In this document: positions 1 through 64,000 of the stretch, piece by piece
Layout: each line of letters starts with the position of its first letter
Position numbering within the stretch: the first letter of the stretch is position 1
Assembly (NCBI GenBank): GCA_015232455.1
Contig: JADFZQ010000008.1
Span: forward strand, 1-64,000
Source of the DNA: Desulfamplus sp.
GTDB taxonomy: Bacteria; Desulfobacterota; Desulfobacteria; Desulfobacterales; Desulfobacteraceae
Direction of reading: 5' to 3'
DNA length: 64,000 nucleotides
Notes under the pieces: generated by a model
Told to the model about the DNA's origin: nothing
The model's input: only the letters and a program-made list of their open reading frames with translations
Databases searched by the model: none
Made by a program: the position numbers and the translations under genes

Positions 1-58
1 AACGTTCATAGTTTATCTCTTCTATTATTTCTGGTGTGAATTCAAGTTCTATTGTCAT
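1..58 (-). CDS. IS630-family transposase, N-terminal fragment (runs off the window)
   Basis: A minus-strand reading frame opens with ATG at 58 and is still open at base 1, giving about 19 residues that begin MTIELEFTPEIIEEINYER. The acidic N-terminus followed by an 'INYER' motif is what I recall from the start of IS630/Tc1-type transposases, whose helix-turn-helix follows shortly after. The DDE catalytic domain would lie outside the window. It sits immediately downstream of a methyltransferase gene that lacks its 3' part, so the element probably inserted into that gene. The family call rests on a very short stretch and could be wrong. Confidence 0.5.
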   Translation of the reverse strand, partial: MTIELEFTPEIIEEINYER

Positions 59-102
59 AAACACACATTAACAAATTAAAGCAAAAATGAGAATATAAAA
101 AC

Positions 103-127
103 TCAATTTATGACCGCTTGCAGTATA
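103..127. repeat. Candidate terminal inverted repeat of the IS630-type element
   Basis: This 25-bp segment matches 50763-50787 at 21 of 25 positions in the same orientation. The shared core reads tttatgaccRcttRcRgtata. It lies between the start of the transposase fragment and the end of the truncated methyltransferase gene, where an IS end is expected, and is bordered by a TA dinucleotide, the usual IS630 target. The distant second copy has no transposase beside it. That it is an IS end is inference. Confidence 0.35.
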
Positions 128-139
128 TCTTCCAATTAA

Positions 140-3022
140 TCAGTAATTGAAGACATTAATAAACTCAAGGTTATTTAAAAGATATTGCAAATTAAAATGT
201 TTGTTTTTACGATACATTTTAGTAGCAAAAATTTTTCTACAAGGCGTTCCAGTTTTGATAAAAAACAATATTGATGTATTTACAACGGCATTAATAAAAA
301 TCGGTTGAGGTCTTACTGAATAAGATGAAAGTCTTATTTCATCGCAATTATTTTCTAATAGATAATGAAGTCCAGTCATTGAATCACTTGAAGTAATTGA
401 TATTGGAACAATAAAATTTAAAATTCCAAATTTACGAAGAGAATTAAAACCATGTTCAATGAACAACGTGAAAGTATCAAGAGACCCTTTTTGTTTTTTA
501 GGTATTGTGTTAGCACTTATATATATTTTTCTAAAAATAACCTTTTCATTTAATGAATAGATTCCTCCATACGGCGGATTACCAATAACCACATCAAACC
601 CGTCAGCAATTCCAAACATCCACTCTGGATCAAAAAACGGCGAGAAGTCATTTTGATTATATGGGTCCCAAGCTGCAAGCTGTTTTGCAGTCTCATTTGC
701 CCAGCCGTGTTCAACCAGCAGATTCCCGATTTTCTCGCGTATCTCTTTATCTTTATCTCTCAACTTTCTTTTAGTTGCTGGTGATTTTGCTGAAAACAGG
801 CGGTGCCTTACATTTTTGAGTTCTTGTTCCAGTTCCTTTATCTCTTGATTATCAAAAATATCCATCTGCTTATCAGGTTTATCAATGCCGATAAGGGTAT
901 TTGCAGCTACAAACTTGGTCTCAAGGTTGGGAAGGGCACGGATTCCAAAGTTGGGTTTTTCTCTGTCAACCTTCTGGTCAACCACAAGCGAGATAAAAAA
1001 ACGCAGCTTTGAAATCTGTGTTGCAATGGGCTGGATATCCACGCCGTAAATGCAGTTTTCAACTAAAAAGAGCTTTCTTGCATAATCTGGATCATTGATT
1101 TTTTCATCAAATGCGTCATTGATTTCAGATAGTTTATCTGCCCTCTCTTTTTTATCAGAAATTGCAAAAGCTCCTTCTGTCTCTTTGACAGCTTTGCTTT
1201 TTTGCAGCTCGTACCAATGTCTGTTGTCAGGGTCAACTTTTTGAAGAATATGCACCATTTTCTGAAGGGTTCCCATTGGAAACGCACCAGAACCGCAGGC
1301 AGGGTCTAAAATCTTGCAGTTATCTAAAGCATGGATTATCTGTTTTTGCACTGCTTCATCTTGTGCAAATGGATTGATTTCATTGTATGAAAACAGCTCA
1401 TGCAGCTTTTTGTCCAACTCTTGCTCTTCAATTCTACCCCAATCTTTGACACTTGTTTTAAGGTAGGCAATCAGGCTTTCATCTACCATATAATTTACAA
1501 TTTCTCTTGGAGTGTAAAAAGAGCCTGTCTGTTTTCTGGCTGTGGTTTTGGTTTCTGGATTGTAGCTTGCAAGAAGATTTTCAAACACTTTGCCTAATAG
1601 TTCAGGATCAAGAGCAACATCTTCTTCAATGGGCGTGTTTTCTGCAACTGTAAATTTATAGGATTCAAGAATTGAGATAAGCCCTTTAACTTTGGCGTTT
1701 TTGTATGCTTTGCTGTTTATGCCGACAATTTCTGTTAAATCTACCTCTTGATCAAATCCAAAAAATAGATAATCAGGCACAATGAGTTGATGAGGGTTTA
1801 CAAGATTATCTGAAAATCCATCAATATAGACTTTATCTGTTTTGTTATCTAAACATTCAAACAAACCGCCATTGAGAAATGGAACAACTGAGTTCATCAG
1901 CTCCAAAAATTTATCAGAATTCTTAAAATGGTCTTGGTAACGCATTAAATAGTTTGCGTCTCTATGCTGACTATAATTATCTTTTAGTCGGAAGCCTCGT
2001 TTTCGGTTATCACCTTTTTCGTATGGCTCAATGGGGCAGTTAAGAGATGCAAAAAAGAGATTTTGCAAAACAGCCTTGTAATAGATGCTCTCTTTATTTG
2101 CCTCTTGAAACAGACCAGCATCACGCACAGGAGACATATCTTTTAACAGATCATTTGTTAAATATTGCATGTCAAACAGCTCTTCTGGAATCAGTTTTTT
2201 CTCTTTGATAAACCAGACAAATAGAAAGCGTGTGAGAAGGCGTATGACGTTTTTGGCGTTATGCTCTTGTTTAAGTGATGCAAGGTCGATCTTTTTTAAA
2301 TGGGCACCAGCTTCTGTTGGTTCAGAAGGAAATGCAACCTCTTTGACTGCCCAGAAATACCAATTTGACAGCTCTTGATAAAACTTTTTGTTGAGAATAT
2401 TGGCACTAAACACATCTTGCCAATAACTGTAGAGCGTTGCAAAGGAATCAACTTTGTTTTTTCCTGTTTTAGGAAGTTTTAAGTCATTTAAGATACGCAG
2501 ATGACCTGCATGTGGATTTTTAAGATCAATGTCGCGAAGAAGAGTAACTTTACCTGCTTTTTCGCCTTCTCTCCACTCCTGCTTGTATTTTAGACGTTCT
2601 GTGTTGGCAAATGCTAAATATTTGTCATATTTAAACACTGCAACAACTGGAGTGTAGAAAAATTCTCTGTTAAAGGCTCGTGCAATTTGTGCAAGCTGTG
2701 AACGGGTGGGAAGACGGTTATTTTCTCTTTGCTTTAATGTTATTCCAAAGATAAGCACACCATCATAATCAGATTTTATATTGGACTTGATTTGGGCAAG
2801 TTCCATATCTTGACTGCTGCTGAATGCAGCATCATCAACCATGCCGAGAAAATAGATATCATCAATCAAATTAAAGGTTTCATTATCTTTATAGGTATCT
2901 TTTAATATTGTTTTTGCAGAAGCTGGCTCATCAGTTAGATAATTCACAGGCACTTGAAGCTCTTGGAATAGTGATTTTAGAGCTGATAGAAAATTAGTTG
3001 TGGTGAAATTGGTTAGATTCAT
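140..3022 (-). CDS. Eco57I-like N6-adenine DNA methyltransferase, C-terminally truncated
   Basis: A 960-residue type IIG/Eco57I-like protein. SAM-binding motif I (DPACGSGAF) is near residue 573 and the catalytic NPPY motif of N6-adenine methylases is near residue 815. Upstream is a long helical N-terminal region. Family members normally carry several hundred more residues after NPPY, including a TaqI-type target recognition domain. Here the frame closes about 145 residues after NPPY, 13 bases before the putative IS end at 127. The protein therefore probably lacks sequence recognition and may be inactive, although the catalytic core is intact. It is the last gene of a minus-strand defence cluster, about 50 bases after the TOPRIM gene. 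Whether it acted as a stand-alone methylase, a fused restriction-modification enzyme or the modification arm for the upstream helicase cannot be decided from sequence. Confidence 0.8.
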   Translation of the reverse strand: MNLTNFTTTNFLSALKSLFQELQVPVNYLTDEPASAKTILKDTYKDNETFNLIDDIYFLGMVDDAAFSSSQDMELAQIKSNIKSDYDGVLIFGITLKQRENNRLPTRSQLAQIARAFNREFFYTPVVAVFKYDKYLAFANTERLKYKQEWREGEKAGKVTLLRDIDLKNPHAGHLRILNDLKLPKTGKNKVDSFATLYSYWQDVFSANILNKKFYQELSNWYFWAVKEVAFPSEPTEAGAHLKKIDLASLKQEHNAKNVIRLLTRFLFVWFIKEKKLIPEELFDMQYLTNDLLKDMSPVRDAGLFQEANKESIYYKAVLQNLFFASLNCPIEPYEKGDNRKRGFRLKDNYSQHRDANYLMRYQDHFKNSDKFLELMNSVVPFLNGGLFECLDNKTDKVYIDGFSDNLVNPHQLIVPDYLFFGFDQEVDLTEIVGINSKAYKNAKVKGLISILESYKFTVAENTPIEEDVALDPELLGKVFENLLASYNPETKTTARKQTGSFYTPREIVNYMVDESLIAYLKTSVKDWGRIEEQELDKKLHELFSYNEINPFAQDEAVQKQIIHALDNCKILDPACGSGAFPMGTLQKMVHILQKVDPDNRHWYELQKSKAVKETEGAFAISDKKERADKLSEINDAFDEKINDPDYARKLFLVENCIYGVDIQPIATQISKLRFFISLVVDQKVDREKPNFGIRALPNLETKFVAANTLIGIDKPDKQMDIFDNQEIKELEQELKNVRHRLFSAKSPATKRKLRDKDKEIREKIGNLLVEHGWANETAKQLAAWDPYNQNDFSPFFDPEWMFGIADGFDVVIGNPPYGGIYSLNEKVIFRKIYISANTIPKKQKGSLDTFTLFIEHGFNSLRKFGILNFIVPISITSSDSMTGLHYLLENNCDEIRLSSYSVRPQPIFINAVVNTSILFFIKTGTPCRKIFATKMYRKNKHFNLQYLLNNLEFINVFNY

Positions 3023-3072
3023 TTTTTATTTTCTCCTTTGAGCTTGAGCTTCACAGATTATTTAGATTGATT

Positions 3073-3747
3073 TTAGTTAAATAAGGATAAGAATAATTTT
3101 AATTCTTTTAAAATATCGTGGTTAAAATTAAGGTAGTCAGAAGAGTAATAGTCATAATTTTTTAGCTTTTCCTTTGTTTTTTCAATATCTAATCCTTCAT
3201 TTTTGATGCAGTCATATCCATAGAAATAGATGAAATTCTTTTTATATTCTTTTTCTGTATATGCTAAATTAAAGCCATCTAAACACTTTAAAAATTTGTC
3301 TAAGCACATTGGAGTTTTTGTATTTTTATCTATTCGTATCTCTTTTAAAATATCCTCTAATTCACCTTTTCCGTTAATATTAAATATATAACAAAAAATA
3401 TTAAAAATATTACTTTGAAACTCAATTGGATATTTTGTGTTTTGGGATTTTATATGGTTGGGTAAGCTAAACGCTTTTTCAATTGCTGGATTTATTTTAT
3501 TTTCAATTTTTGCAGATATTCCTTCTGTATCAGCATCTAACAAAATACCAATATTCTTTGTCTCTCCTTTTGCGATTGATATTTTCTGGGCATTCAATAT
3601 TGAATATATTGCATCTTGTCCTTTTGCATCTTTGACAATAGAGTCTATTAAAAAATATTGTTTAGAGAATATATCTTGCAGGTAGTTGATATAACTCTCA
3701 ATAAACTTTTTATCAGTTATTCCCTCTACAATGATGATATTTTTCAT
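3073..3747 (-). CDS. TOPRIM-like protein (DUF3226/OLD-type nuclease half)
   Basis: A 224-residue protein starting MKNIIIVEGITDKKF. The early VEG-x-x-D motif and a GILLDAD motif near residues 65-71 are the Glu and Asp-x-Asp acidic signatures of the TOPRIM fold, as in DUF3226/DUF4435 and OLD-family nucleases. Its start overlaps the stop of the ATPase gene by 4 bases (ATGA), so the two are translationally coupled. Such ATPase-TOPRIM partners are known in OLD, Gabija (fused, GajA) and PARIS (separate AriA and AriB) antiphage systems. By analogy this would be the nuclease or effector subunit. The remainder is poorly conserved and Lys/Ile/Asn-rich, so assignment to a particular defence type is inference. 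Confidence 0.65.
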   Translation of the reverse strand: MKNIIIVEGITDKKFIESYINYLQDIFSKQYFLIDSIVKDAKGQDAIYSILNAQKISIAKGETKNIGILLDADTEGISAKIENKINPAIEKAFSLPNHIKSQNTKYPIEFQSNIFNIFCYIFNINGKGELEDILKEIRIDKNTKTPMCLDKFLKCLDGFNLAYTEKEYKKNFIYFYGYDCIKNEGLDIEKTKEKLKNYDYYSSDYLNFNHDILKELKLFLSLFN

Positions 3748-4829
3748 CTTATATCAAGTCCCAATTCAAAGTTATTTTCAAGACCTACAGAATCTAATAC
3801 AGTAACTACTATTTTATCAGAGTTATCTACTGTTCTTGAAAAGTTTAAATATTTTATATTCTCATTGTCATATCTTTCAGCAGCTCTTGTGAATGCTTCG
3901 ATACACTCTTTTGAGTGGGTGGTTATAAAAATCTGGCAGTTAGCTTTTATACTTTCTTCAAATATGATTTCCCACAATTTTTCATATTTAGTATAATGTA
4001 TTCCATTTTCAACCTCATCAATAAGAAGCTGACCATCTTTACTTTTCCAAATAGCACATACAATTGCAATATAGCGGTTTAATCCACCGCCCATTGATGA
4101 CAACAACACAGGTTCTTTTCTATCTTTTAATTTGATTTTAAATACACTATATGTTTCTGTAGGTCTTATGATCAGCGATTCTATTCTGGGATCAAACTCT
4201 TTTAAGAAAGTGTTGATTATATCCATCATTCCCATATCAACTATGTAACCGTAAATAGAGGCTAACTTTCTTTCATCTATGATAGTGCTGTTTATAAAAT
4301 CAACATTTTCATTTAATCTTGTATTACGAAGAAGAAAAGAAGTTACACCTTTCCTACTAATAATATTCATGAATTTGCTGTAAGATATTTTTTCGTACTC
4401 GTTATTAACTTTAATCTCTACAAATAAATTCTCATCTATTTCTCCATTCTCTTTGTTTTGATCTGAGCCGTCAAAAATAGAAAGCTGTTCACCAAAATTA
4501 GAAAGTTTCTCATCTGATTTTATTTGGAAATTTATTGATATTGTGTTTGTCTCAAATTTTAAATTTTCTTCACCATATCTGATAACATCAAATTCACTAA
4601 ATTGGGCATTATATGCTTGTCTTCTGTTAATAATATCTCTTAAAGCAATCAATAAAGAAGAAGGATTTTTTGTTTTTGTAACAGCTTCTAATGCTTCTAA
4701 AAAGCCGCTTTTGCCAATATTATTGTCTCCACCTAAAAGGTTTACCCTTTTAAGATTCTCAACTTTTAAATAATCAAAACATCTGAAATTATACATTTCA
4801 ATCTGGTTTATAAAATGGTCATGTATCAT
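3744..4829 (-). CDS. AAA_15/AAA_21-type ATPase, OLD/PARIS-like
   Basis: A 361-residue SMC/ABC-like ATPase. It opens with the typical 'IEMYNFRCFDYLKVENL' strand. Walker A (GGDNNIGKS) is near residues 32-41, a signature-like SSMGGGLNR in the second half, Walker B (LLIDEVENG) near residue 267, and an ITTHSKE switch follows. This is the domain order of OLD-family and AAA_15 ATPases that sense phage or DNA ends and control a TOPRIM nuclease. It lies 110 bases downstream of the PLD-helicase gene and overlaps the TOPRIM gene by 4 bases. Function as an ATP-driven sensor in an abortive-infection pair is inferred from architecture. A plain RecF-like repair role is less likely because of the defence-type neighbours. 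Confidence 0.82.
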   Translation of the reverse strand: MIHDHFINQIEMYNFRCFDYLKVENLKRVNLLGGDNNIGKSGFLEALEAVTKTKNPSSLLIALRDIINRRQAYNAQFSEFDVIRYGEENLKFETNTISINFQIKSDEKLSNFGEQLSIFDGSDQNKENGEIDENLFVEIKVNNEYEKISYSKFMNIISRKGVTSFLLRNTRLNENVDFINSTIIDERKLASIYGYIVDMGMMDIINTFLKEFDPRIESLIIRPTETYSVFKIKLKDRKEPVLLSSMGGGLNRYIAIVCAIWKSKDGQLLIDEVENGIHYTKYEKLWEIIFEESIKANCQIFITTHSKECIEAFTRAAERYDNENIKYLNFSRTVDNSDKIVVTVLDSVGLENNFELGLDIR

Positions 4830-4939
4830 TTTAGAATCTTCCTTCTCATCTATTATCTTGATTAATTGGTATAAACTTAAATTTTGCAGATTTTTATCAT
4901 TGAGTTATAATCTCAATTCAAATTTTTAATAAATAAACT

Positions 4940-7900
4940 CTACACAGTAACCAAAAACCAAGCAATTAGATCAAAATTGTTTAATTGATATTTTTCATTG
5001 ATTTTTGTGTTCTGTTTTAAACGGGTTAGAGAGCCTTTATCGCCTTTTTTGAGCTTTGAGAGAATATCTTGAGCCTCTTTTCCCATGACAACTTTTTGAG
5101 AGCCATCTTCTTGATCTTCCACTGTGGCAGCCTGATCATCAAGCCAGCCTTTAAGAGCATTTACAAGCTCTTTGATTGCAATTTCATCACCTCGATCAAC
5201 ACTATCTGGAACAAATCTGTTCTTATCTTTATGAAGCGTTAGGGCATCAAGTATCTCTTTTTGATTCAGCAAAACTGCCTTTCCTTTCATATCAATATAA
5301 ATAAGATCGAAAAGCTGGTATTTAAAGGCGGGAGTCTTAGATGGTTTTGCAGGATAGCCTAAAAGTGCTATGATGCCAGATTGTTTGCAGATGGTTTTAT
5401 CTGCTTTAAAACCTGTATAAACACCTTTGGGCATATTTGTGTATTTGCTTTTATCCCTGTTTAACTCTGCTAAAAGCTCTTGGCGGTACCGCTCTAAAGA
5501 GAGATCATCAAACCCAAGACCTTCATCATTTACTTCAATATCGTCCCAAGTTGTCTCCATGAGTTTCATCATTCTATCATTCATTTTTTTATCTAAAGAT
5601 TCATCATGGATCATTGCTTCAAAGGTTTCTGTAAACTGATGATCAACCTCTGAGCCTGCAAGTTTCATGGCTGCCATTCTCTGCTCAATCCTGCCTTGAA
5701 GGTTTAGGTAGGTGTTGATGTTGTTTGAGGGCCAAAAATTTATGCCAAATATCTGCTTGTTAGGGCTGCCCAAGCGGTCAATTCTACCCATACGCTGGAT
5801 TATTCTAACTGGATTCCAGTGAATGTCATAATTTATAACCATATCAGCATCTTGAAGATTCTGCCCTTCACTTAAAGCATCTGTGGCAATCAGAATATCA
5901 ATGGGCTTTAATAATTTCTCATAAGTAATAGGCTGGTGCTTAGATACCCATTCTATCCAGTCATAATAGGCATCTATCCCTTTTTTATCTGTTTTAAAAT
6001 CCCACTCTTTTTCATTAAAAAGTTTTGTAAATGGTGCAAAACGCTCTAACACAGGCTCAAAATTCCTATTTATTTCATAGCTGAGACCAGCAATTTTTAC
6101 TCTATCTTCAATAAGGCTATCATCTGTCATAGAACCTGAACCTGATACCATAGCAATTTTATTAAAACCTCGATGTTTTAACTGGTCAAACAAATATACT
6201 GCTGTGTCTCGATAAGCTGTAAAGACAACGACCTTTTGATTGTGGTTATTTTCACCTTTGAGCTGCTTTTCCTTTATTATTTGAATCAATTTCTCTAATT
6301 TATCATCACTGCTTTTATGGTTGCACGGAATTTTGGTCTCTTTTTTAAGGTTAGTCTCAAATTTTTGCATATTTACAAAAAGGTTATCTAAAGCATCAAG
6401 GTCTTGTTTAATATCTTTTTTAAACTGCTCTAACTTTTTGGCTTTATCAATATCTCTTAAACGAACTTTTCTTTTTTTGCCGAGTGTAAACTCACCTATC
6501 TCATTATCAATTTCCTTTTCAAGGTCATCATCTTCAAACATATCCAATTGATTGTATTCTAAATTTGAATCTGCATAAATTGGAGATTGTGCTAAAGACG
6601 AACGACCGCACGTATCAACATGATTTACACCACCGCATGTCTCAACCTGATATTGTTTAATTTTATCAAGTGCATTTTGATGATGCTGCCTTATCTTTTC
6701 AACTGTAGAATAAAACGAACACCATGAAGATTCTAAACGTTTGACCATAAGAATATAGATCATTTTTACAAGGAAAAAATCTCTTTGCCGCTCATCATAT
6801 AGAACATTTTTGCTTGTTTCTCTGTCAGGCTCTAAATAAAAAGATGGCTGATATGCTGATAATTTTGGAGGGAAGTGGTTAAAAAGTTCTTCAAATGAAT
6901 CAAAGTTGCCTATATGCTTTGGAGTAACAAAAAGATTTACAGGTTTTGCTTTGATAGGAAAGGTTAAATTAAAGCCTGAGTTTAGGTGATGCTGACTTTC
7001 AACCATTTTTCTTGTTCGTGCAACAGTCAGAGAGTCGGTTAAAGTGAAGAATCCAGAAGGAAGTTTCTTTATAAATTCACTTATTTTAGGATTTTCTTCT
7101 TCCTGCCATTGATTAAATTCTCTTTGTGCTGTTCTAAAAGAGTAGTCAATATTTCTAACACCCAATGTCTGTTCATAACCTTGAACATCTCCCTTAACCA
7201 TTAGCTTAAACTGATTTCTTATATCATTTAATGAGTTGTTGATAGGAGTTGCTGATAAAAGCAGAACTTTAATATCCTCATTTTTTTTAAGGATATTTTC
7301 CATGAGAAACTCATATCTGCTTGATTTATCATTTCTAAAATTATGGCTTTCATCAATAACAATGAGCTTTGGCTTTTCATTGGTAAAATATTTGTCCGCA
7401 CGGTCATTATATCTTTCTAACCTTGTGCTGATCATATCAGTATGAAACCTGATAAAGTAATCAAATTGGTCTTTTTCAAATCGGGAATCTTGATGTTTTC
7501 TGTATCTGTTCCAGTTCTCTTCAAGTTTTTTAGGACAGAGCAGAAGAGTCTCTCTGCCCTGCAACTGAAAAAACTTAATAACAGCAAGTGCTGTCCATGT
7601 TTTGCCAAGTCCCACAGCATCAGCAAGGATTGCACCATTATATTTTTGAAGCATCTTTATGAGGCTTAAGAGACCTTTTTTTTGAAAATCATAAAGCAGA
7701 TTATAAATTACACTATTTTCAAGCCTGCCGATCTGCCTGTTAAATTCAGGGTCATTCTGCTCATCAATGATCTGGCTGCCAAAAAGCTCAAATAAGATTT
7801 TATAGTATATTTCACTTGGGCAATATTGGATAAAGATTTTTTCTATTTCACTGATAAGATACTGCTTAAAATCAATCTTCTTCTTTGATCCATCTTTTAA

Positions 7901-8455
7901 GATGATAGTTTTATTTTTATGGGTCTGGGGCTTTTTCCAAAGATTGTCAAACCATTGGAAAAGCTCTTTATATTGGTTATTATTGCCTGTTTCAGCAATA
8001 TTCAGCTCTACATTGCTTGTTTTTTTAAGTCCAATCCCAGCTTCTGTTAAGTTAGAACTTCCTGAAATAAAATAGTTGTTTCTGTCATCTTTTTTTTGAG
8101 GTGAAAAAAGGTAATTTTTTGCGTGGCAGAAATTAGGCTCTAAAGTTTTAGCAAAGACCTTCTCCTGCTTTAAAAAATTTACAGCTTCTTGAGATAAGCT
8201 GTTGAGCTTTAAAGCTGCCTCAATTGTGATATTTTCATTTAACAGATCAAGTGGTTTGCTCTCTTCTGGATCAAAATTGACAATATCACCAAGTATAAGC
8301 CTGAACTCGGTAATTTTAGCATTGATCTCTTTTGATAAATAAGCAATTGCTCCGATTGTGAAATAGCCTGTTACAATATCAAGTTTACCTGTTTCAGTAT
8401 ATTTTGAAATCCACTCATGGACTTTTAGATTCTCATTTTCATTGTCTAATATCAT
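4940..8455 (-). CDS. PLD-domain/SNF2 helicase fusion
   Basis: A 1171-residue protein. The N-terminal ~170 residues form a phospholipase-D-type nuclease domain, with HAKNYLF near residue 110 and [10 protein letters not shown] near residue 131: one HKD-like half, so a dimer would be needed for catalysis. A superfamily-2 SNF2 helicase follows, with Walker A (ADAVGLGKT) near residue 280, a DESH box near residue 366 and [11 protein letters not shown] near residue 885. Such fusions sit in restriction-like and DISARM-like clusters and are thought to track DNA and cut or block invader DNA. It follows the Dam-type methylase by 42 bases on the same strand. A 27-bp tandem duplication inserts two related 9-residue units (VETCGGVNH and VDTCGRSS-like) near residue 610. 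Family assignment is firm; biological role is inferred. Confidence 0.88.
6605..6651. repeat. In-frame 27-bp tandem duplication inside the PLD-helicase gene
   Basis: Segments 6605-6624 and 6632-6651 are near-identical (accgcacgtatcaacatgat versus accgcatgtctcaacctgat) with a 27-bp period. That adds exactly nine codons and puts two Cys-Gly pairs in a linker of the helicase. Confidence 0.6.
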
Positions 8456-8497
8456 TTCTTAAAAACAGTTATACCTTATGTTTATGCTTATTTTTAA

Positions 8498-9337
8498 CTA
8501 TTCAAAAAGATCAACTTGAATCTCCTTTTGAGGTAATTCACAAACAAAATTTGAAATAAAAACCTCTTTCCCTATCTGGTTTGAATCTTTACCCACATTT
8601 CTCATACCGTATGTCAAATTCCAGCTCATTATATTGGCAAAAGAGAAAATTTTTCTAATATAATCGCTGTCATCATAGGTCATTAACCATTTATGTCTTG
8701 TATTTTTTAGAATACCTGCAAGCCGTTTATGGTCAAATGTTTTATGTAATGAGCCATTTTTACCATACAACGCTGATTTTGTGGCTGAATAGTAAGGAGG
8801 ATCAAGGAAAATAAAGACATTTTCTCCATCTGCCTCCACAACTTCTTGATAATCTGTGTTTGTTATTATGGTGTTGGGTAATATTTTTTCTAACAATTTT
8901 ACCCTTTCTATACTTGAAGCTGTAAACCTATTTTCAAATGCACCATTTGAAAATCCACCGCTTTCAGTTGTTCCAGAAAAAGTTATACGATTAAATACAA
9001 AAAAAGCCGCTGCCTTTTCTAATATTCCAAACTTATTGATATTGTTAATCAAATATCTATGCAGCTCTTTACCATCACTATAAGCATCTTTCCATTTAGT
9101 TACTTGGTTTATAAGCTCTTGATTGTTACTTTGACATTGGTTCCAAAAAAGAAAAAGGTTTGTATAAATGTCATTTATCCAAAATTTTCTTTGCGGAAAT
9201 TTCTGCTTTAGGTATATGAAAAGAGAGCCTCCACCCACAAATGGCTCTCTAAATTCGTCAAATTGCGGAACTAATTTTGATATAAGTTCCACAGCTCGGC
9301 TTTTCCCTCCAGGGTATCGTAAAGGACTTTTCACCAT
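8498..9337 (-). CDS. Dam-type (D12 class) N6-adenine DNA methyltransferase
   Basis: A 279-residue protein with the layout of D12-class adenine methylases. An N-terminal SPLRYPGGKS motif is followed by motif I (REPFVGGGSLF, about residues 30-40), FNRITFSG, and catalytic FLDPPYY near residue 178. It transfers a methyl group from SAM to adenine N6 in a short target site. The upstream gene ends 22 bases before it and encodes a putative PD-(D/E)XK endonuclease, so together they form a plausible type II restriction-modification pair in which this enzyme protects host DNA. It could also serve the downstream PLD-helicase. The target site cannot be read from sequence. The start codon is the first ATG of the conserved MVKSPLRYPGG block. 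Confidence 0.92.
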   Translation of the reverse strand: MVKSPLRYPGGKSRAVELISKLVPQFDEFREPFVGGGSLFIYLKQKFPQRKFWINDIYTNLFLFWNQCQSNNQELINQVTKWKDAYSDGKELHRYLINNINKFGILEKAAAFFVFNRITFSGTTESGGFSNGAFENRFTASSIERVKLLEKILPNTIITNTDYQEVVEADGENVFIFLDPPYYSATKSALYGKNGSLHKTFDHKRLAGILKNTRHKWLMTYDDSDYIRKIFSFANIMSWNLTYGMRNVGKDSNQIGKEVFISNFVCELPQKEIQVDLFE

Positions 9338-9359
9338 CTTAATTTCACTCTTTTTTTAT

Positions 9360-10460
9360 TCAAGATATTCCCTGAAGTATTAACTCAAACCCATTTACTT
9401 TGCTTTCAAGTATTAAATTATTCATTAACTCAATCTGTTTTGAATTGAGTTTGTTAATTTCAAAGAAGTTATTTTTTTGAGTTTCTGAAAATGTAGAATC
9501 AAACTTATCAATCAGTTTTGACGAGGTGAGCTTTAATGTGGGAACTGGTTTAAAATATTTATTATTAATACTTACTTTGATTAGATTAGAATAGAGTATC
9601 ATTTTTATCAAACCATCTTTAATATCGCTTATGCTTGGGAGTTTTGCATGTTTTGAATGTTTCCCTTCAATTAAATATAAGGAATCTTCTTTAATTTGAA
9701 TCTCATAAGTTGTTAGATAATACAAACCTCCTAAATAATTTTTTATAGTTATTGTTGCTTTAGTAGCTGTTTCAAGAATCTCTTTTGGTTGTAATGTTGA
9801 TTGTTCACGATGTTGAGCCTCTTTTGCCTTTTCTCTCGAGGTTTCCATGAATGAGTTTACACCATTTTCAAACTGCTTTTGGAATTTATCAATACCGTTT
9901 GAGCTATGGAATTTAACATTAAGTTTATTTCCAATTTCACAGTAATGATTTTTAACTTTTTCTATTAAATTAGGAAGAGAATCTTTGGTTTCTTTAAGAT
10001 TCCAATGCAGTGCAGAGCTGTGATAATTTCCAATCTCATCTATTTTTGAAATAATATACTCGTTATTAAACTCTTGATTAGTAATTTTATTTTTTCGCGT
10101 CTTATGATTTTCTGCTTTATTGTAGTATGCAAAAATTACATAAACATCTAACAAACTCATCAAAGAAACAGTATCCCACTGCAAAAAATCTCTATCTCCT
10201 TCTGAGCCTTCATCTTTAATTATTGGAATTACTGTAAATTTCTTGGATGTTGATAGCGTGTTATAAACTCTTTCAAAAGGATAAGAGCGAGTGCGTTTAG
10301 GTGAAACCCATTTTGATATGGCAAAATTATATTTTTTGCCTTTTATCAAACAACATACTGGCATTCTATTTACATCAAAATTTCTAAAATCAATTTCTTG
10401 CAAGTTGTTTGGCAATTTGATTTTATACTCAATTCCTTCTATCTCAGCAAAGATATTCAT
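9360..10460 (-). CDS. Putative type II restriction endonuclease, PD-(D/E)XK fold
   Basis: A protein of about 366 residues not recognised at full length. The section KEDSLYLIEGKHS near residues 253-266 has the acidic residue plus E-x-K pattern of the PD-(D/E)XK nuclease core. It is followed by SDIKDGLIKMILYSNL, which I recall from restriction enzymes paired with Dam-type methylases. A DRDFLQWD block near residues 88-95 may be a conserved N-terminal element. I placed the start at ATG 10460, because an upstream in-frame ATG at 10487 falls inside the terminator hairpin of the preceding operon; an AGGG lies about 10 bases before the chosen start. Adjacency to the methylase supports a restriction-modification pair. 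The nuclease call is inference from one motif and context. Confidence 0.6.
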   Translation of the reverse strand: MNIFAEIEGIEYKIKLPNNLQEIDFRNFDVNRMPVCCLIKGKKYNFAISKWVSPKRTRSYPFERVYNTLSTSKKFTVIPIIKDEGSEGDRDFLQWDTVSLMSLLDVYVIFAYYNKAENHKTRKNKITNQEFNNEYIISKIDEIGNYHSSALHWNLKETKDSLPNLIEKVKNHYCEIGNKLNVKFHSSNGIDKFQKQFENGVNSFMETSREKAKEAQHREQSTLQPKEILETATKATITIKNYLGGLYYLTTYEIQIKEDSLYLIEGKHSKHAKLPSISDIKDGLIKMILYSNLIKVSINNKYFKPVPTLKLTSSKLIDKFDSTFSETQKNNFFEINKLNSKQIELMNNLILESKVNGFELILQGIS

Positions 10461-10473
10461 TATTTTTTGCCCT

Positions 10474-10502
10474 AAAAAAAAGGGCAACCGAAACGATTGC
10501 CC
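10474..10502 (-). terminator. Intrinsic terminator of the glutamate synthase operon
   Basis: On the minus strand a 9-bp stem (gggcaatcg pairing with cggttgccc, with one G-U pair) is followed by eight T residues, 36 bases after the stop of the GltD-like gene. It also separates that operon from the defence island. Confidence 0.85.
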
Positions 10503-10537
10503 TTTTAATATTTAAATAATACACTTTTAAATTTGTT

Positions 10538-13060
10538 TTACATCGGCTTATTTGTCTCAAGATTCCAAATACCACACGGACAAGCACCTCTACAGAAACC
10601 GCAGCCAATACACTTTTCAGGGTCTGCTTTGTATTCAAACGAGCCATCTTCTGACTCAAAACGCTCAATAGCACCTTCTGGGCAGACGTGAACGCAGATA
10701 CTGCAATCACGACAACGCCCGCAAGATGCACACTCTGACCCGCACTCTTGAAGTGAGTTGTAGCTTTTTATCATTGGATTGAAATACTCAAGAGATATTC
10801 GGGATTTATCAATCTCTTTGCGTGTATCAACAGGCTTTGGCTCTCTTCCAGCAATTATGCTGTCTATTGCTTCTGCTGTCCGTTTGCCCGCACCAATTGC
10901 ATGAGTTAAAAGACCTGGTCCAACAATATCTCCAATTGCAAAGACAGAAGAATCAGATGTCTGGTTAAACTCGTTTACAGAGACAAATCCATTACAAGTA
11001 GCAATATCTTTGCCAAGAAAATCAGTATCAGGAACATCACCAATTGAGATAACGACAGTGTCAGCCTCAAGAATTTCACCATCATCAAGGATTACGCCAT
11101 TTTGGGTTATCTCTTTTGTGAAACATGGATATTGAAATGTTGCACCAATAGCCTCTGCATCTTCTTTTTCCTTGCCAAAGGCAGCAGGTTTTTGAACATC
11201 AATCAAAGTTATAGTTTCAGCACCCATGCGGTGGGCTTCAGTTGCAACATCACAACCAACATTTCCAGCACCAATTATCACAACTTTTTTAAGAGGTTTT
11301 ATCTGATTATCAACAGCTTGATTTTCAACTTCTTTTACCTGATTATCATCTGTTTTCGTCTGACTATCACCCGCTTTTGTTTGGTTATCTTTTAATCTTA
11401 TTGATTTAACAAAAGCATCAATTTGATTTGATTGAGTCGCCTTTGCTTTAGCCAAGACGTCATTTGCAGAGATTGCAAACTCAATACCCTGAACAGGAAG
11501 CATTCGCGGCTTTTTAGCCCCTGCCGCAACAACTACATAATCAAACTCTTTTTTAATCTTCTGAAAATTTTTAGGCGTAATTTTTTGTTCAAGACGAATA
11601 TCTGAGATAAGTTTTTTTACCCGCTCAAGCTCTGATTGCAAAGTTTGTTGAGGTATTCTTGAATTTGGAATTACAGAAGAAATTTTTCCGCCAATCTCTT
11701 TTGCTTCATCAAATAGAATTGCTTCATGCCCTTTTAATGTAAGATGCCAAGCAGCAGAGATACCGCCAGGTCCTGCACCAATTACAGCGACCCTTTTGCC
11801 GCTTTTTTCAGCAACAGAGGGAAGATCATCAGAAGAGAGCTGGCTATTTTCTCCAGCACGCCCAAGAAGTTTGACATTAACTGGAGTCATATATTGAAGA
11901 TTTTTTGTGCAAGATGCCATACATGGATTTGGGCAGAGATAACCGCATACAGTTGCTGGAAAAGGGGTATATTTAAGCCCCATTGAAGTTGCCTCATCAG
12001 CAAGACCTTGACGGATAAGATGCCATCTTTCTTGAACAGGAATACCTGTTGGACAATTTGCCTGACAAGGAGCTTTATATTTTGCATGTTCCCAAACAGG
12101 AACAAATCTTCTCCAATCGCCTTTGGTTATAAGCGGAACAGTTCCTCTCTCAACCTCTTGGAGATCTCCTATGAGTCCTCCTTTTCCAAGCTCTCTATCC
12201 CAAACATCTTGACGGAATGAGTGCATTGAGAGGCGACCTTTCCCTATAACCTTTTCTTGCGGGGTCTTTGCTCTGATAAGTGTCCACTCTGATCTTTTGG
12301 ACAGCTTATCAAATAGCTCTATTTTATCGATTTTTTGTAGAAAAACCCGCAAGTTTGTGCAAAGCCAATTCCAGTCAATATCAGTTATTGGAATAGTTTT
12401 TGCGTCATTTTGGCTAAATCCAGTTACGTCTCCACGACAAAAGACCTTACCACCAACCATTCCAATCAATGGTCTATAACCTAAAACGCTCTCTTGCGAA
12501 ATTGCTTGTAGCTGCCCATTTTTAGATAGTTGGGAATCTTTAATTGCATTATATCCACATATAACCGCAATTCCACCAGCCATAAACTCCCCAAAGTAGT
12601 CGCCAGCAGAGCCAAGAACCCATAACTCAGGCGGTTCAAATCGGGGATTGCGTTTTGTCATTGTCATGCCTCTGGCACCTATATTGCCGCCAATATAGAC
12701 TTTGCCTTGTGCCCCGCCGTTCATAGCTCCATTTGACGCATTGCCATGAACAGTTATTTCAGCACCAGCATTGAGCCAGCCAATATCATCTGAAGCTGGT
12801 CCCATAACTTCAATTTCAGTATTAGGAAACCCAAGCGAACCAGTTCTCTGACCAGAGTGTCCCTGAATCCGTATCTTTATCTTATCTTTATCAGCTTTCC
12901 AGAGCCTTCCTCCAATGCCGTGCTGACCATAGGCATGAACCTCAATTGCTCTATGTCCCTGCTCAACAGCATTTTGAACCATCTCTTCAAGAACGCGAGA
13001 TGGTATTCTTTTATCACCCTGTCTGCCCGGAATATTTATATAAAATGTATTTGTATTCAT
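10538..13060 (-). CDS. gltD: Glutamate synthase subunit: GXGXG domain fused to GltD-type oxidoreductase and ferredoxin
   Basis: An 840-residue fusion. Residues 1 to about 250 form the GXGXG beta-helix normally found at the C-terminus of large GltB, with motifs such as HAYGQHGIGG and GGNIGARGMT. About 330-410 is the Cys-rich helical domain of GltD (CQANCPTGIP, CGYLCPNPC). An FAD site GAGPGG is near residue 430 and an NAD(P) site GAGNVG near 600. The C-terminus has two 4Fe-4S clusters (CGRCRDCSICVHVCP and CIGCGFCRGACP). It would move electrons from NAD(P)H or ferredoxin to the FMN subunit. Residues about 553-590 are a tandem D-N/S-Q-x-K repeat between the two nucleotide-binding domains, unusual for the family. 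It is third in the operon, 15 bases after the FMN subunit, with a terminator downstream. Confidence 0.88.
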   Translation of the reverse strand: MNTNTFYINIPGRQGDKRIPSRVLEEMVQNAVEQGHRAIEVHAYGQHGIGGRLWKADKDKIKIRIQGHSGQRTGSLGFPNTEIEVMGPASDDIGWLNAGAEITVHGNASNGAMNGGAQGKVYIGGNIGARGMTMTKRNPRFEPPELWVLGSAGDYFGEFMAGGIAVICGYNAIKDSQLSKNGQLQAISQESVLGYRPLIGMVGGKVFCRGDVTGFSQNDAKTIPITDIDWNWLCTNLRVFLQKIDKIELFDKLSKRSEWTLIRAKTPQEKVIGKGRLSMHSFRQDVWDRELGKGGLIGDLQEVERGTVPLITKGDWRRFVPVWEHAKYKAPCQANCPTGIPVQERWHLIRQGLADEATSMGLKYTPFPATVCGYLCPNPCMASCTKNLQYMTPVNVKLLGRAGENSQLSSDDLPSVAEKSGKRVAVIGAGPGGISAAWHLTLKGHEAILFDEAKEIGGKISSVIPNSRIPQQTLQSELERVKKLISDIRLEQKITPKNFQKIKKEFDYVVVAAGAKKPRMLPVQGIEFAISANDVLAKAKATQSNQIDAFVKSIRLKDNQTKAGDSQTKTDDNQVKEVENQAVDNQIKPLKKVVIIGAGNVGCDVATEAHRMGAETITLIDVQKPAAFGKEKEDAEAIGATFQYPCFTKEITQNGVILDDGEILEADTVVISIGDVPDTDFLGKDIATCNGFVSVNEFNQTSDSSVFAIGDIVGPGLLTHAIGAGKRTAEAIDSIIAGREPKPVDTRKEIDKSRISLEYFNPMIKSYNSLQECGSECASCGRCRDCSICVHVCPEGAIERFESEDGSFEYKADPEKCIGCGFCRGACPCGIWNLETNKPM
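11290..11399. repeat. Degenerate in-frame tandem repeat in gltD
   Basis: About 110 bp encode a run of 7-8-residue units resembling DNQTKAG, DSQTKTD and DNQVKEV. They form a polar linker insertion between conserved blocks of the oxidoreductase. Confidence 0.6.
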
Positions 13061-13075
13061 CTAAAAATTTTTCTC

Positions 13076-14728
13076 CTAAACAACATACTTGATATTTAGA
13101 CGCTGTGCCACCTGATAATCATCAATGCCAAGAGCATCAGACATACCAATAGGAAGAGATGTCGAGCGTCCTAACGGGGCTACAATTTTTTTAAGCTCAA
13201 TATCAAATGAGACAAAAAGATCGACAATTCGTTGGGCAACATCTTCTGGATCAAGCCTTCTGTAAAGCCTTGGGTCTTGTGAAGTTATACCTTTTGGACA
13301 GACACCTGTATTACACATATTGCACCTGTCAGTCTCAGTGCCAATACACCCTGCTGCTGCCTGCATCACATATTTTCCAATTTGAACTCCGCTTGCTCCA
13401 AGCATGATAAGTGCTGCTGCATTTGCTGCAAGATTTCCGTTTTTTCCAATACCACCACCTGCAAATATTGGCAGCTCATTTTGTTTTCCAAGTCTAACCA
13501 AATTGAGATAGTTATCTCTTATACAAGATGCAATTGGGTGTCCCATGTGATCCATAGATACTGAATAGGCAGCACCTGTTCCGCCATCTTCTCCGTCAAT
13601 TACAAGACCAGAGGCGTAATCGTTTCTTGTTAAGTTATTTAAAACAGCAAGAGATGTTGAAGATGCTGATATTTTTGGATAAACAGGCACTCTAAAGCCC
13701 CAAGCCATTGACATTGAGATGATCATTTTGGCAACAGACTCTTCAATTGAGTATTGTGTCTGATGAGTTGGAGGACTTGGTAAACTCACGCCTTGCGGCA
13801 CACCTCTGATTGCAGCAATAAGTTTATTGACTTTATGCCACATCAAAAGCCCGCCATCACCAGGTTTTGCACCTTGACCATATTTGATCTCAATAGCACA
13901 AGGATCCTCTTTCATGTATGGGATTGCATGGATAATCTCGTCCCAGCCAAAGTAACCGCTTGCAATCTGCAAGATTACATATTTTAGAAATCTGCTGCGT
14001 AAAAGTCGTGGTGGGCAACCACCTTCACCAGTTGACATTCTTACAGGCATTCCAAGTTGTTCATTTAGGTAGGCAATACCCATCTGAAGCCCTTCCCACA
14101 TTGTAGGAGACAAAGCACCAAATGACATTCCGCCAATAATAAGCGGATAGATCTCACGAACAGGCGGAATCCAGCCGTTATTTCTAAGGCGTGCCATATT
14201 CTCTTTTGGCGGCAAAATTCTTCCAAGCAAGGTTCTTAGCTCAAACTCGTGGCGTCCAGCATCAAGTGCTGGGTCTGTAAGCATTGATATTCTTATAAAC
14301 TTTATTCTATCAAGAAGAGAATTAGTTGAGTTTCTTCTGCCACCGCGTTTTCTTGGCTCTCCATCTTGATTTATGTGGAAACGATACCTGTCTGTCTCTT
14401 GATTTCTATGAGGTGCAATGGCATCATTTGGACATACCATTGAACACATAGCACACCCAATACACGCCTCTTCAATAGTTGTTTTCTGTTTAATTCCGTA
14501 ATAAGTTTCAAATTGAGAAAGCGATCTTTCTTCTGAAGAGTTAAGCAGACTTGAAGGATTTATAGCTGCAATGTTTCTCTTTCTAAAAACTGAAAGTTCA
14601 ATTGCCTGAACAGGACAGACAGCAGTGCATTGTCCGCACAGGGTGCATCTATCTTTTTTCCAATCAATCTGCCACGGCAGATCACTTAGACTTAAAGAGG
14701 AAGGTTTAATGGTTCTGTTTGACGACAT
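13076..14728 (-). CDS. gltB: Glutamate synthase FMN-binding subunit with N-terminal ferredoxin domains
   Basis: A 550-residue protein equivalent to the central/FMN domain of GltB. Two 4Fe-4S motifs precede the barrel (CTLCGQCTAVCP near residue 31 and CIGCAMCSMVCP near 88). The barrel contains STGEGGCPPRLL, KYGQGAKPGDGG and DGEDGGTGAAYSV, and ends with the cluster cysteines of CNMCNTGVCP. It makes glutamate from 2-oxoglutarate and ammonia delivered from the amidotransferase subunit. The start at 14728 has an AGGAG nine bases upstream. The coding region overlaps the 3' end of the amidotransferase gene by 37 bases. The separate-subunit, ferredoxin-bearing form is typical of archaea and many anaerobic bacteria. 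Confidence 0.93.
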   Translation of the reverse strand: MSSNRTIKPSSLSLSDLPWQIDWKKDRCTLCGQCTAVCPVQAIELSVFRKRNIAAINPSSLLNSSEERSLSQFETYYGIKQKTTIEEACIGCAMCSMVCPNDAIAPHRNQETDRYRFHINQDGEPRKRGGRRNSTNSLLDRIKFIRISMLTDPALDAGRHEFELRTLLGRILPPKENMARLRNNGWIPPVREIYPLIIGGMSFGALSPTMWEGLQMGIAYLNEQLGMPVRMSTGEGGCPPRLLRSRFLKYVILQIASGYFGWDEIIHAIPYMKEDPCAIEIKYGQGAKPGDGGLLMWHKVNKLIAAIRGVPQGVSLPSPPTHQTQYSIEESVAKMIISMSMAWGFRVPVYPKISASSTSLAVLNNLTRNDYASGLVIDGEDGGTGAAYSVSMDHMGHPIASCIRDNYLNLVRLGKQNELPIFAGGGIGKNGNLAANAAALIMLGASGVQIGKYVMQAAAGCIGTETDRCNMCNTGVCPKGITSQDPRLYRRLDPEDVAQRIVDLFVSFDIELKKIVAPLGRSTSLPIGMSDALGIDDYQVAQRLNIKYVV

Positions 14729-15822
14729 ATTTTTATCTCCTGCCGATCTGGTCCTACAATAACTGTATCAAGGTGCATGGGTTGAATATCTTTGCTCTTA
14801 TCTCTGTCTGGAATAACAGCATCAAGTCCACATATTTCAGAAGAGAATGCAAACATTCCAGCTCTTCCACCAACAACACCGGGTCTTAGTTTTTTTCTAT
14901 CCTGAGCCATAAACATTGTGTTGTCAGGAAGAGTGCCAATAACGCAATTTGGTCCGTCAATAATCAACTGTCTGCATGATTTCTTAAGGTGTTTTAGAAA
15001 AACAGCATCAGGGTGAGATTCAAGGTCTTTATCTTGAAGAGGAGTCATAACATGTTTGTAAGAATCTAATCCAAGCCCCAAACCTGACATTGTATAGTGG
15101 AGAATATGTGTAAAGACCTCAGAATCAGATTGGTAGCCTGTGTATCCCGGAAAACCTCTGCTTGAAAGAAAATCTCTGATTGGAATAAATGCTGTATTTT
15201 CACCATTGGTCATGGTTGAGTAACCTTTGATAAAAAAAGGATGGCAAGCGTAGAGGTTAATAGCGTAATTTGTGTTCTGTCTTCCTTGCACCATAATTGT
15301 TCTTGCCTTTAAATCTTTTCTATCTAAACCGAGATAACGTCCAATTTCAAGAGGGTCTCCAAGCTCTTTAATGATTATTGTGTCTGGCCAGAAGGAAAAG
15401 ACAATCATATCCTCTTTCTCTTCACCCATTTCACGAATCTTAAGGCGGGTCATCATAAGTCTTGTTGTAAGCTCTTTTTGATCAAGACTATCCCATGATT
15501 CAGGATATTCATAGGCACGCAACAGATAAAGACCTCTTTTGGGGATACCTTCCATTTTTATCTTTGGAACTTTAATACTCATCTTGTATTTGGTCATAAA
15601 ACCTTGTTCCATCATAAAAAAGTCAAGTTTCCTTATTCCCTCTTCAGTGAAGATGCCAGAAAGGATTGGGGCATCTTTCATCTCTTCAAAAGGACCACCG
15701 AGATCGCGAAGCAAGATACCAACACCAGAGCCATCATGCCCCTCTTTCATAACATCAAGAGCTTTTATGGCTTCCATTGGAGATACAGGTTCTTTGCTTG
15801 TAAGTGCAAACAGACGGCACAT
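14692..15822 (-). CDS. Glutamate synthase glutamine amidotransferase subunit (class II)
   Basis: A protein of 376 residues equivalent to the N-terminal amidase domain of GltB. The start is set at ATG 15822, because it gives Met-Cys-Arg-Leu-Phe, exposing the catalytic Cys after Met removal, and has AAGGAG eight bases upstream. A longer frame from 15849 would bury this Cys. Motifs include EGHDGSGVG (near residue 28) and TMTNGENTAF, which bind glutamine in class II amidotransferases. It hydrolyses glutamine to glutamate and ammonia for the FMN subunit. First gene of the three-gene operon 15822-10538. Confidence 0.92.
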   Translation of the reverse strand: MCRLFALTSKEPVSPMEAIKALDVMKEGHDGSGVGILLRDLGGPFEEMKDAPILSGIFTEEGIRKLDFFMMEQGFMTKYKMSIKVPKIKMEGIPKRGLYLLRAYEYPESWDSLDQKELTTRLMMTRLKIREMGEEKEDMIVFSFWPDTIIIKELGDPLEIGRYLGLDRKDLKARTIMVQGRQNTNYAINLYACHPFFIKGYSTMTNGENTAFIPIRDFLSSRGFPGYTGYQSDSEVFTHILHYTMSGLGLGLDSYKHVMTPLQDKDLESHPDAVFLKHLKKSCRQLIIDGPNCVIGTLPDNTMFMAQDRKKLRPGVVGGRAGMFAFSSEICGLDAVIPDRDKSKDIQPMHLDTVIVGPDRQEIKICRQTEPLNLPL

Positions 15823-15915
15823 TATTCTTTTCTCCTTAGTTATTTTCAATTGTTTGGGCGATGTAATTTGTTTAAATATAATCTCTTAAGCAAACATATA
15901 AAGCTGGTTACTATA

Positions 15916-15952
15916 TTCAGAAAAAGATAGTTTTTCAATATCTTTTTCTGAA
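15916..15952. promoter_or_regulatory. Perfect 14-bp inverted repeat upstream of the glutamate synthase operon
   Basis: ttcagaaaaagata at 15916-15929 and its exact reverse complement at 15939-15952 flank a 9-base loop, about 95 bases before the first operon gene. There is no T-run on the minus strand, so it looks like an operator or structured 5' region rather than a terminator. The rest of the roughly 300-base gap to nagZ shows no convincing gene. Confidence 0.4.
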
Positions 15953-16120
15953 GTATATTTTGAATAGCTTGAATTTTACTGTTAAGATTTTTGGTTATAT
16001 GAGGAAATATTTGAGGGTTTGTCGGGAAACATAGGGGTTGAAAAAATAAGAGAGGTAGAATTTTATCATGCAATTGATAGTTTTTATAAAAAGCTGCATT
16101 TGTTCTCAAGTTTCTCAATT

Positions 16121-17188
16121 TTAGAGCATATTATCAAGATATCTTCTTTTTAGTGAATCTATCCTTTGTGATGATTCAATCGCCTTTTGATAAAATTTCT
16201 CATCAGTTGCAATTAAAGTTTTAATCTCATTAAATGCTGTTTCAATGGCAGCTCCTTTATGACATATCAACGCAATATCCACCTCTGCGTTTAAAATATG
16301 TTTTATACTTGTTGGAATATCAAATTTTATAGCTTTCATATCTAAATCATCGGTCATCACAACACCCTGATAACCCATCTCATCACGAAGAAGCCTTTTA
16401 GCAATATTGTAAGATAGGCTTGCTGGCAACTCATTATCAAGTGCTGAATATAAAATGTGTGAAAGCATAATTCCCGCAACATTTGATTTTATAGCTGCTT
16501 TAAATGGAATCAGATCAGATAATTCCATAAGTTTTCTATCAGCCTCTCTCTGACCAAGAATTGGCAGCTCTAAATGGGAATCTCTTGTAGTTCTACCTAT
16601 ACCCGGAAAATGTTTTGCTACAGCCATTATTCCACTTTTTTGAAAAGTATCTATTACACAAGAGCCAAGTTTTGCTACATTTTCAGGAGTTCCATGAAAT
16701 GCTCGGTTAATCATAATACTTTCAAAATTCCCTCTTAAATCATCAATATTTGGAATATCTTTTGGCTCTGGGATAAAATCCATAACTGGAGCAAAATTCA
16801 TATTAATATTAACTGATTTAAGCTCTCTTGCCACAATAGTTGCAAAATTTTTAGCATCATCAATATCTTTAATGTAGGGATTGCCCTGAAACTCTGTGAA
16901 ATCTGGCTTTTTTAGTCTTGCAACCTTTCCTCCTTCTTGATCAATCGCGATAAAAAGAGGTGGTAAATTGCACGACTTTGCATAATCTTGAGCAGATTTG
17001 CAAAGTTCTTTTACCTGAGCTGCTGATTTAATATTTATTGCAAATAGTATAATCCCAGCAACCTTAATATCTCTAATAAGAGCTTTAAGTTCTAAATTGA
17101 GTTCAACTCCTTCAAACCCAACCATAAGACGTTGCCCAGCAAGCAGAGAAATATCATCACTATTTAATATATCTTTTTTATCTGACAT
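16121..17188 (-). CDS. nagZ: Beta-N-acetylhexosaminidase, GH3 family
   Basis: A 355-residue glycoside hydrolase family 3 enzyme of the short, single-domain NagZ type. Visible motifs are AIDQEGGKVARL, the KHFPGIGRTTRDSH loop near residues 190-204 that carries the general acid/base His, and MTDDLDM near residues 277-283 with the nucleophilic Asp. It removes N-acetylglucosamine from peptidoglycan fragments during cell-wall recycling. There is no signal peptide, so it should be cytoplasmic, as in Gram-negatives. It appears to be a single gene: a terminator of the larA operon precedes it and the glutamate synthase operon follows it on the same strand. Confidence 0.93.
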   Translation of the reverse strand: MSDKKDILNSDDISLLAGQRLMVGFEGVELNLELKALIRDIKVAGIILFAINIKSAAQVKELCKSAQDYAKSCNLPPLFIAIDQEGGKVARLKKPDFTEFQGNPYIKDIDDAKNFATIVARELKSVNINMNFAPVMDFIPEPKDIPNIDDLRGNFESIMINRAFHGTPENVAKLGSCVIDTFQKSGIMAVAKHFPGIGRTTRDSHLELPILGQREADRKLMELSDLIPFKAAIKSNVAGIMLSHILYSALDNELPASLSYNIAKRLLRDEMGYQGVVMTDDLDMKAIKFDIPTSIKHILNAEVDIALICHKGAAIETAFNEIKTLIATDEKFYQKAIESSQRIDSLKRRYLDNML

Positions 17189-17220
17189 ATTTAACCATCA
17201 ATGTCCTTGTTAATATATTT

Positions 17221-17251
17221 AAAAAAAATAGGGCAACTACAGAAGTTGCCC
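17221..17251 (-). terminator. Intrinsic terminator after larA
   Basis: An 8-bp stem (gggcaact/agttgccc) with a 5-base loop is followed on the minus strand by TA and eight T residues. It lies about 70 bases beyond the larA stop and before nagZ. Confidence 0.85.
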
Positions 17252-17319
17252 CTAAAATTTTAACAATGAAAACTCAACTTATAGCCTAACTCAGAGAAGT
17301 ATATGTTAAATAATAATAA

Positions 17320-18570
17320 CTACTTAACCATTGGCACTGTAAGACTTCCATCCATAAGGAATAAAATATCTGCATTTCCGCCTTTTTGTTTAATTGCCGC
17401 ATCTAAAGCATTTTGCAGTGAATTAAATGGCTTTATGAATAGCTTTTCTAAAGTATCTGGCTCAATATCTGTTACACCCCACATCTCTGCCCAAAGACCT
17501 ATTTCAGCCATTTTTGCAGCTTTGTGATACCCAAGTTTATAGCCCTTTTCAATAGTATCAAGAACCTCTTTTGGAGAATCACAGCTACTTAAAAGATCAG
17601 CAAATGCTTTGCCGCCGATTCCGCAGCGGCACTTTGCAACAAGAATCAAAATACCACCCTCTTTAAGGGCAAGTTTTCCATTATCAATACCCTTTTGAGC
17701 CTGATAAAGATCAATATCTGCTGGAAATTTTACTACAGATACAACAATATCAGCTTTCTTCTTAATAGAGACTGCAAAGACCTCATTTGCTCTATCAATT
17801 GCTGCTTCAAAAGATGCGTGAATATCTCCAGCAGTAACTGCATAGATTTTGTGGTTCTTATCAAGCACCGTCATTATTGAGAAAATCTCTTTTTCAACAG
17901 TTTTTAAAGCATCAATCATATCTTCATGCACAGGATTACCTTTAAGAGCAAGGGCAGAGGCTTGCGGCATTAAAGCCAATTTATGATTCTGCTCAATAGT
18001 CTTGTAGCCAGCAATTCCGGGAAGAAAAGATTTTCTACCGCCTGTGTAGCCAGCAAAGTAGTGAGGTTCAACAGAGCCAATAATTATAATTTTGTGGGCA
18101 TTAACTCCAGCTTTATGCACATACATTTCTGTGCCGTTTGACGATTTTCCAAGAAAAATCATCTCTTCATCTTTTTTAGCATCATGGACAATTATTTTAT
18201 CTTTGATATTTTCATAATGTGAACCAAATATCTGGATATATTCCTCTTCTGTAGGACCTCTATGTGCACCTGTTGCAATTATAAAATTTACTTTGATTCC
18301 TCTGTTTTTTATATCGTCCCAAATAACATCCATAACTGTTTTAGTTGGAGTTGGTCGTGTTGCGTCATTTACAATTATAAGCAAATTTCTTGCATCAGAT
18401 AGAAATTGAGCTAACGTCCCACTCTTACATGGGTTGTTCATTGCCTGCTCGATAACTTCAACTGGATTGCCAATTGCCACATCATTTGCCTCAAGAAAAC
18501 TTGTGCTTATAGCATCGTTTATTTCAGCAGTTAGCTCTCCATCTTTTCCATAAGGTAAACTTATTTTCAT
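17320..18570 (-). CDS. larA: Nickel-dependent lactate racemase (LarA/DUF2088 family)
   Basis: A 416-residue LarA homologue. The N-terminal domain has NDATRPTPT and ATGAHRGPT (His near residue 98). The block EPHYFAGYTGGRKSFLPG gives His near 168 and Lys near 178, matching the catalytic His and the Lys that binds the nickel-pincer cofactor in characterised LarA. The enzyme interconverts L- and D-lactate or a related 2-hydroxy acid. It is the last gene of an operon with an FAD oxidase and an Fe-S protein, which fits conversion of one lactate isomer to the one the dehydrogenase uses. Cofactor synthesis genes larB, larC and larE are not in the window. The family includes enzymes for other 2-hydroxy acids, so lactate is the likeliest but not proven substrate. 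Confidence 0.87.
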   Translation of the reverse strand: MKISLPYGKDGELTAEINDAISTSFLEANDVAIGNPVEVIEQAMNNPCKSGTLAQFLSDARNLLIIVNDATRPTPTKTVMDVIWDDIKNRGIKVNFIIATGAHRGPTEEEYIQIFGSHYENIKDKIIVHDAKKDEEMIFLGKSSNGTEMYVHKAGVNAHKIIIIGSVEPHYFAGYTGGRKSFLPGIAGYKTIEQNHKLALMPQASALALKGNPVHEDMIDALKTVEKEIFSIMTVLDKNHKIYAVTAGDIHASFEAAIDRANEVFAVSIKKKADIVVSVVKFPADIDLYQAQKGIDNGKLALKEGGILILVAKCRCGIGGKAFADLLSSCDSPKEVLDTIEKGYKLGYHKAAKMAEIGLWAEMWGVTDIEPDTLEKLFIKPFNSLQNALDAAIKQKGGNADILFLMDGSLTVPMVK

Positions 18571-18677
18571 TACATATTTCCTTGATATGTTTTTGTTCTT
18601 TGTTAAGGAATTTCAATTTAACAATAATAGCAGAGAAGCCTGCTTATGTTATTAAGCAATTTTAATCATTGTTGGTA

Positions 18678-18712
18678 TAGATTTGACAGCTTTTAGAAAG
18701 TTGTCAAATCTA
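18678..18712. repeat. Dispersed palindrome (tagatttgaca type) between lactate genes
   Basis: Arms tagatttgaca (18678-18688) and tgtcaaatcta (18702-18712) form a hairpin 7 bases after the stop of the Fe-S gene, ahead of larA. A nearly identical palindrome occurs at 32659-32691, so it is a repeat family. No T-run follows. Confidence 0.7.
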
Positions 18713-18718
18713 TCAAAT

Positions 18719-19738
18719 CTAATCTGTAGAATACTTTGTATTTCTTATCTGCTGATTCATAGACCTTTCATCAACAAGTGGACCAAGTGTTTTTATCTTC
18801 TCCATAAAGTTATCAATAGCTTTTTGAAAGCCTGCTTTATCTCCGTGGGCAATATTGACAAGTTCGATCCTGTCAGGATTAATGTCAAGAGAGCTAAGTA
18901 TTGGTTTAAGTGCCTTTACACGCTTTGCAGATGTTAAATTTCCATCATTTTCGCACTCTCCTTCAGGACAACAGGCAACTAAAACTCCCCAAGCGTTTTC
19001 AAGAAATGGGTCAAGCATGAGAGGCTTTGTGAGCCTTCCACCACACATGGTTATCAAAATTTTGTATTCAGGATCAGGCTTTTCATAGATCGGAATATAT
19101 GATGACGATTCAGTATCGTAAGATGATGATTGCAAATCAGGATAATACGACCAATTACAACCAAATACGATAACCTTTGCCTCTTGCTTCTGGAGAAAAT
19201 CAGTTATTAACCGATTCAAATATACTCTATCTGTGCCATAAGTATGAGTTGAAGAGACACTCTGGTTTGGACAAAGAGAGGTGCATATTCCGCAGCTTTG
19301 GCACATTATTGAGTCTGTAACAATATGTCCATCTTTGAAATAGCGTGCATCGTGTGGGCAGGCTCTAACGCATGTAAGGCAATTTCCACAGCCACTTCCA
19401 GTTACTGAGGTAGTTCCAGTAGTATCAAACTCAGTATTTACAAAATCAGCTCTTGCATCAGCAAAGATTTCAGTTAAAGGCACACCGCTTGAACAAGCAG
19501 CAACACACTGTTGACAGTTGAAGCAGGAAAATATTTTATCTGCCATATATTTTGATGGTTCAAGCTGACACGAGAGTAATCCATAAAGCATAATAAGTTT
19601 TGCCCGTGGTGCATCAGTCTCCCAACGGGTATGCTTAAATACAGGGCAATGTTCATAGCAATATCCACAACGGATACATTTATCAAGAGTGTTTCTCCAC
19701 TTTAAAAGATGATTTAGTTCAAATTTTCTTTTTTGCAT
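18719..19738 (-). CDS. Fe-S protein with MvhD/FlpD-type C-terminal domain, partner of the lactate dehydrogenase
   Basis: A 339-residue protein. The first half has two Cys-rich blocks of the GlcF/HdrD kind (CIRCGYCYEHCP and CFNCQQCVAACS), then two more ferredoxin motifs (CGNCLTCVRACP and CQSCGICTSLCP). The last ~150 residues resemble the hydrogenase iron-sulfur subunit MvhD/FlpD: VIVFGCNW, LITMCGGRL and VACCPEGECENDGN, ending near KTLGP. That domain normally passes electrons to heterodisulfide reductase HdrA in flavin-based bifurcation complexes. The fusion suggests lactate electrons may enter an Hdr-like complex rather than the quinone pool. A 'SSSYDTESSSY' insertion interrupts the MvhD-like part. 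The gene starts one base after the dehydrogenase stop. Fe-S assignments are firm; the electron route is inference. Confidence 0.8.
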   Translation of the reverse strand: MQKRKFELNHLLKWRNTLDKCIRCGYCYEHCPVFKHTRWETDAPRAKLIMLYGLLSCQLEPSKYMADKIFSCFNCQQCVAACSSGVPLTEIFADARADFVNTEFDTTGTTSVTGSGCGNCLTCVRACPHDARYFKDGHIVTDSIMCQSCGICTSLCPNQSVSSTHTYGTDRVYLNRLITDFLQKQEAKVIVFGCNWSYYPDLQSSSYDTESSSYIPIYEKPDPEYKILITMCGGRLTKPLMLDPFLENAWGVLVACCPEGECENDGNLTSAKRVKALKPILSSLDINPDRIELVNIAHGDKAGFQKAIDNFMEKIKTLGPLVDERSMNQQIRNTKYSTD

Positions 19739-19739
19739 T

Positions 19740-21173
19740 TTATGACTCCACTATGTATCTCAAATCAGTTGCAGTAACCCAATCATCAGGAGCATCCATG
19801 AGTTTGCCCGGATTTAATATGTTATTGGGATCAAACGCTTTTTTGATAGCTCTCATAAGTTCAAGCGAATCTGCTTTTTCTGCTTTAAATGCCGCTGCCT
19901 TTGAAAGACCAATACCATGTTCAGCAGAAGTTGTGCCATTAACCGAACGAACATATTCATAAATTTCAGCTACAGCTCTTCTTGCTGATTCCCACTGATC
20001 CTGATGGCTTGTCTCCATCAAAATTTTTGTGTGCATACACCCAGAACCACAGTGCCCATAGGCAGTCATAATAATATTGTTCCGTTTGGCTACATCATGT
20101 ATTGTTCTTGCCATTTCAGCCATCTTTGAATATGGAACTGCCATATCATCAGCCAAAGATGTGCTTGCATGAAGTTCACTAAATTTTGATAGAGCTGGAA
20201 AGAGTTTTTTCCGTCCCATAAAGATTTTTGCCCGCTCTTTTGCATCATAACTGCTTTGCAAACCTGTGCCACCGTGTTTTTCACACATATTTTTCATTGT
20301 GTTAATCTCATAATCAACCGCCTCTTTAACCATTCCATCAGCTTCATAGAGTAACACAGCTTCAACATCTGGCAGCCCTAAATTCATGGTTTTATTTACG
20401 GCTTTGATTGCTACGTTATCAACAAGCTCAAGCATTGAAGGAATTATTCCACCAGCCATAATATCAGCTATTGCATGACCCGCATCTTCAAGCCTGTCAA
20501 AATTTGCCATGCCAAGACATCTAAACTTTGGAATTGGGACAAACTTTAAAGTTGCCTCAACCACAACCCCAAGAGTTCCTTCTGAACCAACAATCAACTT
20601 GTGGATTTGATAACCTGTTGCCTCAACTCTTGTTCTTGTTCCAAGTGATATAAGTTTGCCACCGGGCAAAACAACTTTCATTCCAAGAACAGAGTCTCTT
20701 GTTGCTCCATACTTTACCGACCTTACCCCGCTTGCATTGTTCCCTATTTCACCACCAATTGTAGCAGTTCTGCTTGAAGCCGGCGTTGGTGGATAGAATA
20801 CTCCGTAAGGTTTTAGGGCTAAGTTTAGGTCATCATCAACAACACCCGGCTCAACTCTGCAATAGACATCTGGCGGATTTATCTCAAGTATTCTGTTCAT
20901 ACCTTTCATGTCAAGAGTTATGCCGCCTTGAGACGGAACAGTCTGTCCGCACATTCCAGAACCAGAGCCTCTTGTTATAACTGGAATTTTCTCTTCATCT
21001 GCAAATTTCATCAATCCTTGAACCTGCTCTACATTTTCAGGTCTTACAATTACCCAAGGCATTGCTCTATGGACAGAAGCATCTGACCCGTAAATAAAGA
21101 GGTCTGCTGGATCATCTTTGACATTATTTTCCCCAACTATCTCTTTAAGTTTGGGGATATTTATGGTTTTCAT
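19740..21173 (-). CDS. FAD-linked oxidase, GlcD/D-lactate dehydrogenase type
   Basis: A 477-residue FAD_binding_4 plus FAD-oxidase C-terminal protein. PCMH-fold FAD motifs are visible: VITRGSGSGMCGQ near residue 60, GEIGNNASGVRS near 150 and YQIHKLIVGSEGTLG near 190. The C-terminal domain contains GHCGSGCMHTKI, AEHGIGLSKA and FDPNNILNPGK. It oxidises D-lactate or glycolate, passing electrons to the Fe-S partner encoded one base downstream. Together with larA the operon could use both lactate enantiomers. No signal peptide or membrane segment is seen. Substrate choice between D-lactate and glycolate rests on the racemase neighbour. Confidence 0.88.
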   Translation of the reverse strand: MKTINIPKLKEIVGENNVKDDPADLFIYGSDASVHRAMPWVIVRPENVEQVQGLMKFADEEKIPVITRGSGSGMCGQTVPSQGGITLDMKGMNRILEINPPDVYCRVEPGVVDDDLNLALKPYGVFYPPTPASSRTATIGGEIGNNASGVRSVKYGATRDSVLGMKVVLPGGKLISLGTRTRVEATGYQIHKLIVGSEGTLGVVVEATLKFVPIPKFRCLGMANFDRLEDAGHAIADIMAGGIIPSMLELVDNVAIKAVNKTMNLGLPDVEAVLLYEADGMVKEAVDYEINTMKNMCEKHGGTGLQSSYDAKERAKIFMGRKKLFPALSKFSELHASTSLADDMAVPYSKMAEMARTIHDVAKRNNIIMTAYGHCGSGCMHTKILMETSHQDQWESARRAVAEIYEYVRSVNGTTSAEHGIGLSKAAAFKAEKADSLELMRAIKKAFDPNNILNPGKLMDAPDDWVTATDLRYIVES

Positions 21174-21301
21174 TGCCCTTTCCTCAAATGTTACTTAGTT
21201 ACTTTGTAGTATTTATTTAGTATTACAAACCCATTCTTTTTCTGATCTCTTGTCTGACTGATTCTTAAAAAAACTAACGTTATTCTTAATTTTATATGTT
21301 A

Positions 21302-21721
21302 TCAAAAAAATTCCAACTTTGTAAATTGCTCAACAGCATAATCAGGAAAGCGTTTCTGAAGTTTCTTATCAAAAGTGATAAGTCTTTCCGCCTTGTTACT
21401 TTTGGACTGACCAATAATGATGAGATCAGCAAAATCTCCTTTCAACTTATACTGTTCTACTGCGTTTAGTATCACAAAAAAATCAGGAAAAATGAATATA
21501 TTGACAGATAGAATATTCTCCAAATACATACTTATTTCATCACGGCTACAGTTATAAGCCGACTCAAGCACCCAAACGGTTTCAATCAAGACTTCTGACA
21601 AAATAATGATTTTCATTTTATGTTTTTCAGCTAATAGCATGGTTTCTTGAACAGATTTGGTTTGTTCAAGGTCATCTTCTATCAATAAGCGAACTAATAT
21701 ATTAGTATCCAATGAGATCAT
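21302..21721 (-). CDS. PIN-domain toxin, VapC-like
   Basis: A 139-residue PIN ribonuclease. It starts MISLDTNILVRLL with the first catalytic Asp, followed by a conserved SEVLIETVWVLE (Glu) and GDFADLIIIGQSK (Asp) and a final TFDKKLQ. These acidic residues coordinate metal for RNA cleavage. The start overlaps the antitoxin stop by 4 bases, as usual for toxin-antitoxin pairs. It probably cleaves a tRNA or rRNA target when freed from the antitoxin. Confidence 0.85.
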   Translation of the reverse strand: MISLDTNILVRLLIEDDLEQTKSVQETMLLAEKHKMKIIILSEVLIETVWVLESAYNCSRDEISMYLENILSVNIFIFPDFFVILNAVEQYKLKGDFADLIIIGQSKSNKAERLITFDKKLQKRFPDYAVEQFTKLEFF

Positions 21722-22020
21722 TTAATAACTCTTTCATATCGTCTTTTTTTTATAACCTCTTCCATCTCTTCAATAGATACAGCTTTTGTTTGTGCTTTGT
21801 GCTTTAACATTCCAAAAATTGATTGCACAGATTTCTTACAATCTAATCTTAAATCTTTTACCTCTTTAAATAATTGAAGGCGTTCAAAATATTCTACTTC
21901 AAGCATGACAATTGCTCTCTTTTTTTCTCCTTCAATTCGTATTGGTTCATGAATGTTAGTTAATTCATCTATCAGATAGTTAATATTGTTTTTTACATAA
22001 TCTACAGTTATTGTCCTCAT
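21718..22020 (-). CDS. Phd/YefM-type antitoxin
   Basis: A 100-residue protein with the Phd/YefM N-terminal fold: MRTITVDYVKNNINYLIDEL, then 'HEPIRIEGEKKRAIVMLEVEYFE', a beta-strand and helix pattern used for operator DNA binding. The variable C-terminal helix, rich in Lys/Arg/Glu, would wrap around the toxin. It comes first in the operon, with an AAGGAG-like site before ATG 22020, and overlaps the toxin gene by 4 bases. Confidence 0.75.
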   Translation of the reverse strand: MRTITVDYVKNNINYLIDELTNIHEPIRIEGEKKRAIVMLEVEYFERLQLFKEVKDLRLDCKKSVQSIFGMLKHKAQTKAVSIEEMEEVIKKRRYERVIK

Positions 22021-22111
22021 TAAAAACTCCTTTATTTACCTCTTAAAAACCTATTCAAATAAGTATATATTCATAATCAGAAAACCTTTTAGAGGTCAAT
22101 GAAAAACAATG

Positions 22112-22149
22112 TTTAGCAAAATATCCTCATAAATTATAATCTTGCTAAA
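22112..22149. promoter_or_regulatory. Inverted repeat between the toxin-antitoxin pair and the corrinoid activator gene
   Basis: tttagcaa at 22112-22119 and ttgctaaa at 22142-22149 form 8-bp arms around an AT-rich spacer in the divergent intergenic region. It may be an operator for either side. No T-run follows. Confidence 0.3.
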
Positions 22150-22233
22150 AACAGTTATGGAATTTATGATAAAAAAAAATTAAAACAACTTATCCAATAA
22201 CATATTGATTCTGATACAAAAAAAGGAAAAAAG

Positions 22234-24303
22234 ATGAGTAATATAAAACATAAAATTATTTTTCAGCCGCATAACAGAGAGATTTTAGTTGAAGATGGAG
22301 AAAACCTTATCCGTGCAGCTATGGAAGCTGGCGTTCATATAAACGCATCATGCGGTGGTGAAGGTGTGTGCGGCAAATGCAGAGTTATCTTAGAGCAAGG
22401 TCAAGTTGAAGGTGGAACAGAAAAGCTCTCAACTGAAGATAAAGAAAAAGGATACATACTTGCATGTAAGTCCAAAGTAAAATCAAACATTGTAGTAAGA
22501 ATACCTGTTGAGTCAAATGTTGATGCAAGTGTATTGAATATTGCCACTTCACCAAGACATACAGCAAAAATTAAAGAATTTAAGTTAGAAAGTATCAAAG
22601 ATCAAGGGCTTCTTATTCCACCAGTTGTAAAAAGATATTTAGAGCTTCCAGCTCCAACTGCTCAAGACAATCTTGCTGATGTAACAAGGCTTCTAAATTT
22701 CCTTAAAATACAACATGACGAACATCGCCTTGTTGTTGATCTTGATGTTATAAGGCAAATTCCCGATATTTTACGTGAGGGTGATTTTAAGGTTACTGCA
22801 ACAATTATCAGACCAGTTAGAGAAGATGGAAAAAATCAAATTACACTAATTGAGCCCGGGAACACCACAAACCGAAATTTTGCAATTGCAATGGATATTG
22901 GCACAACAACCATTTATGGTGAGCTTCTTGATCTAAACACTGGCGAGGTGCTTTCAAGCTATGGAGATTTTAACGGACAGATAAGTTATGGCGAAGATGT
23001 TATATCAAGAATTATCTTTGCTGAAAAAAATGGTGGTCTTGAAATTTTGCAAAAAAAGGTGGTTGAAACCATTAATCATGTTATTGAACGAATCATAAAA
23101 AAAGCAACCATCAATAAATCGGAGATTGATAAAATTGATAAATCAGATGCCAGCATCTCTGAAAATAACAAAGCTAATAACAGATCAAGTATAAATAATG
23201 GTTCAGGTATAAAAAAAGGTGAGATTTCAACTATAACCCTTGCTGGCAACTCTACTATGACCCAACTCCTGCTTGGTATAAATCCTCGATATATCCGCCG
23301 TGCCCCTTACGTTCCAGCATCTATTTTATATCCACCTTTTAAAGCATCTGAAATTGGTCTTGATTTAGGAAGACACACTATCGCTCTTTTATACCCAGGT
23401 GTATCAAGCTATGTAGGTGGTGATATTGTTGCTGGAGTTATGGGAAGCGGACTCTATCAAAGCGACAAGCTAACACTTTTTATGGATATTGGAACAAATG
23501 CAGAGATTGTTATTGGTAATAAAGATTGGATGGCTTGCACTGCCTGTTCTGCTGGTCCTGCTTTTGAAGGTGGAGGAATCACCTTTGGAATGAGAGCTTC
23601 AAAAGGTGCTATTGAGGATTTTTCAATTGATCCAATAACCTTTGAACCAATGATTATGACAAAGGGTAATGTCAGACCAAAGGGGATTTGCGGTTCTGGT
23701 TTGATTAATATTGTTGCCCTACTCTTTGAACATGGAGTTATTAATAGCCGCGGAAAATTTAACCAAGAGCTTAAAACAGATCGTATAAGGCAAAGAGATG
23801 GAATTTGGGAATATGTGCTTGTATGGCAGAATGCAACACAAATTGACAGAGACATAACAATTTCAGAGCCAGATATTGACAATCTTATTCGTGCAAAAGG
23901 GGCAATGTATAGCGGTGCTATGACTCTGCTTGAAGAGGTTGGTATGCACATAAACGACATTGAGCAGATTATTCTTGCCGGCGGTTTTGGCAGCTACGTT
24001 GATCTTGAGAAAGCTATGATTATTGGGCTTTTGCCTGAAATTGATCCAGAAAAGGTTATATATCTTGGCAATGGCTCACTTCTCGGTGCAAAGATGAGTT
24101 CATACACAAATCTTTTTAGGAGAAATGTTGGTGAAGTTATAAAGATGATGACAAACTTTGAACTTGCCGAAACCCCTTCATATATGGATCACTATGTTAG
24201 TGCTTTGTTTTTGCCCCACACTGAGCTAAATTACTTTCCAAGACTTAAAGCAAGAATGGAGGCAAGGAAGCCTAAAACAATTCAAGAAATTGCAGTAGAT
24301 TAA
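22234..24303 (+). CDS. Reductive activator of corrinoid proteins (2Fe-2S ferredoxin plus ASKHA/DUF4445)
   Basis: A 689-residue RACo-type protein. The N-terminal plant-type ferredoxin has cysteines in ASCGGEGVCGKC (residues about 39-50) and ILACKS (about 71-76). A linker follows, then an ASKHA ATPase with phosphate-binding motifs AMDIGTTTIYGELL near residue 220 and LFMDIGTNAEIVIG near 412, a CSAGPAFEGGGI block and a late ILAGGFGSYVDLEKA. RACo uses ATP hydrolysis to reduce Co(II) corrinoid back to Co(I). Its likely partner is the corrinoid protein encoded at 31143, although unrelated genes lie between. A low-complexity Ser/Asn/Lys/Asp insertion (residues about 290-330) splits the ASKHA region. 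AAAGGAAAAAAG precedes the ATG. Confidence 0.9.
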   Translation: MSNIKHKIIFQPHNREILVEDGENLIRAAMEAGVHINASCGGEGVCGKCRVILEQGQVEGGTEKLSTEDKEKGYILACKSKVKSNIVVRIPVESNVDASVLNIATSPRHTAKIKEFKLESIKDQGLLIPPVVKRYLELPAPTAQDNLADVTRLLNFLKIQHDEHRLVVDLDVIRQIPDILREGDFKVTATIIRPVREDGKNQITLIEPGNTTNRNFAIAMDIGTTTIYGELLDLNTGEVLSSYGDFNGQISYGEDVISRIIFAEKNGGLEILQKKVVETINHVIERIIKKATINKSEIDKIDKSDASISENNKANNRSSINNGSGIKKGEISTITLAGNSTMTQLLLGINPRYIRRAPYVPASILYPPFKASEIGLDLGRHTIALLYPGVSSYVGGDIVAGVMGSGLYQSDKLTLFMDIGTNAEIVIGNKDWMACTACSAGPAFEGGGITFGMRASKGAIEDFSIDPITFEPMIMTKGNVRPKGICGSGLINIVALLFEHGVINSRGKFNQELKTDRIRQRDGIWEYVLVWQNATQIDRDITISEPDIDNLIRAKGAMYSGAMTLLEEVGMHINDIEQIILAGGFGSYVDLEKAMIIGLLPEIDPEKVIYLGNGSLLGAKMSSYTNLFRRNVGEVIKMMTNFELAETPSYMDHYVSALFLPHTELNYFPRLKARMEARKPKTIQEIAVD

Positions 24304-24305
24304 TT

Positions 24306-24728
24306 GATGCAAGATTATATTCCGCCAACACAAGCACAAACAATGCAGAATCTTCTGTATTTATTGAGTTTATACTAAAAATGGTTTCTGGTGCTATAAA
24401 GAGATATGGAGTTCACTTTGAAGATAATTTTAGAGAACAAGATAACTTTACCCCTGAAGTTACCCACCAAGTCGCCCCTGAAGTCACAAAGATAATATCT
24501 ATTCTTGAAGGTGATATTAATACTAAAGATGGTATAAGTATGAGCCGTAAACAGATTCAGTTGGCACTTGGGTTAAAAGATGAAAAACATTTCCGTGAAG
24601 CGTATCTAAAACCAGCTTTAGCAGGAGGATTTGTAGAGATGACAATTCCAGATAAGCCAAATAGCCGTTTGCAAAAATATAGACTCACCCCAAAAGGAGT
24701 TCAATTGCACCTATGTTTACTAATTTAA
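24306..24728 (+). pseudogene. Remnant of a Fic-family protein, C-terminal part only
   Basis: A frame with no good start runs from just after the RACo stop and includes a 115-residue stretch from ATG 24381. It carries features of the tail of Fic/RecG-like proteins: SSVFIEFILKMV at the end of the Fic helical core, then a winged-helix domain with ALGLKDEKHFREAYLKPAL and MTIPDKPNSRLQKYRLT. The Fic catalytic HPFxxGNGR region is absent, so it cannot AMPylate. The end of this remnant overlaps the 5' end of the hybrid kinase gene by 16 bases and supplies the AGGAG upstream of that start. It marks an old insertion or deletion junction. Confidence 0.65.
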
Positions 24729-27502
24729 TGTTTAAAAAAAGAGAAGAGTTAGAAAAATTAGTTGCTAAAAGAACATCAGAGCTTAATGCAAGCGAATCAA
24801 TGCAGCGAATCTTGCTTGATAACCTTCCTGCTGGAGTTGTGATAATTGATCCTGCAACAAGATTTATAGAACAGGTAAATAAATATGTGGCAAATCTTTT
24901 TGGAGCTTCGGCAGAAGAGCTTTTGGGCAAGCGTTGCCACTCTTTCTTGTGTTCAGCAGAGGAAGGGCGTTGTCCTGTATGCGATCTTGGGCAGACTGTA
25001 GATAGCTCAGAGCGTGCGATGTTGAGAGTAGATAAAAGCCGAGTGCCTATCTTAAAAACAGTTAAGTTGGTGGAGCTTAATGGTAAACAAAAGCTCTTAG
25101 AGTGTTTTGTAGATATATCAGAACTAAAACGGACAGAGTCAGAGTTAATGGAGACCAATAACCAGCTTGAAGAGGCGATTTGTAAAGCCAATGAATTAGC
25201 TTTACAAGCACAAATGGCAGATATAGCCAAGAGTGAATTTCTTGCAAATATGAGCCATGAGATCCGCACCCCAATGAATGGTGTTATTGGCATGACAGGT
25301 CTTTTGCTTGACACAGAACTCAATAACGAACAAAAAAGATATGCTGAAATTGTCCGTTCAAGTGCAGAGTCCCTTCTCTGTCTTATCAACGATATTCTTG
25401 ATTTTTCTAAAATTGCAGCAAAAAAACTTGACCTTGAGATGCTTGATTTTGATCTATCTTCAATGGTTGATGACTTTGCATCTACTCTTGCAATAAAAGC
25501 ACACGAAAAAGGTCTTGAACTTGTCTGCTCAGTTGAACCTGAATTGCCAACTCTTCTTTGCGGAGACCCTGGTAGATTGCGTCAAATTCTTACAAATCTA
25601 ACTGGCAATGCTATAAAATTTACAGAAAAAGGTGAAGTCGTTGTTCGTGTTTCATTAATAGAAGATAAACAAGATTCGGCTCTCTTACGTTTTTCTGTAA
25701 CTGATACGGGTATTGGCATCCCAGAAAATAAAATTGATATGCTCTTTGAACAGTTTACCCAAATAGATGCCTCAACAACCAGAAAATATGGAGGAACAGG
25801 TCTTGGTTTGGCTATTTCAAAACAATTGGCAGAGCTTATGGGTGGTCAGATCGGTGCAAATAGTCAAGATGGCAATGGTTCAGAGTTTTGGTTTACTGCC
25901 TGTTTGAAAAAACAATCTGGTGTAGTTCAAAGTGATGGTGGTTTAACACAATCTCAATCTTCTTCTTTAATTCCTGATTTAGAAAATGTTCGTGCTTTGA
26001 TTGTAGATGATAATGCTACAAATCGTGAGATTCTTATGAAGCGTCTTACCTCTTGGGGAATGCGTCCATCAGAAGTTGAAGATGGTTTTAAAGCACTCCA
26101 AGCTATCTATAAAGCTGTTCAAGATAGCGATCCATTTAAAGTTGCAATTATTGATATGCAGATGCCCGGAATGGACGGAGAAGCTCTTGGACGTGCAATG
26201 AAATCTGACCCACGAGTTTCAGATATACGTATGGTTATGCTTACATCTATTGGGAATAAGAGCGATGCCAAACACTTTACCAAAATAGGATTTGATAGTT
26301 ATCTTACAAAACCTGTTAGATATAGTGAGCTTATAGTTGAGATAGGTTTGGCATTAAGAATGCAAAATATTGAAACTTATCCAGAAAATAAAAGTAACAA
26401 CATAAACGGAAAAGAGTTATCAGCAATTACACACCAAATCAAAACAGATGAAAAATCGCATAAAGTAACTCCATCAATCAATATGTTTGCCAACAGAAGT
26501 GCAAGAATCCTTCTTGCTGAAGATAACATTACAAATCAACAAGTTGCACTTGGAATACTTAAAAAATTTGGACTCTCTGCTGATGCAGTAGCAAACGGTG
26601 AAGAGGCTGTAATTGCAGTTCAAACTATACCTTACGATATTGTGCTTATGGACGTTCAGATGCCAGTAATGGATGGGCTTGAGGCAACTCGTAGAATAAG
26701 AAGTTTTGAGTATGAGAGTGCTGGAGAAAAAGGTAGAACTCAAAATCTTGAGTATGAGAATGTTGTAGAGAAGAGTAGAATAGAAAATCTTGAGTATAAA
26801 AAAGTAGGAGATGAGAAAGGCAGGAGTAAAAGTCAAAATATCCCTATAATTGCCATGACCGCCCATGCTATGCAAGGCGATAGAGATAGATGTATTAAAG
26901 TTGGTATGAATGACTATTTAACCAAACCTGTCAATCCTCAAGCTCTTGCAGATGTATTAGATAAATGGCTGCCAAAGGAGTTAAGTTCTATAAATGAGTT
27001 TAGCCCCACCCCCGCACCCCTCCCCAATGGAGATGGGGATAATTACCCCCTCACCTTGGGGAGTGACAGGGAGGGGCAAAGTAATAATTTGGACGAAGAG
27101 AGGCAAAATAGTTATCTGGAAACCTATAAAATAGAGAAAAAAGAGGTTCAAAAAAATTTAAACAAAGTTTTTGATAAAGAAGATATGATGCAACGCCTTA
27201 TGAATGACAAGGATTTAGCAGAGATGTTGCTTAATGTCTTTATTGACGATATTCCTGAACAGATAAAGCTGCTCAAAAATTATATAGATACTGGGGAACT
27301 CAAAAAAGTTGAGATTCAAGCACACTCTATCAGAGGTGCATGTGCAAACGTTAGTGGAGACGCCATGAGAGTGGTTGCAAACGAGATGGAAAAGTTAGCT
27401 AAAGCAGGAGAGCTTGATGGTGTAAAGGAGTTTGTAGTAGATTTGGATAAAGAGTTTGAGAGTTTAAAAAGTGAAATTAAGGAGTTTATAACAAATTTAT
27501 GA
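24713..27502 (+). CDS. Hybrid sensor histidine kinase (PAS-HisKA-HATPase-REC-REC-Hpt)
   Basis: A 929-residue soluble hybrid kinase. A short coiled coil (REELEKLVAKRTSEL) leads into a PAS domain with a Cys-rich CHSFLCSAEEGRCPVCD segment. A second coil precedes the H-box SHEIRTP (His about 182), then HATPase motifs DTGIGIP and GGTGLGLAIS. Two receivers follow (Asp near 481 in IIDMQMPGMDG and near 647 in LMDVQMPVMDG), and a C-terminal Hpt domain with phosphorylatable His near 871 (QAHSIRGAC). The abrupt start at a coiled coil that normally follows a membrane or HAMP module, and overlap with a Fic remnant, suggest loss of an N-terminal sensor part. Two odd inserts occur: a three-unit repeat in the second receiver and a palindromic element before the Hpt. 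Its stop overlaps the next start by 4 bases. Confidence 0.92.
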   Translation: MFTNLMFKKREELEKLVAKRTSELNASESMQRILLDNLPAGVVIIDPATRFIEQVNKYVANLFGASAEELLGKRCHSFLCSAEEGRCPVCDLGQTVDSSERAMLRVDKSRVPILKTVKLVELNGKQKLLECFVDISELKRTESELMETNNQLEEAICKANELALQAQMADIAKSEFLANMSHEIRTPMNGVIGMTGLLLDTELNNEQKRYAEIVRSSAESLLCLINDILDFSKIAAKKLDLEMLDFDLSSMVDDFASTLAIKAHEKGLELVCSVEPELPTLLCGDPGRLRQILTNLTGNAIKFTEKGEVVVRVSLIEDKQDSALLRFSVTDTGIGIPENKIDMLFEQFTQIDASTTRKYGGTGLGLAISKQLAELMGGQIGANSQDGNGSEFWFTACLKKQSGVVQSDGGLTQSQSSSLIPDLENVRALIVDDNATNREILMKRLTSWGMRPSEVEDGFKALQAIYKAVQDSDPFKVAIIDMQMPGMDGEALGRAMKSDPRVSDIRMVMLTSIGNKSDAKHFTKIGFDSYLTKPVRYSELIVEIGLALRMQNIETYPENKSNNINGKELSAITHQIKTDEKSHKVTPSINMFANRSARILLAEDNITNQQVALGILKKFGLSADAVANGEEAVIAVQTIPYDIVLMDVQMPVMDGLEATRRIRSFEYESAGEKGRTQNLEYENVVEKSRIENLEYKKVGDEKGRSKSQNIPIIAMTAHAMQGDRDRCIKVGMNDYLTKPVNPQALADVLDKWLPKELSSINEFSPTPAPLPNGDGDNYPLTLGSDREGQSNNLDEERQNSYLETYKIEKKEVQKNLNKVFDKEDMMQRLMNDKDLAEMLLNVFIDDIPEQIKLLKNYIDTGELKKVEIQAHSIRGACANVSGDAMRVVANEMEKLAKAGELDGVKEFVVDLDKEFESLKSEIKEFITNL
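26697..26838 (+). repeat. In-frame degenerate tandem repeat in the second receiver domain
   Basis: Three related units of about 14-17 codons (pattern L/F-E-Y-E/K-x-x-x-E-K-x-R-x-x-N) lie between RRIRS and the IPIIAMTAHAM strand of the second receiver, where normal receivers have a loop of only a few residues. Confidence 0.6.
27001..27082 (+). repeat. Palindromic repeat element inserted in frame in the kinase linker
   Basis: A C-rich then G-rich stretch (cccacccccgcacccctccc ... ggagtgacagggaggggc) forms an imperfect palindrome. Its coding product begins SPTPAPLPNGDGD, a composition unlike the rest of the gene. It resembles the widely dispersed 'SPTP.PLP..GE' palindromic repeats usually found between genes. 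The reading frame is preserved. Confidence 0.6.
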
Positions 27503-28992
27503 ATTTAAGAGAAACCCGCATCATGCGGTTAAAAGATAATATAGAAGAGGCTCTTAACAACCTTTTGGCTGTGCCTGATGATCAAAAATCAAAAACTTTG
27601 TATGCTATTGAAAAATGTAAGGAGTCTCTTGCATCTATCCCGCCAATTGATACGCCTGTATATATCCACATTATCGGCACTGATAAATCGTTTAAAACAA
27701 GCTATCTTCTTGATCTGTTTGATCACTCTCAACTGCGAGAGCTTTTTTCTGTAAAACATCACAATACATCTGAAAATACAGCAGTTCCATGTCTTGTTGA
27801 ACCATCTGACAAAGTAAAAGAGATAACAATTAGGCAGATTGCCATAAGTTCAGGAATAGTTATGAAGGATAATCTGTCGTCTGAAATGTTTGTCAAACTT
27901 TACGATCTCTCAGAAGGTGCAACTCCTGATGATTATTTAATTCAGGTGCTTATTCCAATAGATGAGACACCAATGAGGCTTCCAGTTATCGAATATCCCG
28001 GAATTAAAGAGGGGGCAGACGCTTCAGAAGAGCAGGCAAATCTGCATAAAATATTTCAGCAGAATTTAATACAAAACCTTATAAAATTTCCGGGAATATT
28101 GGTTGCCTGTTTTCAGCATAAAGTTGCAATACCAACTGGACACCCAATGGATATAATTTTGAAAAAATATGGGGAAGTTTTAAAGACTGAACATAAATTG
28201 CCGCTTGTTGTCTCTTTGCAAGGTGCAAGTGCAATTACTGGCTATTGCGGGAATACCAATGTTGAGAAAGATATTGCAACTGACTTTAAAAGCTATAAAT
28301 CTTTTGACACCACGATTCAGTTGATAAATCCTTATAACCACGCATACCCAGTAGTTTTTGGTCAGCCCGGCATTTATGTTGATTCATGGATAAAAAATCT
28401 AAGCCGATATAAAGATGTTGATGAGATTCATCAAGAGATAACTCTTGACGGCGGTATTGGTTGGTCAAGGTCTCTGCTTGATGATATATGCCATAACTCA
28501 CATATACAGGACGCTCTTGACAACATCTTTCTTCTTCCTTGGGTATTGGAGAGTGAATCTTGCATTGAAAAGGCAGTTGAGGTTTTAAGAGAGATTGAGA
28601 CTTATGATGAGGTTGCAGAGATAAACGAAAAGATAAGAAAATCCATTATTAATGGAAGATACAAAACTATCCGAACCTTTTTTAAAAATGAGCTTGCCAC
28701 AGCACAAGATGGTGTTATTGAGAATCACAAGAGGTTTTGGGCAAATATTTTTTATCAATATCTCTTACAATTTTTTAATGATAGCGGACGTTGCAATGCT
28801 ATCTCAACTGTTTTGTGGGATAATCTTGAAAATAGGCTTGATCCCGAACATAAGGGCTTTCTTGGAACAAAAGAAGAGGATTTACCCTACATTATTATGA
28901 ATACAGCAGAATTATATGTCCCTAATGCCTTGATGCGTGGGGATTTGGATGTTTTTGCAATAAAGCTGGAGAAGCAACAAAATGATTTTTAA
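27499..28992 (+). CDS. Putative dynamin-like/P-loop protein (SrfC-like), function unknown
   Basis: A 497-residue protein that I cannot assign firmly. YIHIIGTDKSFKTSYLLDLF (about residues 51-70) has the look of a P-loop (G-x4-K-S/T variant). PVIEYPGIKEG near residue 168 resembles the D-x-P-G G3 motif of dynamin-like GTPases, with Glu in place of Asp. The rest is mostly helical. Its start overlaps the stop of the hybrid kinase (ATGA), and its end overlaps the actin-like gene by 11 bases, so all three are probably co-translated. The nearest idea is the SrfC half of SrfB/SrfC-type pairs (an ASKHA ATPase plus a dynamin-like protein), but this is inference from motifs and order. GTP binding is uncertain because the P-loop is atypical. 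Confidence 0.5.
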   Translation: MNLRETRIMRLKDNIEEALNNLLAVPDDQKSKTLYAIEKCKESLASIPPIDTPVYIHIIGTDKSFKTSYLLDLFDHSQLRELFSVKHHNTSENTAVPCLVEPSDKVKEITIRQIAISSGIVMKDNLSSEMFVKLYDLSEGATPDDYLIQVLIPIDETPMRLPVIEYPGIKEGADASEEQANLHKIFQQNLIQNLIKFPGILVACFQHKVAIPTGHPMDIILKKYGEVLKTEHKLPLVVSLQGASAITGYCGNTNVEKDIATDFKSYKSFDTTIQLINPYNHAYPVVFGQPGIYVDSWIKNLSRYKDVDEIHQEITLDGGIGWSRSLLDDICHNSHIQDALDNIFLLPWVLESESCIEKAVEVLREIETYDEVAEINEKIRKSIINGRYKTIRTFFKNELATAQDGVIENHKRFWANIFYQYLLQFFNDSGRCNAISTVLWDNLENRLDPEHKGFLGTKEEDLPYIIMNTAELYVPNALMRGDLDVFAIKLEKQQNDF

Positions 28993-30826
28993 TTTTTTCA
29001 AACGGAATAAACCAAGTGATGATGCGTTTAACCTTGAGCTTGAAGATGACAATAAACTCTACTATCAAACCATTGCGGGCAGAACACCGAGAGACTCAAA
29101 CAATCGTGAAGAGTATATTCTCTTTGTTGATTTTGGTTCTTACAGAACTTCAGTTTTATGCTGGCCCTGCTGCTATGGCAGAGAGAAAATAACAGATACT
29201 TGGAAATATGTTGTTCACTACAAAAATGGGGCAGTTGAAGGCGGTGGTTTTCCATCAGCATTTATAAACCCACCTTCTGGTGATGAGCGAGATTTTGCAT
29301 TTATTGATAATTTTGAAGATATTACGGTCTCCAACAGCCAGATCGTCAAAAGTGCAAAATCGGTCTTTGCAAGCAAATTTGCTGCCTACAAAGGTGCTGT
29401 TCCTCAGTTTAGGCTCTATATTAAAAAGGTGCTTGAAGAAAGTTTTAAATACATCACAGAGCCAGTAGAGGGTCGCCCTTGGAATGGTCCCGCAATTCCT
29501 GTAATCACAGAGATACGAGTAACAGTGCCTGATCTTTTTATTGAAAATTTAAGAGCTGGATACCGTGAAAATATATATTCAGTCTGCATGGAATTTTTAA
29601 CCCATAAAAAGTGGAAGCAACTTTTTCCAGCAAACTTAAGAACTCTTAAAAAAACATTTATAAATATTTCAGCAGATGAGAGTGGTGCATGTGAGCTTTA
29701 TTTTTTAAACCTTATAAAACTTATGCCATTTTGGGATTTATCATCTGAAAAAGATAGAATTCCTGACTTAAAAGAGGTTGATTTTTTATTTTCTCAAAAA
29801 CGAAGAGGAACAACAAATATTATCAGTAACAGTAATAATGAGCCACAGAGTTCTATTAAAGAGAAAAAATTTGATAAATTGGAAAAGATTTCGAGCAGTG
29901 ATAATAAAAAAGAGCTAAATTTTGTTGTGTGCCATGTTGATATTGGTGGTTTAACTACAGACGCAAGCATTCTTTTAATGCGGACATTTAAAGATGTTGA
30001 TCTTGGAATTACAACCACACTTAAACGAAAAGAGTCATTTTCAGAGAAAAAAGCTGGTGAATATTTTGCAGATATTTTTAAAGAGAGCCGCCAAGAAGAT
30101 GATGAAGAGAAGTGGTGGGAGAGCGATAGATTTATAGAAAAAGAGTTTGCAAAATTTCTTGAGCTTCTATTTGGCAAACAGTATGCATTGTTGAACGAGT
30201 GGAGAAAGGAGAAATGTCTTGATGGCATCTACTTTCTTATATCAGGCAGACCAACAAAAGCACCAAAGATTCGCGATATAATATCGCGATATATTTTAAA
30301 GGAGTTCAATAAAGAGACGTTACTTTTGCTTCCTGAACATTGCTTGTTTATGGCAGATTACCATCATGTTGGAAAGAATGAGGAGGGCGAGAGATACGCT
30401 AAAAAAATTGATAATTTTGAGAAACTCATCACAATTCTTGGCAATGTCTATACCCTGTATGATGGTTATGAGATAGATTTTGACGAGCATAAATATTATA
30501 TTTCGCTTGATATTGATACACGCGGCGTTCAAAGAATGGAGATACTACCCGGCAGACAGTATAATATGGAGGATTTTGAGAACTATCAAAAGGCAGCTCA
30601 AAGAAACAATGTTCTTCATCTTGCCTTTACTCGTATGGCTTCTGGTGAGAATGGAACAAGATTTCTAACTGTCAAAAAAATAGCACGCCAAACAGCATAC
30701 CCAACTGTAAAAATTGCTGACAAGAGCGAATTTGATGATCAGGCGTGGATAACTCCATCTCTTATTATCACCAACTTAAATGACAATGATCAGGCTTTTG
30801 ACCTTGCATGGGCTTCGCATGTTTAA
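28982..30826 (+). CDS. Putative actin/Hsp70-fold (ASKHA) ATPase, SrfB-like, function unknown
   Basis: A 614-residue protein with two glycine-containing phosphate loops typical of actin/Hsp70-fold proteins: LFVDFGSYRTSVLCWP near residue 47 and VCHVDIGGLTTDASILLM near residue 317. A later FLISGRPTKAPKI could serve as the adenosine motif. A Ser/Asn/Lys-rich insertion lies just before the second loop. There is no signal peptide and no membrane segment. It overlaps the preceding P-loop gene by 11 bases. The pairing of a dynamin-like protein with a large ASKHA protein resembles SrfB/SrfC loci. Here they are tied to a hybrid histidine kinase, suggesting a signal-controlled filament or membrane-remodelling complex, which is speculative. 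Confidence 0.5.
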   Translation: MIFNFFKRNKPSDDAFNLELEDDNKLYYQTIAGRTPRDSNNREEYILFVDFGSYRTSVLCWPCCYGREKITDTWKYVVHYKNGAVEGGGFPSAFINPPSGDERDFAFIDNFEDITVSNSQIVKSAKSVFASKFAAYKGAVPQFRLYIKKVLEESFKYITEPVEGRPWNGPAIPVITEIRVTVPDLFIENLRAGYRENIYSVCMEFLTHKKWKQLFPANLRTLKKTFINISADESGACELYFLNLIKLMPFWDLSSEKDRIPDLKEVDFLFSQKRRGTTNIISNSNNEPQSSIKEKKFDKLEKISSSDNKKELNFVVCHVDIGGLTTDASILLMRTFKDVDLGITTTLKRKESFSEKKAGEYFADIFKESRQEDDEEKWWESDRFIEKEFAKFLELLFGKQYALLNEWRKEKCLDGIYFLISGRPTKAPKIRDIISRYILKEFNKETLLLLPEHCLFMADYHHVGKNEEGERYAKKIDNFEKLITILGNVYTLYDGYEIDFDEHKYYISLDIDTRGVQRMEILPGRQYNMEDFENYQKAAQRNNVLHLAFTRMASGENGTRFLTVKKIARQTAYPTVKIADKSEFDDQAWITPSLIITNLNDNDQAFDLAWASHV

Positions 30827-31142
30827 CAATGTAGCGAATTATATCTATGTTGTTCGTTGTGGTATGCAATTTTTTATTACAATGAGATATATCAGATTAT
30901 AAATAGTTATAAAAAATATATCTAAAGAGGCTAAACCCCTTATAAATGGGGATATAACCTAAATAAAGGTGAAAATAATCAATATATAAAATGTCATTTT
31001 GTATATGAAAATCTGTAAAAAAAAATTGCAAAAAGACTTGTAGGTAAACAAGAAACAGCGTATATAGACAAAAAAAAGAAAAAGCCATCAGGAAAAAATA
31101 GACAATAATTTATTAAATTTGATTCAGTGGGAGGAAAAAACA
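30827..31142. other. Intergenic region before the corrinoid protein gene
   Basis: Very AT-rich, with a weak hairpin (cccc ttataaat gggg near 30936-30951) and no convincing reading frame. It ends in a GGGAGG ribosome binding site at about 31129-31134 that sets the corrinoid protein start. No recognisable cobalamin riboswitch is present. Confidence 0.4.
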
Positions 31143-31775
31143 ATGGCAGATTTTAACGCAATGACAGAAGCATTAGTTGCATGTGATGAGGCAAAGGTTG
31201 TCCAACTTGTAAATGCTGCACTATCAGAGAATGTTCCTGCGTTTGACATTCTTAATAAAGGTCTTATTGCGGGTATGGACATTGTTGGTGAAAAGATGGA
31301 AAGCGGAGATATGTTTATCCCTGAAGTTCTTATGGCAGCTCAAGCAATGGGAAGCTGTGTAAAAATTCTTAAGCCTCTATTAAGAGAGGGGGAATCTGCA
31401 AGCAGTGGGACTGTAGTCATAGGCACAGTAAAAGGAGATCTCCACGATATTGGTAAAAATCTTGTTGCCATGATGATGGAGAGTGCTGGCATGACTGTTC
31501 ATAACATTGGTGTTGATGTTGCCCCTGAAGAGTTTGTAAAGCAGATAAAAGATAAAAATGCTCAAATCGTATGTCTCTCCGCACTTTTAACTACAACTAT
31601 GCCAATGATGAAAAAAACTGTTGATGCAATTAAAGAGAGTGGACTTAGAGAAAAGGTTAAAATAATGGTAGGTGGTGCCCCTGTAACTCAAATTTTTGCA
31701 GATGAGATAGGTGCTGATGGCTTTGCTCCTGACGCTGGTTCTGCTTCAAAACTTGCAAAATCTCTTGCACATTGA
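31143..31775 (+). CDS. Corrinoid (B12-binding) methyl-carrier protein, MtbC/MtgC type
   Basis: A 210-residue protein from the start at 31143, chosen because GGGAGG lies eight bases upstream. The N-terminal helical cap domain (MADFNAMTEALVACDEAKVV) is followed by a Rossmann B12-binding domain with GDLHDIGKN near residue 100, whose His is the lower ligand of cobalt, and later GGAPVT and GADGFAPDAG. It carries a methyl group between a substrate-specific methyltransferase and tetrahydrofolate. The next gene encodes the methyltransferase that would complete the transfer; a substrate-demethylating MttB/MtgB-type protein is absent from the window. RACo at 22234 is the probable reactivator. Confidence 0.93.
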   Translation: MADFNAMTEALVACDEAKVVQLVNAALSENVPAFDILNKGLIAGMDIVGEKMESGDMFIPEVLMAAQAMGSCVKILKPLLREGESASSGTVVIGTVKGDLHDIGKNLVAMMMESAGMTVHNIGVDVAPEEFVKQIKDKNAQIVCLSALLTTTMPMMKKTVDAIKESGLREKVKIMVGGAPVTQIFADEIGADGFAPDAGSASKLAKSLAH

Positions 31776-31802
31776 TTTATCTATTTTAGGAGGCTTCATT
31801 AA

Positions 31803-32603
31803 ATGTTTGAGGTAATTGGCGAAAGAATAAATACATCAAGAAAAAATGTTCAAGCTGCTGTATCTGAAAGAAATGCCGAATATATAATTGATGATGTCAA
31901 AAAACAACAAGCAGCAGGTGCAAACTTTATTGATGTAAATGCTGGAGCTCGTATAGGTCATGAAGTTGAAGATATGAAATGGCTTATAAATACTATCCAG
32001 CCCATTGCAACAGTCCCTTTGTGTCTTGATAGCCCTGATCCAACAGTTCTTGAGATGGCTTTTCAGATGGTTGAAAAAACTCCGATGATTAACTCAATAA
32101 GCCTTGAAAAAGAGCGGTTTGATGCAATGATTCCATTCCTTAATGAAAAAAATTGCAAAGTAATTGCCCTTTGCATGGACGATAACGGTATGCCTTCATC
32201 ATCAGATGATATTGTTCAAAGGGCTATCAAGTTAGTTGAAGAGCTAAATAAAATAAAGATTAAAACTGAAAATATTTATATTGATCCACTTGTTCAGCCA
32301 ATAAGCACAGATGTCAAAAAAGGAGTTATGGTGCTTGATGCTGTAAGGGCAATAAAGTTAAAATTTCCTGAAGTTCATATCTCAGGTGGGCTTTCTAATA
32401 TCTCCTATGGTCTTCCCCAGAGAAAGATTATTAACAGAACCTTTGTCTCTTTAATGATGGCTGCTGGCATGGATTCTGCTATTATTGATCCGCTTGATCA
32501 AAAAATTATGGCAACAATTAAAACTGCTGATATGCTGCTTGGACACGATAACTTCTGCGGAAACTATCTCAGAGGTGTTCGTGCTGGAGTTATAGAGAGT
32601 TAA
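31803..32603 (+). CDS. Methyltetrahydrofolate:corrinoid methyltransferase (AcsE/MtgA type)
   Basis: A 266-residue DHPS-like TIM barrel. Pterin-binding elements are visible: FEVIGERINTSR at the start, GANFIDVNAGAR near residue 40, PLCLDSPDP near residue 74 and ISGGLSNISYGLP near residue 197. It moves a methyl group between the corrinoid protein and tetrahydrofolate. It follows the corrinoid gene by 27 bases, with AGGAGG upstream. The pair may feed methyl groups from a methylated amine, betaine or methoxy compound into the Wood-Ljungdahl pathway, or serve as AcsE. The missing first methyltransferase leaves the substrate open. Confidence 0.93.
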   Translation: MFEVIGERINTSRKNVQAAVSERNAEYIIDDVKKQQAAGANFIDVNAGARIGHEVEDMKWLINTIQPIATVPLCLDSPDPTVLEMAFQMVEKTPMINSISLEKERFDAMIPFLNEKNCKVIALCMDDNGMPSSSDDIVQRAIKLVEELNKIKIKTENIYIDPLVQPISTDVKKGVMVLDAVRAIKLKFPEVHISGGLSNISYGLPQRKIINRTFVSLMMAAGMDSAIIDPLDQKIMATIKTADMLLGHDNFCGNYLRGVRAGVIES

Positions 32604-32658
32604 AAGATTTAGATATAAATTAACTGCAAATTTACCAATCAAATTTTAGACACATTTA

Positions 32659-32691
32659 AGATTTGACAACTTTTTAAAAGTTGTCAAATCT
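32659..32691. repeat. Dispersed palindrome, second copy (agatttgacaacttt type)
   Basis: A perfect 33-base palindrome with 16-base arms (agatttgacaactttt and its complement) around one base. The core is shared with 18678-18712. It lies downstream of the methyltransferase gene and could act as a weak terminator, but no T-run follows. Confidence 0.7.
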
Positions 32692-32782
32692 ATTCCAATC
32701 TTACCCTTCCAATGAAACGAATTTAACTCAATTTAACACTAAAATCTAATTAACAATTAAAAATTATTTTTATAAAATTCCC

Positions 32783-33655
32783 ATGAAATTTAGACCCTGT
32801 ATTGACATAAAAAACGGTAAAGTTGTTCAAATTGTTGGTGGCTCGTTAAGAGATAGTGAGTCAAAGCAAATCGCTGCAAATGACAATAGTGTCAGCAATT
32901 CTATTGCAAATAGATATAGTTCAAATAATGCAAATAGCGATAGTTCAGATAAAGAAGATATAAATAGAGATACCACAATAGTCAACTTTGAAAGCTCGCA
33001 TGACTCTTCATATTTTGCAACGCTCTACAAAAATGATGCAATTTATGGCGGTCATGTTATTTCACTTGGGGCTGGCAACCATGATGCTGTAATTTCTGCA
33101 CTAAAAGCGTTTCCTAAAGGCTTGCAATTTGGTGGTGGAATCACCCCAGAAAACGCTCCTATTTATCTTGATGCAGGTGCAAGCCATGTAATTGTAACCT
33201 CTTTTGTATTTTCTGATGGCAAAGTTGATATGGACAAACTCAACCTGTTAGTTAAAAAGGTTGGCAAAAATAATCTTGTTCTTGATTTAAGCTGTCGTAA
33301 AAGAGATGGGCAGTTTTGGATTGTTACAGATAGATGGCAAAAATTTACTCAAGTTTGTGTAAATCAAAAAACACTTGATGAATTTGGTGCCTATTGCGAT
33401 GAGTTTCTTGTGCATGGTGTAGATGTTGAGGGTAAAATGGGTGGAGTTCAATCAGAACTTGTTGAGTTGCTTGGTAAATACTCTCCAATACCTGTAACTT
33501 ATGCAGGTGGTGTAAAATCTTTTTCTGATCTTGACCTTGTCAAAAATATTGGGAATAATCGTGTTGATCTTACTATTGGCAGCTCGCTTGATATATTTGG
33601 CGGCACTATATCATACAAAGATGTGGTAAATTGGCATAATTTGAATAACTCATAA
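32783..33655 (+). CDS. hisA: Phosphoribosylformimino-AICAR ribotide isomerase, eukaryotic-type HisA
   Basis: A 290-residue histidine biosynthesis isomerase of the fungal/plant-like branch rather than the usual bacterial HisA. Diagnostic segments are FRPCIDIKNGKVVQIVGG at the N-terminus, GLQFGGGITPENAPIYLDAG, ASHVIVTSFVF, NLVLDLSCRKRDGQFW, VTDRWQKFT, EFLVHGVDVEGKMGG and PVTYAGGV. It opens the ring of ProFAR to give PRFAR. Residues about 27-70 are a low-complexity Asn/Ser/Asp insertion not expected in the family, placed between the first strand and the conserved FESS...SSYFATLYK. No other his gene is nearby, so it is an orphan. AT-rich spacing separates it from both neighbours. Confidence 0.9.
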   Translation: MKFRPCIDIKNGKVVQIVGGSLRDSESKQIAANDNSVSNSIANRYSSNNANSDSSDKEDINRDTTIVNFESSHDSSYFATLYKNDAIYGGHVISLGAGNHDAVISALKAFPKGLQFGGGITPENAPIYLDAGASHVIVTSFVFSDGKVDMDKLNLLVKKVGKNNLVLDLSCRKRDGQFWIVTDRWQKFTQVCVNQKTLDEFGAYCDEFLVHGVDVEGKMGGVQSELVELLGKYSPIPVTYAGGVKSFSDLDLVKNIGNNRVDLTIGSSLDIFGGTISYKDVVNWHNLNNS

Positions 33656-33755
33656 AGATTTTAATTCTAAATTTTGCAACTTGTTTTCTAATGTTGGAAA
33701 CTTGTTTTATGATAAACTTAACCTCTAAACTCTACAATGTGAAACATTAAAAAAA

Positions 33756-34076
33756 ATGCGTAAATTAACAAAAGAGATAGACCACGATCTTACGTGGGAG
33801 GAAGAAGAAGAGGAGAGACCAAGTAGAACCCAGAAAAAAAAAGATGCACAAAATCTACAAAAACTTGGAGAGTTTCTTATAACAATGTCAAAATCTGAGA
33901 TAGAGAGACTTGATATTTCACAAGAACTTAAAAACGCCATAAATATCGCCAAAACCTTTACAAAACATGGGGCAAGAAAACGCCAAATACAATATATCGG
34001 CGTCCTTATGAGAGAGGTTGATACAACCGCTCTAAACGCTATTTTAGAAAAAATACCTCACCAAAAAAAACTCTGA
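33756..34076 (+). CDS. darP: DarP/YjgA-like ribosome-associated protein (DUF615)
   Basis: A 106-residue protein, somewhat shorter than typical DarP. It has the acidic/basic N-terminus (TWEEEEEERPSRTQKKKDAQ) and the conserved QNLQKLGEFL, LKNAINIAKTF and KRQIQYIGVLMRE blocks. The family binds the late-assembling 50S subunit. The stop overlaps the start of the YgiQ-type gene by one base, so the genes are probably co-transcribed. The missing C-terminal helices are the main oddity. Confidence 0.85.
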   Translation: MRKLTKEIDHDLTWEEEEEERPSRTQKKKDAQNLQKLGEFLITMSKSEIERLDISQELKNAINIAKTFTKHGARKRQIQYIGVLMREVDTTALNAILEKIPHQKKL

Positions 34077-35938
34077 TGTTTTTACCTACCACCTCAAAAG
34101 AGCTTGCAGCACTTGGCTGGACCAATCTTGATGTTATACTTATCACAGGCGATACCTATATTGACTCCCCATCTACAGGTGTTGCTGTTATTGGTAAAAT
34201 GCTTGTAAAACATGGATTCAAAGTTGGCATAATTGCACAGCCTGATATTGAATCTGATAAAGATATTACAAGACTTGGAGAGCCTTCTCTATTCTGGGGA
34301 ATAACCTCAGGTGCTGTTGACTCAATGGTCTCAAACTATACAGCTTTAAAAAAGAGGAGAAAAAGCGATGACTACACTCCTGGAGGAGTTAATAACAGAC
34401 GACCAGACAGGGCGGTAATTGCTTACACAAATCTTGTTAGACGCTATTTTAAAAACACCTGCCCAATTGTGCTTGGCGGAATTGAGGCAAGTTTAAGACG
34501 AATATGCCATTACGATTTTTGGTCAGATTCTATCAGGCGTTCAATCTTGTTTGACGCAAAAGCTGATTATCTAATTTATGGTATGGCTGAATCATCAATT
34601 CTTGAACTTGCAAATGCTCTAAAAAATAAGAGTCCAGAGATTTATGATATAAGAGGGCTTTGTTATATCTCAAAAACTTCAGATATTAAAGCTGCAACAA
34701 AGGATGCCTCAATATTAAATTACCCTACAAATTACAACCATATAACCATTCCATCTTACGAAATCGTAAAACAAGATAAAAACAAGTTTACTCAAAGTTT
34801 TCATATATTTTACCAAAACAACGACCCTCTGACAGCTCGCGGATTAATTCAAAAGCAAGATTCAAGATACCTTGTCCAAAATCCTCCAGCTTTTTATACT
34901 AATACGCAGGATATAGACCAGATTGCAGAACTTGATTTTGAAAGAGATGTCCACCCATATTATAAAAAATTTGGCAAGGTAAAAGCTCTTGATACTATTC
35001 AATTTTCTATCAATACTCATCGAGGCTGTTATGGAGAGTGCAATTTCTGCTCAATTGCAGTGCATGAAGGCAGAACTGTGAGATGGAGAAGCGAAGAGTC
35101 TATATTAAAAGAGGTGAGAGATTTGACTCACCACCCTGATTTTAAAGGTATAATTTCAGACGCTGGTGGTCCTACTGCAAATATGTATGGTTTTGAGTGT
35201 CAAAAGAAACTAGAACATGGTGTTTGCCAAGATAAACGGTGCATCTTTCCAACTATTTGCAAAAACTTAAAGCCTGATCATTCAAAACAGATTAGCCTAT
35301 TGAATAAAATCCAACAAATTCAAGGTGTAAAAAAAGTCTTTGTAGCTTCAGGTATAAGGTATGATCTTATGTTTGCTGATGAAAAATATGGAGAGAAATA
35401 TCTTGAGATTATTGTAAATAATCATGTTTCTGGACAGTTGAAGATTGCACCTGAACATAGCCAGAACCATATTCTTCAACTTATGGGTAAATCAGATAAC
35501 TTGCCTAAAATTGCTAAACATTCTCAGATTGATAACTTGTCTAAAATTAGTAGCCACTCTAAATTTGATAAAAGCTATCTTTTAGAGAGACGATCTATTT
35601 TAGAGTTTAAAAAAAGATTTGACACACTATCTGAAAAATGTGGCAAGCGGCAATTTTTAACCTACTATTTTATGGCTGCCCACCCAGGATGCACACTTCA
35701 AGATATGGAGTTGCTGAAAAAATTTACCAATGAGAAACTCCACATAACACCTGAGCAGATTCAAATCTTTACACCAACTCCATCAACTTATTCAACTTTG
35801 ATGTATTACAGTCAAATCTGCCCGTTTACAGGAAAAAGACTTTTTATTGAAAAAGATAGCACTGCTAAAGAAGAGCAAAAAAATGTAATCACGAAAAACA
35901 AGAAAGGAAAATTAAATCCACAAAAGAGTAATAAATGA
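34076..35938 (+). CDS. YgiQ-family radical SAM protein
   Basis: A 620-residue radical SAM enzyme of unknown reaction. The N-terminal region begins MFLPTTSKELAALGWTNLDV, typical of YgiQ. The 4Fe-4S cluster motif CYGECNFC (Cys-x3-Cys-x2-Cys) is near residue 318, within HRGCYGECNFCSIAVHEGR. A further Cys-rich block (CQKKLEHGVCQDKRCIFPTIC) follows. An inserted tandem repeat near residues 478-500 (DNLPKIAKHSQI then DNLSKISSHSKF, 12-codon period) breaks the otherwise conserved C-terminal half. It overlaps the MATE gene start by 4 bases. Confidence 0.9.
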   Translation: MFLPTTSKELAALGWTNLDVILITGDTYIDSPSTGVAVIGKMLVKHGFKVGIIAQPDIESDKDITRLGEPSLFWGITSGAVDSMVSNYTALKKRRKSDDYTPGGVNNRRPDRAVIAYTNLVRRYFKNTCPIVLGGIEASLRRICHYDFWSDSIRRSILFDAKADYLIYGMAESSILELANALKNKSPEIYDIRGLCYISKTSDIKAATKDASILNYPTNYNHITIPSYEIVKQDKNKFTQSFHIFYQNNDPLTARGLIQKQDSRYLVQNPPAFYTNTQDIDQIAELDFERDVHPYYKKFGKVKALDTIQFSINTHRGCYGECNFCSIAVHEGRTVRWRSEESILKEVRDLTHHPDFKGIISDAGGPTANMYGFECQKKLEHGVCQDKRCIFPTICKNLKPDHSKQISLLNKIQQIQGVKKVFVASGIRYDLMFADEKYGEKYLEIIVNNHVSGQLKIAPEHSQNHILQLMGKSDNLPKIAKHSQIDNLSKISSHSKFDKSYLLERRSILEFKKRFDTLSEKCGKRQFLTYYFMAAHPGCTLQDMELLKKFTNEKLHITPEQIQIFTPTPSTYSTLMYYSQICPFTGKRLFIEKDSTAKEEQKNVITKNKKGKLNPQKSNK

Positions 35939-37305
35939 GATATAAACTTAATTTCAACAACTATAAAGAAGTCATCAATGTTAGTCTCCCTATGTTCTTG
36001 AGTATGGGGTCTATTACTCTTATGGAGTTTACAGATCGTATTTTTCTGGCTAACTACTCGTTAGATGCATTAGCCGCAGCAACTCCTGCAGGAATAACAG
36101 CTTTTCTATTTAACTCTTTTTTTATGGGTGTTGCAGGATATGTTAATGTTTTTATTGCTCAATATATTGGTGTAAACAACAGGAAAGGGGTTGGAGCATC
36201 ATTGTGGCAGGGAATATATTTTGCCATCTTTGGAGCAATATTTATGTTATTGCTCTCTACTGCTGCTACTCCTATTTTTTCTATAATAGATCATGCTCCA
36301 GAGATTCAACAGCTTGAGGTTATATACTTTCGCATTATTTGTCTTGGTTCTGGGATAATTCTTATTGCTTTTACTTTATCTTGTTTTTATTCAGGCAGAG
36401 GTTTTACTAAAACCGTGATGGTAATCCATATGACTGGTACGCTTTTTAATATACCATTAGGATATGCCTTGATAAATGGGCGGTGGGGATTTCCAGAACT
36501 TGGCATCAAAGGGGCTGCAATTGCAACTGTCAGTTCATGGATATTAATAGCCTCTATTTTTGGAATTCTTATATTTAACAAAAAAAATAACGATCGGTTT
36601 TACGTTTTCAGCAAGAAGGCTTTTGATCCTGAACTTTTTATCCGTCTTATGAAGTATGGCATTCCAGGAGGAACTCAATTTTTTTTAGATATTTTAGTAT
36701 TTACATTTTTTGTTCTAATGATAGGAAGAGTTGGGACAACAGAGCTTACAGTTACAAATCTTGTTTTGTCTATAAATGGGATATCCTATATGCCGATATG
36801 GGGATTTTCAATTGGGGTCAGCACGCTTGTAGGTCAGGCAATGGGAAAAAATATGCCAGATGATGCGGTTTTAGCTGTAAGATCAACTGCTCATATTGCA
36901 TTAGTATATCTTTGTTGTCTGATTCTTATATTTATTTTAACACCTGAGCCATTAATCCGCCTTTTTCTACCAGATAATCTGACAATAGCTGAAAAAGAGC
37001 CTCTAATATTGATGGGTATTATTTTATTAAGATTTGTTGCTCTCTACCTCTTATTTGATTCTCTGATTATTATCTACACAGGTGCATTGAAAGGTGCTGG
37101 AGATTCACGATTTATTATGTTGAGTATAACAAGTACCAGCATTCTCTTTATTTTTATACCGCTTTGGTTTGGTATTAACAAGCTCGGAATGGGGCTTTAT
37201 TTTGCATGGTCATGTATTACTTTATATCTTATGGTATTATTCATAATGGTTATAACAAGATATAATAACGGAAAATGGAAGGAGATAAGAATTCTTGAAC
37301 ACTAA
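35935..37305 (+). CDS. MATE-family efflux transporter
   Basis: A 456-residue membrane protein with about twelve hydrophobic segments in two similar halves, as in MATE antiporters. Recognisable segments are VSLPMFLSMGSITLMEFTDR in the first helix, AGYVNVFIAQYIG, and in the second half GIPGGTQFF, VGQAMGK and YTGALKGAGDSRF. It would export a drug or metabolite in exchange for sodium ions or protons. It is translationally coupled to the YgiQ gene (4-base overlap) and overlaps the fdhD start by 11 bases. The substrate is unknown. Confidence 0.92.
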   Translation: MRYKLNFNNYKEVINVSLPMFLSMGSITLMEFTDRIFLANYSLDALAAATPAGITAFLFNSFFMGVAGYVNVFIAQYIGVNNRKGVGASLWQGIYFAIFGAIFMLLLSTAATPIFSIIDHAPEIQQLEVIYFRIICLGSGIILIAFTLSCFYSGRGFTKTVMVIHMTGTLFNIPLGYALINGRWGFPELGIKGAAIATVSSWILIASIFGILIFNKKNNDRFYVFSKKAFDPELFIRLMKYGIPGGTQFFLDILVFTFFVLMIGRVGTTELTVTNLVLSINGISYMPIWGFSIGVSTLVGQAMGKNMPDDAVLAVRSTAHIALVYLCCLILIFILTPEPLIRLFLPDNLTIAEKEPLILMGIILLRFVALYLLFDSLIIIYTGALKGAGDSRFIMLSITSTSILFIFIPLWFGINKLGMGLYFAWSCITLYLMVLFIMVITRYNNGKWKEIRILEH

Positions 37306-38122
37306 TAAAGAGATAGAAATTAATAAGCAGCTCACACATAGAACAATAGTGTATTACCTACCAGAATCTATAAAGCAAGAGAATAAAATGGAGCTATTAA
37401 AAGAAGAACCTCTCTCAATTAATGTTCAAGGTTCAACTTATAGCGTGGTGATGAGAACCCCGGGAGAAGAGCGTGAACATGCTGCGGGTTTCTGTCTTGC
37501 AGAGGGGATTGTTGATAACTTAGAAGATATTGTAGATATTGCACTGTGCGATGGTGATGACTCAAATGTGGCTGCTGTAATGTTATCTAAAGAGCGAGCG
37601 TGTAAAGTATCTCATCTTCTTGAGAAAAAAGGCTATATAAGCCAAACAAGTTGCGGTATCTGCGGGCGGGAGTTAATTGATGATCTTACAGCTATACTTA
37701 AACCTGTGCAAAATTCTATTACAATATCGCTTGAGCAGGTGATGGAGTCTGTCAACAAGATGAATGATATTCAGCATTTGAGAAAAAGATGCTATTCATC
37801 TCATGCAGCAATGATAATTGATGGAAATTACAACATACTTTCAATTTCAGAGGACGCTGGCAGGCATAATGCTCTTGACAAGGCTATTGGAAAACTTTTT
37901 CTTGAAAAGAGGCTTAATTACGCTGGCATTGCTATAATATCATCAAGGGCAAGTTATGAGATGATTCAAAAATGTGCAAGAGCTGGTATTGAAATTGTGA
38001 TCAGTATTTCACGACCTACTGCATTAGCATGTGAGTTAGGTGAGAGTCTTGGAATGACCCTTGCCAGTGTCAGAGACAAGGGTCTATTTGTATTTACGCA
38101 CGGTGATAGAATAATTTTATAG
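37295..38122 (+). CDS. fdhD: Formate dehydrogenase accessory sulfurtransferase
   Basis: A 275-residue FdhD. The catalytic CGIC pair lies in QTSCGICGREL near residue 120. Other family blocks are MRTPGEEREHAAGFCLAEG, EDAGRHNALDKAIG, ISSRASYEMIQK and SRPTALACELGESLGMTLA. It passes sulfur from IscS to the molybdenum cofactor so that formate dehydrogenase can be active. The start is a TTG at 37295, eight bases after AAGGAG, inside the end of the MATE gene. No formate dehydrogenase is in the window, but the convergent REC-formate-channel gene gives a formate context. Confidence 0.93.
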   Translation: MNTNKEIEINKQLTHRTIVYYLPESIKQENKMELLKEEPLSINVQGSTYSVVMRTPGEEREHAAGFCLAEGIVDNLEDIVDIALCDGDDSNVAAVMLSKERACKVSHLLEKKGYISQTSCGICGRELIDDLTAILKPVQNSITISLEQVMESVNKMNDIQHLRKRCYSSHAAMIIDGNYNILSISEDAGRHNALDKAIGKLFLEKRLNYAGIAIISSRASYEMIQKCARAGIEIVISISRPTALACELGESLGMTLASVRDKGLFVFTHGDRIIL

Positions 38123-38338
38123 ATTATCAATTGAACAGTTTAAGAGCCATTTTTTAATTCTGTATATCCCTATAATCAGGGCATTGTGAGAACCTTGTGA
38201 AAAGGAAAAGTTACTTTATCCCTTAAAACTTTACAGTCCCCAAAATATGGAAAGGCATTGATGGAGTGGAATTTAGACGGTCAATTTTAAAAGATCGTTG
38301 GATTCTTCTCCATATCTACCCTCTATATCACTTTTAAT

Positions 38339-39589
38339 TTATTTAGATGTTCTAAGGTATGCCCCCCAATAACCAAGCCCCACAAATACAACTCCTCCAA
38401 TTGTGTTGCCAATAGTTACTGGAATCAAATTTTTGAATAAGAACGCTCCCCATGATATTGTGTTGACATCAACTCCTTCTGGTAAAATACCTGCCCATTT
38501 TGTAAGGAAAATACCTACTGGAATAAAGTACATATTGGCAATACAATGCTCAAACCCTATTGCAACAAACCCCATAATAGGAAAAAAGATGGCTAAAATT
38601 TTACTAACTGTCTGACGAGCTGCAAGTGCCATCCACACAGCCAAACAGACCATCCAGTTACAACCAATAGCACGAATAAGAGCCTCACTAAAATCAAGAT
38701 TGACCTTACTATACGCTATCTTTACCGATGCTGTTGCTAACCCGTTGCCTCCTGTTTTCCATAGACCTGAAAAATAGAATAGAAGAGCCACTATGATAGA
38801 GCCGATAAAATTTGCGGTATAGACAATTCCCCATTTTGCAACCACTTTACCCCATGTAACTCTGCCAGTAATTACGCTTGAAACCATAAGATTATTTCCA
38901 GTAAACAGCTCTGCTCCTGCAATTACTACCAGCATCAAACCAAGACTAAAGGCTGCACCAGATACTAATTTTTTCAAGCCAATCCCTAAAGATGGATTCA
39001 TGTCAAAAGTTACTGTCGTTGAAAAAAGCCCTCCAAAGCCTATATACGCTCCAGCCATCATTCCAAGAACAAATAGAGATAACCAAGGAGATGTAGCTTT
39101 TGCCACTCCAAATGTCTGGGCTACTGTTTCAGCAATTATTTTTGGACCTTTATCGTCCATACTCTGAGTTGGGAACTTTTCTAACATCTTTTCAAACATA
39201 CCCATAGTCTTTTTCTCTTGATTTAATTTGGCATTAATAGCCTTTCGGACAGTTGCAGATATTTCTTCTGGAGTAAAAGGTTTGGGAAGATAATCCATAG
39301 CTCCACGTTTCATAGCTTCTGTTGCCCTTTCCACAGATGGATATCCGCTTATCATTACTACAGCACTATCTGGGGCATCAGACTCAAGCTGTGCAACTAC
39401 ATTCAATCCATCTAATTCTGGCATCTGCCAGTCGCATAGAATAACTGAGTATCTCTTGCTGGCAGCAAGTTGAAGTCCATTTAATGGATTAGTTGTTGTT
39501 GTAACTTCAAAACCCTCTTCTGTAAAAATACGCTGACATGATGCCAATACTGCTGTATCATCGTCTATAATTAACATAGTTTCTCTCAT
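38339..39589 (-). CDS. Response-regulator receiver domain fused to a formate/nitrite (FocA-type) channel
   Basis: A 416-residue two-part protein. Residues 1 to about 122 are a complete receiver: IIDDD acidic pocket, phospho-acceptor Asp near 53 in ILCDWQMPELDG, MISGY with the conserved Ser, and a LPKPF Lys. After a short linker (about 122-160) comes a full FNT channel with six membrane helices: SPWLSLFVLGMMAGAYIGFG, GAELFTGNNL, IGCNWMVCLAVW, and GFEHCIANMYFIPVG near residues 342-356 with the conserved pore His. FNT proteins pass formate, nitrite or hydrosulfide. In FocA the cytoplasmic N-terminal helix is involved in gating, the place occupied here by the receiver. It is encoded 13 bases after a stand-alone response regulator and behind a histidine kinase. 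Direct phosphorylation gating is inference. Confidence 0.9.
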   Translation of the reverse strand: MRETMLIIDDDTAVLASCQRIFTEEGFEVTTTTNPLNGLQLAASKRYSVILCDWQMPELDGLNVVAQLESDAPDSAVVMISGYPSVERATEAMKRGAMDYLPKPFTPEEISATVRKAINAKLNQEKKTMGMFEKMLEKFPTQSMDDKGPKIIAETVAQTFGVAKATSPWLSLFVLGMMAGAYIGFGGLFSTTVTFDMNPSLGIGLKKLVSGAAFSLGLMLVVIAGAELFTGNNLMVSSVITGRVTWGKVVAKWGIVYTANFIGSIIVALLFYFSGLWKTGGNGLATASVKIAYSKVNLDFSEALIRAIGCNWMVCLAVWMALAARQTVSKILAIFFPIMGFVAIGFEHCIANMYFIPVGIFLTKWAGILPEGVDVNTISWGAFLFKNLIPVTIGNTIGGVVFVGLGYWGAYLRTSK

Positions 39590-39602
39590 CTTTTTATCCC
39601 CC

Positions 39603-39965
39603 TTAAGTAAAACTGTTTAAAGCTGTCTTAACAGATTTAATTAACTCTTCTGGTGTAAATGGTTTCGATATATAGTTCTTTACGCCTAACCTTCTTATGT
39701 TTGAGATAGTGTCAGATGTAAGATATCCAGTCATCATCAAAATAGGCATATCAGGTCTTATCTGTTTTGCACATTTTATCATCTCAAAACCATCTTGTCC
39801 TGGCATCTTGATATCGGTCAACATAAGGTCAAAAGCCTTATTAAGGAGAAGAGCCTCTCCCAACTCTACAGTGTTTGCACTCTCTATCTCTATCCCCTCT
39901 GCTTCAAGAACTTTACAACAGCTTTTGATAACAATAAGATCATCATCTACTACTAAGACTTTCAT
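39603..39965 (-). CDS. Single-domain response regulator
   Basis: A 120-residue receiver with nothing else attached. Acidic pocket VVDDD, phospho-acceptor Asp near residue 53 in LMLTDIKMPGQDG, MMTGY with the switch Thr and ISKPF with the conserved Lys. The first codons overlap the kinase stop by 4 bases. It is the middle gene of kinase, regulator and REC-channel, and may act as a phosphate sink or intermediate between the kinase and the channel, or signal elsewhere. Confidence 0.93.
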   Translation of the reverse strand: MKVLVVDDDLIVIKSCCKVLEAEGIEIESANTVELGEALLLNKAFDLMLTDIKMPGQDGFEMIKCAKQIRPDMPILMMTGYLTSDTISNIRRLGVKNYISKPFTPEELIKSVKTALNSFT

Positions 39966-42016
39966 ATTAACACCTCTTTACTATTATCAGATTTTATAAA
40001 ATCATTGAGCAGCTTATGTGGAATCCATATAGTGAAGGTTGTTCCAATATTTAGCTTTGAGTGGACTTTTATAGTACCTCCATGACGCTGAATAATTCCA
40101 GCAGATACAGACAACCCAAGCCCTGTGCCAGCTCCAACCTCTTTTGTTGTGAAAAAGGGGTCAAATATTTTACCTATATTCTCAGGCAAAATACCGCTTC
40201 CAGTATCAGAAATTTCTATTTCAACCCCGTTGTTATTGTTAATTGTGCAACCTTGTGTCTCAATCTTGATTTTGCCTCCTGAAGAAGTTGCGTCTAATGC
40301 GTTGATAATCATGTTTATAAAGACACTTGTACATTGATTTCTATCAAGTAAGAAAAGAGGCAGATTTTTGTCGCTCTTAAAGATAAGATTAACTCCCTTG
40401 ATAAGGGCTTGATTTTCCATCAACTTTACGCTTTTTTCAATAAGTTGGTTTACATCTGTAGGCTCTGTAGATATCTCTGTCTGTCTTGAAAAATCAAGCA
40501 GACTCTTGACAATGTTCCTTACCCGCTCAGTCTGGGTTGCAACTGTTTCTAAATCAGATCGCACTTCACAATCCAAATCTTTTCGCCTTAGAATCATGTG
40601 GGTAAATGTTAAGACTGCTGTGAGGGGATTGTTTATCTCATGAGCAACTCCAGCAGCCAATTTGCCTATACTTGCCTGTTTTTCAGATTGAATCAGGCGG
40701 ATTTCGCTCTCAGCTTTTTGCCGTTTCTCTCTCTCTTGCAGAGCTTGAGTCATAAGAAGAAACTTTTCCTGCAACTGTCCTATATCATCTTTGGAAATAG
40801 CACCTATATCTGGAGATAAATTCCCTTGTGAAATCTCTGCGCTGGCACGAATTAAATGGCTAACAGGACTCATTATGCGACCTGTAAAGAGCCAGCCTAA
40901 AATAATTGCAATTACAACTCCCGTTAATGTTATCCCTGAAAAGATGGCAATAGCCTTTGTCCGTAAATCTAAATATTTAGCTTCCAGTACCCCTACGTAT
41001 AACATTCCAACTCGTTTACCCATTATGTCTGTAATTGGCTCGTATGCAGTGATATACCAATCATCAAGCACTTTGGCTCTATTTGTCCACATTTCACCCT
41101 GTTTGAGAACCCTTGAAGTTACTTCATCTGAAGCAAAAGTTCCTAATGCACGTTTTCCAGAAGAGTCTTTTACGCTGGTGGCAATTCTAAGGTTATTATA
41201 AAATATTGTAGCAGTTCCAACATTGCGTTTTTTATAAATCTCGTTTTTAAAAACAGTCTCTCCAATCTTATCAACAATTTCAGTCTCTTTGTTAATAAGA
41301 AATCCTCCATATATAACCCCTGCTGTTTCTCCTTCATAAATGATAGGAACAGCAGAACCTATTGTTAAAGCTGTTCTATGCTGAGTTGATAGAGCGTCTG
41401 AAGATGAGGCATTTTTTTGTGTAATAGTAACATCTTTAATATCTGCCCTATTTACCAATAAAGGATTTTCTTCTAAAAGTTTGTTGTGCTCCATCACAGA
41501 TGTCCCTGCAATTTTGTTATTATTTTTCAACACACTTAGAACAAATGGGTTTGTAGTCTCAGGAGGAGAGCTATTTTTTGCACTTGTATATCCATATTTT
41601 ACGATCACTCTGCCATGAAGATCAGTTATTCCTGCAAAATCAAGTTGAAGCATATTGACTAATTCATTTACAAGTCCAGCAAGAAGAGGCTCTTGTTCAT
41701 AAGTTAAAGCTCCATTTTTAAACTCTGTACCTGATGCCGCTGCTACCTCAAGTGCTAAACAGACTGAGTAGGCTCTTTCATCGTATATTACACGGGCGAC
41801 ATTAAGGTCTTGTCTAATTCGATTGTTAGCTTCTTCAAGTACTGATTTGTACAGCAGATTCCCTCCGACCAAAATAGATATCAAGCCAATAAGCAAAGAT
41901 ACAACAATAAGGCTGGCAATAAGTTTAAAGCGTATAGAGTAAATTTTAATAATGTTAAAAGTCATAGATTGCATTGCTCCAGTAATTACCCTAATTGATG
42001 TAAAGAGAGTTGACAC
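39962..42016 (-). CDS. Membrane sensor histidine kinase with periplasmic double-Cache domain
   Basis: A 684-residue sensor. A GTG start at 42016 with AGG nearby is the best available. Transmembrane helix 1 is about residues 30-53, followed by a ~300-residue periplasmic region of the sCache/dCache type, helix 2 about 352-375 and a HAMP domain. The kinase core has H-box VAHEINNP (His near 457), an N-box NMIINALDA, then DTGSGILPE and TGLGLSVSAG. This NtrB-like core lacks its own receiver. Cache sensors commonly bind small organic acids, so formate or another carboxylate is a plausible ligand. Its gene overlaps the single-domain regulator, so its output probably reaches the regulator and the REC-channel. 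Confidence 0.93.
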   Translation of the reverse strand: MSTLFTSIRVITGAMQSMTFNIIKIYSIRFKLIASLIVVSLLIGLISILVGGNLLYKSVLEEANNRIRQDLNVARVIYDERAYSVCLALEVAAASGTEFKNGALTYEQEPLLAGLVNELVNMLQLDFAGITDLHGRVIVKYGYTSAKNSSPPETTNPFVLSVLKNNNKIAGTSVMEHNKLLEENPLLVNRADIKDVTITQKNASSSDALSTQHRTALTIGSAVPIIYEGETAGVIYGGFLINKETEIVDKIGETVFKNEIYKKRNVGTATIFYNNLRIATSVKDSSGKRALGTFASDEVTSRVLKQGEMWTNRAKVLDDWYITAYEPITDIMGKRVGMLYVGVLEAKYLDLRTKAIAIFSGITLTGVVIAIILGWLFTGRIMSPVSHLIRASAEISQGNLSPDIGAISKDDIGQLQEKFLLMTQALQEREKRQKAESEIRLIQSEKQASIGKLAAGVAHEINNPLTAVLTFTHMILRRKDLDCEVRSDLETVATQTERVRNIVKSLLDFSRQTEISTEPTDVNQLIEKSVKLMENQALIKGVNLIFKSDKNLPLFLLDRNQCTSVFINMIINALDATSSGGKIKIETQGCTINNNNGVEIEISDTGSGILPENIGKIFDPFFTTKEVGAGTGLGLSVSAGIIQRHGGTIKVHSKLNIGTTFTIWIPHKLLNDFIKSDNSKEVLI

Positions 42017-42380
42017 TTTGACCTAAATCTGTTCTGAGACTGTTAAGATATTTTCCATCTTAAATAATATGTAGTCATCCTATTTTGCAGAAAAACACCT
42101 TGATAACACACTTTGTAAGAGTGCCATTCAGCCGTGGCTGAACTCCAATTAACAGTAACAGAAATTGGTCAACCCATTTAATTTACTTAGAAGGGATATT
42201 AATTACACGTTAAGAGCAAAAGTCATTCCATTTATGGAAGGTTCAAATGAGTGTAGCTTTGTTGAGTTTTTATGGAAAGTAGAGAGGCACAACTTCGCGG
42301 GTTTTACAGTTTGGTTTTTTGTTTGTAAACCTCAATTTTAGCAACGATTTTATTCAACTTTGAAAGCTGCTTTATTTACG
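42017..42380. other. Intergenic region upstream of the histidine kinase operon
   Basis: No gene is apparent. It holds a small perfect hairpin (ttcagcc gt ggctgaa, 42127-42142). The kinase promoter should lie here on the minus strand, but I could not identify clear -35/-10 or sigma-54 elements. Confidence 0.35.
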
Positions 42381-43235
42381 TCAAATAGAGATACACGCCC
42401 CAGTATTTATGTATTCTAACTTCTCCCCCATAACTCCCTTTAAAATATGATAACCCTTTAATCCTGTGCAGTGTCCTGTATAAACTTTCTTTATTGGATA
42501 TTGAAGCATCTGACTTCCTATTGCCTCAATTTCCTGACTGCTCTCTGGCATTAGATGTTCTATTGGAATACCAGCAAGGTGAAAACCTCCTACCACAGCT
42601 TTAATCGGTATATTAGGAAAATTTTGGGTAACTGTCTCAATCATATTCAAGATTCCGTTATGCGAGCATCCTGTTAATACAACTAACTCGTCCTCATCTT
42701 TTAATACAACGATAATTTCATGCTCAAATTTATCGGGTTTCAAAACCCCATTGTTTTCAATCATCAGCTTATCGTTTCCTTTAGGACGCTGATATTTATT
42801 ACAGATGTCGGTTATAATAAATATATTAGGAGCTATCTCAACCATTTCATTAAGAAATAGAAACCTATCTGGATATTTTATAAAAACTTGTTTGTCCAAT
42901 CCAATATGTTTTTTTAATACTCCTCCCAATGCTTTGAACAAAGCATCTCCAGATGGTTGTTTACCAAGATAGATTTTAGACGTTATATTGTTTTCAAGAA
43001 AAAATGAGAGTCCACCACCATGATCATAGTGGTGGTGAGAAATGATAGCCATATCAATTTGAGTTAAGTCAACACCAAGTTTCTTGGCATTTCTTCCAAA
43101 TGCCTCAGATGCACCTGTATCAAACAAAATTTTTTGATTGTTATGTTCAATGTATAGTGAAAGACCATGTTCAGTCTCAAGGTTATTATGGTTATCTGAC
43201 TTTCTATTTTCAATAAGAACTCTTATTTTTATCAT
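42381..43235 (-). CDS. MBL-fold metallo-hydrolase (dihydropterin-phosphate synthase-like group)
   Basis: A 284-residue metallo-beta-lactamase-fold protein. The metal-binding motif SHHHYDHGGG is near residues 67-76, preceded by KILFDTGAS near 36-44. Later ligands are in LTGCSHNG near residue 189, VVGGFHL near 214 and TGHCTG near 256. The domain organisation, including C-terminal Cys-rich GHCTGLKGYHIL, matches the group related to methanopterin-pathway phosphate synthases; members are often mis-named and their substrates are mostly unknown. It lies downstream of a possible 21-residue peptide gene on the same strand. AGAAGGGA precedes the ATG. Confidence 0.88.
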   Translation of the reverse strand: MIKIRVLIENRKSDNHNNLETEHGLSLYIEHNNQKILFDTGASEAFGRNAKKLGVDLTQIDMAIISHHHYDHGGGLSFFLENNITSKIYLGKQPSGDALFKALGGVLKKHIGLDKQVFIKYPDRFLFLNEMVEIAPNIFIITDICNKYQRPKGNDKLMIENNGVLKPDKFEHEIIVVLKDEDELVVLTGCSHNGILNMIETVTQNFPNIPIKAVVGGFHLAGIPIEHLMPESSQEIEAIGSQMLQYPIKKVYTGHCTGLKGYHILKGVMGEKLEYINTGACISI

Positions 43236-43279
43236 AAAATCCCTTCTATAAATTCTGATTTAACATATTGAAATCTTCT

Positions 43280-43345
43280 TTAACATCTACCAACAGCAGC
43301 AGAGGCTATAAATCTCTGTCCAAGAGCAGCAGAGGCTGCTGACAT
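43280..43345 (-). CDS. Possible 21-residue peptide with a strong ribosome binding site
   Basis: ATG at 43345 follows AAGGAG by six bases and opens a 21-codon frame ending TAA at 43280. The product starts MSAASAALGQRFIASA and ends VGRC; it repeats an (A)SAA unit and is small, hydrophobic and Cys-terminal. The DNA repeat agcagcagaggct underlies the two SAA units. It lies 45 bases before the MBL gene and downstream of the flagellar-type gene on the same strand. It could be a leader or signalling peptide, or chance: the frame is short and only the ribosome binding site supports it. Confidence 0.35.
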   Translation of the reverse strand: MSAASAALGQRFIASAAVGRC

Positions 43346-43450
43346 AGAACTCTCCTTAATTATATCGTTTTTTTAAGAGTTACGCAGTTAAGACGCGATG
43401 GGATTGGAAGTAGTGGGACAACCTTAATAACTATTTTTAAATAAGCGTTT

Positions 43451-43795
43451 CTAAGCCTTCATGTTTAGAATAGTTCCCTTCATCTCATCGTCAGTCTGAA
43501 TAGTTTTAACATTAGCACCATAAGCTGACTGATAGTTGATCATACTTGTAAATTCAGTTGCAAGATCAGTATTGGAAAGCTCTTTTGTCGTGCCGTTGCT
43601 CTGTGTTACAAGGGGACCATCTGCTGAGTTTTTGCTCAATGAGACCTTAACCCCTCCATTATTTCCCTCATTCATTACTGTTCTGCTGCTTTTAAAGTTG
43701 TCTGACTCAACATTTGCAATATTGTTTGCAGTAACAGCAATTCCAGTGTCAAACGCTCTTAGTGCTTGAGAACTGCTATTAATAGAAGATACCAT
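43451..43795 (-). CDS. Flagellar basal-body rod-type protein, small form
   Basis: A 114-residue protein containing both conserved ends of flagellar rod/hook proteins. The N-terminal rod motif region is SQALRAFDTGIAVTANNIANVE, with the ANNIAN signature. The C-terminal coil is LATEFTSMINYQSAYGANVKTIQTDDEM. The middle domain is very short, smaller than FlgB or FlgC. I start at ATG 43795, seven bases after GGAGG; a TTG six bases upstream is the alternative. No other flagellar gene is in the window. It may be a rod-like accessory protein. Confidence 0.8.
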   Translation of the reverse strand: MVSSINSSSQALRAFDTGIAVTANNIANVESDNFKSSRTVMNEGNNGGVKVSLSKNSADGPLVTQSNGTTKELSNTDLATEFTSMINYQSAYGANVKTIQTDDEMKGTILNMKA

Positions 43796-43850
43796 AACCA
43801 ACCTCCTTTCAGCTAATTTACTTAAAGCTAATCTAAAGAAATGTTAATAT

Positions 43851-43897
43851 TTAGGAGTTACACGGCTTGGTTTAGAATCCAAGTTCGTAACTCCTAA
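43851..43897. repeat. Nested inverted repeat between the hydrolase and flagellar genes
   Basis: Outer arms ttaggagttac and gtaactcctaa (11 bp, perfect) enclose an inner hairpin cttgg/ccaag. It lies downstream of the isochorismatase-type gene. No T-run follows, so it is more like a palindromic repeat than a terminator. Confidence 0.55.
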
Positions 43898-43942
43898 TTT
43901 CTTATGATGGAACAAGTTTAATTTAATATAATATCGTCAGTA

Positions 43943-44494
43943 CTATTTTACAACCTTAACCATTTTTTTGAAGGCATCACCTTCAGCCGCCTTCATTAGC
44001 TCAAAAATTATCATCTCAGTACTTGTCTCGCAACCTCCAGCCTGAACAATACGTCTTATCCCAATCTTTTTGTTCTCTTTTTTTCTTGATGAAACGCAAT
44101 CAGTAACAACATGAACTTCGCACCCGTTCTTTAGCAAATCTAAAGATGTTTGATATACACATATATGAGATTCAATTCCAACTACAAGAACCTGTTTTCT
44201 GTTAATCGCTCTAAACTGCTCTATAAATTTATCGTTTCCGCAGCAGCTAAATGATTTCTTAGCAATTGGCTTTACGTCGGGCATAAGCTCTTTCATAAGT
44301 GCTGCCACCTCTGGGATTGTAGCTCCAAGTTTTTCTGGAATCTGTTCTACCCATATAACAGGAACATCTAAGATCGCCATACCTTTAATCAATGTTTGAA
44401 GAGAGTCAAAAAGCTCATCTTTGTTATACATTAATTGAGCAAGTTTTCCTTGAACATCAATCACAACCAATACAGTATTCTCTTTTGAAAACAT
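43943..44494 (-). CDS. Isochorismatase-family cysteine hydrolase
   Basis: A 183-residue hydrolase with the family triad: Asp in VLVVIDVQGKL near residue 13, Lys in IAKKSFSC near residue 80 and Cys in VVGIESHICVYQTSLDL near residue 112. The cis-peptide region GIESHIC is typical. Members of this YcaC-like group cleave C-N bonds in amides or related small molecules, but substrates are rarely known. It stands alone on the minus strand, divergent from the nickel transporter operon, with AAGGAG upstream of the ATG. Confidence 0.88.
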   Translation of the reverse strand: MFSKENTVLVVIDVQGKLAQLMYNKDELFDSLQTLIKGMAILDVPVIWVEQIPEKLGATIPEVAALMKELMPDVKPIAKKSFSCCGNDKFIEQFRAINRKQVLVVGIESHICVYQTSLDLLKNGCEVHVVTDCVSSRKKENKKIGIRRIVQAGGCETSTEMIIFELMKAAEGDAFKKMVKVVK

Positions 44495-44600
44495 AATATT
44501 TTTCTCCTTCTGTTCTTTTATATGCTATTTTGTTTGTTCAATCAGTAGCACTACAGCATATCGTTTCACTACTTGCTTTTATTATAGTTCTTATCTATTT

Positions 44601-44640
44601 ATAATAGAGTTTCTCAAATTATAATAGAGTTTTCCAAATT
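44601..44640. repeat. Two tandem 20-bp direct repeats upstream of the hydrolase gene
   Basis: ataatagagtttctcaaatt and ataatagagttttccaaatt are adjacent, 18 of 20 identical, about 110 bases before the hydrolase start and about 120 before the nik promoter. A regulator binding site is possible. Confidence 0.5.
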
Positions 44641-44757
44641 TTATTGGATAAAAATTTAGTTTTGAAAGAGAGAGCTTATAGTCGTATATGCCAAAAAAGA
44701 AGAACGCTGCACCACACAATAGCAGTAATTTATCTACCTCTTTAAAAAAAAATGAGC

Positions 44758-44786
44758 TTGACATATAGATTTCATTTCTCTATTTT
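44758..44786 (+). promoter_or_regulatory. Sigma-70-type promoter for the nik operon
   Basis: TTGACA at 44758-44763 and TATTTT at 44781-44786 with a 17-base spacer. Transcription would begin near 44793, giving a leader of about 340 bases before nikA. Confidence 0.65.
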
Positions 44787-44803
44787 CTTTTTTTAAATTT
44801 TTT

Positions 44804-44862
44804 CGCTCTTGATGCCTTAAATAATCGTATGAAACGATAGGGTGTTACCTAATTCAAGAGTG
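44804..44862 (+). ncRNA. Structured leader RNA candidate (three-way junction) ahead of nikA
   Basis: A 9-bp closing stem (cgctcttga at 44804-44812 with tcaagagtg at 44854-44862, one G-U) encloses a hairpin atcgt/acgat (44824-44838) and a small ggt/acc hairpin. It lies just after the promoter and just before an intrinsic terminator, the layout of a riboswitch or other attenuator. I do not recognise a known class. Confidence 0.4.
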
Positions 44863-44909
44863 CTGGAACAATTTAAGCAGATTAAGTAAAAATTAGTATA
44901 AAATAACAA

Positions 44910-44969
44910 AAAGCCATGAAGGTTAAATCTGAAGAGAACTTCAGAAGATTAATCTTCATGGCTTTTTTT
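44910..44969 (+). terminator. Intrinsic terminator in the nikA leader
   Basis: aaagccatgaaggtt pairs with aatcttcatggcttt (one G-U), with an inner tctgaag/cttcaga hairpin. It is followed by a T-rich tail from 44963. It is 166 bases before nikA and after the promoter, so readthrough would be needed for expression. Confidence 0.8.
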
Positions 44970-45004
44970 GTTTTAATTTTTTGTCGTAGATTTTTTTGAT
45001 TAGT

Positions 45005-45030
45005 TAGGGAACAACGATCGTTGTTCCCTA
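45005..45030. repeat. Perfect 26-bp palindrome
   Basis: tagggaacaacga followed directly by its reverse complement. The outer TAGGG/CCCTA ends resemble the other palindromic elements near the nik genes. It may be an operator or a REP-like element. Confidence 0.7.
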
Positions 45031-45135
45031 CTACACTATGACCTTGCCTTGTATAATTTCGGGCATTATTAAATCTTTATTCCTTAACAACAAGCAATAT
45101 AAAACAACAATCTAATTTTAGGAGGTAACTTATCA

Positions 45136-46788
45136 ATGCTGATCTCAACATTGCAGTTCTCAAAATCAAAATCACAAAAAAGACCATTTAAAATTAACAT
45201 TAGAGTAGTCTTAAGTCTATTGCTGGTGCTATCCACAGTTTTTGTTATTGGAAATCAGGCTTTTGCAGAAAAAGATAAAGATACCCTTATCTATTCATGG
45301 GCATCTAATGTAGGAGAGCTAAATCCTCATTTGTATTCTCCAAACCAGATGTTTGCTCAGGCTATGGTTTATGAGCCTTTGGTAAAATATGCCGAAGGAG
45401 GCAAAATTACACCTTGGCTTGCAGAAAAATGGACAGTTTCGCCTGACGGTAAAATTTACACATTCACTCTTCGCAAGGGAGTTTTGTTTTCAGATGGAAC
45501 GCCCTTTAATGCTCAAGCAGTTAAGAAAAATATTGAATCTGTCTTATTGGCAAAAGGGAGGCATGAGTGGTTAGAGCTTGTAGCACAAATAGATAAAGTT
45601 GAAGCAGTTGACGATCTTACAGTAAACCTTTTTATGAAACATGCCTACTATCCAACATTGCAGGAGCTTTGCCTTATAAGACCCTTAAGGTTTATGAGTC
45701 CAGCAGCAATGCCTGAAGACGGCAATACATCAAAAGGGATAAAAAAGGCGGTAGGAACAGGTCCTTGGGTTTTGGTTGAGAGCCGTAAAGGTGAGTTTGA
45801 TCTGTTTGAACGCAATGATAAATATTGGGGAGAAAAACCTAAATTCAAAAAACTTCTCATAAAGGTAATTCCTGATCCCAACTCCCGTGTAATTGCCCTT
45901 GAAACAGGCGAAATAGACCTTATCCACGGTGCTGCTGGTCATGGAGCAGGACAGATAAGCCTTGATGCTTTTGAGCGTTTTGCAAAAGACCCGCAATATG
46001 TAACCGGCATATCTCAAGCACTTGCAACAAGAGTAATGGCAGTAAACTCAAAACGCGGGGCTACCGCAGACATTAATGTTAGAAAAGCGATACAGCACGC
46101 TGTAAACAAAGCTGCAATGGTCAAGGCAATATTTTACGGAGTTGAAAAACAGGCTGACACTCTTTATCCGTCTGATACTCCATACAGCAATATTCCACTT
46201 AAACCTTTTGAATATAACCCTGAATCAGCTAAGAAAATTCTTGATAATGCTGGCTGGAAAATTGACTCTGCTAACAAGATAAGAAGCAAGGCAGGTCAAG
46301 AACTTTCAATTGATTTATGTTTTGTAGGCAACGATTCTCAACAAAAAGCTATAGCAGAGGTTATTCAAGGAGATTTAAGCAAAGTTGGAATCAAGGTAAA
46401 TCTAATAGGCGAAGAGGAAGATTCAAACATCAACAGGCAGAAAACTGGAGAGTTTAACATGATCTTCAATGAAACATGGGGTGCACCTTATGATCCGCAC
46501 TCTTTTTGCAGCTCAATGAGAGCACCATCTCATGCTGATTATCAGGCACAAATCGGGCTTTCAATGAAGGCTGAAATTGACAGCAAAATAAGTCAGGTTC
46601 TTTTATCAACAGATGAAACAAAACGTCAGGAGCTATACAGCTATATTTTGACAACTTTGCACGATCAGGCGGTTTATCTCCCTTTGACATACATGACAGG
46701 CGTTATTGTGCATAAAAAGGATTTAAAAGGGGTTGTTTATGGTCCTACAAAATATGAAATCCCGTTTGAATTGTTTGAGAGGCTGTAG
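45136..46788 (+). CDS. nikA: Nickel ABC transporter, periplasmic binding protein
   Basis: A 550-residue SBP family 5 protein. A long basic N-terminus and a hydrophobic segment end in a signal peptidase site near AFAEKDKD (about residue 45). NikA-like features are SWASNVGELNPHLYSPNQMF at the start of the mature part, the TPWLAEKWTVSPDG and VLFSDGTPF blocks, GTGPW, and the tail LHDQAVYLPLTYMTG. E. coli NikA binds Ni with a small chelator. AGGAGG is eleven bases before the ATG. The stop codon TAG lies inside the first copy of a palindromic repeat. Nickel specificity is inferred from NikA similarity, the five-gene nikABCDE order and neighbouring nickel proteins. Confidence 0.88.
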   Translation: MLISTLQFSKSKSQKRPFKINIRVVLSLLLVLSTVFVIGNQAFAEKDKDTLIYSWASNVGELNPHLYSPNQMFAQAMVYEPLVKYAEGGKITPWLAEKWTVSPDGKIYTFTLRKGVLFSDGTPFNAQAVKKNIESVLLAKGRHEWLELVAQIDKVEAVDDLTVNLFMKHAYYPTLQELCLIRPLRFMSPAAMPEDGNTSKGIKKAVGTGPWVLVESRKGEFDLFERNDKYWGEKPKFKKLLIKVIPDPNSRVIALETGEIDLIHGAAGHGAGQISLDAFERFAKDPQYVTGISQALATRVMAVNSKRGATADINVRKAIQHAVNKAAMVKAIFYGVEKQADTLYPSDTPYSNIPLKPFEYNPESAKKILDNAGWKIDSANKIRSKAGQELSIDLCFVGNDSQQKAIAEVIQGDLSKVGIKVNLIGEEEDSNINRQKTGEFNMIFNETWGAPYDPHSFCSSMRAPSHADYQAQIGLSMKAEIDSKISQVLLSTDETKRQELYSYILTTLHDQAVYLPLTYMTGVIVHKKDLKGVVYGPTKYEIPFELFERL

Positions 46789-46938
46789 GGTCGGATTCCA
46801 TATCCGACCATGTGATATGGGCAATCAATACGTAGGGTCGGATTCCATATCCGACCATTTGATATGGGCAATCAATATGTAGGGACGGATTCCATATCCG
46901 TCCATATGAATTGGGCAGAAATTGATTCTGCCCCTACG
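46785..46938. repeat. Three tandem REP-like palindromic elements after nikA
   Basis: Copies begin at 46785, 46832 and 46879 (47-bp period), each with a hairpin of the type ggtcggat tccat atccgacc. The third has ggacggat/atccgtcc, a compensated base change that keeps the stem, and is closed by gggcagaa/ttctgccc and CCCTAC. The first copy contributes the TAG stop of nikA. A weaker agagatgc/gcgtctct hairpin follows near 46972-46996. Confidence 0.85.
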
Positions 46939-47020
46939 GTTTTAATAAATAATAACAAACAATTAAACCAAAGAGATGCAAAAAGCTGTGCGTCTCTGCT
47001 TTTAAGGAATTATATCTATA

Positions 47021-47968
47021 ATGTTTCAATTTATAATCAGAAGATTTTTGGTGTTAATACCTCTTCTGTTTGCTGTCTCTGTAGTTGTCTTCTTAATTCT
47101 TAGGCTTGGACCCAATGATCCAGCTATGTCTTATCTGCGTTTATCCCAGATACCCCCTACAGACGAGGCTTTGGCAGCAGCAAGAGAATTTTTGGGGCTT
47201 AACAAACCTCTTTTTGCTCAATATGCTGATTGGCTTGTTAAAGCTGTTAGGCTTGACTTCGGGCTTTCCTATGTAACAAGACGACCTGTTCTAAATGAAA
47301 TACTCTACTACCTTCCAGCAACATTAAATCTTGCAGGATTGTCTTTATTACTCACTTTAATATTGAGTATTCCTTTGGGAATGTGGGCAGCGTTAAACAA
47401 AGACCGTCTGCCTGACCATATTACAAGAGCTTTATCCTTTTTTGGAGTATCCATGCCCAACTTCTGGCTTGGATTTATGCTTGTCAGCATATTCTCTATC
47501 TGGTTAGGGTGGCTTCCGCCAATGGGAAGAGGAACGCCTGCCCATATTATAATGCCTGCTGTAAGCCTCTGTTTAATGTCAATGTCAATAAATATAAGGC
47601 TGATACGTGCAAGTATGCTTGAAAACCTCAACAGCCGCAGCGTTCTTTACGCAAGGGCAAGGGGACTTAAAGAGAGAACCGTTATAGGGGTTCATGTATT
47701 TAAAAATTCGCTTATACCTGTGGTTACTGCTGTTGCTATGCACGCTGGAGAACTTTTGGGCGGTGCTGTGGTTGTGGAGAGCATATTTGCGTGGCCCGGG
47801 GTCGGACGTTTTGCTGTTTCAGCAATTTACAATAGAGATTATCCTGTTATGCAGTGTTTTATACTATTTATGGTTGTTATTTTTGTATTATGCAATCTTC
47901 TTGTTGATATATGCTATGCCTGGCTTGATCCTCGTATCCGTTTAGCAGGAGGAGGGGATAATCAATGA
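47021..47968 (+). CDS. nikB: Nickel ABC transporter permease 1
   Basis: A 315-residue DppB/NikB-type permease with an N-terminal RRFLVLIPLLFAVSVVVFL helix and about six membrane segments. The binding-protein-dependent transport (EAA-loop) region is VLYARARGLKERTVIGVHVFKNS, followed by GAVVVESIFAWPGVG. It forms half of the inner-membrane channel with NikC. The intergenic REP-like elements separate it from nikA by 232 bases; its last 4 bases overlap nikC. Confidence 0.9.
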   Translation: MFQFIIRRFLVLIPLLFAVSVVVFLILRLGPNDPAMSYLRLSQIPPTDEALAAAREFLGLNKPLFAQYADWLVKAVRLDFGLSYVTRRPVLNEILYYLPATLNLAGLSLLLTLILSIPLGMWAALNKDRLPDHITRALSFFGVSMPNFWLGFMLVSIFSIWLGWLPPMGRGTPAHIIMPAVSLCLMSMSINIRLIRASMLENLNSRSVLYARARGLKERTVIGVHVFKNSLIPVVTAVAMHAGELLGGAVVVESIFAWPGVGRFAVSAIYNRDYPVMQCFILFMVVIFVLCNLLVDICYAWLDPRIRLAGGGDNQ

Positions 47969-48795
47969 ATATTTTAAAGCGTCTTTTAAAACAGAAACTT
48001 ACTGCTGTTGCTCTTGTTATGGTCTGCACAATACTTTTTTTAGCAGCCGCCGCTCCTATTGTTGCTCCTTATGATCCCAATTATGTTGATTTAGAAAAAA
48101 AACTTTCTCCTCCTACAGTTTCCCACTGGCTTGGCACAGACCATCTTGGCAGGGATATTCTCTCCCGCCTCATATTTGGAGCAAGGGTGTCAGTCGGCTC
48201 TGTTGCCTCAATCATTGTCTGCATACTTGTTCTTGGGTTTATAGTAGGCTCTATTGCTGGATATACAGGCGGAATTGTTGATTCAATACTTATGCGTTTG
48301 TGTGATGTGTTCTTAACATTTCCCACCTTTATTTTGGCAATGTTTCTTGTAGGAGTGCTTGGAACAGGCTTGACCAATGTTGTAATTGCAATTGTTATGA
48401 CTCATTGGGCATGGTATGCACGGCTTATAAGAGGTTTTGTTCTATCAATGAAAAATCGTGATTATATCTTAGCTGCAAGAGTTGCTGGAACACCTAAAAT
48501 CAAAATTATAATAAGGCATATTGTTCCGCCTGTATTTGCCCAGTTAATAATACTTGCCACCCTTGATATTGGACACATGATGCTTCATGTATCTGGTTTG
48601 TCGTTTCTTGGTCTCGGCATAACTCCGCCGACACCAGAATGGGGCGTTATGATTAACGATGCAAGACAGTTTATATGGTCAACTCCATGGCTTATTGTAT
48701 ATCCGGGTTTGATGATCTTTATAACTGTAATGTCTTTCAACCTTTTAGGTGATGCTCTGCGAGATGCACTTGATCCAACAACAGGAGAAAAATAA
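47965..48795 (+). CDS. nikC: Nickel ABC transporter permease 2
   Basis: A 276-residue DppC/NikC-type permease: short cytoplasmic N-terminus, LGTDHLGRDILSRLIFGARVS, an EAA-like loop YILAARVAGTPKIKIIIRHI, then GLSFLGLGITPPTPEWG and MSFNLLGDALRDALDP at the end. It partners NikB. Translationally coupled to nikB by a 4-base overlap. Confidence 0.91.
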   Translation: MNILKRLLKQKLTAVALVMVCTILFLAAAAPIVAPYDPNYVDLEKKLSPPTVSHWLGTDHLGRDILSRLIFGARVSVGSVASIIVCILVLGFIVGSIAGYTGGIVDSILMRLCDVFLTFPTFILAMFLVGVLGTGLTNVVIAIVMTHWAWYARLIRGFVLSMKNRDYILAARVAGTPKIKIIIRHIVPPVFAQLIILATLDIGHMMLHVSGLSFLGLGITPPTPEWGVMINDARQFIWSTPWLIVYPGLMIFITVMSFNLLGDALRDALDPTTGEK

Positions 48796-48797
48796 CT

Positions 48798-48857
48798 ATG
48801 AATTACGGTAAAACTGCTGGTTCAGCAAAGGAGAAAAATAATTATGAGCTGCGGTAA
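48798..48857 (+). CDS. Short upstream frame created by duplication of the nikD start region
   Basis: GGAGAAAAATAA..ATG and the following GGTAAAACTG occur twice, 46 bases apart (ATG 48798 and ATG 48844). The first ATG opens a 19-codon frame ending TAA at 48857, out of frame with nikD and overlapping its start by 14 bases. It may only be a decayed copy, or may couple translation. Confidence 0.35.
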   Translation: MNYGKTAGSAKEKNNYELR

Positions 48858-49740
48858 AACTGTTCTTGAAATTAATGGGCTTAAAGTAACTCTTAAATCA
48901 AAAGCGTGTGAAACAAAAGAGTGCTGCAACAAACTTCCTCTTGTTAATGATGTAAGCCTTGCTGTGTCTCAAGGAGAGGTTACAGGATTGATAGGCGAAT
49001 CTGGTTCTGGCAAATCTCTTACATGCCTCTCTGTTATGAATCTTCTTCCTGATACAATGGTTCTTGATAAAGGGAGAATAACCATTGCAGGTTCTTCACT
49101 TGAAGAGTTCTCTCTTGCAGATTCTTCAACTAAAAATAATCATCTTAAAAACAGAACGCAGAATTTAACATCTCAATGGAGATGCTTTAGAGGCAGGCGT
49201 GCTGCAATGATTCTGCAAAATCCAATGAGCTGTTTTGACCCTATCTTCACAATTGGATACCATATAAAAGAGACTATTTCAGCACATGGTCTTGATTGGA
49301 AGAGCCATAGATCAAAAGTTGACTCAACTCTTTGTGAACTCGGCTTTGAGAGTCCTAACGAGATACTCTCTGCCTATCCTTTTCAGCTTTCAGGCGGAAT
49401 GCTTCAGAGAATAATGGTAAGTTTAGCACTTCTGCTTGAGGCAGAGCTTCTTATTGCTGATGAACCCACAACTGACCTTGATGTGATTGTTCAGGCACGT
49501 ATTCTTGATATAATTGACAAAATGAGAAAAGAGAAAAATGTAGGTGTGCTTTTGGTAACTCATGATTTAAGCGTAATAGCAAGATTGGCTGATAATGTTT
49601 CTGTTATGCAAAATGGTGCAGTTGTAGAGTCTGGAAAGGTTGAAGATATTTTCCACCGCCCAAAAGCCGCTTATACAAAAGCACTTCTTGATGCTCATTT
49701 TAGCCTTTACGGCAGTAATATCAATGAGGTTTTACTATGA
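48844..49740 (+). CDS. nikD: Nickel ABC transporter ATPase 1
   Basis: A 298-residue ABC ATPase of the OppD/NikD group. Walker A GESGSGKS is near residue 52, Q-loop ILQNPMSCFDP near 121, signature LSGGMLQR near 181, Walker B LLIADEPTTDLD near 201 and H-loop VTHD near 240. An insertion with SSTKNNHLKNRTQNLTSQ (about residues 93-113) lies between Walker A and the Q-loop. The Cys-rich oligopeptide C-terminal extension is absent, as in NikD. The 3' end is duplicated at 60971 onward. It overlaps nikE by 4 bases. Confidence 0.9.
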   Translation: MSCGKTVLEINGLKVTLKSKACETKECCNKLPLVNDVSLAVSQGEVTGLIGESGSGKSLTCLSVMNLLPDTMVLDKGRITIAGSSLEEFSLADSSTKNNHLKNRTQNLTSQWRCFRGRRAAMILQNPMSCFDPIFTIGYHIKETISAHGLDWKSHRSKVDSTLCELGFESPNEILSAYPFQLSGGMLQRIMVSLALLLEAELLIADEPTTDLDVIVQARILDIIDKMRKEKNVGVLLVTHDLSVIARLADNVSVMQNGAVVESGKVEDIFHRPKAAYTKALLDAHFSLYGSNINEVLL

Positions 49741-50528
49741 ATATTTTAGAGTTAGATAACATTTCAAAAATTTATCATCGAGGCGGGTGGTTTGGCAGAG
49801 GTTCAAGCATAAATGCACTTGTTGATATAAACATAGCCGTTGCAGAGGGAAAGAGCGTAGGAGTTATCGGGCGGAGCGGAGCTGGTAAAAGCACGCTTGG
49901 CAGAATCATACTTGGCTTAGAAAAGCCTGATAAAGGCAAGGTAAAATATAGAGGCAAAGATATACAAAGGTTTACAAAAGAGGATTGGAAGAAGTTTCGA
50001 CAAGAGGTTCAGGTGGTGTTTCAGAACTCACTTGGCTCTGTTAATCCCAAGTGGCAGATTCTCGATATTATTGCAGAACCTATCTTGAACTTTAAAACCA
50101 TGTCTCATCAAGACTTAAGAAAAAAAGTTATAAACCTTTTGGAGATGGTAGGGCTTTCTTATGATGATGCCAATAAATATCCTCATCAGTTCAGCGGAGG
50201 ACAGCTTCAGAGAATCTGTATTGCAAGAGCATTGTCTCTTGAACCAAGACTCATAGTTCTTGATGAAGCGGTCAGCAGCCTTGATATGCTGATTCAGGCA
50301 CAGATACTTAAATTTCTAAAAAAATTACAAAATCAGACAGGAGTTTCATATCTTTTTATTTCGCATGATATAAGGATTGTAACAGGGTTTTGCGATACAG
50401 TGGCAGTTATAAATAAAGGCAGGATCACCTCACAGGTTACATCTTTATTGCAGGCTGAAAAGTCTGATGACCCGATTTTAAGAGAGCTTGCAAGGTCTGT
50501 TCTTCCAGCATTGCCGAAAAGATGTTGA
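49737..50528 (+). CDS. nikE: Nickel ABC transporter ATPase 2
   Basis: A 263-residue ABC ATPase. Walker A GRSGAGKST is near residue 44, Q-loop VVFQNSLGSVNP near 95, signature FSGGQLQR near 157, Walker B LIVLDEAVSSLD near 175 and H-loop ISHD near 210. It completes a nikABCDE operon. A second, partly deleted copy of this gene lies at 60971-61463. Confidence 0.9.
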   Translation: MNILELDNISKIYHRGGWFGRGSSINALVDINIAVAEGKSVGVIGRSGAGKSTLGRIILGLEKPDKGKVKYRGKDIQRFTKEDWKKFRQEVQVVFQNSLGSVNPKWQILDIIAEPILNFKTMSHQDLRKKVINLLEMVGLSYDDANKYPHQFSGGQLQRICIARALSLEPRLIVLDEAVSSLDMLIQAQILKFLKKLQNQTGVSYLFISHDIRIVTGFCDTVAVINKGRITSQVTSLLQAEKSDDPILRELARSVLPALPKRC

Positions 50529-50625
50529 CTGTTGTTTGAACAAATCAATTATTAACAATTGAACGTTTAAAATAGAGGAGGAATTTATAGGAAAACACCA
50601 AATTAAAGCTTATTTGAAAAAAAAT

Positions 50626-50727
50626 AATGGAAAGCAGCGTTGAGAACCGGCCAGGGTCAGTATCTGCTTTCCATTGAAGCACTCATTATGGAATGAGATG
50701 CATTGATTATTATATATCTCTGCATCT
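50626..50727 (+). promoter_or_regulatory. Structured region upstream of the TonB-dependent receptor
   Basis: A perfect 12-bp stem (aatggaaagcag/ctgctttccatt, 50626-50637 and 50664-50675) with a 26-base loop is followed by ctcatt/aatgag (50682-50697) and agatgca/tgcatct (50696-50727). The last two share bases and so cannot both form fully. No terminator T-run. It may be a cis-regulatory RNA or a repeat remnant. A GAGGAGG near 50573-50580 has no ATG behind it. Confidence 0.35.
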
Positions 50728-50762
50728 TCTTTCCGTCAATACAAGAATTCACAATCAAATAA

Positions 50763-50787
50763 TCTATTTATGACCACTTACGGTATA
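50763..50787. repeat. Second copy of the putative IS630-type end
   Basis: Matches 103-127 at 21 of 25 positions. It stands alone just before the ribosome binding site (AGGAG, 50791-50795) of the TonB-dependent receptor gene, so it could be a solo end or scar, and may carry part of the receptor's promoter region. Confidence 0.4.
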
Positions 50788-50803
50788 AAAAGGAGATGTA
50801 TTT

Positions 50804-52813
50804 ATGAAAAGATGGAAAAAGAGGCATTGCAGCTTATTGGTTATGATTTTTAGTTTTATATTGTTTTTCGTTACTAACGGAAGTTCTCAAGAATCCAATC
50901 AAAAAGAGGAAACTAAAGTATATAAATTAGATGATGTTTTGATAACAGATCAACTGATTAAAGGACTTGAAAAAAAACTGCACGAAGAACCAGCCACAAT
51001 CCACTCAATATCTGCTGAAGAAATCAACAACTTAGATACAAAACGGACGCTTGATCTTATTCGGAAAATACCTGGTGTAACTGCTGAAAATTATAATCAG
51101 CAAGGAGTTGCTGCCGCATACTCTTTTAGAGGTTTTAGGTGTGGGCATGGTATAGGTGCTGCTTCCTATTTAGACGGCATCCCATACAATGAGATCAACC
51201 ATATAGATGGAGATGGTTATCCTGACTACAATACCATACTTCCTGAATCTCTTGAGAGGCTTGAGGTTATTAAAGGTCTTTCTTCACCGCTATATGGAGG
51301 CTATGCCCAAGCAGGTATTTTACATTATATCACAAAAGACAGCGGAGATTACAACAAGGTAAAACTCTCGACAGGCTCTTGGAACTACTACAAAGGAGTT
51401 GCTGAAATAGCTCGGGAAAAGGATAATTTCTTTACTTATAATGCCGTTAGTGTTGATCAGGGAGATGGATACAGGGATCACAGTGATTTTGACAGCGGCA
51501 ATGTTTTTTCCAGATTCGGCTACAACATTGATGACGATTCAACTATCAGACTGACACTGCATTCCTACAATTCAGACTGGAATTCTCCCGGCTCTTTATC
51601 ACAGGCAGATTGGGACGCTGACAACCTAAAAAAAGCCATAACTGACGGCGGCGGAAATAAAGAGAAAAACACTGTCAGTGTGGATTACAGCAATAGATTA
51701 AACCAAGATTCAACAATCAACCTGTTAGCTTATGGTTATAGCAGTGATTTCACAAGGTGGGTAGGAAACAATAATGAAGAGAGGCACGATGAACGGGATA
51801 CTCTTGGTTCTCGTGCAATGTATGACTTCGCAGGCGATCTTGCAGGTTTCAAAAATAATTTAGTGATGGGTGTGGATTATGAAACAATAGACTCACAGGC
51901 AAACAAGTGGCTGATGGAAAAACCTACAAATAGAGTAAGAGTAAAAGAGACGGTTTCAGGTAATTTTGATTACCAAAATACATCTCTCTATTTACAGGAA
52001 AATTTTTGGCCCGCTGACTTCATAAAATTCAGCATGGGAGGCAGATACGAATTTTTTAACGGAGACTTGAAAAATAACCTTACTAATAAAGAAAGCTCTT
52101 TTTCTGAAGAGGTATTTAACCCAAAAGGCGGTATTCTTATTCTCCCGTTAGATGGAGTTGAATTGTTCGGAAATATCGGCACAGGATTTGTCCTGCCGTC
52201 AGGGTTTAAAAAATTTGAAAGCGAAAAATTAGAACCTTCTGAATTAACTTCCTACGATGTTGGAGTAAGGTTCCTTCCTATACCAGAGACCCTATTCCAG
52301 TTATCTCTTTTTAGAACAGATACAACAAATGAGATTATTACGCTTCCAGTAACTCTTGAGGAGACAAACGCAGGAGAGACTAAACGGCAGGGTGTTGAGG
52401 CTTCTGCAGAGTGGTATATAAAACCTGATTTGCAGGTTTATATAAACGGAGCATATCAAGATGCAAAATATGTAGATTACAATACCAGCAGCGGTAATTT
52501 TGCAGGCAAATACATAAACAGAGTTCCTGAATGGATTGCAAGTACAGGTGTAGAATATTTTCCAGAACTTGGCATTGGCGGAAGTTTAACTGCTAAATAT
52601 ACAGGAGAGCGTTGGAGCGATAATGCCAATACACGTCTTGAAGAGGATTTCTGGGTTTTTGATGCTTCATTACAATACGCAATGCAGAAGGTAACCTTTA
52701 CTCTATTTTTAAATAATATTTTCGACAAAAAATATGCTGAATTACAAAGTGCTGATTCTTATTCGCCTGCTGATCCGTTCAATGTAACACTTTCATGCAG
52801 TTTAGCACTCTAA
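50804..52813 (+). CDS. TonB-dependent outer-membrane receptor
   Basis: A 669-residue receptor. The signal peptide has KRWKKRH then a hydrophobic stretch ending near FFVTNGSSQ. A TonB-box-like YKLDDVLIT precedes the plug domain, with EPATIHSISAEEINNL, IRKIPGVTAEN, FRGFRCGHG, and LERLEVIKGLSSPLYGG. A beta-barrel follows with alternating aromatic strands and ends with hydrophobic LSCSLAL. It brings a metal chelate or other large solute across the outer membrane using TonB energy. It sits between two nickel-type ABC systems, so a nickel-chelator complex is the likely cargo, but this is context-based; cobalamin or siderophore uptake cannot be excluded. tonB, exbB and exbD are not in the window. 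Confidence 0.9.
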   Translation: MKRWKKRHCSLLVMIFSFILFFVTNGSSQESNQKEETKVYKLDDVLITDQLIKGLEKKLHEEPATIHSISAEEINNLDTKRTLDLIRKIPGVTAENYNQQGVAAAYSFRGFRCGHGIGAASYLDGIPYNEINHIDGDGYPDYNTILPESLERLEVIKGLSSPLYGGYAQAGILHYITKDSGDYNKVKLSTGSWNYYKGVAEIAREKDNFFTYNAVSVDQGDGYRDHSDFDSGNVFSRFGYNIDDDSTIRLTLHSYNSDWNSPGSLSQADWDADNLKKAITDGGGNKEKNTVSVDYSNRLNQDSTINLLAYGYSSDFTRWVGNNNEERHDERDTLGSRAMYDFAGDLAGFKNNLVMGVDYETIDSQANKWLMEKPTNRVRVKETVSGNFDYQNTSLYLQENFWPADFIKFSMGGRYEFFNGDLKNNLTNKESSFSEEVFNPKGGILILPLDGVELFGNIGTGFVLPSGFKKFESEKLEPSELTSYDVGVRFLPIPETLFQLSLFRTDTTNEIITLPVTLEETNAGETKRQGVEASAEWYIKPDLQVYINGAYQDAKYVDYNTSSGNFAGKYINRVPEWIASTGVEYFPELGIGGSLTAKYTGERWSDNANTRLEEDFWVFDASLQYAMQKVTFTLFLNNIFDKKYAELQSADSYSPADPFNVTLSCSLAL

Positions 52814-52938
52814 GCCTAAAAAGATTAGGGTGCAATTCGTCATATTAAAAAGGCTTTCTTATAACGGACTGCCTTATCAGGCACAACGAATAATGAAACT
52901 TTTAGAGACTTTCACATAAAATTCAAACAGGAGAAAAG

Positions 52939-53670
52939 ATGAAACAAACAAACTATGCTGTACCTGATGTCGTACGCGGGCATGAAATCTGGCTTGAACA
53001 CTCAAACCACCCTATGATTATGGGAGATGAGTTTGAATGTAATATAGCTTTTGGTCATAACATGAATAGAGATGGTGAAGCTCAAATAGATAAAATTAAA
53101 GCTGCTGTTTATACCCCTCAAAGCAAAAAGGTTGACCTTCAAGTCTTTAATAAAAATGATGATCTGATTATCAACTTTAAGCCTGTTCTTAAAGGCAATT
53201 ACACTGTTACTGCTGAATACGATGCAGGTATATACACAGTTACAGAAGATGGCTGGCAAAGAGGACCCAAAAAGAATTACGTTAATGTTAAAAGAAGTGG
53301 TTACTATTATCAATATGCCAAAGCTGTTATTTCAGGATATGAGGTAGAAAAAGCAAGCCCCGTTATTGGTCAGGAACTTGAAATCATACCTTTAAATGTT
53401 GGGCATTACCATGTTGAAGATGTCATCAAACTTAAAGTGTTTTATGAAGGAACACCATTAGCTGATGGAATCTTAACTGCCGCAGTTGGCGGTAAGCATG
53501 GGAAGGCAGTTGAATTACCTATTGATAAAGATGGAATGATTTCTGTTTCTTTAGACATACCGGGTAACTGGATGTTTAAGGTCAGACATTCAGATAAAAG
53601 CAAATCTGCTGAAGATGAATATGATGAAAAGGTAATCACTACTGTTTTTACACTTATGGGCGTTCACTAA
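52939..53670 (+). CDS. DUF4198-like protein in the metal-uptake cluster
   Basis: A 243-residue protein whose core (RGHEIWLEHSNHPMIMGDEF, YVNVKRSGYYYQYAKAVI, DVIKLKVFYEGTPLADG, VSLDIPGNWMFKVRH) matches the DUF4198 pattern of beta-sandwich proteins found with nickel/cobalt transport genes. Such proteins normally begin with a signal peptide followed by AH-E-x-W, the His-Glu serving metal binding. Here HEIWLE is preceded only by MKQTNYAVPDVVRG and no signal sequence is seen, although GGAGAAAAG fits the ATG. It may therefore be cytoplasmic or use another export route. It follows the receptor by 125 bases. Confidence 0.65.
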   Translation: MKQTNYAVPDVVRGHEIWLEHSNHPMIMGDEFECNIAFGHNMNRDGEAQIDKIKAAVYTPQSKKVDLQVFNKNDDLIINFKPVLKGNYTVTAEYDAGIYTVTEDGWQRGPKKNYVNVKRSGYYYQYAKAVISGYEVEKASPVIGQELEIIPLNVGHYHVEDVIKLKVFYEGTPLADGILTAAVGGKHGKAVELPIDKDGMISVSLDIPGNWMFKVRHSDKSKSAEDEYDEKVITTVFTLMGVH

Positions 53671-53709
53671 TAATCTGTTCAAGGTCATAAATTCAGTTTT
53701 ACCTAAACT

Positions 53710-53737
53710 GTAGAGACGCACGGACGTGCGTCTCTAC
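53710..53737. repeat. Perfect palindromic element (gtagagacgcacg type)
   Basis: 13-base arms around two bases, ending in GTAG/CTAC like the other elements near the nik genes. It lies between the DUF4198-like and methyltransferase genes, so it sits inside a probable transcription unit. Confidence 0.8.
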
Positions 53738-53778
53738 CTTAGATATAAAAAGTTAATAGAAATAACGGAGATTTTAAC

Positions 53779-54549
53779 ATGATATGTGAAAGTGAGTTAA
53801 AGGGGATAATTACGGATCGCTGGAGTGCCAGAGCAAAAACTTATGATATGTCGCCAGGACACGGTATTCACTCTGATCAGGAAAAACAGGCATGGCTTGA
53901 AATTTTGTCTGGTGCTTTGGATTATAAGAAAGATTTAAAAATTCTTGATGTTGGAACTGGTACGGGTGCGTTAGCACTTCTGTTTGCAGAGATGAATCAT
54001 AAGGTTACCGGCATTGATTTATCGGAAAATATGTTGAATAAAGCACGTGAAAAAGCATCAAAAGGAAAACTCAAAGCAGAATTCAAAGTTGGTGATGCAG
54101 AGACTCCCCCTTTTGAAGAAGAGTCTTTTGATGCAATCGCCTGCCGTCATCTTCTCTGGACAATTCCAAATCCAGATAAAGCTGTAAATTCATGGAAAAA
54201 CATTCTAAAGCCCGGAGGCAGGCTGATTATTATAGATGGTAATTTTGGGCGGAATAATAAAAGAACAATGCTTCAAGAAATTTGGAGATATGCTGCTATG
54301 CCGTTAATTTTTTTTACTGAATTCCGAAATCCAAGAATGCCTCAAAAAGATTTAGACGCACATTTACCAATGCGAAGCAGAGAACGCCCTGCAGCAGATG
54401 TAAATATGCTTGAATCTGCAGGATTTAAGGTAAAGGTAACTGAGGTGGATATACCTCGTAAATATTCCCTCATAAGCTATATGAAATACGGATACTCTAA
54501 ACACAGCAAATATCAATTTGTGGTAACTGGTGTAAAAGAAGGAAAATAG
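53779..54549 (+). CDS. Class I SAM-dependent methyltransferase in the nickel cluster
   Basis: A 256-residue methyltransferase of the UbiE/Methyltransf_11 type. Motif I is LDVGTGTGALALLF (about residues 56-69), an acidic motif GIDLSEN follows near residue 82, then FKVGDAETPPFEEESFDAIA and KPGGRLIIIDG. The N-terminus includes SARAKTYDMSPGHG, typical of enzymes acting on small molecules. The substrate is unknown. Its place between an outer-membrane receptor and a second ABC importer suggests it may help make or modify a metal chelator, by inference from context. It is not similar to nicotianamine-synthase-like CntL. Confidence 0.85.
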   Translation: MICESELKGIITDRWSARAKTYDMSPGHGIHSDQEKQAWLEILSGALDYKKDLKILDVGTGTGALALLFAEMNHKVTGIDLSENMLNKAREKASKGKLKAEFKVGDAETPPFEEESFDAIACRHLLWTIPNPDKAVNSWKNILKPGGRLIIIDGNFGRNNKRTMLQEIWRYAAMPLIFFTEFRNPRMPQKDLDAHLPMRSRERPAADVNMLESAGFKVKVTEVDIPRKYSLISYMKYGYSKHSKYQFVVTGVKEGK

Positions 54550-54577
54550 TAAAAAATTGCTTGCTTCGGTCTATCCG

Positions 54578-54645
54578 CTGCCAGAGATGGCAGTCTATGT
54601 AAAATAATTAACTTAATAAGGGCGTAGCACGCTGCACGCCCCTAC
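54578..54645. repeat. Two short palindromes before the second transporter
   Basis: ctgcca gaga tggcag at 54578-54593 and gggcgt ... acgccc at 54620-54641, ending CCTAC. They are of the same general kind as the other intergenic palindromes. The 179-base gap contains no gene. Confidence 0.55.
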
Positions 54646-54737
54646 AGTTTCATATAAACGGAAATGAGTGTAATCTTTTTAGAGTCAGCTTCAACTGTGA
54701 AGACGCAAAAAGGCTGCACTCAAAGGAAATGGAGATA

Positions 54738-56285
54738 ATGACCAATTTTAAACAGTTATATCTTGCAAGTGTAGTTTGTATCTTATTATGTATTGTCTGT
54801 ATTACAGATGGATATTGCGTTGAAAACAGCCCACAGACTCTTATCATGGGTGCACAAAAAGATTTTCTTGCAGTAGCAGAAGGAAAGCTGCTTGTGTTTG
54901 ATTCGCTCGTTACTCTTGACGATTCAGGAAATATAAAACCGGGACTTGCAGAATCATGGAATTTTTCAACTGACGGTAAAATACTTACATTAGTTTTAAG
55001 AAGCGGGGTTATATATCATGACGGCACTCCATTTGATGCCAAATCTGCCAAATTTGGATTAGAAAGGGCAAAAATTGGTGCATACTGGTCTAAATATATA
55101 GATGATATAAATATTGTTAGCGATCGAACAGTTCAAGTTCTTTTTAATACTTACTATAATACTTTTCTTTTGAATATGACAGGGGCTTGGCAGGCTGACA
55201 GTTTTATCAGTCCATCAGCAGTAAATCCTGCATGGAACCCTGAAGGTAAGATAATCAAATATATCGGTACAGGAGCTTTTAAATTAGCTGATTATAAAAA
55301 AGAGAGAGAAGCTTTATTGATAAGAAATGAGAACTATTGGGGCATAAAACCCAAACTATCTAAAGTAGTATGGAAATATACACCAGACCCTTATGCTCAA
55401 ATAATGGCTTTAAAAGCAGGAGAATTAGATATTATAGGGCTGCCTGAACACCACTCCAGCGTTCCGTTTATGAAACTTGGTGAATTTGCTGCAAATCCTG
55501 ATATGCTCGTTTCTATCCAATCCTATGGACGATATCAGGTTCTTGAATTCAACTGCCATAAGCCTCCTTTTGAAGACATAAGAATCCGCAAAGCATTCAA
55601 TTATGCAATTGATAGGGAAACTATGGTGCGTTCGCTTTTTGGGAACATTACTGATCCAAGCTGTCTTATTACAGATCCAAAATTTATCTGGGGACCTTCA
55701 AACATCAAAAAAGGATACCAGCATGACGTTGAAAAAGCCAATCAGCTTTTATTAGAAGCCGGCTGGCTTGAAAAAGATGAAAACGGCATTCTCCATAAAA
55801 ACGGCAAGCCTTTTGAGATTGAACTTTTAGTTACTACAGGGGAAGCAAATGGAGATATGATAGCTCTTGTTGTTCAATCTCAGCTTAAAAAAATAGGAAT
55901 AAACCTAAAAATAAAGACACTTACAAACGGCTGGGACAAACGTTTAACGGGAGAGTATGATCTTTTCCTGCACCACAGCGGCTGTCTGCCGTCTATTCCC
56001 GGGGGAATAGGCATAGGAGATAAATATCATTCAAAAGGGTGGCCTCATGCTTATCACTCAAAAGAGTTGGATCAATTGATTGAATCAGCTTTTACAACTA
56101 TTGATGAATCAATTATGAGGCAAAAGTGCGACTCAATATGGGAATTGCTGCATCAGGCTAATCCTTGTATTCCTCTTTATGATATCAAGAAAGCAGTGGT
56201 TATGAATAAAAAAGTGCGGGGATTTAAACATGGAGTTACAATGTTTCATATAAACTTAACTGATACTGTAATAGCCAATGATTAA
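54738..56285 (+). CDS. Second nickel/peptide-type ABC binding protein
   Basis: A 515-residue SBP family 5 protein. Start placed at ATG 54738, nine bases after AAGGA; an ATG at 54729 is too close to it. Signal peptide: a hydrophobic segment with two Cys (VVCILLCIVCITDGYC) around residues 11-27 might include a lipobox, but the consensus is weak. The mature part shows TLIMGAQKDFLAVAEGKLLVF, GVIYHDGTPFDA and YIGTGAFKLADYKK. It lacks the NikA-like tail of the first system and is closer to generic NikA/DppA. The substrate may be a nickel chelate given its cluster. The stop overlaps the permease start by 8 bases. Confidence 0.8.
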   Translation: MTNFKQLYLASVVCILLCIVCITDGYCVENSPQTLIMGAQKDFLAVAEGKLLVFDSLVTLDDSGNIKPGLAESWNFSTDGKILTLVLRSGVIYHDGTPFDAKSAKFGLERAKIGAYWSKYIDDINIVSDRTVQVLFNTYYNTFLLNMTGAWQADSFISPSAVNPAWNPEGKIIKYIGTGAFKLADYKKEREALLIRNENYWGIKPKLSKVVWKYTPDPYAQIMALKAGELDIIGLPEHHSSVPFMKLGEFAANPDMLVSIQSYGRYQVLEFNCHKPPFEDIRIRKAFNYAIDRETMVRSLFGNITDPSCLITDPKFIWGPSNIKKGYQHDVEKANQLLLEAGWLEKDENGILHKNGKPFEIELLVTTGEANGDMIALVVQSQLKKIGINLKIKTLTNGWDKRLTGEYDLFLHHSGCLPSIPGGIGIGDKYHSKGWPHAYHSKELDQLIESAFTTIDESIMRQKCDSIWELLHQANPCIPLYDIKKAVVMNKKVRGFKHGVTMFHINLTDTVIAND

Positions 56286-57219
56286 ATTTATCTTATACAG
56301 ATTGTTTATTTCCCTCTTCGTAATCGTTGGAGCATCTATAATATCATTTGCTTTAATTTCAATTGTTCCTGGCAATAGTGCAGAATCTATACTTTCAGCA
56401 GAGCTTGCTAATGATCCTAAACTTGAAGAGGTGCGTTTTTTTATGGAAAAGCACGGTCTGCACAATACTTTTTTAATCCAATTATCACAATGGCTTAAAA
56501 TGTTATTGAAATGTAATCTTGGAACATCTTTAAGAACAGGGGAATCCGTTTTAATTGAGTTTTGCTCCCGTTTTCCTGCAACTTTAGAATTGGCTGTTTC
56601 ATCAACTCTTCTTGCAGTAATAGCTGCTCTGCCGCTTGGAATTCTTTCAGCTGTAAAACATAACTCACTGATAGATCACATCAGCCGTATCGTCTCCTTG
56701 TGGGGAGTATCAATGCCGAATTTCTGGTTAGCACTATTGCTCATCTGGATTTTTGGTGTTGTTCTCGGCTTACTTCCAACATACGGGTATGGAGAGATAA
56801 AACATCTCGTTTTACCTGCTGTTACCTTAGGAACAGGTATGAGTGCAATTTTAATGAGATTACAGCGGGCAAGCATATTAGAGGTATTGAATAAAAATTA
56901 TATAAGGACAGCAAGAGCTAAAGGTTTAAACGAATGGTCTGTTATTGGGAAACATGCTTTCAAAAATACTTTAATACCTGTGGCTACAACCATCGGCACA
57001 CAGCTTGCCCATTTATTGTCAGGGGTTGTGATTGTAGAGCAGATATTTGCGTGGCCCGGCATAGGTCATTTTTTGGTTGATTCAATCAATACTAAAGATT
57101 TTCCTGTTATACAGGGTTTTGTACTAATTATAGCTTTTTTTTATGTCTGCATAAATTTAGCTGTTGATATATTCTACGCTCTTTTTGATCCAAGAATCAG
57201 ATATGGAGGCAGAAATTAA
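56278..57219 (+). CDS. Second nickel/peptide-type ABC permease (NikB-like)
   Basis: A 313-residue DppB/NikB-type permease with LYRLFISLFVIVGASIISFA as helix 1, an EAA-type loop IRTARAKGLNEWSVIGKHAFKNT and GVVIVEQIFAWPGIG. It differs from NikB of the first operon in sequence but shares length and motif order. It overlaps the binding-protein gene by 8 bases and is followed by the NikC-like gene after 6 bases. Confidence 0.88.
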   Translation: MIKFILYRLFISLFVIVGASIISFALISIVPGNSAESILSAELANDPKLEEVRFFMEKHGLHNTFLIQLSQWLKMLLKCNLGTSLRTGESVLIEFCSRFPATLELAVSSTLLAVIAALPLGILSAVKHNSLIDHISRIVSLWGVSMPNFWLALLLIWIFGVVLGLLPTYGYGEIKHLVLPAVTLGTGMSAILMRLQRASILEVLNKNYIRTARAKGLNEWSVIGKHAFKNTLIPVATTIGTQLAHLLSGVVIVEQIFAWPGIGHFLVDSINTKDFPVIQGFVLIIAFFYVCINLAVDIFYALFDPRIRYGGRN

Positions 57220-57225
57220 AACCTT

Positions 57226-58068
57226 ATGATTGAAATAGCTGATGAACTAAAAAAAGACAGGTTGGCATCCATAGGTGCTGCTGCTCTATTTTTGCTGATT
57301 TTAACTGCTGTTTTGGCACCATATATCGCTCCTTATGACCCGATAGATTTGAAACTTGAAGATAGGTTATTATCCCCAAGTATCAAGCATCCTATGGGGA
57401 CTGATTCAGTAGGCAGAGACGTATTGAGCAGAATCATATATGGGACAAGATTCTCGCTGTTAATTGGAGCTGCTGTTGTCATTTTAGAGACACTTTTGGG
57501 AATAATTGTAGGCAGTGCCGCTGGCTATCTTGGAAAAGTTGTTGACGAAATTTTAATGAGGATTGTCGATATTTTGATGGCATTTCCAGGAATAGTATTA
57601 TCTTTGGCTATTGTCGGGCTTATGGGTTCATCTCTGCTCAATTTGATGATAGCTCTTATTTCTGTGGGCTGGGTCAGATATGCAAGAATTTTACGAGGTG
57701 CGATTTTGTCAATAAAAGAGGAAGGTTTTATTGAGTCTGCTAAAGCTATAGGATGCAGTAAGATATATATTGTAATAAGACATATTCTGCCTAATATTCT
57801 TTCTCCTATAGTTGTGTTGGCAACAATGAATATGGGAACAATTATTATCTCAATTGCTGGATTAAGTTTTTTAGGATTAGGCGTTCAACCTCCTGCTCCT
57901 GAATGGGGTGTTATGCTCAATGAGGGCAAGCCTTTTATGGAAAGCAATCCTCATCTTATGCTGTTTCCTGGTTTAATGATCATGATAACTGTTATGTCAT
58001 TCAATTTTCTTGGTGATGGGCTTCGCGATATACTTGATATACGAATGAAAAAGAGAGTTGAATATTAA
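57226..58068 (+). CDS. Second nickel/peptide-type ABC permease (NikC-like)
   Basis: A 280-residue DppC/NikC-type permease with MGTDSVGRDVLSRIIYGTRFS, GFIESAKAIGCSKIYIVIRHI, GLSFLGLGVQPPAPEWG and MSFNFLGDGLRDILD. It forms the channel with the preceding permease. Only 5 bases separate it from the nucleoside-recognition gene, so that membrane protein belongs to the same operon. Confidence 0.88.
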   Translation: MIEIADELKKDRLASIGAAALFLLILTAVLAPYIAPYDPIDLKLEDRLLSPSIKHPMGTDSVGRDVLSRIIYGTRFSLLIGAAVVILETLLGIIVGSAAGYLGKVVDEILMRIVDILMAFPGIVLSLAIVGLMGSSLLNLMIALISVGWVRYARILRGAILSIKEEGFIESAKAIGCSKIYIVIRHILPNILSPIVVLATMNMGTIIISIAGLSFLGLGVQPPAPEWGVMLNEGKPFMESNPHLMLFPGLMIMITVMSFNFLGDGLRDILDIRMKKRVEY

Positions 58069-58073
58069 TTAAC

Positions 58074-59033
58074 ATGAATCTACATCAAATTACAGAGACT
58101 CTGCTTCAAATTTTATCTAATATATTACCTTCAATGTTTATAGGGCTTTATCTTGCAGATATACTTTCAAAAAGCGGTTATCTAAATAATGCAGGCATAC
58201 TTATGGCACCTCTTGCGGGCTTTGCTAACCTGCCCAAAAGGTGTTCTTCTGTTCTTACATTGTGTTTGCTCAACAAAGAAGCTGCTTTTTCAATGCTTTC
58301 AGAATTAAAACGTAAAGATGATATTTTAGATAAAGAGGTGATAGCAGTATCAATGTTGGCACATTTTCCTTTATCTATCCGATCTATTATATTTTTTGTT
58401 GTACCGATCTCTTTCTCAACACTTGGAGTGCATATTGGGTTGATGTTCACATCTATCTATTTTTGTCTTGAACTATTAAAAACGCTTATAGGAATATCAG
58501 CAGGACGTCTGATGCTGAATAAAAGTGAAAAGAGTATTCTAATTAATGAGATAGAAAAAAAAGGTCAACATTCAGGCTGGATTAATCTTCTTATAGTATC
58601 AGTTAAAGATACTGTAATATCATTCAAACGCCTTCTAATAAAAATTATCCCTACTCTGCTAATTGCTGTTTTACTTTTAAATGCAGGTCTTGTTGAATGG
58701 CTGTCAAGGTTTTCAGCCCCTTTTACAAAAATAGTTGGTTTGCCGCCGGCTTCCTGTTTTGTCATTATATCAGGTCTGCCAAGCATGATAGCTGGAATTA
58801 CCTCTGCAAAGCCGTTGATTACGAGTGGTGTAATAACTTCTATTGAAACAGTAAAAATACTTATTTTAACCTATATGCTCCACTCTTTGTATAACATTAT
58901 TAGAATGTCTCTGCCTGTTAATATCACTCTATTTGGAACAGCCTTAGGGTGTCAAGTTACTTTAATATCGTTTATATTGGAATTTATCTCAATTCCAGTG
59001 TTTTTCATTCTATCAATCATAACTGTAAGTTAA
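58074..59033 (+). CDS. Nucleoside-recognition (Gate) domain membrane protein
   Basis: A 319-residue membrane protein with about eight hydrophobic segments. NILPSMFIGLYLADILSKSG, IIPTLLIAVLLLNAGLVEWL and LPPASCFVIISGLPSMIAGI are typical of the 'nucleoside recognition' or Gate domain shared with SpmA/B and part of FeoB. Despite its name, no nucleoside transport is established for such proteins; in metal-uptake operons they are suspected to help import. Position between the permease and ATPase genes supports a role in the second transport system. Confidence 0.8.
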   Translation: MNLHQITETLLQILSNILPSMFIGLYLADILSKSGYLNNAGILMAPLAGFANLPKRCSSVLTLCLLNKEAAFSMLSELKRKDDILDKEVIAVSMLAHFPLSIRSIIFFVVPISFSTLGVHIGLMFTSIYFCLELLKTLIGISAGRLMLNKSEKSILINEIEKKGQHSGWINLLIVSVKDTVISFKRLLIKIIPTLLIAVLLLNAGLVEWLSRFSAPFTKIVGLPPASCFVIISGLPSMIAGITSAKPLITSGVITSIETVKILILTYMLHSLYNIIRMSLPVNITLFGTALGCQVTLISFILEFISIPVFFILSIITVS

Positions 59034-59057
59034 AAACTACTTTATATAAAATTATAT

Positions 59058-59990
59058 ATGACACTGCTTAATATTGTTGATTTGAATATAAGCCTGCCAA
59101 CAACATCAGGAATCGTTACAGCATCTAATGGAATATCTCTTGAAATAGGACAGGGAGAGACGCACTGCCTTATAGGAGAATCAGGCTGCGGTAAGACTAT
59201 TGTAGCACTTGCCATAATGAGATTATTACCAGTAAATGCAAAAATAAGCGGTAAAATATTCTTAAATGGAGTGAATCTGTTTTCTTTGTCTAATAAAGAG
59301 ATGAGGCAAATCAGAAGAGAGCAGATTGCAATGATTTTTGAACAGCCTCAAAGCTGTCTAAATCCTGTTTTCAGCGTGGGTTCTCAAATTGCTGAGGCTG
59401 TTAAAATCCGTGATAAATGTTCAGCAAAAGCATCAAAAGAAAAAGCTCTTGAGCTGATGAGAAATGTGCAAATTCCAGACTCCCATAAAAGATACCATCA
59501 CTATCCTCATGAATACAGCGGTGGAATGGCTCAAAGAGCAATGATAGCAATGGCAATGGCGTTGAGACCCGCTCTTCTTATAGCTGATGAGCCTACAACT
59601 TCTCTTGATGTTACTATTCAAGCACAAATAATGGAGCTTATCAAAGATTTGGTTGTACAGTTCAACACATCTTTATTTCTGATAACTCATGACTTAGAGG
59701 CAGCTTTTAGTATGTGCGGTCATGTTTCAATAATGTATGCAGGATTTATAATGGAAAAGGGAACAGTCGAGAATATTATAAAATCGCCAAAACATCCCTA
59801 TACAAAGGCTCTGTTAAGCACAATTTCATCAGAATATTCATCACCTGTCAGAGGAATGCCTCCAGAATTGACAAAATTGCCAGCGGGATGTGTTTTTCAT
59901 CCACGCTGCAGCAATGCTATGCCGGTTTGCAGTAAAATTGATCCTCAAATGGAAAAGGGGGTTAGGTGTCATTTAACGATGAAAATATAA
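59058..59990 (+). CDS. Second nickel/peptide-type ABC ATPase (NikD/OppD-like)
   Basis: A 310-residue ABC ATPase. Walker A GESGCGKT near residue 41, Q-loop MIFEQPQSCLNP (Glu in place of the usual Phe-Gln order), signature YSGGMAQR near 156, Walker B LLIADEPTTSLD near 176 and H-loop THD near 214. The C-terminal extension with CVFHPRCSNAMPVC and VRCHL is the oligopeptide/dipeptide (oligo_HPY) type, which the first NikD lacks. Its end overlaps the next gene by 25 bases. Confidence 0.88.
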   Translation: MTLLNIVDLNISLPTTSGIVTASNGISLEIGQGETHCLIGESGCGKTIVALAIMRLLPVNAKISGKIFLNGVNLFSLSNKEMRQIRREQIAMIFEQPQSCLNPVFSVGSQIAEAVKIRDKCSAKASKEKALELMRNVQIPDSHKRYHHYPHEYSGGMAQRAMIAMAMALRPALLIADEPTTSLDVTIQAQIMELIKDLVVQFNTSLFLITHDLEAAFSMCGHVSIMYAGFIMEKGTVENIIKSPKHPYTKALLSTISSEYSSPVRGMPPELTKLPAGCVFHPRCSNAMPVCSKIDPQMEKGVRCHLTMKI

Positions 59991-60922
59991 TTGAGGTCAA
60001 GAATCTCAAAAAATACTTTTACAGCGGTTTATTTCAAAAAGAGTGCATTAAAGCTGTTGATGGAGTCTCTTTCTGCATTCCCAAAGGTCGAACCATGGGT
60101 TTAGTTGGTGAAAGCGGGAGCGGGAAATCTACACTCGGCAGATGTATCCTTCGATTGATTAAGCCTTCGTCCGGCGAGGTCTATTTTTCAGGAGAAGATA
60201 TATTGTTTAAAAACGGTGAGCCTAAGCAATTAAGAAAACAGATGCAGATAATTTTTCAAGATAGTGATGGGTGTCTTAATCCCAGAATGAAGGCAATAGA
60301 CATCTTGCTTGAACCTTTAAGGGTAAATAAATTTATTAACAGCAGGGAAAGAGAACCAGCCTCAGAGCTTATTAAAATAGTGAATCTTCCAGAAGACCTG
60401 CTGAATCGTTATCCAAATGAACTATCAGGGGGTCAAAGGCAGAGAATAGCTATTGCCAGAGCTATCAGCCTAAAACCTACATTTATTGTTGCTGATGAAG
60501 CAACTGCTTCTCTTGATATGCTGGGGCAGTCCCAGATAATGGAGGTATTTAAAAAACTTAAATTAGAATATAAAACCAGTTTTCTTAATATATCCCATAA
60601 TCTGAACTTTATTCAGAGGACAACAGATATTGCAGCAGTAATGTACTCTGGCAGATTTGTTGAAATGGGTAAAACTAAAGATATTTTTAACAATCCTGCA
60701 CATCCATATACACGGAGTCTGCTCTCTGCAAGATTAAAAGTTACCTCTTTTTCGATCAAACAGAACAACCGCTTAAATAAAAAAAATTTTTCTAATCTTA
60801 CACAGCCTGTCTCTGGATGCAGCTTTTATCAATACTGTCCTTGTAGAAAATCTGTATGTAAGGACGAATCCCCTTCTAAAAAATATGTTTCAGATGATCA
60901 TTGGATATTGTGTTGTCATTGA
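59966..60922 (+). CDS. Second nickel/peptide-type ABC ATPase (NikE/OppF-like)
   Basis: A 318-residue ABC ATPase from a GTG start at 59966, preceded by GGGGG. Walker A GESGSGKST near residue 50, Q-loop IIFQDSDGCLNP near 96, signature LSGGQRQR near 154 and Walker B FIVADEATASLD near 173. It has its own Cys-rich tail (CSFYQYCPCRKSVC). It completes the second importer. Immediately after it begins the decayed copy of the first operon's nikD-nikE end. Confidence 0.88.
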   Translation: MSFNDENIIEVKNLKKYFYSGLFQKECIKAVDGVSFCIPKGRTMGLVGESGSGKSTLGRCILRLIKPSSGEVYFSGEDILFKNGEPKQLRKQMQIIFQDSDGCLNPRMKAIDILLEPLRVNKFINSREREPASELIKIVNLPEDLLNRYPNELSGGQRQRIAIARAISLKPTFIVADEATASLDMLGQSQIMEVFKKLKLEYKTSFLNISHNLNFIQRTTDIAAVMYSGRFVEMGKTKDIFNNPAHPYTRSLLSARLKVTSFSIKQNNRLNKKNFSNLTQPVSGCSFYQYCPCRKSVCKDESPSKKYVSDDHWILCCH

Positions 60923-60970
60923 AGAGTGGAAGATACCTGTATATATTGCATTATTTTTGTTTCTGTAAAT

Positions 60971-61509
60971 AAAGGTTGAAGATATTTTCTACCGCCCAAA
61001 AGCCGCTTATACAAAAGCACTTCTTGATGCTCATTTCAGCCTTTACGGCAGTAATATCAATGAGGTTTTGCTATGAATATTTTAGAATTAGATAACATTT
61101 CAAAAATTTATCATCGAGGCGGGTGGTTTGGCAGAGGTTCAAGCATAAATGCACTTGTTGACATAAACATAGCCGTTGCAGAGGGAAAGAGCGTAGGAGT
61201 TATCGGGCGGTCAGCAGCCTTGATATGCTGATTCAGGCACAGATACTTAAATTTCTAAAAAAATTACAAAACCAGACAGGAGTTTCATATCTTTTTATTT
61301 CGCATGATATAAGGATTGTAAAAGGATTTTGCGATACAGTTGCAGTTATAAACAAGGGCAGGATTACCTTGCAGGTTACATCTTTATTGCAGACTGAAAA
61401 GTCTGATGACCCGATTTTAAGAGAACTTGCAAGGTCTGTTCTTCTAGCATTGCCGAGAAGAAGTGATAACTTATTTACCCATAATTCAGTAAAGATTATT
61501 AAGGCTTAA
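60971..61509 (+). pseudogene. Decayed partial copy of nikD 3' end and nikE
   Basis: 60971 to about 61463 matches 49635 to about 50523 (end of nikD plus nikE) almost exactly, except that 397 bases are missing. The junction is GCGG, present at both ends of the missing part in the intact gene (49871-49874 and 50268-50271), so deletion used a 4-base microhomology. Because 397 is not divisible by three, the frame shifts, and Walker A, Q-loop and signature are lost. A 94-codon remnant from 61225 keeps the C-terminal part with a few substitutions. It cannot be a working ATPase. Confidence 0.92.
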
Positions 61510-61530
61510 AATTAAGAGGAATAAAACAAT

Positions 61531-62529
61531 ATGCAACATAACCATCACGAATGTGAAGAGCATTCCCACAATCCGTTTATTTTGGATCATAATGCCAATT
61601 GTGGCTCACACCATCACCACCATATAAATATTGATGAAAATAGAGGCAAAAATCTTCTGTTTGTTCTTATCCTGAATTTCATTATTCCAGTGGTTCAGAT
61701 AGGAGGCGGGATGTTTGCCCACAGTATAGCCCTTATATCTGACGCCATACATAATTTCAGTGATTTTACAGCAATCTTGATCGCCTATATTGCCTATCAT
61801 ATAGGACGAAAAGGAGCTTCTGTTCATAATACATTTGGCTACAGTCGTGCTGAAATCATGGCAGCAATTATCAATGTTGCACTGCTTGTAGGTGCATCAG
61901 GAATCATTTTATATGAGGCAGTCAAACGGTTCAGCCATCCTGAACCTGTTGCAGGGGGAATGGTTATATTAATTGCCGCTGTTGGAGTTATTGGAAACGG
62001 AATCTCTGCATGGTTACTTCATAAAGATTCCAAACATAGTTTAAATGCAAAAGGAGCTTTTTTTCACATGCTTGGAGATATGCTAACATCTGTTGCAGTA
62101 ATGGTAAACGGTTTAATTCTTATTTTTAAAGAATGGTATTGGATTGACCCGCTTCTCTCTTTTTTGATTGTAATCTTTATTTTAAAAAATTGCTGGTCAA
62201 TACTAAAAGAGGCGAGTCTTATATTAATGAATGCAACCCCTAAAGATATTGATATCAATAAAATCAAGGAGTCTCTTGAAAAAATGCCAGACGTTTGTGG
62301 TGTTCATTACATTCACGCATGGCAGCAAAGCTCTTCAAGTATAGCGTTTTCTGCCCATATTGTTGTTAATGACCAACTTATAAGTCAGACAGAGACCTTG
62401 GCTCAGACTATCCGTGAACATCTTATGAAATATTTTAGAATTGACCATCCGATTCTGCAATTTGAAACATTTGCCTGCGGAAACGGAACAATGCTGTGTG
62501 AAATGTCGTGTGCAGGAGAAAAAGTTTAA
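61531..62529 (+). CDS. Cation diffusion facilitator (CDF) metal exporter with His-rich N-terminus
   Basis: A 332-residue CDF protein of the CzcD/ZitB type. The N-terminus is rich in His (HNHHECEEHSH and a GSHHHHH run), a metal-binding tail. Six membrane helices follow with SIALISDAIHNFSDFTAILIAYIA in helix 2 and FFHMLGDMLTSVAVMV in helix 5, giving the His-Asp metal sites, then a cytoplasmic ferredoxin-like domain (GVHYIHAWQ). It exports Zn, Co or Ni using the proton gradient. Placed after the nickel import genes it would give protection from excess metal. A terminator follows. Confidence 0.92.
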   Translation: MQHNHHECEEHSHNPFILDHNANCGSHHHHHINIDENRGKNLLFVLILNFIIPVVQIGGGMFAHSIALISDAIHNFSDFTAILIAYIAYHIGRKGASVHNTFGYSRAEIMAAIINVALLVGASGIILYEAVKRFSHPEPVAGGMVILIAAVGVIGNGISAWLLHKDSKHSLNAKGAFFHMLGDMLTSVAVMVNGLILIFKEWYWIDPLLSFLIVIFILKNCWSILKEASLILMNATPKDIDINKIKESLEKMPDVCGVHYIHAWQQSSSSIAFSAHIVVNDQLISQTETLAQTIREHLMKYFRIDHPILQFETFACGNGTMLCEMSCAGEKV

Positions 62530-62535
62530 ATAAAA

Positions 62536-62596
62536 AAGCCAAGAAAGATTTAAAAAAATAGTTTATCTATTTCAGAACTCTTCTTGGCTTCTTTTT
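62536..62596. terminator. Bidirectional terminator between the CDF and CooT-like genes
   Basis: aagccaagaa and ttcttggctt form a 10-bp stem with an A-rich run before it and a T-rich tail after it, so it can end transcripts from both converging sides. Confidence 0.75.
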
Positions 62597-62629
62597 TCTT
62601 TTAATTTGGAGAGAGTTTAGGAGTTTTAT

Positions 62630-62827
62630 TTACACAAATCGTTCAAATAAAATCTTATGAGCAACAAGATTCATAGATTTTATCCTGCCTTTAACTATCT
62701 TTTGCTCTCCAAAAATACTCATTATTCTATAACTGCTGTTATTATCTTCTGGCTCTATTAAATCAACAGACTCCATTAACAGCTCTTCTTTTCCATCTTT
62801 TACCATATAAGCATTAGCTTCACACAT
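62630..62827 (-). CDS. CooT-like small nickel-binding protein
   Basis: A 65-residue protein starting MCEANAYMV. The Met-Cys start and the overall small beta-rich pattern (GKEELLMESVDLIEPEDN, IFGEQKIVKGRIKSMNLVAHKIL) match the CooT family, where Cys2 binds nickel. CooT of Rhodospirillum rubrum takes part in nickel insertion into CO dehydrogenase. Here it is linked to a DUF3842 gene, whose end it overlaps by 8 bases, and lies near nickel import. It could serve a hydrogenase, CO dehydrogenase or LarA; the client cannot be read from sequence. Confidence 0.8.
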   Translation of the reverse strand: MCEANAYMVKDGKEELLMESVDLIEPEDNNSSYRIMSIFGEQKIVKGRIKSMNLVAHKILFERFV

Positions 62828-63254
62828 CTTTAAAGACCTCCTTAAGTTCGGTTTCGATAAGATATTTTATAAGGTGCGGTAGAGGTTCTCTATGAAAACC
62901 TACGATAACCACATTTTCTTGATTAAGCGGGAGCAATATTTTTAAAGCTGACGCAGAAGTTACTGCCTCTGCCATCTTAGGTGTTACTTCCCCCATCATG
63001 GAATTTGCCCACGTAATGGCAATTGAGCCAATAACCACATCGGCTTTTTTTACGGTCTGAACAATGGCATTTTCTCCAGACGCTGCCCTATTTGCTCCTG
63101 CTTTCATCATTTGAGATGCAGCAATAGCATTTGTCCCTATTGCCGTTATTTCAAGAGATTCTCCGTAAAATTCTCGTAAATACTTGATAAGAGAGACGCC
63201 AATACCGCCCCCTTGACCATCTATAATACAAACTCGTTTATGCAAATAATTCAA
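62820..63254 (-). CDS. DUF3842 family protein
   Basis: A 144-residue protein with a Rossmann-like start (VCIIDGQGGGIGVSLIK) and further conserved IAVGTNAIA-type, ANRAASGENA, ADVVIGSIAITWANSMMGEVTP and HREPLPHLIK segments. I recall this as DUF3842; function unknown. The glycine-rich start suggests nucleotide or cofactor binding. The reading frame opens with TTG at 63254; a second TTG at 63245 has better spacing from AGGAG, so the start is uncertain. Co-transcription with the CooT-like gene suggests a metal-related role. Confidence 0.8.
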   Translation of the reverse strand: MNYLHKRVCIIDGQGGGIGVSLIKYLREFYGESLEITAIGTNAIAASQMMKAGANRAASGENAIVQTVKKADVVIGSIAITWANSMMGEVTPKMAEAVTSASALKILLPLNQENVVIVGFHREPLPHLIKYLIETELKEVFKDV

Positions 63255-63415
63255 ATCTCCTAAATAAATTTTATCATTTAATAATATGGATACACGCTAT
63301 AATTTGTCTTAGTCAAAGACCTCCAGCAGAGCTGGAGGCTTGAAAGATGGAACCGCTCAAAGCGGTTATTTTGTTAGCCGCTCACGAGCGGCTTTGTGAA
63401 TGCCTAAAGGCATGT

Positions 63416-63847
63416 TTATTCCCATAATTTTAGTTGCTCAAGACGTTTGTCTTCCTCTTCCTGATGCCGAATATATTCTCTTATCACGTTCTCGTCTCTT
63501 CCAACTGTGTTAACGTAATATCCTCTCGCCCAGAAATGCTGACCTGTAAAATTCTGCTTTCTTCCAAGGAAAGTGCGGGCTATATGGATAGCACTCTTAC
63601 CTTTTATGAATCCTATAACTTGAGATACCGCATACTTCGGCGGTATTGACATTATCATATGAACGTGATCGGGAAGCAAATGACCTTCTTCTATTATACA
63701 CTCTTTCTGTCCCGCTAATGACCTAAATATCTGACCTAACTCTTTTCTCAATTCAGCATAAAGAGCTTTTCTGCGATATTTCGGGATAAATACAACATGA
63801 TATTTGCAATCCCATTTAGTATGGTTTAAAGTAACTATATGTTCCAT
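63416..63847 (-). CDS. tnpA: IS200-type Y1 transposase
   Basis: A 143-residue Y1 HUH transposase. HUH motif DHVHMIMSIPP is near residue 62, IGFIKGKSAIHIAR near residue 77 and the catalytic Tyr in ENVIREYIRHQEEED near residue 125. It cuts and rejoins single-stranded DNA at the element's hairpin ends. I start at ATG 63847 rather than 63883, because AAGGAG lies six bases upstream and family members begin near this point. The ribosome binding site is inside an 11-bp inverted repeat. Confidence 0.92.
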   Translation of the reverse strand: MEHIVTLNHTKWDCKYHVVFIPKYRRKALYAELRKELGQIFRSLAGQKECIIEEGHLLPDHVHMIMSIPPKYAVSQVIGFIKGKSAIHIARTFLGRKQNFTGQHFWARGYYVNTVGRDENVIREYIRHQEEEDKRLEQLKLWE

Positions 63848-63896
63848 GAGAACTCCTTTCTTATTGAACTTTGAGCGGTTCATCTAAGGAGTTCTC
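63848..63896 (-). promoter_or_regulatory. Hairpin sequestering the tnpA ribosome binding site
   Basis: gagaactcctt and aaggagttctc (11-bp perfect arms) fold so that AAGGAG is paired next to the ATG, the translational block known from IS200. The loop region holds gaaccgctcaaag (63869-63881 on the minus strand), complementary to the element's downstream hairpin at 63350-63362. Confidence 0.7.
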
Positions 63897-64000
63897 TTTT
63901 ATATTCCCGTATATGTCAAACTTTGGGAGTCCTCCGGCAGAGCCGGAGGTTTACCTATGATAATTATAGGATCAGTGATTTTCATACAACCCCCCAATTT

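Follow-up and report, generated by a model that had tools for sequence, protein, structure and literature searches.

Within the 64,000-nucleotide stretch of a Desulfamplus sp. contig analysed here (JADFZQ010000008.1, positions 1 to 64,000; 'the window'), an Fe-S protein ending in an MvhD-type domain is encoded beside an FAD oxidase and a LarA-family racemase. The first-pass annotation regarded this as a lactate dehydrogenase whose electrons may pass to an Hdr-type complex, possibly by confurcation. Which 2-hydroxy acid would such a system use, and where would its electrons go? The reading that we prefer, with a probability of roughly 0.45, is an NAD-free malate/oxaloacetate system that would connect to HdrA-type hubs through a built-in MvhD domain; the earlier interpretation as a whole is partly supported. 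The relevant features are as follows.

17320..18570, minus strand: LarA-family nickel-pincer racemase (416 aa) with the malate-racemase residue pattern
18719..19738, minus strand: Fe-S relay protein with MvhD adaptor (339 aa), from Pfam, NCBIfam, an AlphaFold model and structural matches
18782..19174, minus strand: FlpD/MvhD domain of that protein (PF02662 match), with Cys194, Cys232, Cys257 and Cys262 as putative [2Fe-2S] ligands
19740..21173, minus strand: GlcD-type FAD dehydrogenase (477 aa), probably a D-malate (2-hydroxy acid) dehydrogenase subunit
22234..24303, plus strand: AcsV/RACo-type corrinoid activator (NF040756, 656.7 bits, cut-off 800; Pfam RACo_C_ter)

The Fe-S protein carries a complete MvhD domain

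The 339-aa protein consists of an HdrC-like dicluster (about residues 7-107; Fer4_8 at 18-86, 58.8 bits), a 2[4Fe-4S] ferredoxin (109-168; second Fer4 pair at about 113-159) and an MvhD/FlpD domain (about 185-321). FlpD was matched at residues 189-319 over the full profile (1-123) with 90.7 bits (9e-26; cut-off 22.3). The earlier label 'GlcF-like' fits the N-terminal dicluster but goes no further, as Pfam found no CCG domain (PF02754) of GlcF at E 0.001; the protein is an HdrC-like dicluster joined to a ferredoxin and MvhD, not a full GlcF.

Cys194, Cys232, Cys257 and Cys262 were invariant in 34/34 homologues and in 99/99 loci (83 distinct proteins; hits covering <85% of the query were dropped from this count and from those of LarA and GlcD below). 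They align with the cysteines common to the MvhD chains 5odc_D and 8rvu_F and to the genome's own HdrA-fused FlpD, so that the cluster cysteines are present and the family is the expected one; their conservation makes them putative [2Fe-2S] ligands. The extra CxxC cysteine of FlpD is replaced by serine in 96 of the 99 loci; this position is Sec in some FlpDs. An AlphaFold model of the fusion (pLDDT 81.8, pTM 0.75) matched four MvhD structures with Z 16.4-16.7 and rmsd 2.5-3.3 over 122-130 residues, HdrC 8rwn_C with Z 9.9, and ferredoxin-type chains with Z up to 9.6. We conclude that the MvhD domain is genuine and complete, as judged from its sequence and predicted fold.

A chance match is ruled out by the profile score, the invariant cysteines and the structural matches. 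Nor is the domain a degraded pseudodomain: the four cysteines are invariant and loss is limited to the variable CxxC cysteine. The best NCBIfam match, to the HdrA2 model NF040770 (114.3 bits, cut-off 1100), was not taken as proof, reflecting just the common ferredoxin and MvhD tail.

Gene order and distribution

The GlcD and Fe-S/MvhD reading frames are separated by 1 nt in the window. The order GlcD > Fe-S/MvhD > LarA on one strand recurs in all 31 loci that have the three genes, among 34 examined; the remaining three have the Fe-S gene at the edge of a contig. In a class sample of 192 genomes, the cassette was present in 33/35 Desulfobacteraceae (a figure that assumes genome listings ordered by kinship) and in 0/157 others; outside the family and its class it is sporadic. 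A smaller sample gave the full-length Fe-S/MvhD protein in 30/35 family genomes, the other five being G025 (97% complete) and G002, G006, G007 and G019 (52-81% complete). G019 holds a fragment of the protein. LarA is missing from the archaeal loci with GlcD and Fe-S/MvhD, and from L188, L189, L162 and L163.

Distinct sequences numbered 71 among 85 LarAs (residues 21-200) and 76 among 89 GlcDs; L110-L122 were left out of the LarA, GlcD and Fe-S counts because they duplicate genomes already covered by L068-L081, and some of L082-L100 recur within L123-L189. Over 46 loci, distances co-varied between GlcD and the Fe-S protein (r = 0.91) and between GlcD and LarA (0.79), which we did not use as evidence because species history gives this as well. 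The AcsV/RACo-type gene lies near the cassette in 18/34 loci examined and is probably context, outside the enzyme proper.

Malate as the probable substrate of the racemase and dehydrogenase

The 416-aa protein has Lar_N and LarA_C domains. The best of seven NCBIfam models for LarA was that of malate racemase (NF052593, 389.5 bits, below its cut-off of 500), and the nearest solved structure was the malate racemase LarAH6/Mar2 (6d6z). The pocket pattern YFHK was found in 85/85 cassette LarAs, with the catalytic residues kept. Its H and K, which correspond to W358 and T359 of LarA1, are shared by the window LarA and Mar2, whereas the second pocket residue is K in Mar2 and F in the window LarA. 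According to section 6 of PMC11770544, malate racemases have H/Q and K at the W358 and T359 positions. The nickel-pincer maturation gene larC is present in the window's genome and in 22/23 family genomes, with none in G021. From these residues, the cassette LarA is probably a nickel-pincer malate racemase.

The 477-aa protein combines FAD_binding_4 (140.6 bits) with FAD-oxidase_C (195.2 bits) and scores 401.7 bits against TIGR00387 glcD, under the cut-off of 567.9. Its nearest solved relative is glycolate oxidase 9qgz (263.3 bits). The GHxGDGNxH active-site motif of characterised glycolate/lactate members is absent; the window protein reads GHCGSGCMHTK, and GHCGxGxxHTK occurs in 87/89 cassette GlcDs, the other two giving no match. 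GDGNxH is present in 9qgz, 7qh2_C and 8jdc as aligned to the window GlcD.

We also surveyed malate dehydrogenase families. The NAD-malate/lactate dehydrogenase family PF02866 was not found in the window's genome and is missing from 23/33 cassette-bearing family genomes, while it is present in 141/157 class genomes outside the family (the count is assumed to cover the same 192 genomes). It is kept in 10/33 (eight strong and two weak matches, G028 among them) and in 6/18 cassette genomes outside Desulfobacteraceae, and replacement is therefore not strict. Fisher's p for the contrast is about 1e-11, but is not taken as a probability because the cassette genomes of the sample form one family; shared ancestry confounds the contrast. 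G171 (480 contigs) has neither cassette nor PF02866. Mqo was found in 0/17 cassette genomes and Ldh_2 in 3/23 genomes; of the 17 cassette genomes screened for all three malate dehydrogenase families, 11 have none. Table 2 of PMC4969296 marks D. autotrophicum as mdh-absent. Malic enzyme is another exit for malate (PMC5109826, PMC2702500), and a passage of PMC2702500 has genes for every enzyme required for malate use as detected.

Two other substrates deserve weighing. A dehydrogenase and racemase for 2-hydroxyglutarate, or another dicarboxylic 2-hydroxy acid, would use the same electron route, for instance in recycling 2-hydroxyglutarate; we consider this unlikely. The FAD family of GlcD also includes D-2-hydroxyglutarate dehydrogenases (6lpn, 139.5 bits), CoA-transferase and carboxyltransferase genes lie downstream of the cassette in three loci (L077, L079 and L080), and the first two pocket residues of LarA are of the 2-hydroxyglutarate racemase type, given as Y,F,H/Q,T in PMC11770544, section 6. 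The fourth residue, however, is the malate-linked K in every cassette LarA, and the missing malate dehydrogenases would be left unexplained. The original proposal, in which a lactate dehydrogenase with a lactate racemase supplies electrons to an Hdr complex, perhaps by confurcation, is quite improbable in our judgement; LctBCD/Etf of Acetobacterium woodii would be a precedent for such confurcation. The lactate potential is nearly equal to that of malate, the MvhD domain is real, and LctD (7qh2_C, 262.9 bits) is the second-best solved relative of GlcD. Against this, the lactate-racemase pocket F,F,W,E/Q was found in 0/85 cassette LarAs, and the lactate racemase model NF033504 gave the window LarA 298.5 bits (cut-off 460). 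The genome also has a separate lactate-type locus (L109) with GlcD/GlcF, TRAP and LUD-CCG genes, the canonical motif as GHAGDGNLH, and a GlcF-like protein with two CCG domains. Finally, the cassette is present in Desulfobacter, whose members are known as acetate specialists. Together with the frequent absence of the malate dehydrogenase families noted above and the variant GlcD motif, these observations indicate that the lactate assignment is probably wrong.

Neighbouring genes and the electron acceptor

The hdrA-type genes that the annotation had suggested seeking elsewhere in the genome are plentiful, but no hdrA lies inside the cassette in the window or in other Desulfobacteraceae, and MetVF-HdrA adjoins it only in L073, L074 and L078. 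In L076, an HdrA lies near the end of the sequence piece. Hdr-type coupling is supported because relatives sit among HdrA, HdrB, MvhG/A and MvhD genes in archaea. In Thermoplasmatales (L175-L177 and L186) the run is HdrA, HdrB-like, VhuG/VhuA-like, MvhD, GlcD, Fe-S/MvhD, MvhD, Hyd-type NAD(P) subunits, HdrA and HdrA; L177 is the locus in which HdrB and the family labels were checked. Among bacterial loci, L188 has HdrA-MvhD-GlcD-GlcF/TfrB-like-Fe-S/MvhD-MvhG-MvhA and L189 has HdrA-MvhD-MvhG-Fe-S/MvhD-MvhA. L180 has no HdrA within its 21 kb. The MetV neighbourhoods described below also count in favour of the Hdr link.

Could the electrons go elsewhere? A malate-type dehydrogenase might instead deliver them to menaquinone or Etf, the MvhD domain merely relaying them to a membrane Hdr-like complex (Qmo/Hme) rather than to a bifurcating HdrA. 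In 1983, Brandis-Heep (a study cited in PMC12137691) reportedly described a malate dehydrogenase activity in Desulfobacter postgatei that was membrane-associated and independent of NAD, the window's genome has a Qmo/Hdr-like cluster on contig C56, and EtfAB, an alternative acceptor, is found within about 10 kb of the cassette in several loci; no Etf gene directly adjoins the cassette in the window's ORF list. We nevertheless regard this route as rather unlikely, the cassette having neither a membrane subunit nor a CCG domain, and the archaeal pair sitting with HdrA and MvhA-like genes. Very improbable is a direct partnership with MetFV, in which malate/oxaloacetate and methyl-/methylene-THF would exchange electrons through the common MvhD domain, with neither NAD nor ferredoxin involved. 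The potentials of these couples are close, and MetV (methylene-THF reductase) is directly downstream in 9/17 bacterial loci outside Desulfobacteraceae (9/19 including L188 and L189). Within the family, MetVF is directly upstream in L077, L079 and L080, and three loci show the order MaeB-PFOR-MetV-MetF-GlcD-Fe-S/MvhD-LarA. Yet the MetVF cluster of L073, L074 and L078 carries its own HdrA and FlpD, and the retrieved pieces of the Desulfobacter-type loci L083-L085 contain neither MetVF nor AcsV; Desulfobacter species are known to use the TCA cycle.

A proposed route for malate electrons

The genes, domains, cysteines, gene order and distribution observed above suggest a scheme whose substrate, direction, docking on HdrA and possible confurcation we infer. 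GlcD and the Fe-S/MvhD protein would together make up a 2-hydroxy acid dehydrogenase that is soluble and independent of NAD, most likely for the malate/oxaloacetate pair. LarA would interconvert L-malate, the fumarase product, and D-malate, which would be oxidised at the FAD of GlcD; from there, four [4Fe-4S] clusters would carry the electrons on to the C-terminal MvhD domain and its [2Fe-2S] cluster. This domain may dock on an HdrA-type flavoprotein, replacing the free-standing MvhD of Mvh, Fdh, Elp or MetFV. The malate couple, at about -0.17 V, cannot reduce ferredoxin, and HdrA would therefore have two options: to merge malate electrons with low-potential ones and reduce NAD by confurcation, or to exchange them with MetFV, the methylene-THF reductase, which lies at a similar potential (roughly -0.2 V as a donor). 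The reverse direction, oxaloacetate to malate, is also possible.

Each part of this scheme has a known counterpart. The domain family, predicted fold and four cysteines are those of the MvhD/VhuD/ElpC adaptor of HdrABC (5odc, 7bkb, 8rvu), described in the portions consulted of PMC12350162 and PMC6019823 as relaying electrons from a dehydrogenase to HdrA. In contrast to these adaptors, which work with hydrogenase, formate dehydrogenase or F420H2 oxidase, the cassette MvhD forms the C-terminal end of an HdrC-like/ferredoxin protein and is paired with a 2-hydroxy acid flavoenzyme. Methanosarcina HdrA2, an HdrA with C-terminal MvhD, has a C-terminal ferredoxin and MvhD part similar to residues 109-321 of the cassette protein, whereas the latter has no HdrA FAD domain. 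GlcD-GlcF dehydrogenases share the FAD subunit family and the partner's N-terminal dicluster but have the two CCG domains that the cassette partner lacks, as in the genome's own canonical pair. LctBCD (7qh2) likewise couples a GlcD-type FAD subunit to 2-hydroxy acid oxidation of low driving force, with Etf where the cassette has the Fe-S/MvhD relay. In Moorella MetFV-MvhD-HdrABC, as outlined in an excerpt of PMC6085437, the donor reaches HdrA through MvhD; the cassette donor differs in being a 2-hydroxy acid dehydrogenase, and metVF co-localises in part of the loci. In archaea (Bathyarchaeia, Korarchaeia), GlcD is tied to an HdrD-type, Hdr-like partner with a proposed role in lactate use and a proposed Fpo link; the sections of PMC10667645 consulted mention neither an MvhD fusion nor LarA. 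Among the matches listed in a search of non-subscription literature for malate racemase or GlcD in combination with MvhD/Hdr, the cassette is undescribed.

For Desulfobacteraceae we suggest, more tentatively than the general scheme, that the malate step proceeds by a LarA nickel detour and that GlcD with Fe-S/MvhD serves as an Hdr donor, either confurcating to NADH or exchanging with MetFV. If so, a malate dehydrogenase would be an electron-confurcating Hdr donor, and a 2-hydroxy acid dehydrogenase would join the short list of HdrA/MvhD users (hydrogenase, formate dehydrogenase, F420H2 oxidase and MetFV). A nickel-pincer racemase would then act in central metabolism rather than in lactate scavenging. 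For marine sulfate reducers, many of them without the malate dehydrogenase families tested, the cassette offers candidate genes for the malate step and could fill this gap in the central metabolism of Desulfobacteraceae.

Domain organization of the dehydrogenase partner

The ORF list places three genes in the cassette, the second beginning 1 nt after the end of glcD.

19740-21173, minus strand: GlcD-type FAD dehydrogenase, 477 aa
18719-19738, minus strand: Fe-S protein with FlpD/MvhD domain, 339 aa
17320-18570, minus strand: LarA-family protein, 416 aa

The first-pass annotation had described the Fe-S protein as a GlcF-like partner carrying an MvhD-type domain, and the latter is real: the 339-aa protein matches the Pfam FlpD profile end to end (90.7 bits, cut-off 22.3), as one of nine FlpD domains in this genome. 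In its predicted model (pLDDT 81.8, pTM 0.75), residues 7-107 adopt an HdrC-like fold (8rwn_C at Z 9.9), residues 109-168 a 2[4Fe-4S] ferredoxin fold (highest Z 9.6) and residues 184-328 an MvhD fold (Z 16.4-16.7 to 7bkb_F, 5odh_D, 8rvu_F and 5odc_D), all three already known; four [4Fe-4S] motifs fall within residues 1-160. GlcF contains CCG domains, whereas Pfam finds none here, and the protein is therefore better named an HdrC-ferredoxin-MvhD relay; what survives of the GlcF likeness is the N-terminal HdrC-like [4Fe-4S] part.

The FlpD domain also keeps its putative cluster cysteines, and with this the refutation proposed in the first-pass annotation, loss of the MvhD cluster cysteines or membership of another family, falls away. 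Those of the four [4Fe-4S] sites and FlpD Cys 194, 232, 257 and 262 are invariant in an alignment of 34 homologues, the sole exception being one N-terminally truncated homologue, and the four FlpD cysteines are retained in 99 of 99 loci (83 distinct). They occupy the positions common to MvhD of 5odc and 8rvu and to the HdrA-fused FlpD of the same genome. At a fifth position, several other FlpD/MvhD proteins have Cys or Sec, whereas this protein has Ser. Three other FlpD/MvhD proteins of the genome contain an in-frame TGA, read as Sec (L002 on contig C77, L004 on C11, L005 on C25), which in two of them falls on the third position of CxxC and in the other replaces a conserved cluster Cys; PMC2702500 already mentions a Sec-containing MvhD from D. 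autotrophicum. Separately, contig C56 carries an Hdr/Qmo-like cluster (L103, 3525-9287) whose divergent FlpD has lost several conserved cysteines, together with two HdrA-like proteins, a QmoC/HdrC-like dicluster protein and another protein in which CCG matches once.

Substrate of the cassette

According to PMC11770544, specificity in the LarA superfamily is marked by four residues: usually F,F,W,E/Q in lactate racemases and Y,F,H/Q,T in 2-hydroxyglutarate racemases, with H/Q and K as the last two in malate racemases. The window LarA has Y,F,H,K, as do 85 of 85 cassette LarAs (71 distinct), in which catalytic and cofactor residues are retained. Its top NCBIfam model is malate racemase LarAH6 (389.5 bits, below the equivalog cut-off of 500) and its closest solved structure is Mar2. 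The GlcD motif is non-canonical: three characterized relatives have GHxGDGNxH or AHxGDGNxH where the window protein has GHCGSGCMHTK, and GHCGxGxxHTK is found in 87 of 89 cassette GlcDs. The better lactate candidate is locus L109 elsewhere in the genome, where a canonical GlcD and a GlcF of the CCG type are encoded together with a TRAP transporter and a LUD-CCG protein. Lactate, the substrate originally proposed, is probably wrong for the cassette.

Distribution and gene order

Among the best 80 of 177 matches, the closest relatives of the Fe-S/MvhD protein are from Desulfamplus, followed by other Desulfobacteraceae (Desulfobacterium, Desulfocicer, Desulfobacter, Desulfobacula, Desulfotignum and Desulfospira); the same 80 include sporadic occurrences, by record title, in Acidobacteria, Syntrophorhabdaceae, Spirochaetia, Dehalococcoidia, Thermoplasmatales and Woesearchaeota. 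Across 192 genomes of the class, the protein was found at E 1e-60 in 33 of 35 Desulfobacteraceae and in none of 157 others. A smaller sample gave a full-length copy in 30 of 35 family genomes, and the five without one include four that are incomplete (52-81%). All three genes were present, in one constant order and on the same strand, in 31 of 34 loci; in the remaining three (L086, L092, L094) the Fe-S gene is situated where the contig ends.

An AcsV-like corrinoid activator is encoded in 18 of the 34 loci, including the window, where a PIN-domain toxin/Phd-YefM antitoxin pair (21302-22020) separates it from glcD; in the closely related L068, whose Fe-S protein shares 96% identity, the antitoxin has been kept but the toxin stretch is missing. 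EtfA, in most cases with EtfB, is encoded within ~10 kb of the cassette in L089, L091, L092 and L096-L099, some of which also have a membrane Fe-S oxidoreductase. The window further contains a split glutamate-synthase-type set (10538-15849), with a GXGXG/pyridine-nucleotide reductase with ferredoxin and an Fe-S glutamate synthase core; neither Pfam nor NCBIfam matched its 385-aa protein at E 1e-5.

Linkage to HdrA and MetVF

In the Thermoplasmatales locus L177, the single gene run that includes GlcD and Fe-S/MvhD also encodes HdrA, an HdrB-like protein and hydrogenase subunits resembling VhuG and VhuA, as well as two MvhDs that stand alone, NAD(P) subunits of the Hyd type, a further HdrA and an HdrA-GltD fusion (NCBIfam Hdr, Vhu and Hyd scores being below cut-offs, and MvhD labels coming from BLAST). 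By tblastn, the run recurs in L175, L176 and L186, and portions of it in L179, L184 and L185. L180 has GlcD, Fe-S/MvhD, MvhD and HydB, with HdrA not found in the fetched piece. L188 reads HdrA-MvhD-GlcD-GlcF/TfrB-like-Fe-S/MvhD-MvhG-MvhA, and in L189, where GlcD is absent, MvhG and MvhA flank the Fe-S/MvhD protein.

Linkage to metVF recurs among the bacterial loci. L077, L079 and L080 (Desulfobacteraceae) have the order malic enzyme, PFOR, MetV, MetF, GlcD, Fe-S/MvhD, LarA, the first two families being verified in L077; in L073, L074 and L078, a MetV-MetF-HdrA-HdrA/FlpD cluster adjoins the cassette in the opposite direction. metV lies directly downstream in nine (L161-L164, L166, L168, L170, L172, L183) of 17 further bacterial loci not titled Desulfobacteraceae (L160-L170, L172, L174, L181-L183, L187); LarA was not found in L162 and L163, and the L182 piece ends inside it. 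A search for hdrA elsewhere in the window's own genome found a MetVF-HdrA cluster of the L073/L074/L078 type on contig C33 and several further HdrA loci; on C22 and C11, CCG-bearing ORFs lie just upstream of HdrA. The first-pass interpretation is half right: gene context supports Hdr-type coupling of the dehydrogenase, while lactate probably has to be given up.

A possible gap in malate oxidation

PF02866, the NAD-malate/lactate dehydrogenase family, gave no match in the genome to which the window belongs. It is present in 141 of 157 genomes of the class outside the family, compared with 11 of 35 inside (two of the 11 weak), a contrast that may reflect one evolutionary event, and was not found in 23 of 33 cassette-bearing family genomes; G024 has the cassette and no PF02866. 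Mqo was found in none of 17 family genomes and Ldh_2 in three of 23; all three families were absent from 11 of the 17 tested for all three. Two family genomes lack the cassette: G025 (97% complete) has PF02866, and G171 (480 contigs) does not. Independently, Table 2 of PMC4969296 lists D. autotrophicum as lacking mdh and D. multivorans as having it.

Desulfobacter oxidizes acetate via the TCA cycle. Two Desulfobacter-type genomes, G015 and G023 (the latter, a single contig, by the same genus label and gene neighbourhood), have the cassette and none of PF02866, Mqo or Ldh_2, and therefore need another oxaloacetate maker, for which the cassette is a good candidate; a third, G028, retains PF02866. 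Strict replacement is nevertheless argued against by the co-occurrence of PF02866 and the cassette in ten family genomes and in six of 18 genomes of unstated completeness outside the family, and by malic enzyme as another exit for malate.

The malate/oxaloacetate, lactate/pyruvate and methyl-/methylene-THF couples all lie at about -0.17 to -0.20 V, too positive for NAD or ferredoxin. Offered to HdrA via MvhD, such electrons could be confurcated with those of reduced ferredoxin to NAD; alternatively, the MvhD route would be a port shared with MetFV. The repeated metVF linkage fits both. A literature search of limited extent found no description of the cassette. In our view the cassette would give MvhD/HdrA hubs a new donor arm, tied in a testable way to a gap in Desulfobacteraceae central metabolism.
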